A DNA stretch of 64,000 bases from Verrucomicrobiota bacterium. Its GTDB lineage: Bacteria; Verrucomicrobiota; Verrucomicrobiia; Chthoniobacterales; UBA10450. Below are positions 1-64,000 of the stretch, in pieces. Made by a program: the position numbers and the translations under genes. The stretch covers positions 17,831 to 81,830 of the forward strand of contig QHQA01000154.1 of assembly GCA_003219695.1 (NCBI GenBank). The letters are read 5' to 3'. The notes below the pieces were generated by a model, which saw nothing but the letters and a program-made list of their open reading frames with translations, was not told the DNA's origin and searched no databases. Every line of letters begins with the position of its first letter. The first letter of the stretch is position 1.

Positions 1-360
1 AGTCTTCACTTGTTTGAAGACGCGCTTTCGCTCAAGCATCGCGGCAAGCACGTAGCAGGCGTTTGCAGGCGGATTTTTCGACGCCATCAAACGGCGGAAG
101 AGTTGCTCCGCATTTTCTTTGGGCACAGGTTCGGCCGGCTTTGCTGCCAACGGCTCGTAACGCGATTTCCAAAACGAAAACGGCCGGATGTTTTCATTCC
201 GGTTCTGCCAGGCCTCTTCGCTCAAATCCTCGCGCCGATAGCCATCGGTGTCGTGATAGAGCAACGTGTAAAAGTATTCGCCAGGAACAAAGGGCCGCTG
301 GGTCACGGCGCAGACGTCTGCCCGATGCGTGATCGCCCATTCGTTGGGGAGGGGATTCAT
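1..360 (-). CDS. Hypothetical protein, partial (runs off window start)
   Basis: Reverse strand is open from ATG at 360 to position 1: MNPLPNEWAITHRADVCAVTQRPFVPGEYFYTLLYHDTDGYRREDLSEEAWQNRNENIRPFSFWKSRYEPLAAKP...; absent from the ORF track because it has no stop in the window; start overlaps the end of the upstream permease gene. Confidence 0.7.
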   Translation of the reverse strand, partial: MNPLPNEWAITHRADVCAVTQRPFVPGEYFYTLLYHDTDGYRREDLSEEAWQNRNENIRPFSFWKSRYEPLAAKPAEPVPKENAEQLFRRLMASKNPPANACYVLAAMLERKRVFKQVKT

Positions 361-1496
361 CGCGTTACCATACGACGCGATATGAAAAAACGAAAACTGG
401 GCGCCTCGCGGTTGGATGCCCGGAGATAGAGCAGGTAAAGGCCGATTGCCGCGAAGAGCAGGTTTGGAGTCCATGCCGCGAGCAGCGGAGAGACGCGGTC
501 GCCTTCGCCAAGCGCGAGAAACAGGTGAACCAGAAAGTTCATGGAGAAAACGAGAATAACGGCTGCGGCAACACTCGATAACACGCCCCGGCGCGAGTAA
601 CCGATCCCGAGCGGAGCTGCAATGCAGACAACAACCAGACAGGTCCAGGGCAGGGCGAGCCGATACTGTAAATGCGTGCGAAACGGCGCAAGCAATGTAG
701 CGGGAAAATCCGCGTTGAAGTGCAAATACTCCCGGAGTTCTGGCAGGCTTAGGAATTCTGCGCGCTCATTTGCGCTGCCCAGCCGGAACGGGGTTTCACT
801 CCAGTGCTCGATCTTGAGCGAAGGATAAATCTGCTCGTCGATAATATTTCCGGCGTGATCGTAGTGGACGACTTTGACGTTCTGCAGATGCCAGGTTTTC
901 GTTTCCGAACGGTAGTCGGCGCGGCTTGCGATATAAGTGGTAACGATATTGTCGTTGGCGTCCTGTTGCAGCACCTGAACGTTGTTAAACGTTTTGCTGC
1001 GGGGACGGAAATTCTGAATGAACCAGGTACGCAAGTCGGTTCGATTGCGAAAGATTTGTCCTTGAACGTAACGCCCGGGACGCGACTGCGCTTCGGAGAG
1101 GAATGTTTTGCGCGCCAGTTCTGCATGCGGCGCCAGCGAATAGTTAAGCGCCATGCTTGCGGCGACTGTGAGCAGCCTCATGCCGATCAACGGCAGTAAA
1201 ACGCGCGGAAGACTCACGCCCGCAGTGAGCATGGAGACGATTTCGTTCGCGCGCGACATTCGACCCAGCGTAAAAAGGAGCGATAGCAAGAGCGACACCG
1301 GCAACAGAATGATGAACACCTGCGGGATCTGCGTAGCGTAATAGCGAATGACCAGCCAAAGACCGATGTGTTGGTCAATGAAGGTGGAAATATTGTCGCT
1401 GACGTCGAAAATCAGCCAGATCGAGATAAAGCCGGCGATACAATAAAGATAGACCTGCAAGAAATTGCGAAGGACGTAGCGATCCAGAAGTTTCAT
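357..1496 (-). CDS. LptF/LptG (YjgP/YjgQ) family LPS export permease
   Basis: MKLLDRYVLRNFLQVYLYCIAGFISIWLIFDVSDNIS...; TM helices at both ends; internal start at 1496 preferred over 1616. Confidence 0.85.
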   Translation of the reverse strand: MKLLDRYVLRNFLQVYLYCIAGFISIWLIFDVSDNISTFIDQHIGLWLVIRYYATQIPQVFIILLPVSLLLSLLFTLGRMSRANEIVSMLTAGVSLPRVLLPLIGMRLLTVAASMALNYSLAPHAELARKTFLSEAQSRPGRYVQGQIFRNRTDLRTWFIQNFRPRSKTFNNVQVLQQDANDNIVTTYIASRADYRSETKTWHLQNVKVVHYDHAGNIIDEQIYPSLKIEHWSETPFRLGSANERAEFLSLPELREYLHFNADFPATLLAPFRTHLQYRLALPWTCLVVVCIAAPLGIGYSRRGVLSSVAAAVILVFSMNFLVHLFLALGEGDRVSPLLAAWTPNLLFAAIGLYLLYLRASNREAPSFRFFISRRMVTR

Positions 1497-1567
1497 TGCG
1501 ATTTGGGATGGTTCCGTCGTAATTAGCGTACTCAAATCGGTGGCTTCCGCCAAATCACAAGAGAAAA

Positions 1568-1700
1568 GAATGACGAAATCCGAATGACGAAGCTCGAAGG
1601 AATCACGAATGGTCAAATGCCAAAAGAGTGTGACACGGCTTCTTCGTCATTCGGGTTTTGTGCTTCTTTCGTCATTCGACATTCGTGCTTCGACATTCGT
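1568..1700. repeat. Intergenic palindromic repeat, family P2 (CGAATGACGAA / TTCGTCATTCG)
   Basis: gaatgacgaaatccgaatgacgaagctcgaa ... ttcgtcattcgggttttgtgcttctttcgtcattcgacattcgtgc; related copies at 17313 and 60871. Confidence 0.8.
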
Positions 1701-1717
1701 CGTTGGCATCGGCCATC

Positions 1718-3700
1718 ATGATTGCGCTGAAACACAATATGGGCAGTGAATTTGTGGAGCGAGTCCATGCGTTCTTTTCTGAAAATGGTCCCCTGTCGAA
1801 GGCAAAGAATTTCGAGTTTCGGCCACCACAGCAGGAAATGGCGACCCGGGTCGCGCAAGCGCTGGAAGAAGACCGGCATCTGGTAGTGGAAGCGGGAACC
1901 GGCGTGGGCAAATCGCTAGCCTATCTCACTCCAGCGATCCTGTTCGCGCTGGAGCAGCACAAAAAAGCGATCGTTTCCACGCACACGATCAATCTTCAGG
2001 AACAACTGTTGCACAAAGACATTCCGATTTTGAAAAAAGTGCTGCCGGTCGAGTTTGAAGCAGCGCTAATGAAAGGCCGGCAAAATTATCTTTATCCGCG
2101 CCGGCTCGAGCGCGCGTTCCAAAACGCGAAGGAACTTTTCACTGGGCCGGAGGAGAGCGAATTACAGCGGCTGGCCGACTGGGCGCGCACCACTCGCGAT
2201 GGAACCCTGAGCGATTTATCCATTGAGCCCGATCCAAAGGTTTGGGCGCAAGTTTGCAGCGAAGCGCACATTTGCACACAGAAAACGTGCGGCCAGGATT
2301 CGCGCTGTTTTTATCAGCAAGCGCGCAAACGTTTGCTGGCCGCCGACGTCCTCGTGATCAACCACACGCTTCTGTTCATTCTTCTCATCAGCCCGGAGGT
2401 CCAGGAAGAACGCGAAAGCGGTTTCATTTTTCCGAATGATTTTCTCATTTTAGATGAGGCGCACACAGTCGAGCAGGTGGCCTCGCGACAGATCGGCATT
2501 GGCATTTCGCAATATGGCCTCAGATCGACAATTCAGCGGTTGTACAATGCGCGGACGAAAAAGGGGCTGTTCACGGTCATGCGCGATGCCGATGGGGTGA
2601 GGCTCGCGGCCGAAATAGTCGAAGACGCGGAGAAGTTTTTCACCGCTGTCGAATCCAAATGCAATTTCAAGAAAGGCCGCGAATTTCGTGTGCGCGATGT
2701 TGATCTTGTTCCCGACACAATCACCGGCCGTTTGACCAGGCTGCAGGCGCGAATCGCCGAGGTTGTGAAACGCGCCGATGACGAGTTCCTCAAAACCGAA
2801 TTGCAGGAATACGCGCGGCGGATTTGCGATGCCCGCGAAGGGATCGCAGCGTTCTTGGAGCAAAGCGCTCGCGAACACGTGTACTGGGTCGAGCGCACAG
2901 GCAAGGCGGCGCAATTTCTCACTCTGAATGCTGCGCCCATCGACATCGCGCCCGTGCTGCGACGAATGCTGTTCCGCGACAATTGCTCGTGCGTGCTGAC
3001 CAGCGCCACGCTCTCGGTGGGTCGCTCGAACCTCGCTTATTTTCGTCGACGCATCGGCGCAGATGAAGCCGAGCCGTCGATGCTGGGCAGCCCCTTCAAT
3101 TTCCAGAAACAAATGAAAGTGTTCATCGTGAAACAAATGCCCGACCCGCGCGACGCCGCTTATCAAAAAGAGCTGGAGCGATGGATCGCGCATTTCGTGA
3201 AACAAACCGATGGGCGCGCGTTTGTTCTTTTCACGAGTTACCGCGACATGCAGCAGGTCGGCGGGGCGATGCAGAAATTTTTCATGGAAAAGAACATGAA
3301 CCTTCTCATGCAGGGAGGGGGCGCGCCGCGCAGCAAGCTGCTTGAACAATTTAAATCAACGCCGCGTAGTGTCCTGTTTGGCACGGACAGCTTTTGGGGA
3401 GGCGTCGATGTTCCCGGCGAAGCGCTTTCGAATGTAATCATCACGCGCCTGCCATTTGCCGTGCCTGATCATCCGCTTATCGAAGCGAAACTGGAACTCA
3501 TCGAGGCGCGCGGTGGCGATCCCTTCACGGAATATTCGCTGCCGGAAGCGATCCTGAAACTACGTCAGGGCGTAGGCCGCCTGATTCGAACCAAGAGCGA
3601 CCGCGGCATCATCGTCATCCTGGACAACCGCATCGTCGCCAAGCCTTACGGCCGCGCCTTTATGCAAGCGCTGCCGAAATGCGCGGTGGAAATTGTATGA
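1718..3700 (+). CDS. DinG/Rad3-family ATP-dependent helicase
   Basis: Walker A VEAGTGVGKSLAYLTPAI, DEAH box ILDEAHTVE, C-terminal LRQGVGRLIRTKSDRGIIVILDNR. Confidence 0.9.
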   Translation: MIALKHNMGSEFVERVHAFFSENGPLSKAKNFEFRPPQQEMATRVAQALEEDRHLVVEAGTGVGKSLAYLTPAILFALEQHKKAIVSTHTINLQEQLLHKDIPILKKVLPVEFEAALMKGRQNYLYPRRLERAFQNAKELFTGPEESELQRLADWARTTRDGTLSDLSIEPDPKVWAQVCSEAHICTQKTCGQDSRCFYQQARKRLLAADVLVINHTLLFILLISPEVQEERESGFIFPNDFLILDEAHTVEQVASRQIGIGISQYGLRSTIQRLYNARTKKGLFTVMRDADGVRLAAEIVEDAEKFFTAVESKCNFKKGREFRVRDVDLVPDTITGRLTRLQARIAEVVKRADDEFLKTELQEYARRICDAREGIAAFLEQSAREHVYWVERTGKAAQFLTLNAAPIDIAPVLRRMLFRDNCSCVLTSATLSVGRSNLAYFRRRIGADEAEPSMLGSPFNFQKQMKVFIVKQMPDPRDAAYQKELERWIAHFVKQTDGRAFVLFTSYRDMQQVGGAMQKFFMEKNMNLLMQGGGAPRSKLLEQFKSTPRSVLFGTDSFWGGVDVPGEALSNVIITRLPFAVPDHPLIEAKLELIEARGGDPFTEYSLPEAILKLRQGVGRLIRTKSDRGIIVILDNRIVAKPYGRAFMQALPKCAVEIV

Positions 3701-3720
3701 AGGTTTTCCGGTTACCGAGC

Positions 3721-3883
3721 TGTCATTCCGAGCGAAGCCGAAGGCGAAGTCGAGAATGCAGCGGCTGGGGAAGCCGCGATATAGACGTGAAGGCCAGAGG
3801 CTGAACGAACGGGAGTGAGCGAATCAAATCTCTCGAGGTTGGCAGTTTCAAACAGAGATGTCTCGACTCCGCTCGACATGACA
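3721..3883. repeat. Palindromic repeat family P1 (TGTCATTCCGAGCGAAG ... CTCGACTCCGCTCGACATGACA)
   Basis: Ends are inverted repeats; other copies near 9950, 28541, 43880, 49841. Confidence 0.8.
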
Positions 3884-3895
3884 GAGCCTGGAAAA

Positions 3896-3909
3896 TGTTC
3901 GCTTGAACA
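3896..3909 (+). promoter_or_regulatory. LexA-type operator TGTTC-GCTT-GAACA
   Basis: Perfect palindrome (ATGTTCGCTTGAACAT 3895-3910) matching the TGTTC-N4-GAACA motif I recall being described for Verrucomicrobia LexA; upstream of imuB-dnaE2. Confidence 0.8.
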
Positions 3910-3931
3910 TATATCACAATCCCGCTATAAA
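3903..3931 (+). promoter_or_regulatory. Putative sigma70 promoter: -35 TTGAAC (3903-3908), 17-bp spacer, -10 TATAAA (3926-3931)
   Basis: Hexamers and spacing read directly; -35 lies inside the LexA-type palindrome. Confidence 0.6.
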
Positions 3932-3951
3932 TTGCCTGTATAGACAGGCAC

Positions 3952-4986
3952 ATGAAGATGCAGGAAATCTTCGCCATTCTGCACAAGTGGGGGATTCATA
4001 CGCTTGGTCAGCTCGCGGCGCTGGATAAAGAGCAACTTGCGGCGCGGCTCGGTCCGGAAGCTGTCCGGATGTGGGAGCGCGCGAATGGACAATCTCATCG
4101 CGTGCTGAAACTGGTTCGCCCGCCGGAGTCGTTCGAGGAGAACTTCGAATTCGAACACGAAATCGAAACCGCCGAGCCGCTGCTTTTCATGCTCCGCCGT
4201 TTTTTGGAGCAACTCGCGCTGCGATTGAACAGCATTTATCTGGTCGCAAAAGAGCTGACCCTGCGAATCACGTTCGCGAATCCGCCACAGGACGGATCCG
4301 CCGGGGCGGACAAGCAAGTTTACGAACGCGTTTTCAAAATTCCGCACCCAACTAATGATGTTGATCTTCTTTTTCGCATGCTCCAGACGCATCTGGAGAA
4401 TTTTCGATCCGAACATCCGATCCTTGCGGTCACGTTGAGTGCCCAGCCGATCAAACCTGCCAGCGAACAATTCGGATTATTCGAAACTACTTTACGCAAT
4501 CCGCATCAGCTTTCGGAAACACTCGCGCGTTTGATCGCTCTGCTTGGTGCCGATCGAGTCGGCACGCCGGTTTTGGAAGAGACCCACCGACCAGACGCAT
4601 TTCGTCTCGAATCTTTTTCCTGGGCTGTAGAGTCCGACACGTCCGCCGGAGCCTCGGCGAAGGAGGATGTCCTCAGTGGACAAAACCATCAGTCCGGCTC
4701 GGATCCCCATGCGCTGAGGACAGAGCACGCTACAGTAGTCCTACGCCGATTTAGGCCGGCCGCGCCTGCATCCGTCTTCTTGGATGAAGACAAGCCTGTG
4801 CACATTCGCAGCGCCGATGTTAACGGCAAAGTCGTTAGGCAAGCTGGCGCGTATTTCCTTTCCGGAAATTGGTGGGACGAAAAATCTTGGGCGTGCGCCG
4901 AGTGGGACCTGCAACTGAAGAATGGAGAAGTGGTTCGGTGTCACGAATCGGAGGGAACTTGGAAGATTGATGGGATTTATGACTGA
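3952..4986 (+). CDS. imuB: ImuB-like Y-family polymerase homologue lacking the N-terminal palm region
   Basis: MQEIFAILHKWGIHTLGQLAALDKEQLAARLGPEAVRMWERANGQ... and C-terminal YFLSGNWWDEKSWACAEWDLQLKNGEVVRCHESEGTWKIDGIYD; adjacent to dnaE2. Confidence 0.75.
   Translation: MKMQEIFAILHKWGIHTLGQLAALDKEQLAARLGPEAVRMWERANGQSHRVLKLVRPPESFEENFEFEHEIETAEPLLFMLRRFLEQLALRLNSIYLVAKELTLRITFANPPQDGSAGADKQVYERVFKIPHPTNDVDLLFRMLQTHLENFRSEHPILAVTLSAQPIKPASEQFGLFETTLRNPHQLSETLARLIALLGADRVGTPVLEETHRPDAFRLESFSWAVESDTSAGASAKEDVLSGQNHQSGSDPHALRTEHATVVLRRFRPAAPASVFLDEDKPVHIRSADVNGKVVRQAGAYFLSGNWWDEKSWACAEWDLQLKNGEVVRCHESEGTWKIDGIYD
4626..4734. repeat. Palindromic element inside imuB-like ORF (TGTAGAG ... CGCTACA)
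   Basis: Low-complexity insert SDTSAGASAKEDVLSGQNHQSGSDPHALRTEHATV between conserved segments; TGTAG/CTACA ends. Confidence 0.5.
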
Positions 4987-4997
4987 CGGGAATCCTC

Positions 4998-5071
4998 ATT
5001 CGAGATTCGAGATTCGAGAATCGTGAATCGGGCAGCCGATGTAACGATGTAACCAATTAACGATTCACGGA
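4998..5071. repeat. Intergenic repeat (ATTCGAGATTCGAGATTCGAGAATCGTGAATCG ... CGATTCACGG)
   Basis: Tandem ATTCGAG units plus inverted GTGAATCG/CGATTCAC between imuB and dnaE2. Confidence 0.6.
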
Positions 5072-5446
5072 TGCAATGAGCTACATCGAATTACATGCCT
5101 GCAGCGCGTTCAGCTTTTTGCGAGGCGGTTCGTTCCCCGAGCAATTAGCTGAAGTCGCTGCGGAACTGGAAATGCCGGCGATGGCTTTGCTCGATCGCAA
5201 CGGCGTTTATGGCGCGCAACGATTTTCCGTTGCTGCGCGCGAGCACGGCGTGCGACCCATCATCGGCTGCGAATTATCCATGTAAGACAGCAGTGTTCTG
5301 CCGGTCTTGGTTGAGAACTGCACGGGTTACAAAAATTTGTGTGAGTTGCTGACCCAGGCGCATCTGCGCAGCGAAAAAGGACAATGCGCAGTGCGTTGGG
5401 ATGAGCTGCCGCAATTCGCGGAAGGTTTGGTGGCGCTCTTTGGGAC

Positions 5447-5574
5447 GGGGAGCACAGGCTGCCAGCCTGTAGTTTGTGGCAGCTTGCCGCAAACATCTTT
5501 CCATCCCACGCGTGTAAAAACCGAGAGCGTCCGGCAAGCTGCCGGACGCGACAGGCTGGCAGTCTGTGCTCCCC
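5447..5574. repeat. Palindromic element family P5 inside dnaE2, copy 1
   Basis: GGGGAGCACAGGCTGCCAGCCTGTAG ... GACAGGCTGGCAGTCTGTGCTCCCC; encodes GSTGCQPVVCGSLPQ...RQAAGRDRLAVCAPQKAE. Confidence 0.9.
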
Positions 5575-7804
5575 AGAAGGCAGAAAACCGCGCGCGATTT
5601 CTGATCGATGCCTTTAGTCGCGAAGATGTTTTTGTTGAGCTCCAGAGGCATTTCATTCGCGGCGAGGAACGGATCAATCGCGAATTGATCGATCTTGCGC
5701 GCGCGTATCGGTTACCGCTTCTCGCCACCAACGGCGTGCAATATGCCAAGCCTTACGGACGCGAAGTGTTGGATGTTTTCACCTGCATTCGCGAGCACAC
5801 GCATCTGGATGCCGCAGGCAAATTGCTCACCCAAAATGCCGAGCGCCATTTGAAGAGCGATCGGCAAATGCGAGAAATTTTCGCGGATTTGCCGGAAGCG
5901 ATCGAAAACACATCACGCCTGGGCGAGCAGCTCACGTTTTCGCTGGAGAATCTCGGTTACGAATTTCCATCGTATCCGGTGCCGGCCGGTCACTCGATGG
6001 ATTCGTTTTTGCGCACCATTGTCTGGTTCGGCGCGCAACAGCGTTACGCGGCGATCAGCGCGAAGGTGAAACGCCAGATCGAGGAAGAACTCGCGCTGAT
6101 AATCAAGCTCGGTTTCCCGGGATATTTCCTGATCGTGTGGGACATCGTCAATTTCTGTCGCGAACACAACGTCATGGTCCAGGGCCGTGGCAGCGCCGCC
6201 AATAGCGCGGTTTGTTATTGCCTGGGGATCACGCCGGTGGATCCGGTGGAAAATCATCTGGTTTTCGAACGTTTCCTCAACGAGAGCCGCAAAGGCTGGC
6301 CCGATATCGATCTCGATCTTCCCAGCGGCGACCGTCGCGAAGCGGTGATCCAGGAAATTTATCGCCGGTACGGAAAACACGGCGCGGCCATGACCGCAAA
6401 CGTGATCACCTATCGCGGGCGCAGCGCGGCGCGCGAGATGGGTAAAGCGCTCAATTTTTCGCCGAGCATCATCGATCAGTTCTCGCATCTGTTTGCCAGC
6501 GGCGATTTCCCGCACACGCTCGAGCTCGAATCGCAGATTGAGCAGGCAGGTTTGCCGAAAGCGCATCCGCGGATGCCGGCCTTCATCAGGCTGTATCACG
6601 CTATTTACGGCTTGCCGCGGCACCTTGGCCAACATTCCGGCGGCATGATCATCTGCCAGAACAAACTGAGCTCCTTTGTTCCGCTGGAAAACGCCTCCAT
6701 GCCAGGTCGCGTAGTCGCGCAATGGGACAAGGACGATTGCGAAGATCTCGGCATCGTGAAAGTGGACTTGTTAGGCCTCGGCATGATGTCCGTAATGCAG
6801 GACGCACTGGAGCTTTGCCACGAGCGCGGCCGGCCTCTCGATCTCGCGCACATTCCAAAGAACGACGAGAAAACTTTCGAGATCATGCAACACGCCGACA
6901 CCATTGGCGTGTTTCAAATCGAAAGCCGCGCACAAATGGCGACGTTACCGCGAATGAAACCGAAATGTTTTTATGACGTGGTGATCGAGGTGGCGATCAT
7001 CCGGCCGGGACCGATTCAGGGCGACATGGTGCATCCCTATCTTGCGCGGCGGGCAAAACGCGAACCGGTGACATATTTCGACGATCGCTTAAAGCCGGTG
7101 CTCGAACGCACGCTCGGAGTGCCGTTGTTCCAGGAACAAATGCTCAAGATCGCCATGGTGATGGCGGATTTTTCCGGTGATCAAGCCGAGGAATTGCGAC
7201 GCGCGTTGAGTTTTCATCGTTCGGAAGAGCGGATGAACAAAGTCTGCGCGAAAATGCGTGCGGCGATGGAACGCAAAGGTGTCGCGCCCGACAAGATCGA
7301 AAAAATCATTCAATCGATCTCGTCCTTTGCGCTTTACGGCTTTCCCGAATCGCACGCGATCAGTTTCGCCATTCTCGCCTACGGGAGCGCATATTTAAAA
7401 GTGCATCGCGCGCAGGAGTTTTACGTCAGCCTACTGAACAATCAGCCGATGGGTTTTTACACGCCGGCGACGATTGTGAAGGATGCGCAGCGGCACGGAG
7501 TGAAGATCAAGCCGGTTTGCGTCGCGCAATCCCAGTGGCGCTGCACAGTGGTCGATGACAACACAATCCGCCTCGGCTTTTGCGTCGTGAACGGATTACG
7601 CCAAGAGCATGCCGAAGAACTCGTCAGGCAACGACAAGAGCGACCATTCGAGTCGCTCGACGATTTCAAGCGGCGCGTCCCGCTCTCGAAAGATGAATTG
7701 CGTAGTTTGGCGGAACTCGGCGCGCTCAATTGTTTTGCTGAACATCGCCGCGCGGCCATGTGGGACGTGGAAGAAACGCTCCACGATGATTTGCTGGATC
7801 GTCT

Positions 7805-7935
7805 GGGGAGCACAGGCTGCCAGCCTGTAGCGTCCGGCAGCTTGCCGGACGCATTGGAAGATGTTCCCATGCGTGGAATGGAAAGAGGTTTGCGGCAGGC
7901 TGCCGCAAACAACAGGCTGGCAGCCTGTGCTCCCC
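7805..7935. repeat. Palindromic element family P5 inside dnaE2, copy 2
   Basis: GGGGAGCACAGGCTGCCAGCCTGTAGCG ... ACAGGCTGGCAGCCTGTGCTCCCC; encodes GSTGCQPVASGSLPDALED...RQAAANNRLAACAPQKAE in the same frame as copy 1. Confidence 0.9.
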
Positions 7936-8377
7936 AGAAAGCGGAATCCCCCCTCCCACCAATGACCTTACCCGAGCGCGTGAAAGCAGATTACGAAACA
8001 ATGAACCTGACCACCGGACCGCATCCGATGAAATTGTTGCGCGCAAATTTGCCGACTATTTGGCGTGCGATCGATCTCGTTCACGCGCGCCACGGTTCGA
8101 CCATTCAAATCGCCGGCAACGTGATTTGCCGCCAGCGTCCGGGCACAGCGAAAGGATTTGTCTTTGTCAGCCTCGAAGACGAGACCGGCGTCTCAAACGC
8201 AATTGTCGAGCCTGATTTGTTTGAACGCTTCCGCCTCGTGATCACAGAAGAAGATTTTCTTTTGATCGAAGGCGAAGTTCAAAATTCCGACAACGTCGTT
8301 TTGATCAAAGCCCGCCAGATCAAACCCCTCGCGCATGAGCAACTCATCGGGAGTGAGTCGCACGATTTTCGCTGATC

Positions 8378-8431
8378 TATAGCCGCTTCGCTGCGCGAAG
8401 CGTGCGCGCCGCCCACAGGGCGGCAGCTACA
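8378..8431. repeat. REP-like palindrome family P7 between convergent dnaE2 and gnd
   Basis: tatagccgcttcgctgcgcgaagcgtgcgcgccgcccacagggcggcagctaca; related copy at 48648-48701. Confidence 0.7.
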
Positions 8432-8432
8432 G

Positions 8433-9917
8433 TTACTCACCCACGTGATGCGGTTCGGGCGTTTTGGCCTCGGTTGATTTTTCGGCTGGTTTTTCCTCAG
8501 AGTCGAGCCAGTCGGTGTGGAAAACGCCGGGCTTATCGACGCGCTCATAGGTGTGCGCGCCGAAGAAATCGCGTTGCGCTTGCAGGAGGTTTGCCGGAAG
8601 CCGAGCGGAGCGATAACTGTCGAAGTAAGCGAGCGAGGCGGAAAACGCGGGGACAGCGACACCGTGTTTGATGGCTGTTGAAACCGCAAGGCGCCAGTTA
8701 CGCTGGGCTTTCCTGATGATCCTGGTGAAATAACGATCGAGCAGAAGATTGTGCAGCGCGGCGTCGCGCTGGTACGCTTCGACGATTCGGTTCAAGAATT
8801 TCGCGCGAATGATGCAGCCGCCGCGCCAGATGGTGGCGATGTCGCTCAGATTCAGGTTCCAATTATAGCCCGTGCTCGCAGCACGAAGCAGCTCCATTCC
8901 CTGGGCGTAAGACACAATTTTCGACGCGTAAAGCGCGTCGCGCACCGCAGTCACAAGACGCGGTCGATTTCCTCTGAATTGTCGAGCTCTCGGTTGCGGC
9001 AAAATTTTCGACGCAGCTACGCGCTCCTCCTTCCGTGAGGAGACAACGCGCGCTTCAACCGCAGCATTGATTGTCGAAATGACGACGAACTGTCTAATGG
9101 CTGATTGAAGCGTCCAAATGCCGGTGCCTTTCTGTCCGGCTTTGTCGAGGATCATGTCCACCAGCGGCTTGCCGGTGTCAGGATCGATCTTTCGAAAAAT
9201 CTGGGATGTGATTTCGATCAGGTAGCTCTCGAGTTCGCCCTTGTTCCATTCTGCGAAAATCTCTGCGAGTTGCGCTGCATCCATCTCGAGGACGTTGTTG
9301 AGAATGGCGTAGGATTCGCAGATCAATTGAATGTCCCCGTACTCGATCCCGTTGTGCACCATCTTGACGTAATGACCGGCGCCATCGGGTCCCATGTACC
9401 GGCAACACGGTTCGCCATCCACTTGCGCGGCGATCTTGCGGAAAATGGGCGCGATAATTTCCCACGACTCGCGCGAACCGCCTGGCATGAGCGATGGGCC
9501 TTTGAGCGCGCCTTCCTCGCCGCCGGAGACGCCCATGCCGACGAAGTGAATTCCTTTGCCTTCCAATTCCTGGCCCCGCCGCTCGGTATCGGTGAACAAA
9601 GAATTTCCTCCGTCAATCAACACGTCGCCTCTTTCGAGAAGCGGAGCGACCTGACCAATCACGGCGTCCACTGGCGCGCCAGCTTTCACCATCATCATCG
9701 CGACCCGCGGTTTTTTCAGCGCGGCGACAAATTCTTCCAGCGTGCGGGTGGGCTGAATGTTTTTTCCCTGCGCGCGTCCGGCAGCGAATTTATCGGTCAC
9801 TTCAGTGGTGCGATTAAACACGGCGACGGAAAAGCCTTTCGATTCCAAATTGAGGGCGAGGTTTTCGCCCATCACACCGAGGCCGATGAGGCCAAGGTCA
9901 CATTGATTTGCGTTCAT
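8433..9917 (-). CDS. gnd: 6-phosphogluconate dehydrogenase (decarboxylating)
   Basis: LGLIGLGVMGENLALNLESKGFSVAVFNRT, VGMGVSGGEEGALKGPSLMPGG; start at 9917 preceded by AAAGGAGAT ribosome-binding site. Confidence 0.95.
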   Translation of the reverse strand: MNANQCDLGLIGLGVMGENLALNLESKGFSVAVFNRTTEVTDKFAAGRAQGKNIQPTRTLEEFVAALKKPRVAMMMVKAGAPVDAVIGQVAPLLERGDVLIDGGNSLFTDTERRGQELEGKGIHFVGMGVSGGEEGALKGPSLMPGGSRESWEIIAPIFRKIAAQVDGEPCCRYMGPDGAGHYVKMVHNGIEYGDIQLICESYAILNNVLEMDAAQLAEIFAEWNKGELESYLIEITSQIFRKIDPDTGKPLVDMILDKAGQKGTGIWTLQSAIRQFVVISTINAAVEARVVSSRKEERVAASKILPQPRARQFRGNRPRLVTAVRDALYASKIVSYAQGMELLRAASTGYNWNLNLSDIATIWRGGCIIRAKFLNRIVEAYQRDAALHNLLLDRYFTRIIRKAQRNWRLAVSTAIKHGVAVPAFSASLAYFDSYRSARLPANLLQAQRDFFGAHTYERVDKPGVFHTDWLDSEEKPAEKSTEAKTPEPHHVGE

Positions 9918-9949
9918 TTTAGTATCTCCTTTCCACAAATCGTTGATAA

Positions 9950-10043
9950 TGTCATTCTGAGCGAAGCGAAGAATCTCTGATTATTTCTGCATCGAATCGC
10001 TCCCGAAAACAAACGGAGATGTTTCGCTTCGATCAACATGACA
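9950..10043. repeat. Palindromic repeat family P1
   Basis: tgtcattctgagcgaagcgaagaatctc ... ggagatgtttcgcttcgatcaacatgaca. Confidence 0.75.
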
Positions 10044-10075
10044 GCGCTATTTAATGGAAGGAAGATTTCGAGGCC

Positions 10076-10534
10076 GTGATAAGTCTGGTTTGCAAAGTTT
10101 TAGTAACCGAAGCGCCGCTTGAGGCGCCGCCGATTGAAGTCGAGCCTGCCATCGGCGCGGCGGTTGATTTTTTTGGGATCGTTCGCGGCTCGGAGGATGG
10201 GCGCGAGATCGAGGGAATCGATTACGAAGCGCACCGGGAAATGGCAGAACATCAATTGAGAAAAATCGTTGAGCAGGCTACGGAGAATTTCGGGCTCAGG
10301 CAGGTCTTCATTTATCATCGGATCGGATTCATCGCTGTTGGTGAACCGTCGCTATTTATGCGGGTGTGCAGTCCCCATCGGAACGAAGCGTTTCGGGCTG
10401 GTCAATGGATCGTAGATGAATTGAAGAAGAAAGTGCCGATTTGGAAAAGGCCAAACTTCAAAGCAAACGTTGTAGCCGGCGTCGGTGACGCCGGATCGGA
10501 GCCGGGATCAACGATCCCGGCTACAGCGAAATGA
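10076..10534 (+). CDS. moaE: Molybdopterin synthase catalytic subunit MoaE
   Basis: GAAVDFFGIVRGSEDGREIEGIDYEAHREMAEHQL ... HRIGFIAVGEPSLFMRVCSPHRNEAF ... VPIWKRPNF; GTG start. Confidence 0.85.
   Translation: MISLVCKVLVTEAPLEAPPIEVEPAIGAAVDFFGIVRGSEDGREIEGIDYEAHREMAEHQLRKIVEQATENFGLRQVFIYHRIGFIAVGEPSLFMRVCSPHRNEAFRAGQWIVDELKKKVPIWKRPNFKANVVAGVGDAGSEPGSTIPATAK
10471..10525. repeat. Palindromic element family P6 within the 3' end of moaE
   Basis: TGTAGCCGGCGTCGGTGACGCCGGATCGGAGCCGGGATCAACGATCCCGGCTACA. Confidence 0.9.
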
Positions 10535-11109
10535 ACTGGGCGAATCGAATCACGCTGAGCCGGCTGCTGCTCACGGTGCTCTTCGTTATTGCCCTCAATT
10601 CATCTTGGAACTATGCGCGCACCACGGCGCTCCTGATTTTTCTGGTCGCCGGGCTGACTGATTTTATCGACGGTGAAATCGCGCGGCGTTACGGGATCAT
10701 CACGAATTTTGGCAAATTGATGGACCCGCTTGTGGACAAGATAATGGTGGCGGCGGCGTTCATTTCCCTTGTTCCTCTCAAAGCGGTTCCTGCTTGGGCA
10801 GCGACGACAGTGGTTGCGCGAGACTTTCTGATTACGGGTCTGCGGCTGATGGCCAGCGCAAAAGGGCACGTTCTTCCAGCAGAGTCGCTTGGAAAACAAA
10901 AAACATCATGGCAAATCGTCACCATTGTTTTCTTCCTCGTGCTTCTATCGATTGTGGAACTCCACTACGCGGACGCAACCTCAACCTGGTGGTTGCGAGC
11001 ATGGCACGAAGCTGGTCCGGTGCTCGTGTGGATTACAGTAACGCTAACGATTTACTCCGGTCTGGGCTACGCCTGGCGACATCGGGAAGTAATCGCGCCG
11101 GATCAATAG
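10531..11109 (+). CDS. pgsA: CDP-diacylglycerol--glycerol-3-phosphate 3-phosphatidyltransferase
   Basis: MNWANRITLSRLLLTVLF...DFIDGEIARRYGIITNFGKLMDPLVDK (CDP-alcohol phosphatidyltransferase motif). Confidence 0.9.
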   Translation: MNWANRITLSRLLLTVLFVIALNSSWNYARTTALLIFLVAGLTDFIDGEIARRYGIITNFGKLMDPLVDKIMVAAAFISLVPLKAVPAWAATTVVARDFLITGLRLMASAKGHVLPAESLGKQKTSWQIVTIVFFLVLLSIVELHYADATSTWWLRAWHEAGPVLVWITVTLTIYSGLGYAWRHREVIAPDQ

Positions 11110-11150
11110 AGGGCAACGGGAAGGCGGCGTTGGCAACGTGAACCGTCGGT

Positions 11151-13088
11151 TTAACGCGCAGCGCGCGCGCGAGCGGCGGCGAGGTTGGCGCGGATGCTTT
11201 CGCTGTCGGGCGCGAGGCGTTGCGCGATCTCTAATTCGCGAACCGCATCGGCGTAGCGGCCGAGGTTGAACAGCGAGATGCCGAGATTTTCGTGTGCGGG
11301 AACAAGCGCGGGCGCGAGCCGCAGCGCGGCTTCGTAGTGCGGCAGAGCGTCGGCAAAACGGCCGATGCGGGCGAGGGCGTTGGCCCAGTTGTATTGCGCA
11401 TCAGGAAGATTCGGGTCCGCGCGCACCGCGGCCGCGTAATGCGCTAGCGCCTCGTCGGTGCGGCCGAACATAGTGAGGATGTTGGCAGCGTTGTTATGGG
11501 CGAGGGCGAAATCGGGACGGAGGCGGATCGCATCTTGGTAGCACGCGAGCGCCTCGGCATTGCGGCCTTGCTCATGGCGTACGTCGCCGAGCCCATAATG
11601 CGCGTCGGCGAGTGTGGGGAGTTGTGCAAGCGCGAGCTCGAATTGCGCAGCGGCTTCGTCGAGCCGACCCGCAGCGGCGAGCGCGACGGCGTAATTGTGG
11701 CGCACCTTGGGGTAGTTCGGCAGGAAACGCACCGCAGTCTCGTAGGCAGCGAGCGCTTCGGGGACGCGCCCGGCGTCAGACAACGCGCTGGCCAGTTCGC
11801 CGTACGGGCGCGGGCTATCGGGCCGCTTTGCGATGTTGTCCTGCCAAATCGAAATGGCCGAGCCGTAGTCGATGTTGCGCCGCGCGGTCAGCGCTCCGAA
11901 GGCAATCGCGATTGCAACAAATACGACCACGCTGCGACGGCCGAGGACATGCCACACGCCAATGACGATGGCGGCGATAATCGCTGCCAGCGGCAAATAC
12001 ATGCGGTGTTCCGCGATGGTTTGTGTGGCAAGTGGCAATACGCTCGAAGTCGGCGCAAGCAGCAGAAAAAACCACGCGCCGATAAAACCCCACGGCGGGC
12101 ACCGGGCGAGCGCGATAAGCGTGGCACTGAATAGCGCGAGCAGCAGGGCGGCTTGCGGCCAGACCTCAGCGAGGGACCTGGTTGTCGCTATGCCGTAATC
12201 GAGCACCAGCGGCGAGGGCCAGAGTGCGAGTCGCACGTAGTGTATGAGCGCATCGCATTGGGTGAGCAGATAGTGCCACGGCGTGATGCCGAGGCCGAAA
12301 CCGGCCGTCGCACCTCGATTGCCCGCTTGCATCACGAGCCAACCAAGTAACAGCCATGTCGCCGCGAGTCCGGCGTAGAACCATGGCCGCTGGCGCAGCG
12401 CGTCGCGAAACGTCCCGGCGAAAAAAGTGCGGTCGTGCAGCAGCACGAGCAACGGTGCGGCATACATCACTTCTTTTGTTGCCATGCCGAGCAGGCACGT
12501 AACAATGGCGAGCGCGTGCCAGCGCGTGGGCGCAGGCGACTCCACACCTCGAATCGACGCGTATAGTGTTAATAACAGGCACAACCCGGCAAGCGACTCA
12601 GCGCGTTGTGCAATGTAAGTTACGGACTCGGTCTGGAGGGGGTGTAACATCCAAAGCGCGGCAAGCGCGAACGCGAGCGGCGTCGCGTCGGCCGCGAATT
12701 TCGCAGCGAGCGGCCGGGACCGCAGCGTCCGGCGCACGACGCCGAACAACGCCAATGCTGCCAGCGCGTGGATTGCGAGGTTGAGCATATGGTAGCCGCG
12801 GACGTCAGCGCCCCCGACGGCCCAATTGAGCGCGAAGGAAAAATTGACGAGCGGCCGACCGCCCGCAGGCTGACCGGTGTGGGGCGGCGCGAGCGCAACA
12901 GGGAGCGCAAGCGTGCGGATCGTCGCGTTTTGTACGATGGCGGGAAGATCATCGAAAATGAATGGCCCGCGAAAACTATTGGCCCATGCCGCTAGCGCAG
13001 CGGCAGTAAGTAGCCCAGCGGCGAGGAAGATTCCGGCGCGGCTAGAGTTCGGAGCCGGACGCAAGATTTTGCCCTTGGCACGCACCAT
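11151..13088 (-). CDS. TPR-repeat multi-spanning membrane protein (TMTC/O-GlcNAc-transferase-like architecture)
   Basis: N-terminal TM region FRGPFIFDDLPAIVQN..., C-terminal tandem TPRs (LADAHYGLGDVRHEQGRNAEALACYQDAIRLRPDFALAHNNAANIL). Confidence 0.75.
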   Translation of the reverse strand: MVRAKGKILRPAPNSSRAGIFLAAGLLTAAALAAWANSFRGPFIFDDLPAIVQNATIRTLALPVALAPPHTGQPAGGRPLVNFSFALNWAVGGADVRGYHMLNLAIHALAALALFGVVRRTLRSRPLAAKFAADATPLAFALAALWMLHPLQTESVTYIAQRAESLAGLCLLLTLYASIRGVESPAPTRWHALAIVTCLLGMATKEVMYAAPLLVLLHDRTFFAGTFRDALRQRPWFYAGLAATWLLLGWLVMQAGNRGATAGFGLGITPWHYLLTQCDALIHYVRLALWPSPLVLDYGIATTRSLAEVWPQAALLLALFSATLIALARCPPWGFIGAWFFLLLAPTSSVLPLATQTIAEHRMYLPLAAIIAAIVIGVWHVLGRRSVVVFVAIAIAFGALTARRNIDYGSAISIWQDNIAKRPDSPRPYGELASALSDAGRVPEALAAYETAVRFLPNYPKVRHNYAVALAAAGRLDEAAAQFELALAQLPTLADAHYGLGDVRHEQGRNAEALACYQDAIRLRPDFALAHNNAANILTMFGRTDEALAHYAAAVRADPNLPDAQYNWANALARIGRFADALPHYEAALRLAPALVPAHENLGISLFNLGRYADAVRELEIAQRLAPDSESIRANLAAARARAAR

Positions 13089-13208
13089 GAGTGACCTCCG
13101 TTACGACCTCTCCTACGAACTGAACAGCGAACACTGGCGATGACCGACTTTCCGTTCTGACAATTGCCGCCTGCTCGGCGTCTTTTGCCCCGTGTTCATA
13201 GGTGAATG

Positions 13209-13279
13209 AGCGGGCAACGGGAATCGAACCCGCATGGCCAGCTTGGAAGGCTGGAACTTTACCATTAAGCTATGCCCGC
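13209..13279 (-). tRNA. tRNA-Gly (anticodon TCC)
   Basis: Reverse complement GCGGGCATAGCTTAATGGTAAAGTTCCAGCCTTCCAAGCTGGCCATGCGGGTTCGATTCCCGTTGCCCGCT folds as cloverleaf with 7-bp acceptor stem and TTCCAA anticodon loop; CCA not encoded. Confidence 0.95.
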
Positions 13280-13367
13280 GTTTTCTAAGATGTGAAAAGT
13301 GACTTGTGACTGGTGATTAGTCAAAGCCATTGGCGAGGACGCCGAACGTGGGTCGCCGCTGCGATCG

Positions 13368-14618
13368 CTAGCCTTCGAATGCAGTGGCAACGAGAGTGGC
13401 GTTGTGGCCGCCAAAGCCGAAAGAATTGTTGAGCGCGACACGCACTCTCTTTTCGCGTGCGACATTGGGCGTGTAATCAAGGTCACATTCTTCGCCGGGA
13501 TTTTCCAGATTGATTGTGGGCGGAATTACAGAATCGCGAATCGCCAGCGCGCAGGCGGCCATTTCGACTCCACCGGCGCCGCCTAACAAGTGGCCGGTCA
13601 TCGATTTGGTGGAACTGATCGCAAGCTTGTATGCGTGCTCGCCGAACACTTGTTTGATTGCGCGCGTCTCGCAGATGTCTCCGATATCGGTCGAAGTCGC
13701 GTGCGCGTTAATGTAATCGACCTGCTCCGGTGATATGCGCGCATGCTCGAGGGCGAGTTGCATGGCACGCGCGGCACCTTCGCCGTCTGGCGGGGGCGCG
13801 GTCATGTGATACGCATCGGCGGAAACGCCGTACCCCGTGATCTCGCAATAAATCTTCGCGCCGCGCGCCCTGGCATGTTCCAATTCCTCGACCACGACAA
13901 TTCCTGCGCCTTCGCTCATCACAAAACCGTCGCGGTCGCGATCGAATGGGCGGGACGCGCGCTCGGGTTCGTCGTTGCGAGTGCTCAGCGCTTTCATGGC
14001 TGAAAATCCCGCGACGCCGATTTCCACTATGGACGCCTCGGAGCCGCCTGCTAGGAAGACGTCGGCGTCGCCAAACTTGATGATCCGCCAGGATTCACCG
14101 ATGGCATTGTTAGACGTCGCGCACGCAGTCACGATGCACAGATTAGGGCCGCGGAGGTCGAACTCCATGGAGATAACGCCGCCAGCCATGTTGCTGATCA
14201 ACATTGGAATAGTGAACGGCGAGTTTCGCCCGGGTCCTTTCGTCAACAAAATCTGCAACTGGTCCTGCAGGGTTTTTAATCCGCCGATTCCGGTGCTAAT
14301 GATCACACCGAAACGATCACGCCGCTTGAGATTCGCTACATCAATCCCGCTGTCCGCGACCGCTATTTTCGCTGCCGCCATTGCAAGCTGCGTAAATCGG
14401 TCGGTCCGGCGGATGTCCTTTGGATTTTTGAAGAACGGCTTGGGATCAAAGCCGTGGACTTGTCCCCCGATCCGGCAATCGTATCCAGTTGTATCGAATG
14501 CATCGATTGTGTGAATCCCGCTGACGCCGTTCTTTAGATTCGACCAAAACGTCTCGAGGTCGTTGCCAATCGGCGTGACAACACCCATACCAGTGATGAC
14601 TACGCGGCGATCGGCCAT
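13368..14618 (-). CDS. fabF: 3-oxoacyl-[ACP] synthase II
   Basis: RRVVITGMGVVTPIGNDLETFW, CATSNNAIGESWRIIKFGDADVFLAGGSEA, NAHATSTDIGD, NNSFGFGGHNATL. Confidence 0.95.
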   Translation of the reverse strand: MADRRVVITGMGVVTPIGNDLETFWSNLKNGVSGIHTIDAFDTTGYDCRIGGQVHGFDPKPFFKNPKDIRRTDRFTQLAMAAAKIAVADSGIDVANLKRRDRFGVIISTGIGGLKTLQDQLQILLTKGPGRNSPFTIPMLISNMAGGVISMEFDLRGPNLCIVTACATSNNAIGESWRIIKFGDADVFLAGGSEASIVEIGVAGFSAMKALSTRNDEPERASRPFDRDRDGFVMSEGAGIVVVEELEHARARGAKIYCEITGYGVSADAYHMTAPPPDGEGAARAMQLALEHARISPEQVDYINAHATSTDIGDICETRAIKQVFGEHAYKLAISSTKSMTGHLLGGAGGVEMAACALAIRDSVIPPTINLENPGEECDLDYTPNVAREKRVRVALNNSFGFGGHNATLVATAFEG

Positions 14619-14654
14619 GGCGTTATAGCGTTAAAGCGTTGAAGCGTTGAACCG

Positions 14655-15839
14655 TCAACTGGTTCCCATTCCGACGCTTTGCACGGTCTGGAAGAGTTTG
14701 CCCTCGGTTCTGATGGAAGGCGCGATGATGATCTCCGTTTGCTGAAACTCGGCAATGTTGCGCGCGCCCACGTTGCCCATGCAAGTAGTGATTGCGCCCA
14801 CCAGATTTTGGCTGCCATCGTCAACTTCGGCCGGACCGAAGAGAATTTGTTTCAACGAACCGGTGGCACCCACTTTGATGCGGGTCCCTCGCGGAAGATT
14901 TGCGTGCGGAGTGGCCATGCCCCAATGGTAGCCGCGGCCGGGAGCTTCAAGCGCCTTGGCAAACGCGCTGCCTACCATCACGGCGTCTGCGCCGCAAGCC
15001 AGCGCCTTGCAGACGTCGCCGCCGCGGCTCATCCCGCCATCGGTGATGATCGGCACGTAGCGCGACGTTTTCTTGAAGTAAGCGTCGCGCGCCGCCGCGC
15101 AATCTACCGTGGCTGTCACCTGCGGCACTCCGAGTCCCAACACACCCCGTGAAGTGCACGCCGCGCCCGGCCCGACACCGACCAAAACCGCAGCTGGTCC
15201 GCACTCCATGATCTCCAGAGTCACATCGTAGCCGACTGTGTTCCCGACGATCACCGGAATGCGCATTTCGCAGCAAAATTTTTCCAGATCAAGCGACTTA
15301 TATTCAGACGAAATATGCCGGACCGTGGACACGGTGCTCTGCACCACGAAGACATCCGCGCCAGATTCTTGTGCAATCCTGCCAAACTCGGCGGCGCGCT
15401 GAGGAATCGAACTGACTGCCGCGACCACGCCGGCATCTTTGATCTGGCGTACGCGCGCCGCGATGAGGTCCTCCTGGACGGGTTCTTGGTAAATTCGTTG
15501 CAGCAGCGCTGTAACCTCGGATTTGTTGGCTTCGACGATTTTTTGCAGAACTTCCTGCGGGTTCTTGTAACGGGTCTGCACTCCTTCAAGGTTCAGAACG
15601 GCCAAGCCGCCCAGTTTGTTCATCGCGACGGCGAAACCCACATCGACCACTCCATCCATCGCGCTGGCGAGGATGGGAATTTTCAGTTCCAGCGGCTCAG
15701 CGTTTTTGCGCGGCAATCGGAACGTGATATCGACTTCATTCGGGTTAATCGTCACGCGCCCGGGTACGAGGGCGATCTCGTCGAAGCCGTAGGTCACCCG
15801 CGCTTTGCGGTTTCGGCCTATCCACATTCCCATGTCTAA
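14655..15839 (-). CDS. GuaB3-like IMP dehydrogenase family protein without CBS domains
   Basis: MGMWIGRNRKARVTYGFDEIALVPGRVTINP..., GVGPGAACTSRGVLGLGVPQ, IITDGGMSRGGDVCKALACGADAVMVGSAFA; about 395 aa with no CBS insert; exact start uncertain. Confidence 0.8.
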   Translation of the reverse strand, partial: LDMGMWIGRNRKARVTYGFDEIALVPGRVTINPNEVDITFRLPRKNAEPLELKIPILASAMDGVVDVGFAVAMNKLGGLAVLNLEGVQTRYKNPQEVLQKIVEANKSEVTALLQRIYQEPVQEDLIAARVRQIKDAGVVAAVSSIPQRAAEFGRIAQESGADVFVVQSTVSTVRHISSEYKSLDLEKFCCEMRIPVIVGNTVGYDVTLEIMECGPAAVLVGVGPGAACTSRGVLGLGVPQVTATVDCAAARDAYFKKTSRYVPIITDGGMSRGGDVCKALACGADAVMVGSAFAKALEAPGRGYHWGMATPHANLPRGTRIKVGATGSLKQILFGPAEVDDGSQNLVGAITTCMGNVGARNIAEFQQTEIIIAPSIRTEGKLFQTVQSVGMGTS

Positions 15840-16075
15840 ATGTTCTCCATCCTGAATCGTTCGTTTAAACTTCCGCAGTGCGGGCACCGGGGAAGCAGCG
15901 CGTCCGTTCGATCTTCAAATTCAAACGCGCAAATCACACAACGCAACCGGTGCTGCAGGGCCCGTCGCTCTCGCCGCCGGCGGTTCCATTCTCCAACTAT
16001 CCAGAATAGAAACACCCCCGCAAGAAAAAGCAGCAGATAAATGGTGACAAGAGCGGCAAGACTGACGCGGATCAC
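15836..16075 (-). CDS. Small membrane-anchored zinc-ribbon protein
   Basis: VIRVSLAALVTIYLLLFLAGVFLFWIVGEWNRRRRERRALQHRLRCVICAFEFEDRTDALLPRCPHCGSLNERF; GTG start overlaps upstream stop. Confidence 0.6.
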   Translation of the reverse strand: MIRVSLAALVTIYLLLFLAGVFLFWIVGEWNRRRRERRALQHRLRCVICAFEFEDRTDALLPRCPHCGSLNERFRMENI

Positions 16076-16869
16076 GGCGTAACGCTGGCTGCCGACGCTT
16101 TCTGCGGGCGCGCGATATCGTTGCCCCATTGGAGCGCCGCGGTTCCCCAAACGAGGAATGAGTCGGCGTTGCCGGCGCTTGCAGCGGTTCGCGGAAAACG
16201 GCAACGCACAACGTACAGGCGGGCTTGTTCGTCCAACGCCGGATCACCCGACGAGTTTATCGGCAAACAATAGCGAACTTCGCCCAGCGCGTTTACGGCG
16301 ACCCGAAAGCGAATCGTTTGAGGCATTTCTTCGTTGGACGCGACGAAACTCGGCTCCGGCAAAGCCGGCGCGCCGAGAGCACTGAGTTCCTTTGAAAATG
16401 AAATCGACGTTTTGGCAACGCTGACGGGGGCGGTGGTTTTCTGACGGGCAAGCCGAACCGCGCCTGGCGGCTGGTAGCTTGGGATTCGCAGATCGCGCTC
16501 CAGCGGCGGAATGTCCTTCAAAGCCGGCTCGACTGCGGCGTAGGATGGCACATGCTCAGTCTTTGGCAGTGCGCGCAGCATTGTTTCTGGCGGACGATGA
16601 GTTGTGAAAGCAAGCGCGGGATCTTCCGCATCAATCCAGCGAAGCAGCGTCCGGCCTTCTTCAGAATCGGACGTGACGAATTCGACGCGGGCTGGCGGCG
16701 GCAGAAGCGCAACCGTTGGCGGATAAACAATTTGAAAAATGTAGAAACCGAGAGCGTGCGCCATGAATGAAAGCACCAAAAAGAGTGCGATCGCCAGTTT
16801 TTGCCGCCGAGGTGGGTCCCAGGTAAAGAGAAGCGGTTCGGCTGCGCTTTCGATGCCGAGGCTGTTCAT
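16072..16869 (-). CDS. TonB-like energy-transducing/periplasmic protein
   Basis: Single N-terminal TM (FLVLSFMAHALGFYIFQIVYPP), C-terminal RFRVAVNALGEVRYCLPINSSGDPALDEQARLYV; directly downstream of exbD/tolQ-like genes. Confidence 0.55.
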   Translation of the reverse strand: MNSLGIESAAEPLLFTWDPPRRQKLAIALFLVLSFMAHALGFYIFQIVYPPTVALLPPPARVEFVTSDSEEGRTLLRWIDAEDPALAFTTHRPPETMLRALPKTEHVPSYAAVEPALKDIPPLERDLRIPSYQPPGAVRLARQKTTAPVSVAKTSISFSKELSALGAPALPEPSFVASNEEMPQTIRFRVAVNALGEVRYCLPINSSGDPALDEQARLYVVRCRFPRTAASAGNADSFLVWGTAALQWGNDIARPQKASAASVTP

Positions 16870-17270
16870 CGTGGCGGAGTCGCAGCCAGCGCAACCGAAG
16901 TGATCCCGTGTTCAAGCGCGGCATTGGTTACTGCGGCGACGGTTTCGTAGGAAGTGGAGCGATCGGCCTTGATAATGATCGATTGCTCCTTGCGCTTGGC
17001 TTCATCCAGTAATGGGCCCAGTTGCTCGATGGCGACTCGCTGGTCCTGGAAATAAATCGCCGGAACTGCGCCGCCGGTGATGCTGATGATTTGCTGATTG
17101 GTCTGCGGGCCGAGCGTAAACCGTGAGAACGGCATCGCAATGGAGATGCCGTGTTGCAGGATGAAATTCGAGCTCAGCAACAGGAAGAAAACGAGCAGGA
17201 AAGCCACGTCCACCAGCGCAATGAGGACTACCCACGCAAAATTGTACGTTGTTGTTCGGGTGAGTTTCAC
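16866..17270 (-). CDS. ExbD/TolR biopolymer transport protein
   Basis: VVLIALVDVAFLLVFFLLLSSNFILQHGISIAMP, IIIKADRSTSYETVAAV. Confidence 0.85.
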   Translation of the reverse strand: MKLTRTTTYNFAWVVLIALVDVAFLLVFFLLLSSNFILQHGISIAMPFSRFTLGPQTNQQIISITGGAVPAIYFQDQRVAIEQLGPLLDEAKRKEQSIIIKADRSTSYETVAAVTNAALEHGITSVALAATPPR

Positions 17271-17312
17271 GTGGGCGCTAATGAGTTGCTAACCACGAAC
17301 GACTATCAATGC

Positions 17313-17432
17313 CGAAATCCGAATGACAAATGACGAAGCTCGAATGACGAAAAAGGGATGAAAGCCTTCATCTCTGTTCGGGTTTCGTCATTAGGATTTC
17401 CTTCGTCATTCGACATTCGTGCTTCGTCATTG
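17313..17432. repeat. Palindromic repeat family P2
   Basis: cgaaatccgaatgacaaatgacgaagctcgaatgacgaa ... cgtcattaggatttccttcgtcattcgacattcgtgcttcgtcatt. Confidence 0.8.
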
Positions 17433-18149
17433 TTATAGATCCTGGCGTGCTTCGATCTCGCGTGCCGTTTCGTCCGGTTGTTGAAAGCTGATGATGCCAC
17501 TGATGGGGCGGCTTTCAGTTAGCATGTGGACCACCTCAATCCCGGCGCGTTCCATGTCGTGCAGCATCGTGTTCACGCGCGAAGAGAGATAACTGTAAGC
17601 GACAAAAGTGACCGTGGCCACCACGAGGCCTGCCGCAGTGGTCAGCAAACTCTTATAAACACCGCTGGAAAGCTCTGTCACGGTCGCATAACCGCCGCTT
17701 GAAGCGATGGTCCCGAAGGCGTCGATCATTCCCGCAACAGTCCCAAGTAATCCAAGCAACGGCGTCAGAAAAGCGATGGTCGCCAGCACGGGAAGAAAGC
17801 GCTCCAGTTTCGGCACTTCGAGCTGCGCGGCTTCCTGCACAATGTCGCGCAATTCCGCGCGCGGCGCGTCGTGCCGGATAATCGCCGCATGAATCACCCG
17901 CGCGACCGGGCCCGGCGTGCCGGCGGATTCATGCAGCGCTTCGGCGAAATTGCGCCGGCGAATCAGATTCGACAGACCCTTCAAAAATTCGCCCACATGA
18001 ATCGTTGCGCGATGAAAATAAAAGAGGCGCTCGGCAAAAACAGCTATCGCGATGATGCTGCAGCCCAGAATCGGCCACATCAACAATCCGCCCTTTTGGA
18101 TGTAATCAATCACGCCGGTTTTTCTAACGCTCTTTCTCGGCTGTGGCAA
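17433..18149 (-). CDS. MotA/TolQ/ExbB proton channel family protein
   Basis: LLMWPILGCSIIAIAVFAERLFYFHRA, VLATIAFLTPLLGLLGTVAGMIDAF, ALLTTAAGLVVATVTFVAYSYLS. Confidence 0.9.
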   Translation of the reverse strand: MPQPRKSVRKTGVIDYIQKGGLLMWPILGCSIIAIAVFAERLFYFHRATIHVGEFLKGLSNLIRRRNFAEALHESAGTPGPVARVIHAAIIRHDAPRAELRDIVQEAAQLEVPKLERFLPVLATIAFLTPLLGLLGTVAGMIDAFGTIASSGGYATVTELSSGVYKSLLTTAAGLVVATVTFVAYSYLSSRVNTMLHDMERAGIEVVHMLTESRPISGIISFQQPDETAREIEARQDL

Positions 18150-18175
18150 GCCAGGATCGAGCGCGTCGCTTGCAC

Positions 18176-18691
18176 CTATCGCGGTCGTTTCTCGCGGGGT
18201 TTTGGCGAAGGGGATGGGCGGGTGGCAGCGGCACTCGTGCGGCCGACTAATTTGCCGGATGCGTCGAAGACGGAATAACCGGTCTGTTTTCCGGATGAAT
18301 CGTAGCTGTAAACGATCTTGTGCTGGAGCGCGCCGTCTGCTCCGCTTTGGGTTTCTTCCAGGATGCGGCCTGCGTCATCATACTTGTAGCGAGTCCTAAG
18401 CCGGATGCGGCCGTCGGATCCGGAAATTTCTGCGCTGAAAAAACGCCCGGCGTCATCGAGTTCATAACGAATCGTCTGGCGAAGTTTTCCGTCTGGATCG
18501 GTGGTGGTCGCCACTGCCTTGTGCTGTGCGTTATCGAAATTGTAAACCGTACGTGAACCATCGGGGTGCATCGAGACGGTGACTCGCACAGCGTCACTCG
18601 GAGCTTGCTCCGGAGACTGGCCGAATCCGATTGCGGCGTCGCAAATGAGAAGAGCACACGGGATCGCGAGACTGAGCCGGGAAAATTTCAT
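18176..18691 (-). CDS. Secreted hypothetical protein with YD/RHS-like repeats
   Basis: Signal-like N-terminus; TIRYELDDAGRFFSAEISGSDGRIRLRTRYKYDDAGRILEETQSGADG...YSYDSSGKQTGYSVFDASGK. Confidence 0.6.
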   Translation of the reverse strand: MKFSRLSLAIPCALLICDAAIGFGQSPEQAPSDAVRVTVSMHPDGSRTVYNFDNAQHKAVATTTDPDGKLRQTIRYELDDAGRFFSAEISGSDGRIRLRTRYKYDDAGRILEETQSGADGALQHKIVYSYDSSGKQTGYSVFDASGKLVGRTSAAATRPSPSPKPREKRPR

Positions 18692-18763
18692 GATTTGAGG
18701 AGCTTACGGTTGAGGTGGTCGGGCGCAAATGAAGCAAAAATTTTTATTGACCAGCTGCCTTGG

Positions 18764-18800
18764 AGGTGGTTAAAGGTGGGGTCAAGTGGAGCAAAATGGA
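18764..18800 (+). promoter_or_regulatory. Putative MraZ operator: 10-bp-periodic direct repeats aGGTGGttaa/aGGTGGggtc/aaGTGGagca/aaATGGa
   Basis: GTGG at 18766, 18776, 18786 and ATGG at 18796, immediately upstream of and overlapping the mraZ start. Confidence 0.7.
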
Positions 18801-19275
18801 CTACCGCTCCACGCGACGAATGGACGCTGATCCCCAACCCGAACGCTTCTATGCCGGAGACTTCCGGCATTCCATCGACGACAAGAATCGAATCACGATT
18901 CCCTCGCGCTGGCGACGCGATCGCCCCGAGGACTTCATTCTTTTGCCCGAGGCAACGCATCAATTTCTGCTGGTCATGTCGCCAAAGGAGTTTGCGAGAA
19001 TGAGTTCGACCGCGGAGAACAACCAGAGCGTTTCGGCGCGTGATCGCCGGATTTTTCTGCGCCACCTGCATTCCCGCGCCCAGCACGCTTCCGCGGACCG
19101 GCAAGGCCGCCTGGTTTTGCCCGAAGAACTTTGCCGAAAGGTTGGATTGAAAGATGAAGTTGCGCTCGTGGGCAACCGCGGCCGCTTTGAGATTTGGAAT
19201 TTGCAACGTTGGAAGCGGGCGCACGAAGAGGAAACGGCCACTTACCAGCACGTGGCCAGCGTAATCGGATTATAA
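18796..19275 (+). CDS. mraZ: Transcriptional regulator MraZ
   Basis: RFYAGDFRHSIDDKNRITIPSRWRR, HASADRQGRLVLPEELCRKVGLKDEVALVGNRGRFEIWN; first gene of dcw cluster. Confidence 0.9.
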   Translation: MDYRSTRRMDADPQPERFYAGDFRHSIDDKNRITIPSRWRRDRPEDFILLPEATHQFLLVMSPKEFARMSSTAENNQSVSARDRRIFLRHLHSRAQHASADRQGRLVLPEELCRKVGLKDEVALVGNRGRFEIWNLQRWKRAHEEETATYQHVASVIGL

Positions 19276-19279
19276 GCGG

Positions 19280-20281
19280 ATGTTATCCCAAAACGACACC
19301 AACACACTGCGATGCGAGCGCGTTGATCCGCCGAGTGGCGAAGAGGAGGCGCATGCGGTGGAGGACTTTGCATACCACCGTCCGGTTCTGCAAAGAGAAG
19401 TGCTGGAGCTGCTCCAGCCAAAACCGGGTTCGCTCATTGTGGATGGAACATGCGGAGGCGGCGGCCATACCGAGGCGCTCCTGGAAAGCGGCGCGGATGT
19501 TCTGGGCCTGGATCAGGATCCTGATGCAGTGCAGCACGTGAGTGAGCGACTGGCGCATTTCGGGCGGCGCCTCATTGTGCGGCAGGGGAATTTCCGGCAT
19601 GCAGCTTCCGTTCTCGACGAGCTTGGCATTCGCCGCATTGGCGGCGCGCTTCTGGACCTGGGTGTCTCTTCCCGGCAACTCGAAAAGGCAGAGCGCGGGT
19701 TCAGCTTTGTGCGAAACGGTCCTCTCGACATGCGCATGGATCCGCGAACCACGCTGACTGCTGCCAAGATTGTAAACGAGTACGACGAAGAGGAATTGAC
19801 CCGCCTGTTTCGCGAATTGGGTGAAGAGCCCGCGGCGCGCCGGATCGCGAGCCTGATCGTAAAAATGCGCAAGACGGCGCCGATTCGCGAAACACTGCCG
19901 CTGGCACGCGCGATCGAAAAGCTGGTCGGCCGCCACGGCCGCCAGCATCCGGCCACGCAGGTTTTTCAAGCGCTGCGGATGGAAGTGAACGATGAGCTGG
20001 GCGCACTTGAAGAAGGACTCCGCGTTTTAACTGCGCGGCTGGCGCCCGGCGGGCGCATCGCGGTGATCACTTTTCACTCATTGGAGGACCGGATCGTGAA
20101 GAATTTTTTCCGCGATCACAGCCGGGAATGGCTGGACAAACCCGAGTGGCCAGCGCCGCAGCGCAACCCCGATTACGACCTTACACTGGTGACGCCGAAA
20201 CCGGCAGAGCCGAGCGAGGAGGAACAACGCGCCAACCCGCGCTCCCGGAGCGCAAAGTTGCGCGTAGCCGAGAAGATTTAA
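19280..20281 (+). CDS. rsmH: 16S rRNA (cytosine(1402)-N4)-methyltransferase
   Basis: YHRPVLQREVLELLQPKPGSLIVDGTCGGGGHTEALL ... GGRIAVITFHSLEDRIVKNFF. Confidence 0.95.
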   Translation: MLSQNDTNTLRCERVDPPSGEEEAHAVEDFAYHRPVLQREVLELLQPKPGSLIVDGTCGGGGHTEALLESGADVLGLDQDPDAVQHVSERLAHFGRRLIVRQGNFRHAASVLDELGIRRIGGALLDLGVSSRQLEKAERGFSFVRNGPLDMRMDPRTTLTAAKIVNEYDEEELTRLFRELGEEPAARRIASLIVKMRKTAPIRETLPLARAIEKLVGRHGRQHPATQVFQALRMEVNDELGALEEGLRVLTARLAPGGRIAVITFHSLEDRIVKNFFRDHSREWLDKPEWPAPQRNPDYDLTLVTPKPAEPSEEEQRANPRSRSAKLRVAEKI

Positions 20282-20659
20282 ATGCACCGTTCGCGTCAAA
20301 GAAAATGTAATGCGGTAAACGCGGCCTCGCTGGCGCGCTGGATTGTGATGACGGCGTTTCTGGCGCTGGCCGGATTGAGCTACGTTTATCTGACGCTGCA
20401 ACTCTATTACATGGGCGAGCGCAGAAAGGCGGTCGAGAACGAGCTGGCCGCGCTGCGGACGCAAAATGACATCGCCAGCGCGCAAATCGCTGCCTTGACG
20501 TCGCGCTCGGCGTTGCAACGCCGATTAAAGGAGGGCTACCTGAAAATGGTCCCGATTTCAGAAGCACGCATCGTGCGCCTGACGATTCCCGCGCGATCAG
20601 CAGACGAAGACGTCATCCAACCCGTAGCCAATCCTCTGGCGCAACATGAATCTAAATAG
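20282..20659 (+). CDS. ftsL: FtsL-like cell division protein
   Basis: Small bitopic protein with coiled coil (YLTLQLYYMGERRKAVENELAALRTQNDIASAQIAAL) between rsmH and ftsI. Confidence 0.6.
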   Translation: MHRSRQRKCNAVNAASLARWIVMTAFLALAGLSYVYLTLQLYYMGERRKAVENELAALRTQNDIASAQIAALTSRSALQRRLKEGYLKMVPISEARIVRLTIPARSADEDVIQPVANPLAQHESK

Positions 20660-22463
20660 CCCAAGCCGTTGTGCGCTGGTCTGTGCCGCTTTCATCGGGC
20701 TCTTCAGCATCTTTTCATTTCGTTTGATTTACCTCCAAGCGATCAAGCACGACGAATACGCCGGGCTGGCCGCGGAAAAACACGTTTACAAACAAATTAT
20801 TCATGCCGAGCGCGGCACGATTCTGGATACGAACAACGAGGTTCTGGCGCACAATGTTCCTGTGGAAACGGTGGTGGCCGATGCCATGCACATTAACAAT
20901 CGGCAAGCGACCGTTGAGCTCGTGAGCAAAGAGTTGGACATCCCGCCGGAGCAACTCGCGGAAAAATTAAACAGCGATCGCCGCTACATCGTAGTCAAGC
21001 GGGAAGTGCCCGCCGCCGGGGCAAACGCGCTGCGCGAAAAACTTCGCGCCGCCAATTTGCGGGGAATCTATTTCGAGCACGACGCCACGCGCCTCTACCC
21101 AAATGGCTCGATGCTTTGCCACGTGATCGGGTTTACCGATTTCGATCACCACGGTATCCAAGGCGTGGAAGCCTCGATGGAGGAATATCTGCATGGGCAG
21201 GACGGTTACCGTTTCATCGAGCATAATCGGGCCGGCCAGGAGATCGTGCCTTATCGCGGGCAGGAGCGCGCACCGCGTGACGGTTACCAGGTGCATCTGA
21301 CCGTCGATCTCGGTTTGCAGAGCATAGTCGAGGACGAAATCGACGCGGCGGTGAAGGAGTATTCTCCGCAAAAAGCCACCATTATTCTCATGCGTCCGCA
21401 GACGGGCGAAATCCTGGCGATGGCCAACCGGCCAGAGTTTGATTTAAATCTCCGCTCCGACGCAAAGCCCGAACAAATGAAAAACCGGGCCATCATCGAC
21501 ATGATGGAACCAGGCTCGACTTTCAAGATTGTAGCCGCCGCTGCCGCTCTGAACGAGCGCAAAGTGCAACCAGAGTCGGAGCTCTTTTGTGAGAACGGCC
21601 TCTGGAATTTCGGCGGCGCCCCTCTGCACGATCACCGCGCTTTTTCGTATCTGAGCGTGCGCGACATTCTGATCAAGTCGAGCAATATCGGAGCAGCCAA
21701 ACTTGCGCTCAGTGTGGGCGAAGAAAAGTTTTACGAATACATTCGGCGTTTTGGATTTGGCGAGCGCACGGGAATCGAGCTGCCAGGCGAAATCAATGGA
21801 CTGATTCGGCCTCCGCGATCGTGGAGCAAAATCTCAATCACACGTATCCCGATGGGACATGAGGTTGGGGTCACGCCACTGCAGATGACTGCGGCCATGG
21901 CAACGATTGCTAACGACGGGAAGTTGATCATGCCGCGTGTCGTGAAATCGATCACCACATCGGACGGCAAAGTCATCAGCTCACTTTCGCCGGTGGTTTT
22001 GCGCCAGGTCATTTCTCGCGAAACCGCCAGAGAAATCGCGGACGCGCTGCGCGGCGTGGTGAGCGATCAGGGGACTGCCGCCGCGGCAGCAGTGCCCGGC
22101 TTTACCATTGCCGGAAAAACCGGAACCGCGCAGAAAGTTGATCCGCGAGGCGGATATGAGCATGGAAAGTACGTCGTTTCTTTCGTTGGCTATCTGCCCG
22201 CCGAGCATCCTGAGTTTGTCGGATTGGTGACGCTGGACGATGCGCACACGAAGGACCCGCACTTGAATTACGGCGGGCTGGTCGCCGGACCGATTTTTTC
22301 CCGCGTGGCAGAGAAAGCTGCCCGCTACCTTGATCTTGAGCCGCATGAGGAGATTCGCAAAGCGATTCCCGTACAGCGAGTCGAAAAACCGGCGCCGGCA
22401 AAGCGAGTCCGCAAGAATGCGCCGGCCGAACGAATCGCCTTAACCAATGCCGCACGCCATTGA
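20646..22463 (+). CDS. ftsI: Penicillin-binding protein 2/FtsI transpeptidase
   Basis: AERGTILDTNNEVLAHNVP, MEPGSTFKIVAAAAAL (SxxK), SSN, IAGKTGTAQK (KTG). Confidence 0.92.
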   Translation: MNLNSPSRCALVCAAFIGLFSIFSFRLIYLQAIKHDEYAGLAAEKHVYKQIIHAERGTILDTNNEVLAHNVPVETVVADAMHINNRQATVELVSKELDIPPEQLAEKLNSDRRYIVVKREVPAAGANALREKLRAANLRGIYFEHDATRLYPNGSMLCHVIGFTDFDHHGIQGVEASMEEYLHGQDGYRFIEHNRAGQEIVPYRGQERAPRDGYQVHLTVDLGLQSIVEDEIDAAVKEYSPQKATIILMRPQTGEILAMANRPEFDLNLRSDAKPEQMKNRAIIDMMEPGSTFKIVAAAAALNERKVQPESELFCENGLWNFGGAPLHDHRAFSYLSVRDILIKSSNIGAAKLALSVGEEKFYEYIRRFGFGERTGIELPGEINGLIRPPRSWSKISITRIPMGHEVGVTPLQMTAAMATIANDGKLIMPRVVKSITTSDGKVISSLSPVVLRQVISRETAREIADALRGVVSDQGTAAAAAVPGFTIAGKTGTAQKVDPRGGYEHGKYVVSFVGYLPAEHPEFVGLVTLDDAHTKDPHLNYGGLVAGPIFSRVAEKAARYLDLEPHEEIRKAIPVQRVEKPAPAKRVRKNAPAERIALTNAARH

Positions 22464-22521
22464 AGACCTCGCTCCTGTCCGCCGCAGCGAATCCGTCTCG
22501 GGGCGGAGATGTTAACGCCTC

Positions 22522-24000
<1,479 letters not shown>

Positions 24001-24002
24001 CC

Positions 24003-25427
24003 ATGAATCCGCTTATGCTTTCTCAAGTCGCGCAGTTTGCTGGAGCTTCCCTCTCATCGGGCGAGGGGACTGTGGTGATTGAGAAGGTAAGCACAGATTC
24101 GCGTACGATTAAGCGCGGGGAATTATTTGTCGCGTTGCGCGGTGAAAATTTTGACGGCCACAATTTCGTTGAGTCGGCCGCGAAATCCGGCGCGGCTGGG
24201 GCAATCGTCGAGTCAAACTGGAAAGGGAATGTGCCGAAGAATTTCGCGCTTATCCGGGCGAAAGACACTTTACAAGCATATCAGCAGCTCGCCGCCAATT
24301 ACCGGCGATCGCTTACGCTAAAGGTGCTCGCCATTACAGGAAGCAACGGCAAGACGAGCACGAAAGATTTCGTTGCATCGGTTCTCTCGCGAAAATTTCG
24401 CGTCACTAAGACCGAAGGCAATTTCAATAATCATGTTGGCCTGCCGCGCACGATTTTGGAAGCGACTTCGAAGGATGAAGTGGCCGTTTGGGAAATCGGG
24501 ATGAACCATCCTGGCGAGATCGCTGCGCTCTCGCAGATCGCCGCGCCCGATGCGGCGATCATCACCAATATCGGCATCGCGCACATCGAATTCATGGGCT
24601 CGCGCGAAGCCATCGCGAAAGAAAAAGGCGCGCTGACGGAAGCGGTGGGCCCTGAAGGAACAGTGATTCTGAATGCCGACGATCCGTTCAGCGAAGAAAT
24701 TGCCGCACACGCGCGCGCGAAAGTGATGTTTGCCGGAACGATTGGCGGAACCGTGCGGGCGATCGAAATTCGCCAGAGCGCCGATGGATCCGAGTTTACG
24801 ATTCTGGAAAGCGCGCATCGTTGCCGTGCGCAGCTTCCAGTTCCCGGTTTGCACATGGTGCAGAACGCGTTGCTCGCTGTCGCTGCTGGCCGGGCATTTG
24901 GGTTATCGATCGAAGAATGCGCCGCCGGTCTCGCGACTGCGCCGCTGACTAAAGCGCGTTTGCAGATTAAGGAAATCGCCGGCGTGCAATTTCTGGATGA
25001 CAGCTACAACGCGAATCCAGATTCGATGAAAGCAGCATTGCGAACCTTGGTCGAGCTCGACGCCGATGGAAAACGGATCGCTGTGCTCGGGGAAATGCGC
25101 GAATTGGGCGATGAATCGGAGCGCGGCCACCGCGAAGTAGGCGAAACCGCCGCGACGCTCGGCGTGGATCATCTGATCACGATCGGCGACACAGCAAAAG
25201 TGATTGCGCAGGGCGCCCGCGCCGCCGGCATGGAAAAAGTTTCCGCTGTCCAATCGACCGGCGAAGCTGCGGAGTTGTTAGGCGAAATCGCGGCGCCAGG
25301 CGACCTCGTACTCATCAAGGGCAGTCGCCTCGCCCGGACGGAGGATGTGATCGAGCAGTTCGGCATTCGGCATTCGCCTGCCACGCCGAATCCCGGCGTT
25401 GGCGGGTCATTCGTCATTTCCCCATGA
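24003..25427 (+). CDS. murF: UDP-N-acetylmuramoyl-tripeptide--D-alanyl-D-alanine ligase
   Basis: ITGSNGKTSTKDFVASVL, FLDDSYNANPDSMKAALRTL, VLIKGSRLARTEDVIEQF. Confidence 0.95.
   Translation: MNPLMLSQVAQFAGASLSSGEGTVVIEKVSTDSRTIKRGELFVALRGENFDGHNFVESAAKSGAAGAIVESNWKGNVPKNFALIRAKDTLQAYQQLAANYRRSLTLKVLAITGSNGKTSTKDFVASVLSRKFRVTKTEGNFNNHVGLPRTILEATSKDEVAVWEIGMNHPGEIAALSQIAAPDAAIITNIGIAHIEFMGSREAIAKEKGALTEAVGPEGTVILNADDPFSEEIAAHARAKVMFAGTIGGTVRAIEIRQSADGSEFTILESAHRCRAQLPVPGLHMVQNALLAVAAGRAFGLSIEECAAGLATAPLTKARLQIKEIAGVQFLDDSYNANPDSMKAALRTLVELDADGKRIAVLGEMRELGDESERGHREVGETAATLGVDHLITIGDTAKVIAQGARAAGMEKVSAVQSTGEAAELLGEIAAPGDLVLIKGSRLARTEDVIEQFGIRHSPATPNPGVGGSFVISP
25361..25421. repeat. Possible repeat-derived 3' end of murF (P2-related)
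   Basis: ttcggcattcggcattcgcctgccacgccgaatcccggcgttggcgggtcattcgtcattt encodes a tail FGIRHSPATPNPGVGGSFVISP after the conserved MurF end. Confidence 0.45.
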
Positions 25428-26524
25428 TGTACTACCTTCATCACCTCAGTAGGCACTTCATCGGGTTCAACGTTTTCCTTTATGTCACCTTCCGAGCCAT
25501 TGCCGCAGCGATCACCGCGTTCCTTGGCACGCTCATTTTTGGGAACTTTATCATTCGAAAACTGATCGCGCTGAAACTCGGGCAACCGATCCGTGGTGCG
25601 GCAGAAGTTCACCGTCTTGCCGAGCTTCATGGCGGCAAACAGGGCACGCCCACCATGGGCGGCGCCTTGGTTATCGGGGCCGTTTTTGTGTCGAGTCTTC
25701 TCTGGGCGCGTCCGGACAACCGTTTCGTCTGGCTCGCCTTGTTCAGCATGCTCTATCTGGGTGCGCTGGGGTTCGCCGATGATTACCTTAAAGTGACCAA
25801 GAAGAAATCCGACGGGATCAGCGGCCGGATCAAATTGCTTTTTCAGATCGCGCTTGCTGCGGTTGTCACAGCCTTTTTTCTCACCAGTCCGTTGCTGGAA
25901 GTGCAGGCACGCGCTCTCTACGTGCCTTTCGTCAAAGCGCCCGTCATCGCCAACATGAGCTGGTTTACATTCGTATTTTTTGCGCTCGTGATCGTCGGTA
26001 CGTCGAATGCCGTTAATCTTACTGACGGCTTGGACGGCCTTGCCGCTGGTTGCACAATCACGGTGGCGTTTGATTACGCATTGTTGGCTTACGCGGCCGG
26101 CAATTTCCGTATCGCGGAATATTTGCAGGTCCCATTTTATTCATTTGCCGGGGAGCTCACGGTGGTTTGCGCCGCGCTGGTTGGAGCGGGACTGGGTTTT
26201 CTTTGGTTCAACTGTTACCCGGCCAGAGTTTTCATGGGAGACACCGGATCGCTGGCGATCGGCGGGATGATGGGCGTAGTCGCCATCTGTTGTAAGCAGG
26301 AGCTGCTTTTGGTTGTGGTCGGTGGCGTTTTCGTGATCGAGGCCGTCTCAGTGATTTTGCAGGTGCTGAGCTTCAAACTGACGGGCAAACGCATTTTCGT
26401 CATGTCGCCGCTTCATCATCATTTCGAATTAAGCGGCTGGAACGAGAGCACGGTGATCGTTCGCTTCTGGATTCTCTCGATCATCTTCGCCTTGCTTGGC
26501 CTGGCGACACTAAAACTGAGATGA
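25424..26524 (+). CDS. mraY: Phospho-N-acetylmuramoyl-pentapeptide-transferase
   Basis: GTPTMGGALVIGAV, GFADDYLKVTKK, NAVNLTDGLDGLAAG, FMGDTGSLAIGG, SPLHHHFELSGWNE. Confidence 0.97.
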   Translation: MMYYLHHLSRHFIGFNVFLYVTFRAIAAAITAFLGTLIFGNFIIRKLIALKLGQPIRGAAEVHRLAELHGGKQGTPTMGGALVIGAVFVSSLLWARPDNRFVWLALFSMLYLGALGFADDYLKVTKKKSDGISGRIKLLFQIALAAVVTAFFLTSPLLEVQARALYVPFVKAPVIANMSWFTFVFFALVIVGTSNAVNLTDGLDGLAAGCTITVAFDYALLAYAAGNFRIAEYLQVPFYSFAGELTVVCAALVGAGLGFLWFNCYPARVFMGDTGSLAIGGMMGVVAICCKQELLLVVVGGVFVIEAVSVILQVLSFKLTGKRIFVMSPLHHHFELSGWNESTVIVRFWILSIIFALLGLATLKLR

Positions 26525-27903
26525 ATAACGGGCGCTACAAGAATCAAAACGTCGCCGTGCTTGGCGCGGGCCTGAGCGGGAGTGCCGCGGCGTTACTGCT
26601 CAGTTCCGAAGGCGCACAGGTCACGGTGCTCGACAGCGCCGAGGAGAAGGATTTGCTCAAATCAACCCTGGACAATCTGCAGGCGCACGGTGTCCGCGTA
26701 GTTTGCGGACCTGCCGCCGATCAAGATTCATCTGCGTATCAGTTGGCTGTATTGAGTCCGGGCATTGATCCGGTGTCTCCATTGGCGCGCAATTTTTCCT
26801 CGCGCGGAATCGAAATGATCGGTGAACTCGAGTTGGGCTGGCGCTCCTGTGAAATCCCGGTGATCGCCGTCACCGGCACCAACGGAAAAACCACAACGAC
26901 CGAAATGCTGGCGCAGATGTTGAATGCCTGCGGCCAGCGAACGATCGCCTGCGGGAACATCGGCAAACCGCTTTCCGAGGTCGCGCGCGAAAAGCAGCGA
27001 TTCGATGTGCTCACGGTGGAAGTGAGCTCGTTCCAACTGGAAGCGACCGGCACTTTTCACCCGTCCATCAGCGTCTGGCTCAATTTCGCTCCGGACCATC
27101 TCGATCGTTACCGATCCGTGGCTGAGTATCGCGCGGCGAAGCTGCGCATTTTCGAAAATCAAACCGAATCGGATATAGCAGTAGTAAACGCCATCGAAAA
27201 ATTTCCCGCGATTCGCCCGCGCAAGATCACCTTTAGCGCTTACACGAATCGAGCCGATTTCCGCGTCTCGGAAGGCGCAATCGTTTATCACAACGAACCC
27301 GTCTTGCGGCTGGCGGATAGTGAGCTCCGCGGACTGCATAACATCGAGAATTTAATGGCGACGCTTGCCGCCGGCATGGCGCGCGGTTTGTCGTTTCAGG
27401 ACATGACGCCGCCGTTGTGCGCGTATGAGCCGCGTCCGCACCGGTGCGAATTTGTGCGCGAGGTAGATGGCGTCGAATACGTCAACGACTCCAAAGCGAC
27501 GAACCTCGACGCAATGGACAAAGCGCTGCGCGCGCAAAGCAAACCAGTCATCCTGATCGCCGGCGGCAAGGATAAAGGATTCAATTTCGATCCACTGCGA
27601 TCCATTGTGAAGGAAAAGGTCAGATCGGCGATTTTGATCGGCGAAATGGCCGAGAGCATCCGGCGTTCGTGGGACGGCGCGGTCCAATGCGAAATCGCAA
27701 ACTCACTCGCGAATGCGGTCGAACGCTCGCACGCCAATGCAAGGCCAGGCGACGTGGTCCTGTTCTCTCCCGGCACGTCGTCCTTTGACATGTTCAAAAG
27801 CTATGCCGACCGCGGTGACCAATTTCGCGCGCTCGTGCAGGCCCTGCCCGCAGCGTCTTCGCGCCGCGATGCGGGCGCGGCCCTGCCCAAAACAAACCGA
27901 TGA
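26521..27903 (+). CDS. murD: UDP-N-acetylmuramoylalanine--D-glutamate ligase
   Basis: VAVTGTNGKTTTTEMLAQML, LNFAPDHLDRY, YVNDSKATNLDAMDKAL, LFSPGTSSFDMFKSYADRG. Confidence 0.95.
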   Translation: MNNGRYKNQNVAVLGAGLSGSAAALLLSSEGAQVTVLDSAEEKDLLKSTLDNLQAHGVRVVCGPAADQDSSAYQLAVLSPGIDPVSPLARNFSSRGIEMIGELELGWRSCEIPVIAVTGTNGKTTTTEMLAQMLNACGQRTIACGNIGKPLSEVAREKQRFDVLTVEVSSFQLEATGTFHPSISVWLNFAPDHLDRYRSVAEYRAAKLRIFENQTESDIAVVNAIEKFPAIRPRKITFSAYTNRADFRVSEGAIVYHNEPVLRLADSELRGLHNIENLMATLAAGMARGLSFQDMTPPLCAYEPRPHRCEFVREVDGVEYVNDSKATNLDAMDKALRAQSKPVILIAGGKDKGFNFDPLRSIVKEKVRSAILIGEMAESIRRSWDGAVQCEIANSLANAVERSHANARPGDVVLFSPGTSSFDMFKSYADRGDQFRALVQALPAASSRRDAGAALPKTNR

Positions 27904-28481
27904 AAATCCCGCGACTCTTTAAACCGAAGAAACTCCTGGCAGCGACTGCGCGTCGCGCGTCGGCTGCATCTGCGGGGATGGAGTTTGAAAGGATCCCGGA
28001 ACCAAACATGAAGTTGTCGCGGGCACTGCTAATCGTTTTGCTTTTACACGTCGTTGCCGTGTCGGGGATCATCGCGTTCAACGCGATCAAGACGCGGGAG
28101 AGTTCCTTTGCGCCGGCAACACCAGCGGCAGATACGGAACAACACAAGCCAGCTGACACAGCGGGAACGGCAAGTCATCCTGACGTTGCAAAGCCGCGGA
28201 GCGCAGCATCACAAAAGGAGAATGCGTCGCGCAGTGAAGTGAAACCTGCACATTCTCCTTCGAGGAATGAACATGCGAAAACGCTTCTCTCTTCTTCCGG
28301 CAAAACCTACGTCGTGAAAAAGGGCGATAATCCTGTCACGATCGCAAAGAAGCTGAAAGTCTCTTACGACGATTTGATTGCGCTGAATCATATTGAAGAC
28401 CCGCGCAAATTGCAGATCGGGGAAAAGCTTTTAATTCCCGCGAAAGCCGCAACACCAAATGACAAGAAAAAGAAAAGATAA
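27900..28481 (+). CDS. LysM-domain protein
   Basis: TM segment plus C-terminal LysM KTYVVKKGDNPVTIAKKLKVSYDDLIALNHIEDPRKLQIGEKLLIP. Confidence 0.85.
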   Translation: MKIPRLFKPKKLLAATARRASAASAGMEFERIPEPNMKLSRALLIVLLLHVVAVSGIIAFNAIKTRESSFAPATPAADTEQHKPADTAGTASHPDVAKPRSAASQKENASRSEVKPAHSPSRNEHAKTLLSSSGKTYVVKKGDNPVTIAKKLKVSYDDLIALNHIEDPRKLQIGEKLLIPAKAATPNDKKKKR

Positions 28482-28540
28482 ATTCCAATCTCGAATGCTC
28501 GCGCGCGGACCGGCCGGCAGCCATCGCGTCGATGGATCCG

Positions 28541-28623
28541 GTCATGTCGAGCGAAGTCGAGACATCCCGCGGCGGTACCTGAGAGCTGTGCCGCGGGATT
28601 CCTCGACTCCGCTCGGAATGACG
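28541..28623. repeat. Palindromic repeat family P1 between lysM and ftsW
   Basis: gtcatgtcgagcgaagtcgagacatcccgcggc...gccgcgggattcctcgactccgctcggaatgac. Confidence 0.8.
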
Positions 28624-28648
28624 CTACCAACATATCTTCCATCCGACC

Positions 28649-29791
28649 ATGCATCGTAAGAGCGCCTACATCCTTTTTCTCGCAGTGCTGGGACTGCTTG
28701 TGATCGGCATCGTAATGCTTTTCAGCACCAGCGCGTACGCGCGCGACAGTCATGGCGACGTTTATTTTTTCATCAAACGCCAAGCAACGTGGGTAGGGAT
28801 TGGACTTGTGCTCTGCATTTTCGCCGCGCTGATGGATTACCATTTTTGGCAGCGGACGTGGTGGCTTTGGTTCGCGCTGGCGCTGGGTGCTTTGGTGCTT
28901 TGCTACGTTCCGCACATCGGCCTGCGCATCAACGGATCGCGCCGGTGGATCGGTCTGGGCCCGCTTACCTTTCAGCCATCGGAACTGGGAAAGCTGGCCG
29001 CAATCTTTTTTCTCGCGGCCTGGTTTGCGCGGCGCGAAAAACCGAATGGCAACATTTTTTCTGGGTTCATTCTTCCGCTATCGATCATCAGTCTGCCGGC
29101 TGCGCTTGTGCTGGGCGAAGTCGATCTGGGAACCACGGCTTTGATCGGAGCAACGGCGTTTGTGGTGATGTTCGTCGCCGGCACGAATTTGATATGGCTC
29201 GGGGGCGTAGCGTTGGCGGGGCTGAGCGCTCTTCTGATCATCGCCACTCAAATCTCCGAGCGCATGGGGCGGCTTTCTGCTTTTCTTCACCCGCAAAATT
29301 ACAAGGAGGATGCCGGCTTGCAGCAGATGCAGGCTTTGATTGCCTGGGGCAGCGGCGGAATGGACGGGCTTGGCCTGGGCAATGGCCGGCAGAAGATGCT
29401 TTATCTGCCGTATGCGCACACCGATTTTATTTTTCCCATCATCGGTGAAGAGCTTGGTCTGCGATTTAGTCTGCTGGTGGTTTTTTTATTCGTGGTGATA
29501 ATTGTTTGCGGGATCATGATTGCGCTGCACGCCAGGGACCGTTTTGGGCTGCTGCTGGGTTGCGGCGTTGTTTCGCTCCTGGCCTTGCAGGCTGCGGTCA
29601 ACATCGGCGTGACCACCTCGCTTTTGCCTAACAAAGGGCTGCCACTGCCTTTTATCAGCTATGGAGGGTCGAACTTGGTAGCGTGCATGTTCGGGATCGG
29701 TTTGCTGCTCAACATTTATCGGCAGGGCATTATTGAGCCGCCGCAGGTAAAACACGCTACCATGCACGCCAGAGTAACACGTCGAATTTAG
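28649..29791 (+). CDS. ftsW: Lipid II flippase/glycosyltransferase FtsW (SEDS family)
   Basis: INGSRRWIGLGPLTFQPSELGKLAAIFFLAAWF ... AHTDFIFPIIGEELG ... LPFISYGGSNLVACMFGIGLLLNI. Confidence 0.93.
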   Translation: MHRKSAYILFLAVLGLLVIGIVMLFSTSAYARDSHGDVYFFIKRQATWVGIGLVLCIFAALMDYHFWQRTWWLWFALALGALVLCYVPHIGLRINGSRRWIGLGPLTFQPSELGKLAAIFFLAAWFARREKPNGNIFSGFILPLSIISLPAALVLGEVDLGTTALIGATAFVVMFVAGTNLIWLGGVALAGLSALLIIATQISERMGRLSAFLHPQNYKEDAGLQQMQALIAWGSGGMDGLGLGNGRQKMLYLPYAHTDFIFPIIGEELGLRFSLLVVFLFVVIIVCGIMIALHARDRFGLLLGCGVVSLLALQAAVNIGVTTSLLPNKGLPLPFISYGGSNLVACMFGIGLLLNIYRQGIIEPPQVKHATMHARVTRRI

Positions 29792-29808
29792 TGGAGCAGA
29801 AGTCGAAC

Positions 29809-30906
29809 ATGAATGCCGTGATCGCATGCGGAGGGACCGGCGGACATCTTTTCCCCGGGATCGCCGTAGCGGAAGTGCTGCGCGATCGCGGGCACGAGGT
29901 GATGCTCTTAGTGTCTGAAAAGGAGATTGACGCGCTGGCGCTTTCCGGGCGCACAAATTTCCAAATCGAAAGATTGCCGACCGTCGGGCTGCCTTCGCCG
30001 TTTTCTCCGGCGTTCTTTGGTTTTACGCGCCGCTTTTTGGAAAGCTTGTCACTTTGCCGATCGCTCTATCGCAAGTTCAAGCCTCACGTTGTCCTCGGCA
30101 TGGGCGGATTCACTTCCACCGCGCCGGTGTTGGCCGGACGGATACGGGGCATTGCCACGTTCATTCACGAATCAAACGCTGTGCCGGGCAAAGCGAACCG
30201 GCTGACGGCGCGCATGGTGAACGCGGTTATGCTCGGATTCAAGGAATGCGCGCGCTTTTTTCCAAAAGTGGATACTGAAGTTACCGGCACACCGGTGCGG
30301 ACAGAACTAGTGCATTTGAATCGGGCGGTCGCGCGTCAAAAACTCGGACTGCGAGAGGACGTTCCCACGTTGCTGGTGATGGGCGGCAGTCAGGGCGCGA
30401 GCGGAATTAATCAGGCGCTGATCAGATCGCTGCCATTTTTGCAAGGCGTGCAGCTCCAGGTGATTCATCTTTCCGGCCCGCGAGACGAACGCCTGGTTGC
30501 CGATAACTATCGCCGTGAAAATGTCCCCGCTTACATCGCCGCTTTTTATCATCGAATGGAAGAAGTTTATAGCGCTGCCGATCTGGTTGTCGCGCGAGCA
30601 GGCGCGGCCAGTCTGGCGGAGTTTGCCGCATTTTCATTGCCCGGCATTTTGATCCCATTTCCGTACGCCACTGACGATCATCAAACGCGCAACGCAGAAA
30701 TCTATGCTGGCGCCGAGGCTGCAGTTCTTCTCAAGGAATCAGAGATTTCCGGCGAATTGCTCGCGCGCAAAATTCGCGAGCTGATCGAAAACCCGCAGCT
30801 GATGCAACAAATGGCTACGAATTGTTCGCGCCTGGCGCCGAAAGACGCAGCCGGCCGGGTGGTGAACACGATGGAAAAATACACGACTCATGAACCTCGC
30901 GTCTGA
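29809..30906 (+). CDS. murG: UDP-GlcNAc--MurNAc-pentapeptide-PP-undecaprenol GlcNAc transferase
   Basis: MNAVIACGGTGGHLFPGIAVAEVL, VLGMGGFTSTAPVLAGR, HESNAVPGKANR. Confidence 0.95.
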   Translation: MNAVIACGGTGGHLFPGIAVAEVLRDRGHEVMLLVSEKEIDALALSGRTNFQIERLPTVGLPSPFSPAFFGFTRRFLESLSLCRSLYRKFKPHVVLGMGGFTSTAPVLAGRIRGIATFIHESNAVPGKANRLTARMVNAVMLGFKECARFFPKVDTEVTGTPVRTELVHLNRAVARQKLGLREDVPTLLVMGGSQGASGINQALIRSLPFLQGVQLQVIHLSGPRDERLVADNYRRENVPAYIAAFYHRMEEVYSAADLVVARAGAASLAEFAAFSLPGILIPFPYATDDHQTRNAEIYAGAEAAVLLKESEISGELLARKIRELIENPQLMQQMATNCSRLAPKDAAGRVVNTMEKYTTHEPRV

Positions 30907-33244
30907 AGAAACCGCCGCGCCCGCGGAGGTTGATCGCGAAGAATTTGGGAGCTGCACTGTGTCGCTTGATCTGCCGCGGTTCCTGACTCGTGAGCAGCAT
31001 CGGATCCATCTCGTTGGTGTGGCGGGAAGCGGCATGAGTGGTCTCGCCGCGCTGTTAATCGAGCTCGGACATGCAGTGAGCGGCTCAGACAAGGTCAGTA
31101 CGACCGAGACGGAGCGATTGCAGCGGCTCGGCCTGCGGTTCCATGGGCAGCATCGCCCGCAGCATGCTGACGCCGCGGAGCTGGTTGTTTTTTCCTCCGC
31201 AATCAAAAGCGATAATCCAATTCTCGTGAGCGCGCGTGATTTGGGAAAACCGCTCGTCCGCCGGGCGGAAGCGCTGGCGGCAATCATGCGCGAGAAGCGC
31301 GGCATTGTCATCGCGGGAATGCACGGCAAAACAACCAGCTCAGCAATGACCGCCCACGTCTTGCGCGAAGGCGGACTGCATCCCTCGCATTATGTCGGCG
31401 CCGAAATTCCGATTCTCGGAACCAACGCGCACTGGGACGCGCGCGGCGAATATTTCGTGGCCGAAGGCGACGAAAGCGACGGCACGCTACGTTGTTTTCA
31501 TCCCGAGCACTCCCTCATTCTGAACATCGAGGAAGAGCATCTCGATTTTTATCCCGATCTTGCGGCGATCGAAAAAGTCTTTGCACAACTGATCGACCAA
31601 ACGCGTGGAACCGTCCTCTATAACGTTGATGATTCCAACACCGCGCGATTATGTGCGAAGCGCAACCGCGCCGTTTCCTACGGATTTTCCGAACAGGCCG
31701 ATTACCGCGGCGGCGAAATCGAGTTGCGGGATTTTGCTTCGTCTTTTTGCGTGTATCGGCGCGGCGGAAAACTCGGACAAACGAGTCTCAACGTTCCCGG
31801 AGAACACAATGTGCACAACGCTCTTGGGGTGATTGCGCTTGCTTCAGAGCTGGGAATTCCGTTCGAAAAAGTCGCGGTTTGCCTTCGCAGATTTGAACAC
31901 GCGCGTCGCCGGTTTGAGATCAAATATGCAAGTGATCGGTTTTTGCTTGTCGATGATTACGCCCATCACCCGACGGAAATCCGCGCCACGCTCAAGACGG
32001 CGAAAGCGATTCAGCGCCGGCGCCTGGTGACGATGTTTCAGCCCCACCGCTTTTCACGAACCAAAGCGATGTGCCGCGAATTTGGCAGCGCGTTCGACGA
32101 CGCCGACCGGGTCGTGATCGCGGATGTGTATCCTGCCAGCGAAACGCCGATTCCTGGAATCAGCGGCCAGACGATTGTCGACGAGGTCGCGGGACACGGG
32201 CATCACAGCGTCAGTTATCAGCCGCGTCTGGAATGGGTGCATCGCGACGTGGGGAACATGCTGGAGTCCGGGGATCTCGTTTTGAGCTTGGGCGCCGGCA
32301 ATATCCACGAGCAATTGGAGATTCTCGCTGCTGATCTGGTGATCGCAGAGAAATTAAGGGTAATCGTGGGCGAGGCGGGTGAAGTCCGGCTTTACGAGCC
32401 GCTCTCGAAGCATACCACGCTCCGCGTAGGCGGCCCGGCGCAATTTTGGGTCGAGCCACGCACCGAGAAGGCCTTCGCGGAACTCATTCGCTTTTGCCGG
32501 AGTGAAAACCTGTCGCTTTTCGCAATGGGTCGCGGGTCGAATCTTTTTGTTCGGGATGGCGGCATCCGCGGCGTGGTGGTTCATCCGTGGGGCGGCGATT
32601 TCGGCAAAATCGAAATCAACGGCTGCGAGATTACCGCGGGCGCAGGCGTGAAGTTGCGGGAAATCGCTTATGCGGCGCGCGCGGCAAATCTCGGCGGTCT
32701 CGAATGGATGGAGGGAATCCCGGGCGCAGTCGGCGGCGGGTTGCGCATGAACGCCGGTGCGATGGGCGCGCAGACGTTCGAGAGTGTGACGCGCATTCGT
32801 TATCTCGATGCGGAAGGAAATCCGCATGTCAAAAATCGAGATGAGCTTGAGGTTTTTTATCGCCGATTTCCGTTGCTTGAGAAAAATTTTGCGATCTCGG
32901 CGACATTCCGCGCACAGCCGGCCGAGCGCACGGAAATCGATCGCCGGTTGCGCGAATCACAGGAGAAACGCCGCACTACACAGCCAATCGCCAAGAGCGC
33001 AGGCTGCATTTTCAAAAATCCGGTAAGCATTCCGGCCGGAAAACTGGTGGATGAATTGGGACTGAAAAACTCAAGCGTCGGAAAGGCGCGCGTGTCGGAA
33101 GTCCACGGCAATTTCATTGTAAACGATGGCGGCGCGACCGCGGCAGAGATGCTCGAGCTGATCGAAATGATCAAGGCAACGGCGCGGAAAAAGCGCGGAA
33201 TCGAATTGGAGACCGAAGTGGAAATCGTGGGAGAACCGGAATGA
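30890..33244 (+). CDS. murC/murB: Fused UDP-N-acetylmuramate--L-alanine ligase / UDP-N-acetylenolpyruvoylglucosamine reductase
   Basis: MurC half: HLVGVAGSGMSGLAALLIELGHAVSGSD, VIAGMHGKTTSSAMTAHVL, VDDYAHHPTEI; MurB half: LSKHTTLRVGGPAQFWVEP, GRGSNLFVRDGGIRGVVVH, KSAGCIFKNP; one uninterrupted 784-aa ORF. Confidence 0.95.
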   Translation: MNLASEETAAPAEVDREEFGSCTVSLDLPRFLTREQHRIHLVGVAGSGMSGLAALLIELGHAVSGSDKVSTTETERLQRLGLRFHGQHRPQHADAAELVVFSSAIKSDNPILVSARDLGKPLVRRAEALAAIMREKRGIVIAGMHGKTTSSAMTAHVLREGGLHPSHYVGAEIPILGTNAHWDARGEYFVAEGDESDGTLRCFHPEHSLILNIEEEHLDFYPDLAAIEKVFAQLIDQTRGTVLYNVDDSNTARLCAKRNRAVSYGFSEQADYRGGEIELRDFASSFCVYRRGGKLGQTSLNVPGEHNVHNALGVIALASELGIPFEKVAVCLRRFEHARRRFEIKYASDRFLLVDDYAHHPTEIRATLKTAKAIQRRRLVTMFQPHRFSRTKAMCREFGSAFDDADRVVIADVYPASETPIPGISGQTIVDEVAGHGHHSVSYQPRLEWVHRDVGNMLESGDLVLSLGAGNIHEQLEILAADLVIAEKLRVIVGEAGEVRLYEPLSKHTTLRVGGPAQFWVEPRTEKAFAELIRFCRSENLSLFAMGRGSNLFVRDGGIRGVVVHPWGGDFGKIEINGCEITAGAGVKLREIAYAARAANLGGLEWMEGIPGAVGGGLRMNAGAMGAQTFESVTRIRYLDAEGNPHVKNRDELEVFYRRFPLLEKNFAISATFRAQPAERTEIDRRLRESQEKRRTTQPIAKSAGCIFKNPVSIPAGKLVDELGLKNSSVGKARVSEVHGNFIVNDGGATAAEMLELIEMIKATARKKRGIELETEVEIVGEPE

Positions 33245-33272
33245 AAAACACTCGCCGTCACGGAATCGAGGC

Positions 33273-34202
33273 ATGACAAATTTGCCAAAGAAAATCGCGG
33301 TCTTGATGGGAGGCCCCGGCTCCGAGCGCGAGGTTTCGCTCGCAACGGGGCGCGGAGTGTCGAAGGCGCTCGGCTCGTTAGGCGCGGCGGTGGTGGAAGT
33401 CGATGTGCGAGATGAGGACTTCCAATTACCCAACGATGTCGAGCTCGCGTTCATTACCATTCACGGCACGTTCGGCGAGGACGGCCGACTCCAGCGAATT
33501 TTGGAACGCCGCGGCATCGCTTACACCGGTGAAGGCGTGATTGGAAGCGAGACCGCTTTCGATAAAATTCGGTCGAAACAAAAATTTCAGGAACACGGCG
33601 TATCGACTCCGCCGTGGGAAGTGATTCATCCCGGGCAGCAACCAACGCTTCCGTTACCGATCGTCGTGAAGCCGCCACGCGAAGGATCAACGGTCGGCGT
33701 CGTGATCGTGAAGAGTGAAAACGAAATCGAATCTGCGATTGCCGAAGCCGCAAAGTACGGCCGCGAATTGTTAATAGAAAAATTCGTGCTTGGCCGGGAA
33801 TTGACGATAGGTATCCTCGGTGACAACGCCTTGGCCATTCTCGAAATAATTCCCAAGGGCGGCTTTTACGATTTCCACAACAAGTATCCCTTTCTCAATC
33901 CGCAGGCGGGCGGCGGAGCAGAGCATGTCTGTCCGGCAAAAATCGATGCCGCGAGAACAAAGGAGATTCAGGACCTGGCGCTGCGCGCATTTCAGGCAGC
34001 CGGTCTTCAGGTGTACGGGCGCGTGGACGCGATTTTGTCCGAGGACGGGCAGCCGTTCATTCTGGAGATTAACACTATTCCTGGAATGACCGAGGCAAGC
34101 CTGCTGCCCGAGGCTGCTGCGGCAGCCGGCATTGGCTACCCTGATCTTTGCGCCCGGATCATCGCGCTTTCCCGCGCCAGAACAGAAGGAAGCCGGCGAT
34201 GA
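33273..34202 (+). CDS. ddl: D-alanine--D-alanine ligase
   Basis: KKIAVLMGGPGSEREVSLATGRGVSKAL, IHGTFGEDGRLQRILERRGIAYTG, FILEINTIPGMTEASLLPEAAAAAGI. Confidence 0.95.
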   Translation: MTNLPKKIAVLMGGPGSEREVSLATGRGVSKALGSLGAAVVEVDVRDEDFQLPNDVELAFITIHGTFGEDGRLQRILERRGIAYTGEGVIGSETAFDKIRSKQKFQEHGVSTPPWEVIHPGQQPTLPLPIVVKPPREGSTVGVVIVKSENEIESAIAEAAKYGRELLIEKFVLGRELTIGILGDNALAILEIIPKGGFYDFHNKYPFLNPQAGGGAEHVCPAKIDAARTKEIQDLALRAFQAAGLQVYGRVDAILSEDGQPFILEINTIPGMTEASLLPEAAAAAGIGYPDLCARIIALSRARTEGSRR

Positions 34203-35266
34203 GTTTTGGCCAAAGAACTTCCCGTGCGCGCAATCGGCGAGCCTCCAATGTGCATCGCCGGCGTCAGCAGCATCTGCTGGACGTGAAGGTCCGCTCGCGC
34301 AGGGCGACGCAGCATCGCATCCGAAGGGTGATGGGTGTTCTCTCCAGAATGGTTCTGCCCGCGGCGTTGTTGGCCGCCGTTTACACGGGCGGGCGCGAGG
34401 CTGCGCGGCGCCTCTTCTTCGAGAATCCAGATTATCAACTGAAGACAATCGAATTGCAGACCGACGGCACGCTGCAACGTGACCAGGTGTTAAAAGCGGC
34501 CAATCTTCACGAGGGCGACAACATTTTCAGTGTGAACCTCGCGCGTGTGCACGATCACATCCAACAGCTGCCTCAGACCGACGAAGTTCAAGTGGTGCGC
34601 AAGTTGCCGGGCGAAATCGATATTCGCATTGTGGAACGAAAGCCGGTCGCCTGGATCACCAGCGAAAAAGAAATTTCCGATCCATTTGCGTCGGACGCTG
34701 CGTTTTTAGTTGGCCCGCGGGGTGTTTTGATGCAAGAAAAGAAGTTGTTGCCCGAATACCTGGGACTGCCGCTGATTGTGGGATGCCGGAGCGAATCGCT
34801 CGAGGCGGGAAAAGTCGTCGAATCGCTTGAAGCAAAAACAGCGCTGGAATTGCTGCGTCTATGCGCGCGCAGCCTTTTGCAAACGCGCTTTCAGATTCGC
34901 GAGATCGACGTGTCGAACGGTTATTGCCTGCTGGTGACGGACAAAAATCACGCGCGCGTAACGTTTGGATTTAACGATCTGCCAACACAATTGCGGCGCC
35001 TGGAACAATTTCTTAGTTATTGCGATGATACAAAACAGGAGCTCGGCACAGTAAACCTGCTGGTGCAACGAAACATTCCAGTGACTTTCGCCCAGCCCCC
35101 GGCGGCGATCATTAACGATACCATCGAGCCGGCTGTGGAGCCGCGGATCATGAAGGCAATCCCAGTGCATGCGCCTGATCAAGGCGCGCCGCCTGCCCGC
35201 AAATCACGCGCCGGTTCCACGCCGTTTCCCAAGGCAATTCCCAGCAAACAAAAGAAAACGGGTTAG
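34199..35266 (+). CDS. ftsQ: FtsQ/DivIB cell division protein (POTRA domain)
   Basis: Basic N-terminus, one TM, POTRA-like YQLKTIELQTDGTLQRDQVLKAANLHEGDNIFSVNLARVHDHIQQLPQTDEVQVVRKLPGEIDIRIVERKPVAW; ATGA overlap with ddl. Confidence 0.85.
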   Translation: MSFGQRTSRARNRRASNVHRRRQQHLLDVKVRSRRATQHRIRRVMGVLSRMVLPAALLAAVYTGGREAARRLFFENPDYQLKTIELQTDGTLQRDQVLKAANLHEGDNIFSVNLARVHDHIQQLPQTDEVQVVRKLPGEIDIRIVERKPVAWITSEKEISDPFASDAAFLVGPRGVLMQEKKLLPEYLGLPLIVGCRSESLEAGKVVESLEAKTALELLRLCARSLLQTRFQIREIDVSNGYCLLVTDKNHARVTFGFNDLPTQLRRLEQFLSYCDDTKQELGTVNLLVQRNIPVTFAQPPAAIINDTIEPAVEPRIMKAIPVHAPDQGAPPARKSRAGSTPFPKAIPSKQKKTG

Positions 35267-35271
35267 CAACG

Positions 35272-36480
35272 ATGGCGAACAACAACTTGATGGTTGGTCT
35301 TGAGATTGGCACCTCGAAAATCTGCGTGGTTGTCGGCGAAGGCCGCACCGATGGCACGCTCAAAATCCTCGGGGTCGGCCAGGCGCCATCGCGCGGCGTC
35401 CGCAAAGGGGAGATCGTCGATTTTGAAACTGCCATGAAATGCGTGCACGAAGCGGTGGTCGATGCAGAACAGAAAAGCGATGTCATGATCCGGAGCGTTT
35501 ACGTTGCCGTCGCCGGATCGCATCTGCAAAGTTTTAACAATCGCGGATGCGTCATTCTTCCCGAGGACCGCGATGAAATTGATGAGCAGGATGTCGAAGA
35601 CGTAAAAATCAATGCGCGCGAGGTGAGCATTCCAGCGCAGAACGCATTCCTTCATTCTCTCATTCAACATTATCACGTCGATGGGCAAGAGGGCGTGCTG
35701 AGTCCGGCGGGCATGTTCGGCCAAAAACTGGAAGCCGATTTTCACATCATTCACGGTGTGCGCACGCGCATTCAAAACACGATTCGATGTGTGAAGGAAC
35801 TGCCGCTGGACGTGGAAGATGTTGTTTTCAGCGGGCTGGCCTCTGCGCAGGTGGTGCTCACGCAGCATCAAAAGGATCTCGGCGCGCTGGTAATCGATAT
35901 GGGCGGCGGCACCACCGATTATGTCTTGTACGCAGACGGCGCGGTGAGACAAAGCGGTTGCCTCGCCGTGGGCGGAGACCACATCACCAACGATATCTCC
36001 ATGGGTCTGCGCATCCCGATGGCGCGCGCGGAGAAACTAAAGATCGAAGAGGGCAGCTGCATCCTCGGCAATTGTCTCCCGGGCGAAATGATTTTGCTCA
36101 AGGACGATTCCGGTTTTGCCGGTAAAGAGATCGAGCGTGAGACGCTGAACACGATCATTTACCTGCGACTGCGCGAAGCGCTCGAGCTGCTCAAACGCAG
36201 GCTGGACGAGGAAACGTATCTCAACTATGTCGGCGCTGGCATTTTCATCACTGGCGGATGCAGTCTTCTCAATGGCATCGATCATCTCGCCTCGGAGATT
36301 TTCGAACTGCCTGCATACCTGGCGCACGCGCAGAGCACGTCGGGCATCACCTCTGCGGTGGAAAACCCTCAGTTCGCCACAGTGATCGGCTTGGTCAAGT
36401 TCGCGCAGGTGATGCACTCGGATCGGCCGCCACGCGGCTTGGGCCGCATCTTTGGAAAGCTTTTAGGCGGAATGCGATGA
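35272..36480 (+). CDS. ftsA: Cell division protein FtsA
   Basis: VGLEIGTSKICVVVGEG, LGALVIDMGGGTTDYVLYADGAV, ITGGCSLLNGIDHLASEIFELPA. Confidence 0.95.
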   Translation: MANNNLMVGLEIGTSKICVVVGEGRTDGTLKILGVGQAPSRGVRKGEIVDFETAMKCVHEAVVDAEQKSDVMIRSVYVAVAGSHLQSFNNRGCVILPEDRDEIDEQDVEDVKINAREVSIPAQNAFLHSLIQHYHVDGQEGVLSPAGMFGQKLEADFHIIHGVRTRIQNTIRCVKELPLDVEDVVFSGLASAQVVLTQHQKDLGALVIDMGGGTTDYVLYADGAVRQSGCLAVGGDHITNDISMGLRIPMARAEKLKIEEGSCILGNCLPGEMILLKDDSGFAGKEIERETLNTIIYLRLREALELLKRRLDEETYLNYVGAGIFITGGCSLLNGIDHLASEIFELPAYLAHAQSTSGITSAVENPQFATVIGLVKFAQVMHSDRPPRGLGRIFGKLLGGMR

Positions 36481-36845
36481 AGGCGAAGCGCCAAGCCCCA
36501 ACATCCAAGCTCCAGAGAAATTCCAAGCATCAACATCCGAAAAGCGCAAAATCACGCCGCGTGGGCTTTGAGTATTCGGACGCTGCTGACAAAACATGGG
36601 TTTTAAAAGAAGAGAGTCCAGACAGAGAACAAGCACCTAAACATCCATTCGATTTAGAAGAGCGCACGGCGCGGTTTGGCGAAACAATGGTGCGCTTTTC
36701 GAGAAGCTCCAACGTCCAGAATAATATCAGGAGATCAAGACGTGGTGGGCCAATGATTTGGAAATTTGGGCTTCGCGATTCTCTGGATGTTGGAGATTGG
36801 AGCTTGGTGGTTAGTAATCGCAGTAGCAGTAACACAGCGCGCTAA
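36477..36845 (+). pseudogene. Remnant of four-helix-bundle (23S rRNA intervening-sequence protein family) gene within P3 inverted-repeat element
   Basis: HPFDLEERTARFGETMVRFSRS resembles the N-terminus of PF05635-type four-helix-bundle proteins; flanks are repeat-derived (SKLQRNSKHQHP / WKFGLRDSLDVGDWSLVV). Confidence 0.6.
36485..36818. mobile_element. Putative degenerate element with P3 terminal inverted repeats (CCAAGCTCCA...AGAGAA / TTCTCTGGATGTTGGAGATTGGAGCTTGG)
   Basis: Left arm ccaagccccaacatccaagctccagagaaattcc, right arm gattctctggatgttggagattggagcttggtgg; arms also present at 52496-52618. Confidence 0.55.
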
Positions 36846-36857
36846 AGAAGTAAGAAC

Positions 36858-38258
36858 ATGATTCAGCTTAATAAAAATTACACTCTCCCTGATCGTTTGG
36901 CAGACTTTATTCCGATAAAAATTGTAAGCGTCGGCGGCGCCGGGTTGAATGCGCTCGACCGCATCGTGCTCGATGGCCTCGAGAGAGCGGACGTGGTTGC
37001 AATCAATACTGACGTGCAATCCCTCACCAGTGCCGTAGCACCCCATAAAGTACAGCTCGGGCGAAGTGTCACCCGCGGTTTGGGCGCAGGAGGCGATCCG
37101 GAACTTGGTTATGAGGCAGCCGTGGAATCGGCTGAAGAAATTCGCCAGGCGCTCGCCGATGCGCGGGCGATTTTCGTTTGTGCCGGACTCGGTGGCGGCA
37201 CCGGCTCGGGTGCGACGCCCTACGTAGCGCAACTGGCCCGCGAAGCCGGCGCGCTGGTGATTGCTTTTGTCACTCTTCCATTCGCATTTGAGGGAAGACG
37301 CCGCAACGCGCAGGCGCGAGAGGCGCTGGCACGGCTCAACGAAGTTGTCCACGCGGTGATCTGTTTCGAGAACGATCGAATGGGCGAACTGACCCCGCCA
37401 CACGCCGGAATTCATCAAGCCTTTGCCATGGCCGATATCACGATCAGCCAGAGCGTCCGCTCGATCGTGAGCCTGATTCAGCGGCCGGGATTCATTCGCA
37501 TCGGTTTCGACGATTTACTTTCGGCGCTGCGCTCCCGCAACGGCCGCTGCTTGTTTGGCTATGGCGAATCCGATTCGGACAATCGCGCGCATGAGGCTCT
37601 GACGCAGGCGCTCAAAAATCCCCTAATGGATCGCGGCCGGATACTCTCGGATGCGACAAACGTGCTGGTGCAGGTGGCAGGCGGGCCTGGCATGACGCTC
37701 TCTGAGGTCGAAATCCTCATGCGGGAACTGTGCCGTCACGTGAGCGATCAAACGCAGATTCTCTTCGGCGCCGCCGTGGACGGACGACTGGGAGACCGAT
37801 TGAGCGTGACCATCATCAGTTCGCTCGCCGCGGAAGAGGAGTCAGTTTCAAGGCCTCGGGAGCCTGGCATATCAAGCAGCGCGTCAGCAGCACCGGCAGT
37901 TATGGAGCAGCACGAGCCTATTCAAGCAAAGATTGAGATCCAACCCGAAGAGATTGTCATCGAACCCGCGCCGCCCGAGGAAGACACTCCATTTGAAGAG
38001 CCGGCTATGGCCGAAGCGCCACCGGCCGCAATACCCCCGCAGGGCATACCGAAGCACGTCATGAGCAGGGCACCGGAGAAATCGTTTGCGGGAAACGAGG
38101 AAAAAGCACCGGCTGAGAAATCTGTTCAGGCGAAACAGGAAATCTTGCAGTTCGAACCGGTGACGCGCGGCCGCTTTGAAAAAAGCGAGCCGACCATCGT
38201 CGAAGGTGAAGACCTCGATGTGCCGACGTTTCTGCGAAAAAACATCAAGGTGAAGTAA
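36858..38258 (+). CDS. ftsZ: Cell division protein FtsZ
   Basis: IVSVGGAGLNALDRI, AGLGGGTGSGATPYVAQLAREAGALVIAFVTLPFAFEGRRR, C-terminal DVPTFLRKNIKVK. Confidence 0.93.
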   Translation: MIQLNKNYTLPDRLADFIPIKIVSVGGAGLNALDRIVLDGLERADVVAINTDVQSLTSAVAPHKVQLGRSVTRGLGAGGDPELGYEAAVESAEEIRQALADARAIFVCAGLGGGTGSGATPYVAQLAREAGALVIAFVTLPFAFEGRRRNAQAREALARLNEVVHAVICFENDRMGELTPPHAGIHQAFAMADITISQSVRSIVSLIQRPGFIRIGFDDLLSALRSRNGRCLFGYGESDSDNRAHEALTQALKNPLMDRGRILSDATNVLVQVAGGPGMTLSEVEILMRELCRHVSDQTQILFGAAVDGRLGDRLSVTIISSLAAEEESVSRPREPGISSSASAAPAVMEQHEPIQAKIEIQPEEIVIEPAPPEEDTPFEEPAMAEAPPAAIPPQGIPKHVMSRAPEKSFAGNEEKAPAEKSVQAKQEILQFEPVTRGRFEKSEPTIVEGEDLDVPTFLRKNIKVK

Positions 38259-38263
38259 CTCAG

Positions 38264-38388
38264 GCATCTTGTCCGCCAGTCGGACGGACTCGTCCGTAGG
38301 CGAGCCTGACACGTCGAGCAGGCTTCCAGCCTGCGTCTCCTGCGGGCAGGATGCCCGCTTGACAGGACAGGCTGGAAGCCTGTGTTAC
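38264..38388. repeat. Palindromic elements (family P5-related) downstream of ftsZ
   Basis: gcaggcttccagcctgcgtctcctgcgggcaggatgcccgcttgacaggacaggctggaagcctgtgtt, preceded by gtccgccagtcggacggactcgtccgtaggcg. Confidence 0.75.
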
Positions 38389-51013: not shown

Positions 51014-51568
51014 ATGCCAAAAATCGGCACTATCATCGTTGTCACTCTCTGGTGCGCGGCATTTTGCCCGCGCCCGGCTGCGGCGTTGGGTTTCTCCCCG
51101 CCGAAACCCAAGTTTAGTTACACCGATGCGTCCGGGAAAAAACAATCCGCCGAAGTCGTCGATAAATTTTATCCAAAGAAGATCGTGCAGCCGTTTGCCA
51201 AGGTCGATCCCAAGATCGATCCGAAACTGCGCCGGGCGGCTACGATAGCCGAGGAACGCGCCCACGCACACTCGCTTTCCAAGTGCTGGCACTTTGTGAA
51301 GGAAGCGCTCGTTGCTGCCGGTGTGGTGAAGTCCCGGCCGCAGACGACACTGGCGAAACAAGCCGGCCAGGAGTTGGTGAACAATTACGGATTCAAAAAA
51401 CTCCCGGTATCAGATCCCTACCAAGCACCAGTCGGGTCTGTGTTGGTGTATGACGCCAAGCGCGAGGCGGGACACGTCGAGATCCGAACCGAGAACGGTT
51501 TCGTAAGCGATTTTCGCTCGAAGACACCATCGCGGCGGCCGCTGATTGGCGTTTTCGCGAAGACCTAA
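51014..51568 (+). CDS. Secreted protein with CHAP/NlpC-P60-like cysteine-hydrolase features
   Basis: Signal peptide MPKIGTIIVVTLWCAAFCPRPAAA; SLSKCWHFVKEALVAAG ... PYQAPVGSVLVYDAKREAGHVEIRTENGFVSDF. Confidence 0.55.
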   Translation: MPKIGTIIVVTLWCAAFCPRPAAALGFSPPKPKFSYTDASGKKQSAEVVDKFYPKKIVQPFAKVDPKIDPKLRRAATIAEERAHAHSLSKCWHFVKEALVAAGVVKSRPQTTLAKQAGQELVNNYGFKKLPVSDPYQAPVGSVLVYDAKREAGHVEIRTENGFVSDFRSKTPSRRPLIGVFAKT

Positions 51569-51590
51569 TTCGCGTAGTAGCCGGAACCCA

Positions 51591-51620
51591 AAGCGGCGCG
51601 GCGGTGCTCCGCCGCTTTTG
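51591..51620 (+). terminator. Possible rho-independent terminator
   Basis: AAGCGGCG...CGCCGCTTTTG hairpin just downstream of the 51014-51568 CDS; short T tract. Confidence 0.4.
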
Positions 51621-51729
51621 CATGGCCGAGTTGCTTCAGCTTAGCGCGGTATGATTGGGTCTTTCGCTCACGTTCGAGCTCGGATTTTCAGTTTCAAAGT
51701 AACCTCCGCGCCGGTTAGAATCTTTTCTT

Positions 51730-52467
51730 ATGTCGCACACCGAGGTCATTCGCATCGCGATGTGGTCTGGGCCGCGAAATATCTCCACTGCAATGATGCG
51801 TGCATGGGGCAATCGAGCCGATACCTCGGTGATCGATGAGCCATTTTACGCGTATTATCTAAAGGCGACGGGCAAAAACCATCCCGGCGCGGATGAAGTG
51901 ATCGCTACAGGCGAAACCGATTGGCGCAAAGTTGTTGCGCACCTGACCGGGCCGATCCCGAACGGCAAGCAGATTTTTTTTCAGAAGCAGATGGCGCACC
52001 ACCTCTTGCCGGAGATAGATCGAGCATGGCTCGGCGCAGTGACGAACTGTTTTCTTATTCGCGATCCACGTAAAGTAATTGCCTCCTATGTGAGAAAACG
52101 AGAGGACCCTGGGCTGGAAGATCTCGGCTTCGTGCAACAGGCCGAGATTTTCGATTTTGTTTGCGCTCAGACGAATGCGATCCCGCCGGTTCTCGATGCG
52201 AAAGATGTGCTCGAAAATCCTGCGCGAATGCTGCGACTCCTGTGCGACGAAGTCGGCGTGGAGTTCAGCAAGTCGATGCTGTCCTGGCCGCCGGGATTAC
52301 GCGAGACCGACGGCATCTGGGCGAAGCATTGGTACGGCGAGGTGGCAAAGACTACTTCGTTTCAACCGTATCGTCCCAGCCATGATGAAGTGCCGCAGCG
52401 TTTCCGCGAAATTTATGAGCACTGTTACGCGTGTTACGAGCGGCTTTATGAACATCGCCTTCGGTAG
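51730..52467 (+). CDS. P-loop sulfotransferase-like protein
   Basis: IAMWSGPRNISTAMMRAWGNRADTSVIDEPFYAYYLK (PAPS-loop-like), CFLIRDPRKVIASYVRKRED. Confidence 0.8.
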   Translation: MSHTEVIRIAMWSGPRNISTAMMRAWGNRADTSVIDEPFYAYYLKATGKNHPGADEVIATGETDWRKVVAHLTGPIPNGKQIFFQKQMAHHLLPEIDRAWLGAVTNCFLIRDPRKVIASYVRKREDPGLEDLGFVQQAEIFDFVCAQTNAIPPVLDAKDVLENPARMLRLLCDEVGVEFSKSMLSWPPGLRETDGIWAKHWYGEVAKTTSFQPYRPSHDEVPQRFREIYEHCYACYERLYEHRLR

Positions 52468-52495
52468 AGACGGCTGAAGGACGAGCATCAAACGC

Positions 52496-52618
52496 GCTCG
52501 AAGCTCCAAGACCCAAGCTCCAACATCCAGAGAAATTTCAAAAACCAATGTTCAATCGCCCGTTTGGAGCTTGATATTGGAATTTCTCTGGAGCTTGGAT
52601 GTTGGAAGTTGGAATTTA
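52496..52618. repeat. Short P3 palindromic element (MITE-like)
   Basis: gaagctccaagacccaagctccaacatccagagaaatttc...gaatttctctggagcttggatgttggaagttgg. Confidence 0.75.
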
Positions 52619-52624
52619 AAAGCG

Positions 52625-53545
52625 ATGCTGCAGAAATTCGACGAACGAAATCGCGAGTTGATCGTGAACATCAACGGTCATCTGATCCATCGCGATAAAG
52701 CCGGGATCAGCCCCTTTGATTCGGCAGTGCAGGGTGGTGATGCGGTCTGGGAAGGATTGCGCCTCTACAACGGACGAATTTTCAAGCTCCACGAACATCT
52801 CGATCGGCTGGAGCATTCAGCCCGCGCCCTGTCGTTCACCGAAATTCCGCCGCGGGAAAAAATCATCGACGAAATCAAACGCACGCTCACTGCGAACAAG
52901 ATGCGCGACGGCGTGCATGTTCGGCTGACGCTCACGCGCGGCGTGAAAATCACGTCGGGCATGGACCCGCGACTGAACCAAAGCGGGCCGACCTTGATCG
53001 TGCTCGCAGAACATAAGGCGCCCGTTTACGCCAAGACCGGGCTGGCCCTGATTACGAGCAAAATTCGACGCCCGCCGCCGGAGGTCCTCGATGCGCGAAT
53101 TCATCATGCCAACCTGCTGAATTCAATTCTCGCCAAGATAGAAGCAAACAACGTCGGCGCGGACGACGCGCTCATGCTGGACACGCGCGGCTTTGTCGCG
53201 GAAACGAACGCGACGCATGTGTTCATCGTGCGCAACTCCGATAAATCGCGAGCAAGCGGCGACCTGGCCACCAGTCGCGTGGTGGCTTGCCCCGAGGGGA
53301 TTACTCGCGCGACGGTGATCGAAATTTGTGCTGCCGAAAAGATTCGCTGCATCGAGACCGACTTGTCGGTCGTCGATATTTACGGTGCTCAGGAAATGTT
53401 TTGCACCGGCACAATGGGCGAACTGGCTGGCGTGATCAGGATCGACAATCGCCAGATCGGCGACGGCAAAGTCGGCCCGATGACAAAGCGGCTGAGCGAT
53501 CTCTACGTCCAACGCACGGCGACCGAAGGCGTGGAGGTGGTCTAG
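52625..53545 (+). CDS. Class IV (branched-chain/D-amino-acid type) aminotransferase
   Basis: SPFDSAVQGGDAVWEGLRLYNGRIFKLHEHLDRL, NLLNSILAKIEANNVGADDALMLDTRGFVAETNATHVFIV; first internal ATG after the repeat used. Confidence 0.9.
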   Translation: MLQKFDERNRELIVNINGHLIHRDKAGISPFDSAVQGGDAVWEGLRLYNGRIFKLHEHLDRLEHSARALSFTEIPPREKIIDEIKRTLTANKMRDGVHVRLTLTRGVKITSGMDPRLNQSGPTLIVLAEHKAPVYAKTGLALITSKIRRPPPEVLDARIHHANLLNSILAKIEANNVGADDALMLDTRGFVAETNATHVFIVRNSDKSRASGDLATSRVVACPEGITRATVIEICAAEKIRCIETDLSVVDIYGAQEMFCTGTMGELAGVIRIDNRQIGDGKVGPMTKRLSDLYVQRTATEGVEVV

Positions 53546-53565
53546 TTTGGGACTCCTTGGAGGAA

Positions 53566-53652
53566 AACGCTCAACGCCCAACTCCCAACACCGAATGCTC
53601 AACTATCTGAATTGGACGTTGGGGTGTTGGACGTTGAGCGTTGGGCGTTGAG
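53566..53652. repeat. Palindromic repeat family P4 (AACGCTCAACGCCCAACTCCCAACACC / GGTGTTGGACGTTGAGCGTTGGGCGTTGAG)
   Basis: Near-perfect inverted arms. Confidence 0.8.
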
Positions 53653-53656
53653 AATT

Positions 53657-54253
53657 CTATTGTCCCCAAGTCTTTCTTTGAAAGGAAACCCGGCCAGATC
53701 CCTTCTCGAATGCTTCAAAGTGCTCCGGGTTCTGCTGGTAAAATTTTTGGTGATACGCCTCGGCGGGATAAAATTTCGTCGCGGGCAAAATTTCAGTGAC
53801 GACCGGTTTTTTAAATTTCGCCGAGCGCGCCAGCTTTTCTTTTGATGCCTCGGCGATTTTTTTCTCCTCGGCGTTGCCGTAAAAAATCTCGGCGCGATAG
53901 CTCGGGCCGATATCGGTGAACTGGCCATCGGCCTGGGTGGGGTCGATCTGGCGCCAGTAGATGTCAAGCAATTGCTCATAGGAAATTTTCGCCGGGTCGT
54001 AGGTGATCTCGATCGACTCGCGATAATTGGTTTTTTCCGAGGAGACGAGCTCGTAAGTCGGATTTCGCTCGGTTCCGCCGCAATAACCTACTACTGTTTT
54101 GATGACCCCCGGCGCTTTGTCGAACGCTGGCTGAATGCACCAGAAACAGCCACCTGCGAAGATCGCGCTCCGCGTTTGATTCGGCGAGGAAGTTTGCGCA
54201 GAAACCAGGTTGGAAATTGAGAATAGTAGAACGCCCAGCAGGAGAGATTTCAT
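53657..54253 (-). CDS. msrA: Peptide-methionine (S)-S-oxide reductase MsrA
   Basis: SAIFAGGCFWCIQPAFDKAPGVIKTVVGYCGGTERNPTYELVSS, QIDPTQADGQFTDIGPSYRAEIFY; secretion signal at N-terminus. Confidence 0.95.
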   Translation of the reverse strand: MKSLLLGVLLFSISNLVSAQTSSPNQTRSAIFAGGCFWCIQPAFDKAPGVIKTVVGYCGGTERNPTYELVSSEKTNYRESIEITYDPAKISYEQLLDIYWRQIDPTQADGQFTDIGPSYRAEIFYGNAEEKKIAEASKEKLARSAKFKKPVVTEILPATKFYPAEAYHQKFYQQNPEHFEAFEKGSGRVSFQRKTWGQ

Positions 54254-54369
54254 CGGGCGTACCTTAGACAGCACAAAACGCCCTGTCGTTGCGAATTTGC
54301 CGAGGAGCACTTTTTTCAGATGACCGCATACAAGTTGAATTGCCCGCGACGTGACGACAATTTTCCTCC

Positions 54370-54951
54370 GTGATCGAACTGGTCCCAGAGTTGTCCACTG
54401 AGCGCCTTGATGTCGGGGAGCTTTTCGGGCGCGATGCGCCGCTGCATGTGGATCTGGGCTGTGGCGATGGCTCTTTTCTTTGCGAGTTGGCTCAGCAGTT
54501 CCCAGAGAAAAATTTCCTCGGAATCGAGAGGTTGAATAAACGAGTAGAGAAAACGCGCCGCAAAACTGACAAGATCGAACACGTGCGGGTGCTGCGCGCG
54601 GACACTTTTCATGCCGTGCGCTATCTACTGCCGGAGAATTCAGTGGAAACATTTTACCTCTTGTTTCCCGATCCGTGGCCGAAACGGCGGCATCAGCGCC
54701 GCCGGATTTTTACCCGCGACTTTTTAGATTCCGTTGCTGCTGCATTGGAACACAACGGTTTGTTGCGCGTGGCGACCGATCAGCTCGATTATTCTCAGCA
54801 AATGGAGCGGCTCAGCCACGCACATCCGCAATTTGAAATTGTCGATCTCGCTGACGTGGCCCTTCCGTCCACAAAGTTCGAACGAAAATTCCAAGAACAA
54901 GGGGCATCCATTCATCGGCTCGCGCTGCGAAAAGTTTCACCGGTCAAATAA
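54370..54951 (+). CDS. trmB: tRNA (guanine-N7-)-methyltransferase
   Basis: VDLGCGDGSFLCELAQQFPEKNFLGIERLNKRVEK, FYLLFPDPWPKRRHQRRRIF. Confidence 0.93.
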   Translation: MIELVPELSTERLDVGELFGRDAPLHVDLGCGDGSFLCELAQQFPEKNFLGIERLNKRVEKTRRKTDKIEHVRVLRADTFHAVRYLLPENSVETFYLLFPDPWPKRRHQRRRIFTRDFLDSVAAALEHNGLLRVATDQLDYSQQMERLSHAHPQFEIVDLADVALPSTKFERKFQEQGASIHRLALRKVSPVK

Positions 54952-57209
54952 GCGCGGGCGCTCCATTCGTTGCCGGAGAACTTCAATTCCACCGCGCCGG
55001 TCTCGTCCTGGCGAAAGAGTTTAATTCCGCGGGCCCGAACCTGCTGAGCCCACTCATCGCTGATCCGTTCGTGTGCCGGGAAGTCCTGTGAAGTGGCGAC
55101 GATCAGTTGTGGCCGCACCGCGTCGAGAAACGGGCTGGAGCCCGAAAATCCGGAGTGATGTTGACCTTTGATGAGAATGTCGCTGTGCAGGTCGAAGTCA
55201 TTCTTCAACAGTGCCCGCTCCGTGTCTGTGCCACTGTCGGACATGAACAAAGCGAAGTTCGCCGGCGCGACGAATAAGCGTATAGCTGCTGCCTGATCAT
55301 CTGTAGTCGCTGCTGCAAAACCGCGGGGCGGAAAAAGAACACGTGCGGTCACTTTGTGCGACAAACGGAAATCGTCTCCGGCAGCCAATCCGTCCACCTT
55401 GCGCCCGCGTTGCTTCAGCAAGCGTTGCAGCTCCCGATGAACAAAAGAGCGGTCGGGCGCGAGATTGTCGATGAGATGCGCGCGGGGAAAATCGCGGAGC
55501 AATTCTCCTGCGCCACCGATGTGAAGCGAGTCGCCATGGGTCAGGAACAACCCGCTGAGCCGGTTCACCCCGGCCCACTGCAAATATTCGCGGACGACAC
55601 GGTCATAGCTGCGCTCACTCCCGCAATCAAACAACCAGTCCCGGCCATTTGTTCGCACATGAACCGCCGCGCCTGCGCCCACGTCCAGCACCGTGATTTT
55701 GGCCGAACTTTTGCCCAAGTGCAGCGGCCCGACATAAAAATGGCCGCCAGGAATTTGCGCGAACAGATGGACGATGCCGACGACCAGTGTGGCCAGCGCC
55801 CAGTTTGCATTGTTGAAAATAACAGCGAGCCACGGGAGAAGCGGCGTAGCGATCAGCGAAAGCAGCGCAACGGCCAGAACGAAAAACGCGATAGGAACTA
55901 CTACGAGGTTCGCGAGCAAGGAAATCGGCGTAACCAGGTGGAAATACCAGAGGATGAGTGGCAAGGAGCCAAGCCACGCTGCAAGCGAGACCGATGCTCC
56001 GCCACAGAGCCATTCATATCCGGAATGCATCCATCTGCGCGGACCACGCAGAAGATTTGGCGGCAGGAAAGGATCGACCGCGCCCCAACGTTGCAAAAAT
56101 CTAAAGAACGGATCTGCAAACAACACAATTGCGCCGACCACTGCGAAGGACAGCTGAAAACCAGTGGAAAACAGTTCGGTCGTGTTCCAGCAGAGAATGA
56201 AAAACGCCGCTGCTGCCAGGCTGTTTGCCAGGAAAACCTTGCGTTCGAAAAATAAACCGCCGATCAGGACCGACGCCATCGTGGCGGCTCTCACACTTGA
56301 TATGTGCAGGCCGGTCACTGCCGCGTAAAAGAAAAGCAGCGGAATGATCACTGCGGCCGCTGTTTTACGTGAAAGCCGCGCGACTGTTGCCAGCATCCAA
56401 AGAAGAGTCGCAACAATTCCTACGTGCAGCCCGGCGACAGCGAACAGGTGAAGTGTGCCTGTTTGTTGAAATGGTTCTTCGATGTCCTCCGGCGTTTGGT
56501 GCCTGAGCCCAAGCACAATTCCGCTGAGAAAACTTTGCACCTCCGGCGCGTTTCCCAGATCGCGAAAGAGCGCATTTTGCATCCAGATACGCGACTTTTG
56601 CGCCAGGCGTAGAATCGCGTTCCCGCCGCCGTGCCGAATCAGCGTGCCGTCCTCTGCGTAGCGAACAAATAACAAACGGCGAACGTCCCGGCGCTCCAGG
56701 TACGAACGCATATCGAACTCGCCGGGATTGCGCGGCGGCGCGATCGGCTCGGCAGTTCCAGAAAGCTTTAGCTCGTCGCCGAATTCAGGAGCGCCTCGCC
56801 AGCGAACCTGCCAGACGGCGTCCGTTCGCTCGTTTCTTCCTTCCAAATCAATCGATTCTAGCTTGAATAGGAACGTCGCAAATCCGTTAGGCGCGATTTT
56901 TGGCTCGGTAATCACTGCGCCAGTTGCTGTGACGACTCGTGGCCGGTTGCCTAGCTCAGCGACGAGCTGCTGGCCTTCCATGTCCCGGGTGGTGAAATTG
57001 TGCAGCAGGAAAAATCCAGCTCCGACGATCAGGTAGGTCGCAATCAGTCTGGGCCACCAGATTACTGCGATTGCACAAACCAACGTAAATATCGTGAGCG
57101 CGGTCAGGACGAAACCGGAGGGCGAGAAGAACTCCGCGAAAATAATTCCCACGGCGGCCATTGCCGCCAAGCCAACAAATGGTTGGCGTGGCATGGTCGC
57201 CAGTTTCAT
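54912..57209 (-). CDS. comEC: ComEC/Rec2 family DNA uptake channel
   Basis: ComEC core SFLSGIVLGLRHQTPEDIEEPFQQTGTLHLFAVAGLHVGIVATLLW, C-terminal metallo-beta-lactamase-like domain LTHGDSLHIGGAGELL. Confidence 0.9.
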   Translation of the reverse strand: MKLATMPRQPFVGLAAMAAVGIIFAEFFSPSGFVLTALTIFTLVCAIAVIWWPRLIATYLIVGAGFFLLHNFTTRDMEGQQLVAELGNRPRVVTATGAVITEPKIAPNGFATFLFKLESIDLEGRNERTDAVWQVRWRGAPEFGDELKLSGTAEPIAPPRNPGEFDMRSYLERRDVRRLLFVRYAEDGTLIRHGGGNAILRLAQKSRIWMQNALFRDLGNAPEVQSFLSGIVLGLRHQTPEDIEEPFQQTGTLHLFAVAGLHVGIVATLLWMLATVARLSRKTAAAVIIPLLFFYAAVTGLHISSVRAATMASVLIGGLFFERKVFLANSLAAAAFFILCWNTTELFSTGFQLSFAVVGAIVLFADPFFRFLQRWGAVDPFLPPNLLRGPRRWMHSGYEWLCGGASVSLAAWLGSLPLILWYFHLVTPISLLANLVVVPIAFFVLAVALLSLIATPLLPWLAVIFNNANWALATLVVGIVHLFAQIPGGHFYVGPLHLGKSSAKITVLDVGAGAAVHVRTNGRDWLFDCGSERSYDRVVREYLQWAGVNRLSGLFLTHGDSLHIGGAGELLRDFPRAHLIDNLAPDRSFVHRELQRLLKQRGRKVDGLAAGDDFRLSHKVTARVLFPPRGFAAATTDDQAAAIRLFVAPANFALFMSDSGTDTERALLKNDFDLHSDILIKGQHHSGFSGSSPFLDAVRPQLIVATSQDFPAHERISDEWAQQVRARGIKLFRQDETGAVELKFSGNEWSARAYLTGETFRSASR

Positions 57210-57288
57210 GCACCGGTTTTTCGCTCATCCAGCGCGAGCAAGGCAAGCTTCAATCGCAATTGTGAGCTTCTTTCAATCGAAAAGGTGC

Positions 57289-57783
57289 TCAAGACTTTGG
57301 GCTTGGCACGAGCAGCACGGGGCGAGTCGCGTGTTTGAGAACGCCTTTGGTCGCGCTGCCCACAAGCAAATGATACATGGCGCCGTGCCCATGCGTTCCC
57401 ATCACGATGAGGTCGGCATTAATTGCGTCTGCTTGATTTAAGATTTCTTCTGCCACCGACCCGGTCGGCTGGTGCAACGTCACCTTGGTGCCCGCTTGCG
57501 CGATTTCTTTTTCCCATTGCGCAAGCTGCGACTTTTGGTTTTCGCTCTCTGGAATTGTCTGGGGCATGGAGTTAAATCCGGGGACAGGCACGCCTGAGAC
57601 AGGTGCAAGCTCAGGCATCCCAGCCAGGCCGTAGCTGAGAGCGCCGGGAGCAGTAGCGGCGGTGAGTTCTCTCACGTGCGCCAGATGAATTTCTGCATCG
57701 AGAGCTTTTGCGAGTTGTCGCGCTACCTCGATCACAGCCGGCGTTGCATCTGAAAAATCCACTGCGACCAAAATGCGTTTCAT
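57289..57783 (-). CDS. Universal stress protein (UspA family)
   Basis: KRILVAVDFSDATPAVIEVARQLAKALDAEIHLAHV, DLIVMGTHGHGAMYHLLVGSATKGVLKHATRPVLLVP. Confidence 0.93.
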   Translation of the reverse strand: MKRILVAVDFSDATPAVIEVARQLAKALDAEIHLAHVRELTAATAPGALSYGLAGMPELAPVSGVPVPGFNSMPQTIPESENQKSQLAQWEKEIAQAGTKVTLHQPTGSVAEEILNQADAINADLIVMGTHGHGAMYHLLVGSATKGVLKHATRPVLLVPSPKS

Positions 57784-57825
57784 GCGCGCATGCCAGCTTA
57801 CGTGGCGCGCTGCTTTATCTCAACA

Positions 57826-57884
57826 TCAAGGAGCGGCGGTCTCCTTGTCCGCCGCTGGGCGATCTGGAGATCGCTCCTCCTTGA
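57826..57884. repeat. Palindromic repeat (TCAAGGAGCGGCGGTCTCC...GGAGATCGCTCCTCCTTGA)
   Basis: Inverted arms with nested hairpin, between divergent usp and rarA. Confidence 0.7.
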
Positions 57885-57933
57885 GAGATGGATCACGATT
57901 GCCTGCATCGGGCGCACACCGTAATTTTCCTTC

Positions 57934-59148
57934 GTGCAGGATCTTTTTGGCGAGAGAGAAGAACTCGACATCCAAAGCGCGGACCGCGCCGCGCCACTCG
58001 CTACGCGCATGCGTCCGCGCTCGCTCGAAGAATTTGTTGGCCAGGAACATATTTTGGCGCCCGGCAAACTTTTGCGGCGCGCGATTGAAGCGGATCGTTT
58101 GCCGTCAGTGATCTTTTCCGGGCCACCGGGAAGCGGCAAGACCACGCTGGCGCGGATCATTGCGGAGATGACGCACGCGAAATTTATTCGGATCAGCGGC
58201 GTGGAAAGCAACGTCGCCGAGATGCGGCGCGTCATCGCGTCGGCCACGAATCGTCTCCGCACATCGGGACAAAGGACGATCCTGTTCATCGATGAGATCC
58301 ATCATTTCAACAAGGCGCAACAGGACATTCTCTTACCCGATGTTGAGAGCGGAAACCTGCGACTCATCGGGGCGACCACTTACAATCCGTTCTTTTACGT
58401 AAATAGCGCGCTGGTCTCGCGCTCGCAGGTCTTTCGACTCGAACCACTCAGCGTCGAACAACTCGAACAATTGATCGATCGCGCGATGGCCGACAAAGAG
58501 CGCGGCCTCGGAAACTACAACGTCGAAATGGACAAGAATGCGCGCCGTCATCTCGCCAAGCTCAGCGACGGCGACGCCCGCAAATGCCTAAACGCTCTCG
58601 AGATCGGAGTGTTGACGACACCGCCTTCTGTAGCCGGGGGCGGTGACCCCGGCACCGCGATCAACGATCGCGGCCCCAACGTAATTCACTTCACTCTCAC
58701 GGTCGCCGAGGAAAGCATCCAGCAAAAGGCGATCGTTTACGATCGCGTCGGCGACGCGCACTACGACACTATCAGCGCGTTTATCAAAAGCATGCGCGCA
58801 TCCGACGAAAAAGGCGCGATGTATTGGCTGGCAAAAATGCTGCATGCCGGCGAAGATTTCCGATTCATTGCGCGACGCATCGTTATTTTCGCCAGCGAAG
58901 ACATCGGCCTCGCCGACCCTGACGCGTTGCGATTAGCGATCGCGACGCAGCAAGCCGTCGAATTTGTAGGGATGCCCGAGGCGCGCATCCCTCTCGCGCA
59001 CGCTACCGCTTACATGTGTCGCGCGCCCAAAAGCCGCGAAGCTTATGATGCGCTCAACGCCGCAACCGAGAAAATCGAGATGGAACAAACCAAACGCGTC
59101 CCCGAGTATCTGAAGAACAAGCATTTCCCGGTAAACCCAGAAGAGTGA
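57934..59148 (+). CDS. rarA: Replication-associated recombination AAA ATPase RarA/MgsA
   Basis: RPRSLEEFVGQEHILAPGKLLRRAIEADRLPSVIFSGPPGSGKTTLARIIAE, ILFIDEIHHFNKAQQDILLPDVESG, YDTISAFIKSMR. Confidence 0.93.
   Translation: MQDLFGEREELDIQSADRAAPLATRMRPRSLEEFVGQEHILAPGKLLRRAIEADRLPSVIFSGPPGSGKTTLARIIAEMTHAKFIRISGVESNVAEMRRVIASATNRLRTSGQRTILFIDEIHHFNKAQQDILLPDVESGNLRLIGATTYNPFFYVNSALVSRSQVFRLEPLSVEQLEQLIDRAMADKERGLGNYNVEMDKNARRHLAKLSDGDARKCLNALEIGVLTTPPSVAGGGDPGTAINDRGPNVIHFTLTVAEESIQQKAIVYDRVGDAHYDTISAFIKSMRASDEKGAMYWLAKMLHAGEDFRFIARRIVIFASEDIGLADPDALRLAIATQQAVEFVGMPEARIPLAHATAYMCRAPKSREAYDALNAATEKIEMEQTKRVPEYLKNKHFPVNPEE
58629..58671. repeat. Palindromic element family P6 (partly eroded right end) in frame inside rarA
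   Basis: TGTAGCCGGGGGCGGTGACCCCGGCACCGCGATCAACGATCGCG; encodes VAGGGDPGTAINDRG. Confidence 0.75.
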
Positions 59149-59157
59149 GAGGCGACT

Positions 59158-59775
59158 GTGCGATCGGTGCCCGATTTCAATCGAATCACTTCGAACATCG
59201 CGATCTGGCATGGCTATGATTCTGCCGTAAAAGCGGAGTTGTACTCGAGTTGCCTCGGGACTTCCGGTGGAACCTATCTGATTGATCCAATTCATTTGCG
59301 ACGTGACGCGCTCGACGAACTTGTCGGTTCTAGTCCAGTTGTGGGAATCATTGTGACGAATTCCAATCATCATCGCGCTTCGATTCAGCTGGCCGCGCAA
59401 TTCTCGGCTCCGATTTTCGCGCGGCACGAGACATTTCTCGATGAACAGCCATCTCAATTGAGGCAAATTGGCGATGGCGACGAGATTTGCGCGGGGCTGC
59501 GCCTGATCTGGATCGAGGGAGCTGCATCGGGAGAAATTGTCCTGCACTTCGCACCTGACGGCGGAACGCTTATTGTCGGCGATGCGCTGATTAATTTTGA
59601 GCCGTACGGGTTCACATTTCTGCCGGCGAAATATTGTTCGAACCAAAAAGAAATGCGGCGGTCGCTGCGCAGACTTTTGGATTACAAAGCCGAGCGAATT
59701 CTTTTCGCGCACGGCACACCGATTTTATCGGGGGCGAGTGAAAGGCTGAGCAGTTTGCTGGCTGGCGATCTCTAA
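59158..59775 (+). CDS. Metallo-beta-lactamase-fold-like protein with degenerate metal site
   Basis: SGGTYLIDPI..., IIVTNSNHHRASIQLAAQFSAPIFARHE, TLIVGDALINFEPYGFTFLP, RILFAHGTPIL. Confidence 0.6.
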   Translation: MRSVPDFNRITSNIAIWHGYDSAVKAELYSSCLGTSGGTYLIDPIHLRRDALDELVGSSPVVGIIVTNSNHHRASIQLAAQFSAPIFARHETFLDEQPSQLRQIGDGDEICAGLRLIWIEGAASGEIVLHFAPDGGTLIVGDALINFEPYGFTFLPAKYCSNQKEMRRSLRRLLDYKAERILFAHGTPILSGASERLSSLLAGDL

Positions 59776-59805
59776 ATGGGCACCAAACTACTAGCAGAAG
59801 AAATT

Positions 59806-59897
59806 GCCCACAAATACACGAAGGACGCGAAGTAAGAGACAGACTGTCCAGCATCGAGCCTCTTTGTTCGTTTGTTTATTTCGTGTGTTTCGTGGGC
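59806..59897. repeat. Palindromic repeat (GCCCACAAATACACGAA ... TTCGTGTGTTTCGTGGGC)
   Basis: Inverted arms in intergenic region. Confidence 0.7.
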
Positions 59898-59914
59898 TAG
59901 AACTAAACAAAGAT

Positions 59915-59968
59915 GTTGCCGGCAGGGCTGCCGGCAACTACAGGCTGGCAGCCCTGTGCTCCCCAGAA
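59915..59968. repeat. Family P5 half-element
   Basis: ttgccggcagggctgccggcaactacaggctggcagccctgtgctcccc; right arm as in the dnaE2 copies. Confidence 0.75.
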
Positions 59969-59990
59969 CTAAAAGCTCTCTGCAAAATCT

Positions 59991-64000: not shown

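What the first reader, a model, noticed from the sequence alone, without database searches (positions are those of the whole stretch)
36485..36818. Inverted-repeat element with a four-helix-bundle (23S rRNA IVP family) gene remnant between ftsA and ftsZ
Arms with CCAAGCTCCA/AGAGAA and TTCTCTGGATGTTGGAGATTGGAGCTTGG flank an internal stretch encoding HPFDLEERTARFGETMVRFSRS, the N-terminal signature of PF05635-type proteins. The open frame from 36477 (overlapping the ftsA stop) joins repeat-coded ends to this remnant. The same arms without cargo occur at 52496-52618, suggesting that this poorly understood protein family can be carried by, or associated with, a palindromic mobile unit. It also separates the normally adjacent ftsA and ftsZ.
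Basis: partly seen in the sequence, partly recalled or inferred. Interest (0 to 1): 0.7.

Follow-up and report, generated by a model that had tools for sequence, protein, structure and literature searches.

The report
Broken hairpin-flanked IVP cassette between ftsA-ftsZ
A dead copy of a small repeat-flanked genetic cassette sits between two cell-division genes, and tracing its intact relatives shows that a widespread bacterial protein of unknown function (the "23S rRNA intervening sequence protein") is very often enclosed by mirror-image arrays of 7-8-letter repeats wedged between genes of operons.

Summary
Inverted arms (36491-36519 / 36779-36807) bracket an ORF (36477-36845) whose first ~76 residues match intact four-helix-bundle (PF05635/TIGR02436) proteins; the rest of the gene is deleted. 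Intact relatives with the same "P3" arms exist (L188/L224, L196/L225; 10 of 11 close verrucomicrobial homologues). The palindrome at 52499-52613 is a cargo-less copy. None of 19 relatives has this cassette between ftsA and ftsZ.

In 80 of 101 PF05635 loci from the order, the gene lies between inverted arrays of 7-8-nt tandem repeats; only 1 of 322 control ORFs does. Each protein subfamily has its own repeat. Cassettes sit snugly between stop and start codons, in the direction of transcription (62 '++' against 2 '--'), often at the same operon junction in many species. Arms change sequence but stay complementary; the protein is under purifying selection. The anatomy recurs across Verrucomicrobiota and in Patescibacteria, and a published Coxiella 23S IVS also has heptamers. 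Best reading: an mRNA-level analogue of the rRNA intervening sequence, with MITE-like cargo-less copies. Mobility chemistry and RNase III processing are inferred, not shown.

The parts
35272..36480 (+). ftsA, upstream neighbour; its TGA stop (36478-36480) overlaps the ATG of the remnant ORF
   Evidence: Pfam FtsA 5.2e-35; sequence
36477..36845 (+). Remnant ORF (122 aa): repeat-coded N-terminus plus start of an IVP gene, then repeat-derived sequence
   Evidence: Homology to intact P3-type IVP proteins over residues 4-76, score 169 vs shuffled maximum 52
36485..36533 (+). Left P3 arm, heptamer array (core of the inverted repeat 36491-36519)
   Evidence: a 31-nt stretch differs at two positions from the left arm of L188
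36642..36707 (+). HPFDLEERTARFGETMVRFSRS, first part of the four-helix-bundle domain (helix 1)
   Evidence: Alignment to L224, L225, L228, L232; helix 1 is residues 6-22 of the L224 model
36704..36718 (+). Internal P3 arm-like fragment AAGCTCCAACGTCCA at the break of the gene; marks the deletion or a second P3 unit
   Evidence: Inverted repeat I3; pattern match with 3 mismatches
36779..36812 (-). Right P3 arm (core 36779-36807)
36858..38258 (+). ftsZ, downstream neighbour
   Evidence: Pfam Tubulin 1e-41, FtsZ_C 2.1e-19
52499..52613 (.). Cargo-less P3 palindrome between a sulfotransferase-like gene and an aminotransferase class IV gene
   Evidence: RNA fold z = -6.0; neighbours

Best explanation
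The feature is a decayed member (P3 subfamily) of a family of small cassettes. Each cassette is a pair of inverted arrays of 7-8-nt tandem repeats enclosing a gene for a four-helix-bundle protein (PF05635/TIGR02436). SHOWN by sequence: the anatomy; the placement between stop and start codons of neighbouring genes, in sense; subfamily-specific repeats; arms that change yet stay complementary; purifying selection on the protein; cargo-less derivatives that outnumber gene-bearing copies. INFERRED: the host operon transcribes the cassette, the arms pair in the mRNA into a long hairpin with the protein's ORF in the loop (as in the 23S rRNA intervening sequence, where RNase III cuts the stem), and the protein, a structural relative of the DGR protein Avd, acts on the hairpin or its DNA form. 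Cassettes spread rarely, and internal deletions leave MITE-like palindromes. The ftsA-ftsZ copy lost most of its gene and is now inert except possibly as an mRNA hairpin.
For: Intact genes with P3 arms and protein homology of the window ORF. 80 of 101 IVP loci bracketed by inverted repeats above the maximum of 300 random placements, 1 of 322 control ORFs. Period 7 (and 8) in the flanks only. Arm type follows protein subfamily, r = 0.59, 0 of 1000 permutations. 62 '++' vs 2 '--' contexts. Conserved junctions, own arms fit better than swapped ones in the two diverse subfamilies, 0 of 2000, dN/dS 0.05-0.09. 39 AATGACG sites against one IVP gene with such arms. Fold matches 2RLD, 2GSC, then Avd 4DWL. 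Coxiella 23S IVS: RNase III excision, 28-bp terminal repeats, tandem heptamers (PMC4990558).
Against: No RNA or protein data: hairpin processing and binding are untested. No clean insertion event with target duplication was found. 21 of 101 loci fall below the threshold, some with one arm only. In four subfamilies own and swapped arms do not differ significantly. The fold of the whole decayed cassette is only moderately stable (z = -2.3).
Confidence: 0.75

Rival explanations
1. Host-serving operon module: the cassettes are domesticated regulators (an mRNA hairpin plus the protein that binds it) that set expression between co-transcribed genes, rather than selfish elements.
For: Same junction in up to 12 loci, sense orientation, purifying selection.
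Against: Copy number in the genus varies from 0 to 13; the ftsA-ftsZ copy is decayed and absent in relatives; cargo-less copies are scattered.
Confidence: 0.2
2. DNA-level mobile element: the protein binds the inverted arrays as DNA hairpins and mobilises both its own cassette and cargo-less palindromes in trans, as RAYT does for REPs; the RNA hairpin is a by-product.
For: Sharp ends AATGACGAA...TTCGTCATT and a large excess of cargo-less copies; subfamily-specific arms.
Against: No nuclease or recombinase fold in the protein; strong sense bias; no consistent target duplication.
Confidence: 0.25
3. Reverse-transcription-based mobility: the protein works like Avd and a reverse transcriptase copies the cassette RNA.
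For: Structural similarity to Avd (TM about 0.65); sense orientation.
Against: No RVT_1 match in the window's genome, which has 13 IVP loci, nor in 40 of 58 genomes searched.
Confidence: 0.05
4. Coincidence: unrelated host palindromes happen to flank IVP genes and the remnant is a chance resemblance.
For: These genomes contain many palindromic repeat families; the window's inverted repeat alone is only at the 99.9th percentile.
Against: 80/101 vs 1/322; homology of the window ORF with intact P3 proteins, arm-coded part included; the same arrangement across a phylum and in Patescibacteria.
Confidence: 0.01

Closest known systems
23S rRNA intervening sequences (IVS) with S23p/IVP ORF (Leptospira, Coxiella)
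   Same: Terminal inverted repeats around an ORF of the same protein family; in Coxiella also tandem heptamers upstream of the ORF (PMC4990558)
   Different: Here the cassette lies between protein-coding genes of operons, not in rRNA; arms are long arrays of 7-8-nt units; cargo-less copies are scattered; excision is not shown
REP/RAYT and MITE systems
   Same: Many short palindromes related to the ends of rarer gene-bearing copies
   Different: No HUH or DDE transposase; the gene codes for a four-helix bundle without a known catalytic site; arms are tandem arrays that differ between subfamilies
Diversity-generating retroelement protein Avd
   Same: Similar fold (4DWL, 8UBE; TM about 0.65); weak profile match of an IVP protein (E = 0.011)
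   Different: No reverse transcriptase, template or variable repeat; none in the window's genome
Heptamer repeat arrays of bacteria (cyanobacterial STRR; TAACTGA repeats of Beggiatoaceae, PMC4679880)
   Same: 7-nt tandem units, mostly intergenic, family-specific sequences
   Different: Those are described as direct arrays; the TAACTGA paper does not mention S23 or four-helix-bundle genes. A link was not tested here

Membership tests
PF05635/TIGR02436 (23S rRNA IVP, four helix bundle protein) | Profile match above the curated cut-off, window remnant | tested here: not met
   No hit for the remnant; only the first ~20 residues of the domain remain
PF05635/TIGR02436 (23S rRNA IVP, four helix bundle protein) | Profile match above the curated cut-off, intact homologues with P3 arms | tested here: met
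   L224 37.8 and L225 46.9 bits vs 33.8; TIGR02436 56.0 and 62.6 vs 24; the window ORF is homologous to them
PF05635/TIGR02436 (23S rRNA IVP, four helix bundle protein) | Four-helix-bundle fold, forming a pentameric ring | tested here: inconclusive
   Monomer fold met: pLDDT 94.6, four helices, 2RLD and 2GSC at TM about 0.8. Oligomeric state was not tested
23S rRNA intervening sequence (IVS) | Insertion in a 23S rRNA helix | tested here: not met
   Lies between ftsA and ftsZ
23S rRNA intervening sequence (IVS) | Terminal inverted repeats around the ORF | tested here: met
   Window; intact relatives
23S rRNA intervening sequence (IVS) | Excision by RNase III | not testable with these tools
   Needs RNA data
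REP/RAYT | HUH (Y1) transposase gene linked to the palindromes | tested here: not met
   The linked gene encodes a four-helix bundle
Insertion sequence / MITE | Terminal inverted repeats with sharp ends | tested here: met
   AATGACGAA...TTCGTCATT ends of many cargo-less copies
Insertion sequence / MITE | Target-site duplication | tested here: inconclusive
   No consistent duplication seen by eye in the printed flanks; the ilvE-like gap was too variable
Diversity-generating retroelement | Reverse transcriptase in the same genome or locus | tested here: not met
   0 RVT_1 matches in the window's genome, 93% complete

The most novel reading that the evidence does not exclude
The orphan IVP/S23 family is the protein half of a general class of bacterial mRNA intervening cassettes. 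A ring-forming four-helix-bundle protein recognises, through the 7-8-nt spacing of its inverted repeat arrays rather than their exact sequence, the hairpin that encloses its own gene; this keeps the arms complementary, lets the cassette persist inside essential operons, and moves cargo-less palindromes in trans. The rRNA IVS is one special case and DGR Avd a co-opted relative.
Probability: 0.3. Interest if true: 0.87.

Novelty: new variant of a known kind. Interest (0 to 1): 0.72.

Why it matters
PF05635/TIGR02436 proteins are common in the genomes searched here and widely annotated, yet no function is known, and the origin and role of 23S rRNA intervening sequences remain unclear decades after their discovery (PMC4990558). 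A consistent architecture around the gene, with the repeat sequence tied to the protein subfamily, turns this into testable questions: does the protein bind the hairpin, is the operon mRNA cut there, and do the palindromes move? It also explains several families of short palindromes in these genomes as derivatives of IVP cassettes.

Tried and rejected
Exact 8-mers of P3 found no arms at the genome's 13 IVP genes; the unbiased inverted-repeat search showed why: each subfamily has its own repeat. Pfam and NCBIfam on the remnant gave nothing. Alignment A1 was too diverse for the collection scan. Empty-site analysis at the ilvE-like gene failed because that spacer varies freely. A reverse-transcriptase partner was tested and not found. 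Rfam gave no match, PADLOC none. Reading all cassettes as freely mobile was dropped after one search showed conserved junctions. Strict sequence-specific recognition of one heptamer per protein was weakened because arms at one junction differ between species with similar proteins. A quick orientation heuristic was unreliable in GC-rich genomes and was replaced by ORF selection.

Full report
What is in the window. Between ftsA (35272-36480) and ftsZ (36858-38258; both confirmed by Pfam) lies a 377-nt insert. Two arms are complementary: 36491-36519 and 36779-36807. The score (16.5) equals the 99.9th percentile of 1000 random placements in the window, so the inverted repeat alone is suggestive only. 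The arm sequence is not private: AAGCTCCAACATCCAGAGAA occurs at 7 sites in the genome with up to 3 mismatches (control 0-1) and, with up to 2, in 11 relatives besides the window's genome (control 0). Most copies in relatives look like cargo-less palindromes of about 130 nt. Their consensus arm is four heptamers (AAGCTCC AAATTCC AAGCTCC AACATCC), a tetranucleotide AGAG, then about three more heptamers.

The gene remnant. The ORF starts at ATG 36477, overlapping the ftsA stop (ATGA). It reads MKAKRQAPTSKLQRNSKHQ...HPFDLEERTARFGETMVRFSRS and then breaks into repeat-derived sequence. Pfam and NCBIfam see nothing, as expected for some 20 residues of domain. Homologues settle the matter. L188 (the same sequence as L224) carries an intact gene MKHQAPTSKLQRS...RHPFDLEERTARFGEAIIRF... 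between P3 arms; a 31-nt stretch of its left arm differs from the window's at two positions. The window ORF aligns with it from residue 4 to 76 with score 169 (shuffled maximum 52), scores 133-157 against eight other relatives and 99 against L227. L224 and L225 proteins pass the PF05635 and TIGR02436 cut-offs. The predicted fold (pLDDT 94.6) matches S23-family structures 2RLD and 2GSC at TM about 0.8, then DGR Avd at about 0.65.

The general rule. The window's genome has 13 PF05635 loci. Inverted-repeat search showed inverted pairs around nearly all of them, each with a different sequence built of 7- or 8-nt tandem units; 11 of the 13 pass the stricter test below. I tested this on 102 loci from the genome and its relatives in the order. 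Of 101 scorable loci, 80 exceed the maximum of 300 random window placements; among 322 control ORFs from the window and relatives one does. Flanks show autocorrelation at lags 7, 14 and 21 (0.345, 0.336, 0.319 upstream; 0.324, 0.307, 0.297 downstream), with a weaker 8-series; genes and distant flanks stay at about 0.22-0.28 at all lags. In other families and classes of the phylum the mean at lag 7 is 0.386. In Patescibacteria the arms are AATTTTC-type heptamers in a similar layout. The protein-arm link is strong: similarity of arms rises with protein identity, r = 0.59, none of 1000 permutations above 0.1; part of this is shared ancestry. Nearly all close relatives of L012 with scorable arms have AATGACG arms; 10 of the 11 closest verrucomicrobial relatives of L224 (itself included) have AAGCTCC arms.

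Position and orientation. In the order-level set, 62 of 77 cassettes with both neighbours known lie between two genes in the same direction as the IVP gene; two lie antisense (61 and 2). Adjacent ORF pairs in the window are 22 '++', 14 '--', 10 '-+' and 9 '+-'. The left arm starts a median 7 nt after the upstream stop and the right arm ends at about the downstream start. The window's copy has the same layout. Many cassettes share a junction across species: groups of 12, 10 and 8 loci at sdhA-sdhB-like, moxR-like and a second sdh-like junction, also gapA-pgk-like and ABC-transporter-like junctions (gene names are my reading of the terminal peptides, not a database search). Within such groups the heptamers differ but each left arm fits its own right arm: own 20.7 vs swapped 11.6, and 20.1 vs 10.7, 0 of 2000 permutations. 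In four less diverged subfamilies own and swapped arms do not differ significantly. IVP dN/dS medians are 0.05-0.09 among usable pairs; many pairs are saturated at silent sites.

Cargo-less copies. Window palindromes match arms of IVP cassettes elsewhere in the genome: three AATGACG elements (L012), an AACGCCC element (L010), a fragment of L013 type, and the P3 copy. Genome-wide the AATGACG pattern has 39 matches and none in the reversed control, against one IVP gene with such arms. Many copies have sharp ends AATGACGAA...TTCGTCATT and are about 110-140 nt long. No consistent target duplication was seen.

Presence and absence. Of 19 relatives with a readable ftsA-ftsZ junction none has this cassette. 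Nine have a bare gap of roughly 15-60 nt, others hold unrelated palindromes, and G023 shows a possible trace of a P3 right end.

Mechanism. Shown: anatomy, placement, orientation bias, arm complementarity, selection, cargo-less copies. Inferred: transcription with the operon, hairpin formation (predicted z = -6.0 for the cargo-less copy and -2.3 for the decayed cassette), RNase III cleavage as in Coxiella's 23S IVS, and binding by the protein. The Coxiella paper reports RNase III excision, 28-bp terminal repeats and tandem heptamers GACAGAT upstream of the S23p ORF (PMC4990558), the best bridge between the rRNA elements and these. A reverse transcriptase seems not to be needed: the window's genome has none.

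Novelty. Eight literature searches of the held open-access library found no description of IVP genes in inverted heptamer arrays at operon junctions. The library lacks most subscription papers and nearly all preprints, so prior description cannot be excluded. I file this as a new variant of a known kind, the IVS/IVP element, not as a member of the rRNA IVS, since insertion in rRNA was tested and not met.

Noticed in passing
window 1565-1704, 17307-17431, 60869-61013: Cargo-less AATGACG palindromes; 39 pattern matches genome-wide, none in the reversed control; their cognate IVP gene is L012.
   Followed up: partly
window 53566-53660 and 63648-63690: AACGCTC/AACGCCC heptamer arrays; the first matches the arms of IVP locus L010.
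   Followed up: partly
window 14627-14652: One-sided GCGTTAAAGCGTTGAA array at the start of a gene, matching the 8-nt arms of IVP locus L013.
   Followed up: no
window 3723-3882, 28541-28622, 43093-43952, 49843-49914: Another palindrome family, TCATTCCGAGCGAAG...CTCGGAATGA; similar sequence sits in the loop of a P3 copy (L119) and in the ftsA-ftsZ gap of several relatives.
   Followed up: no
window 5447-5585, 7802-7946, 59926-59953: Palindromes of the type CAGGCTGCCAGCCTG, up to 96% complementary between copies.
   Followed up: no
ftsA-ftsZ gap of G003, G011, G013, G022 (L144, L157, L165, L141): A different repeat, GTAGGGCGCGACCGCCGG...CGGCGGTCTGTCC, fills the same junction: it is a recurrent landing place.
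   Followed up: no
L188, L196, L197: P3-related IVP cassettes at one shared genomic site in three genera, with different heptamers (AACATCC, AAACACC, AAATCCC) in both arms; L197 also has a partly duplicated IVP gene.
   Followed up: partly
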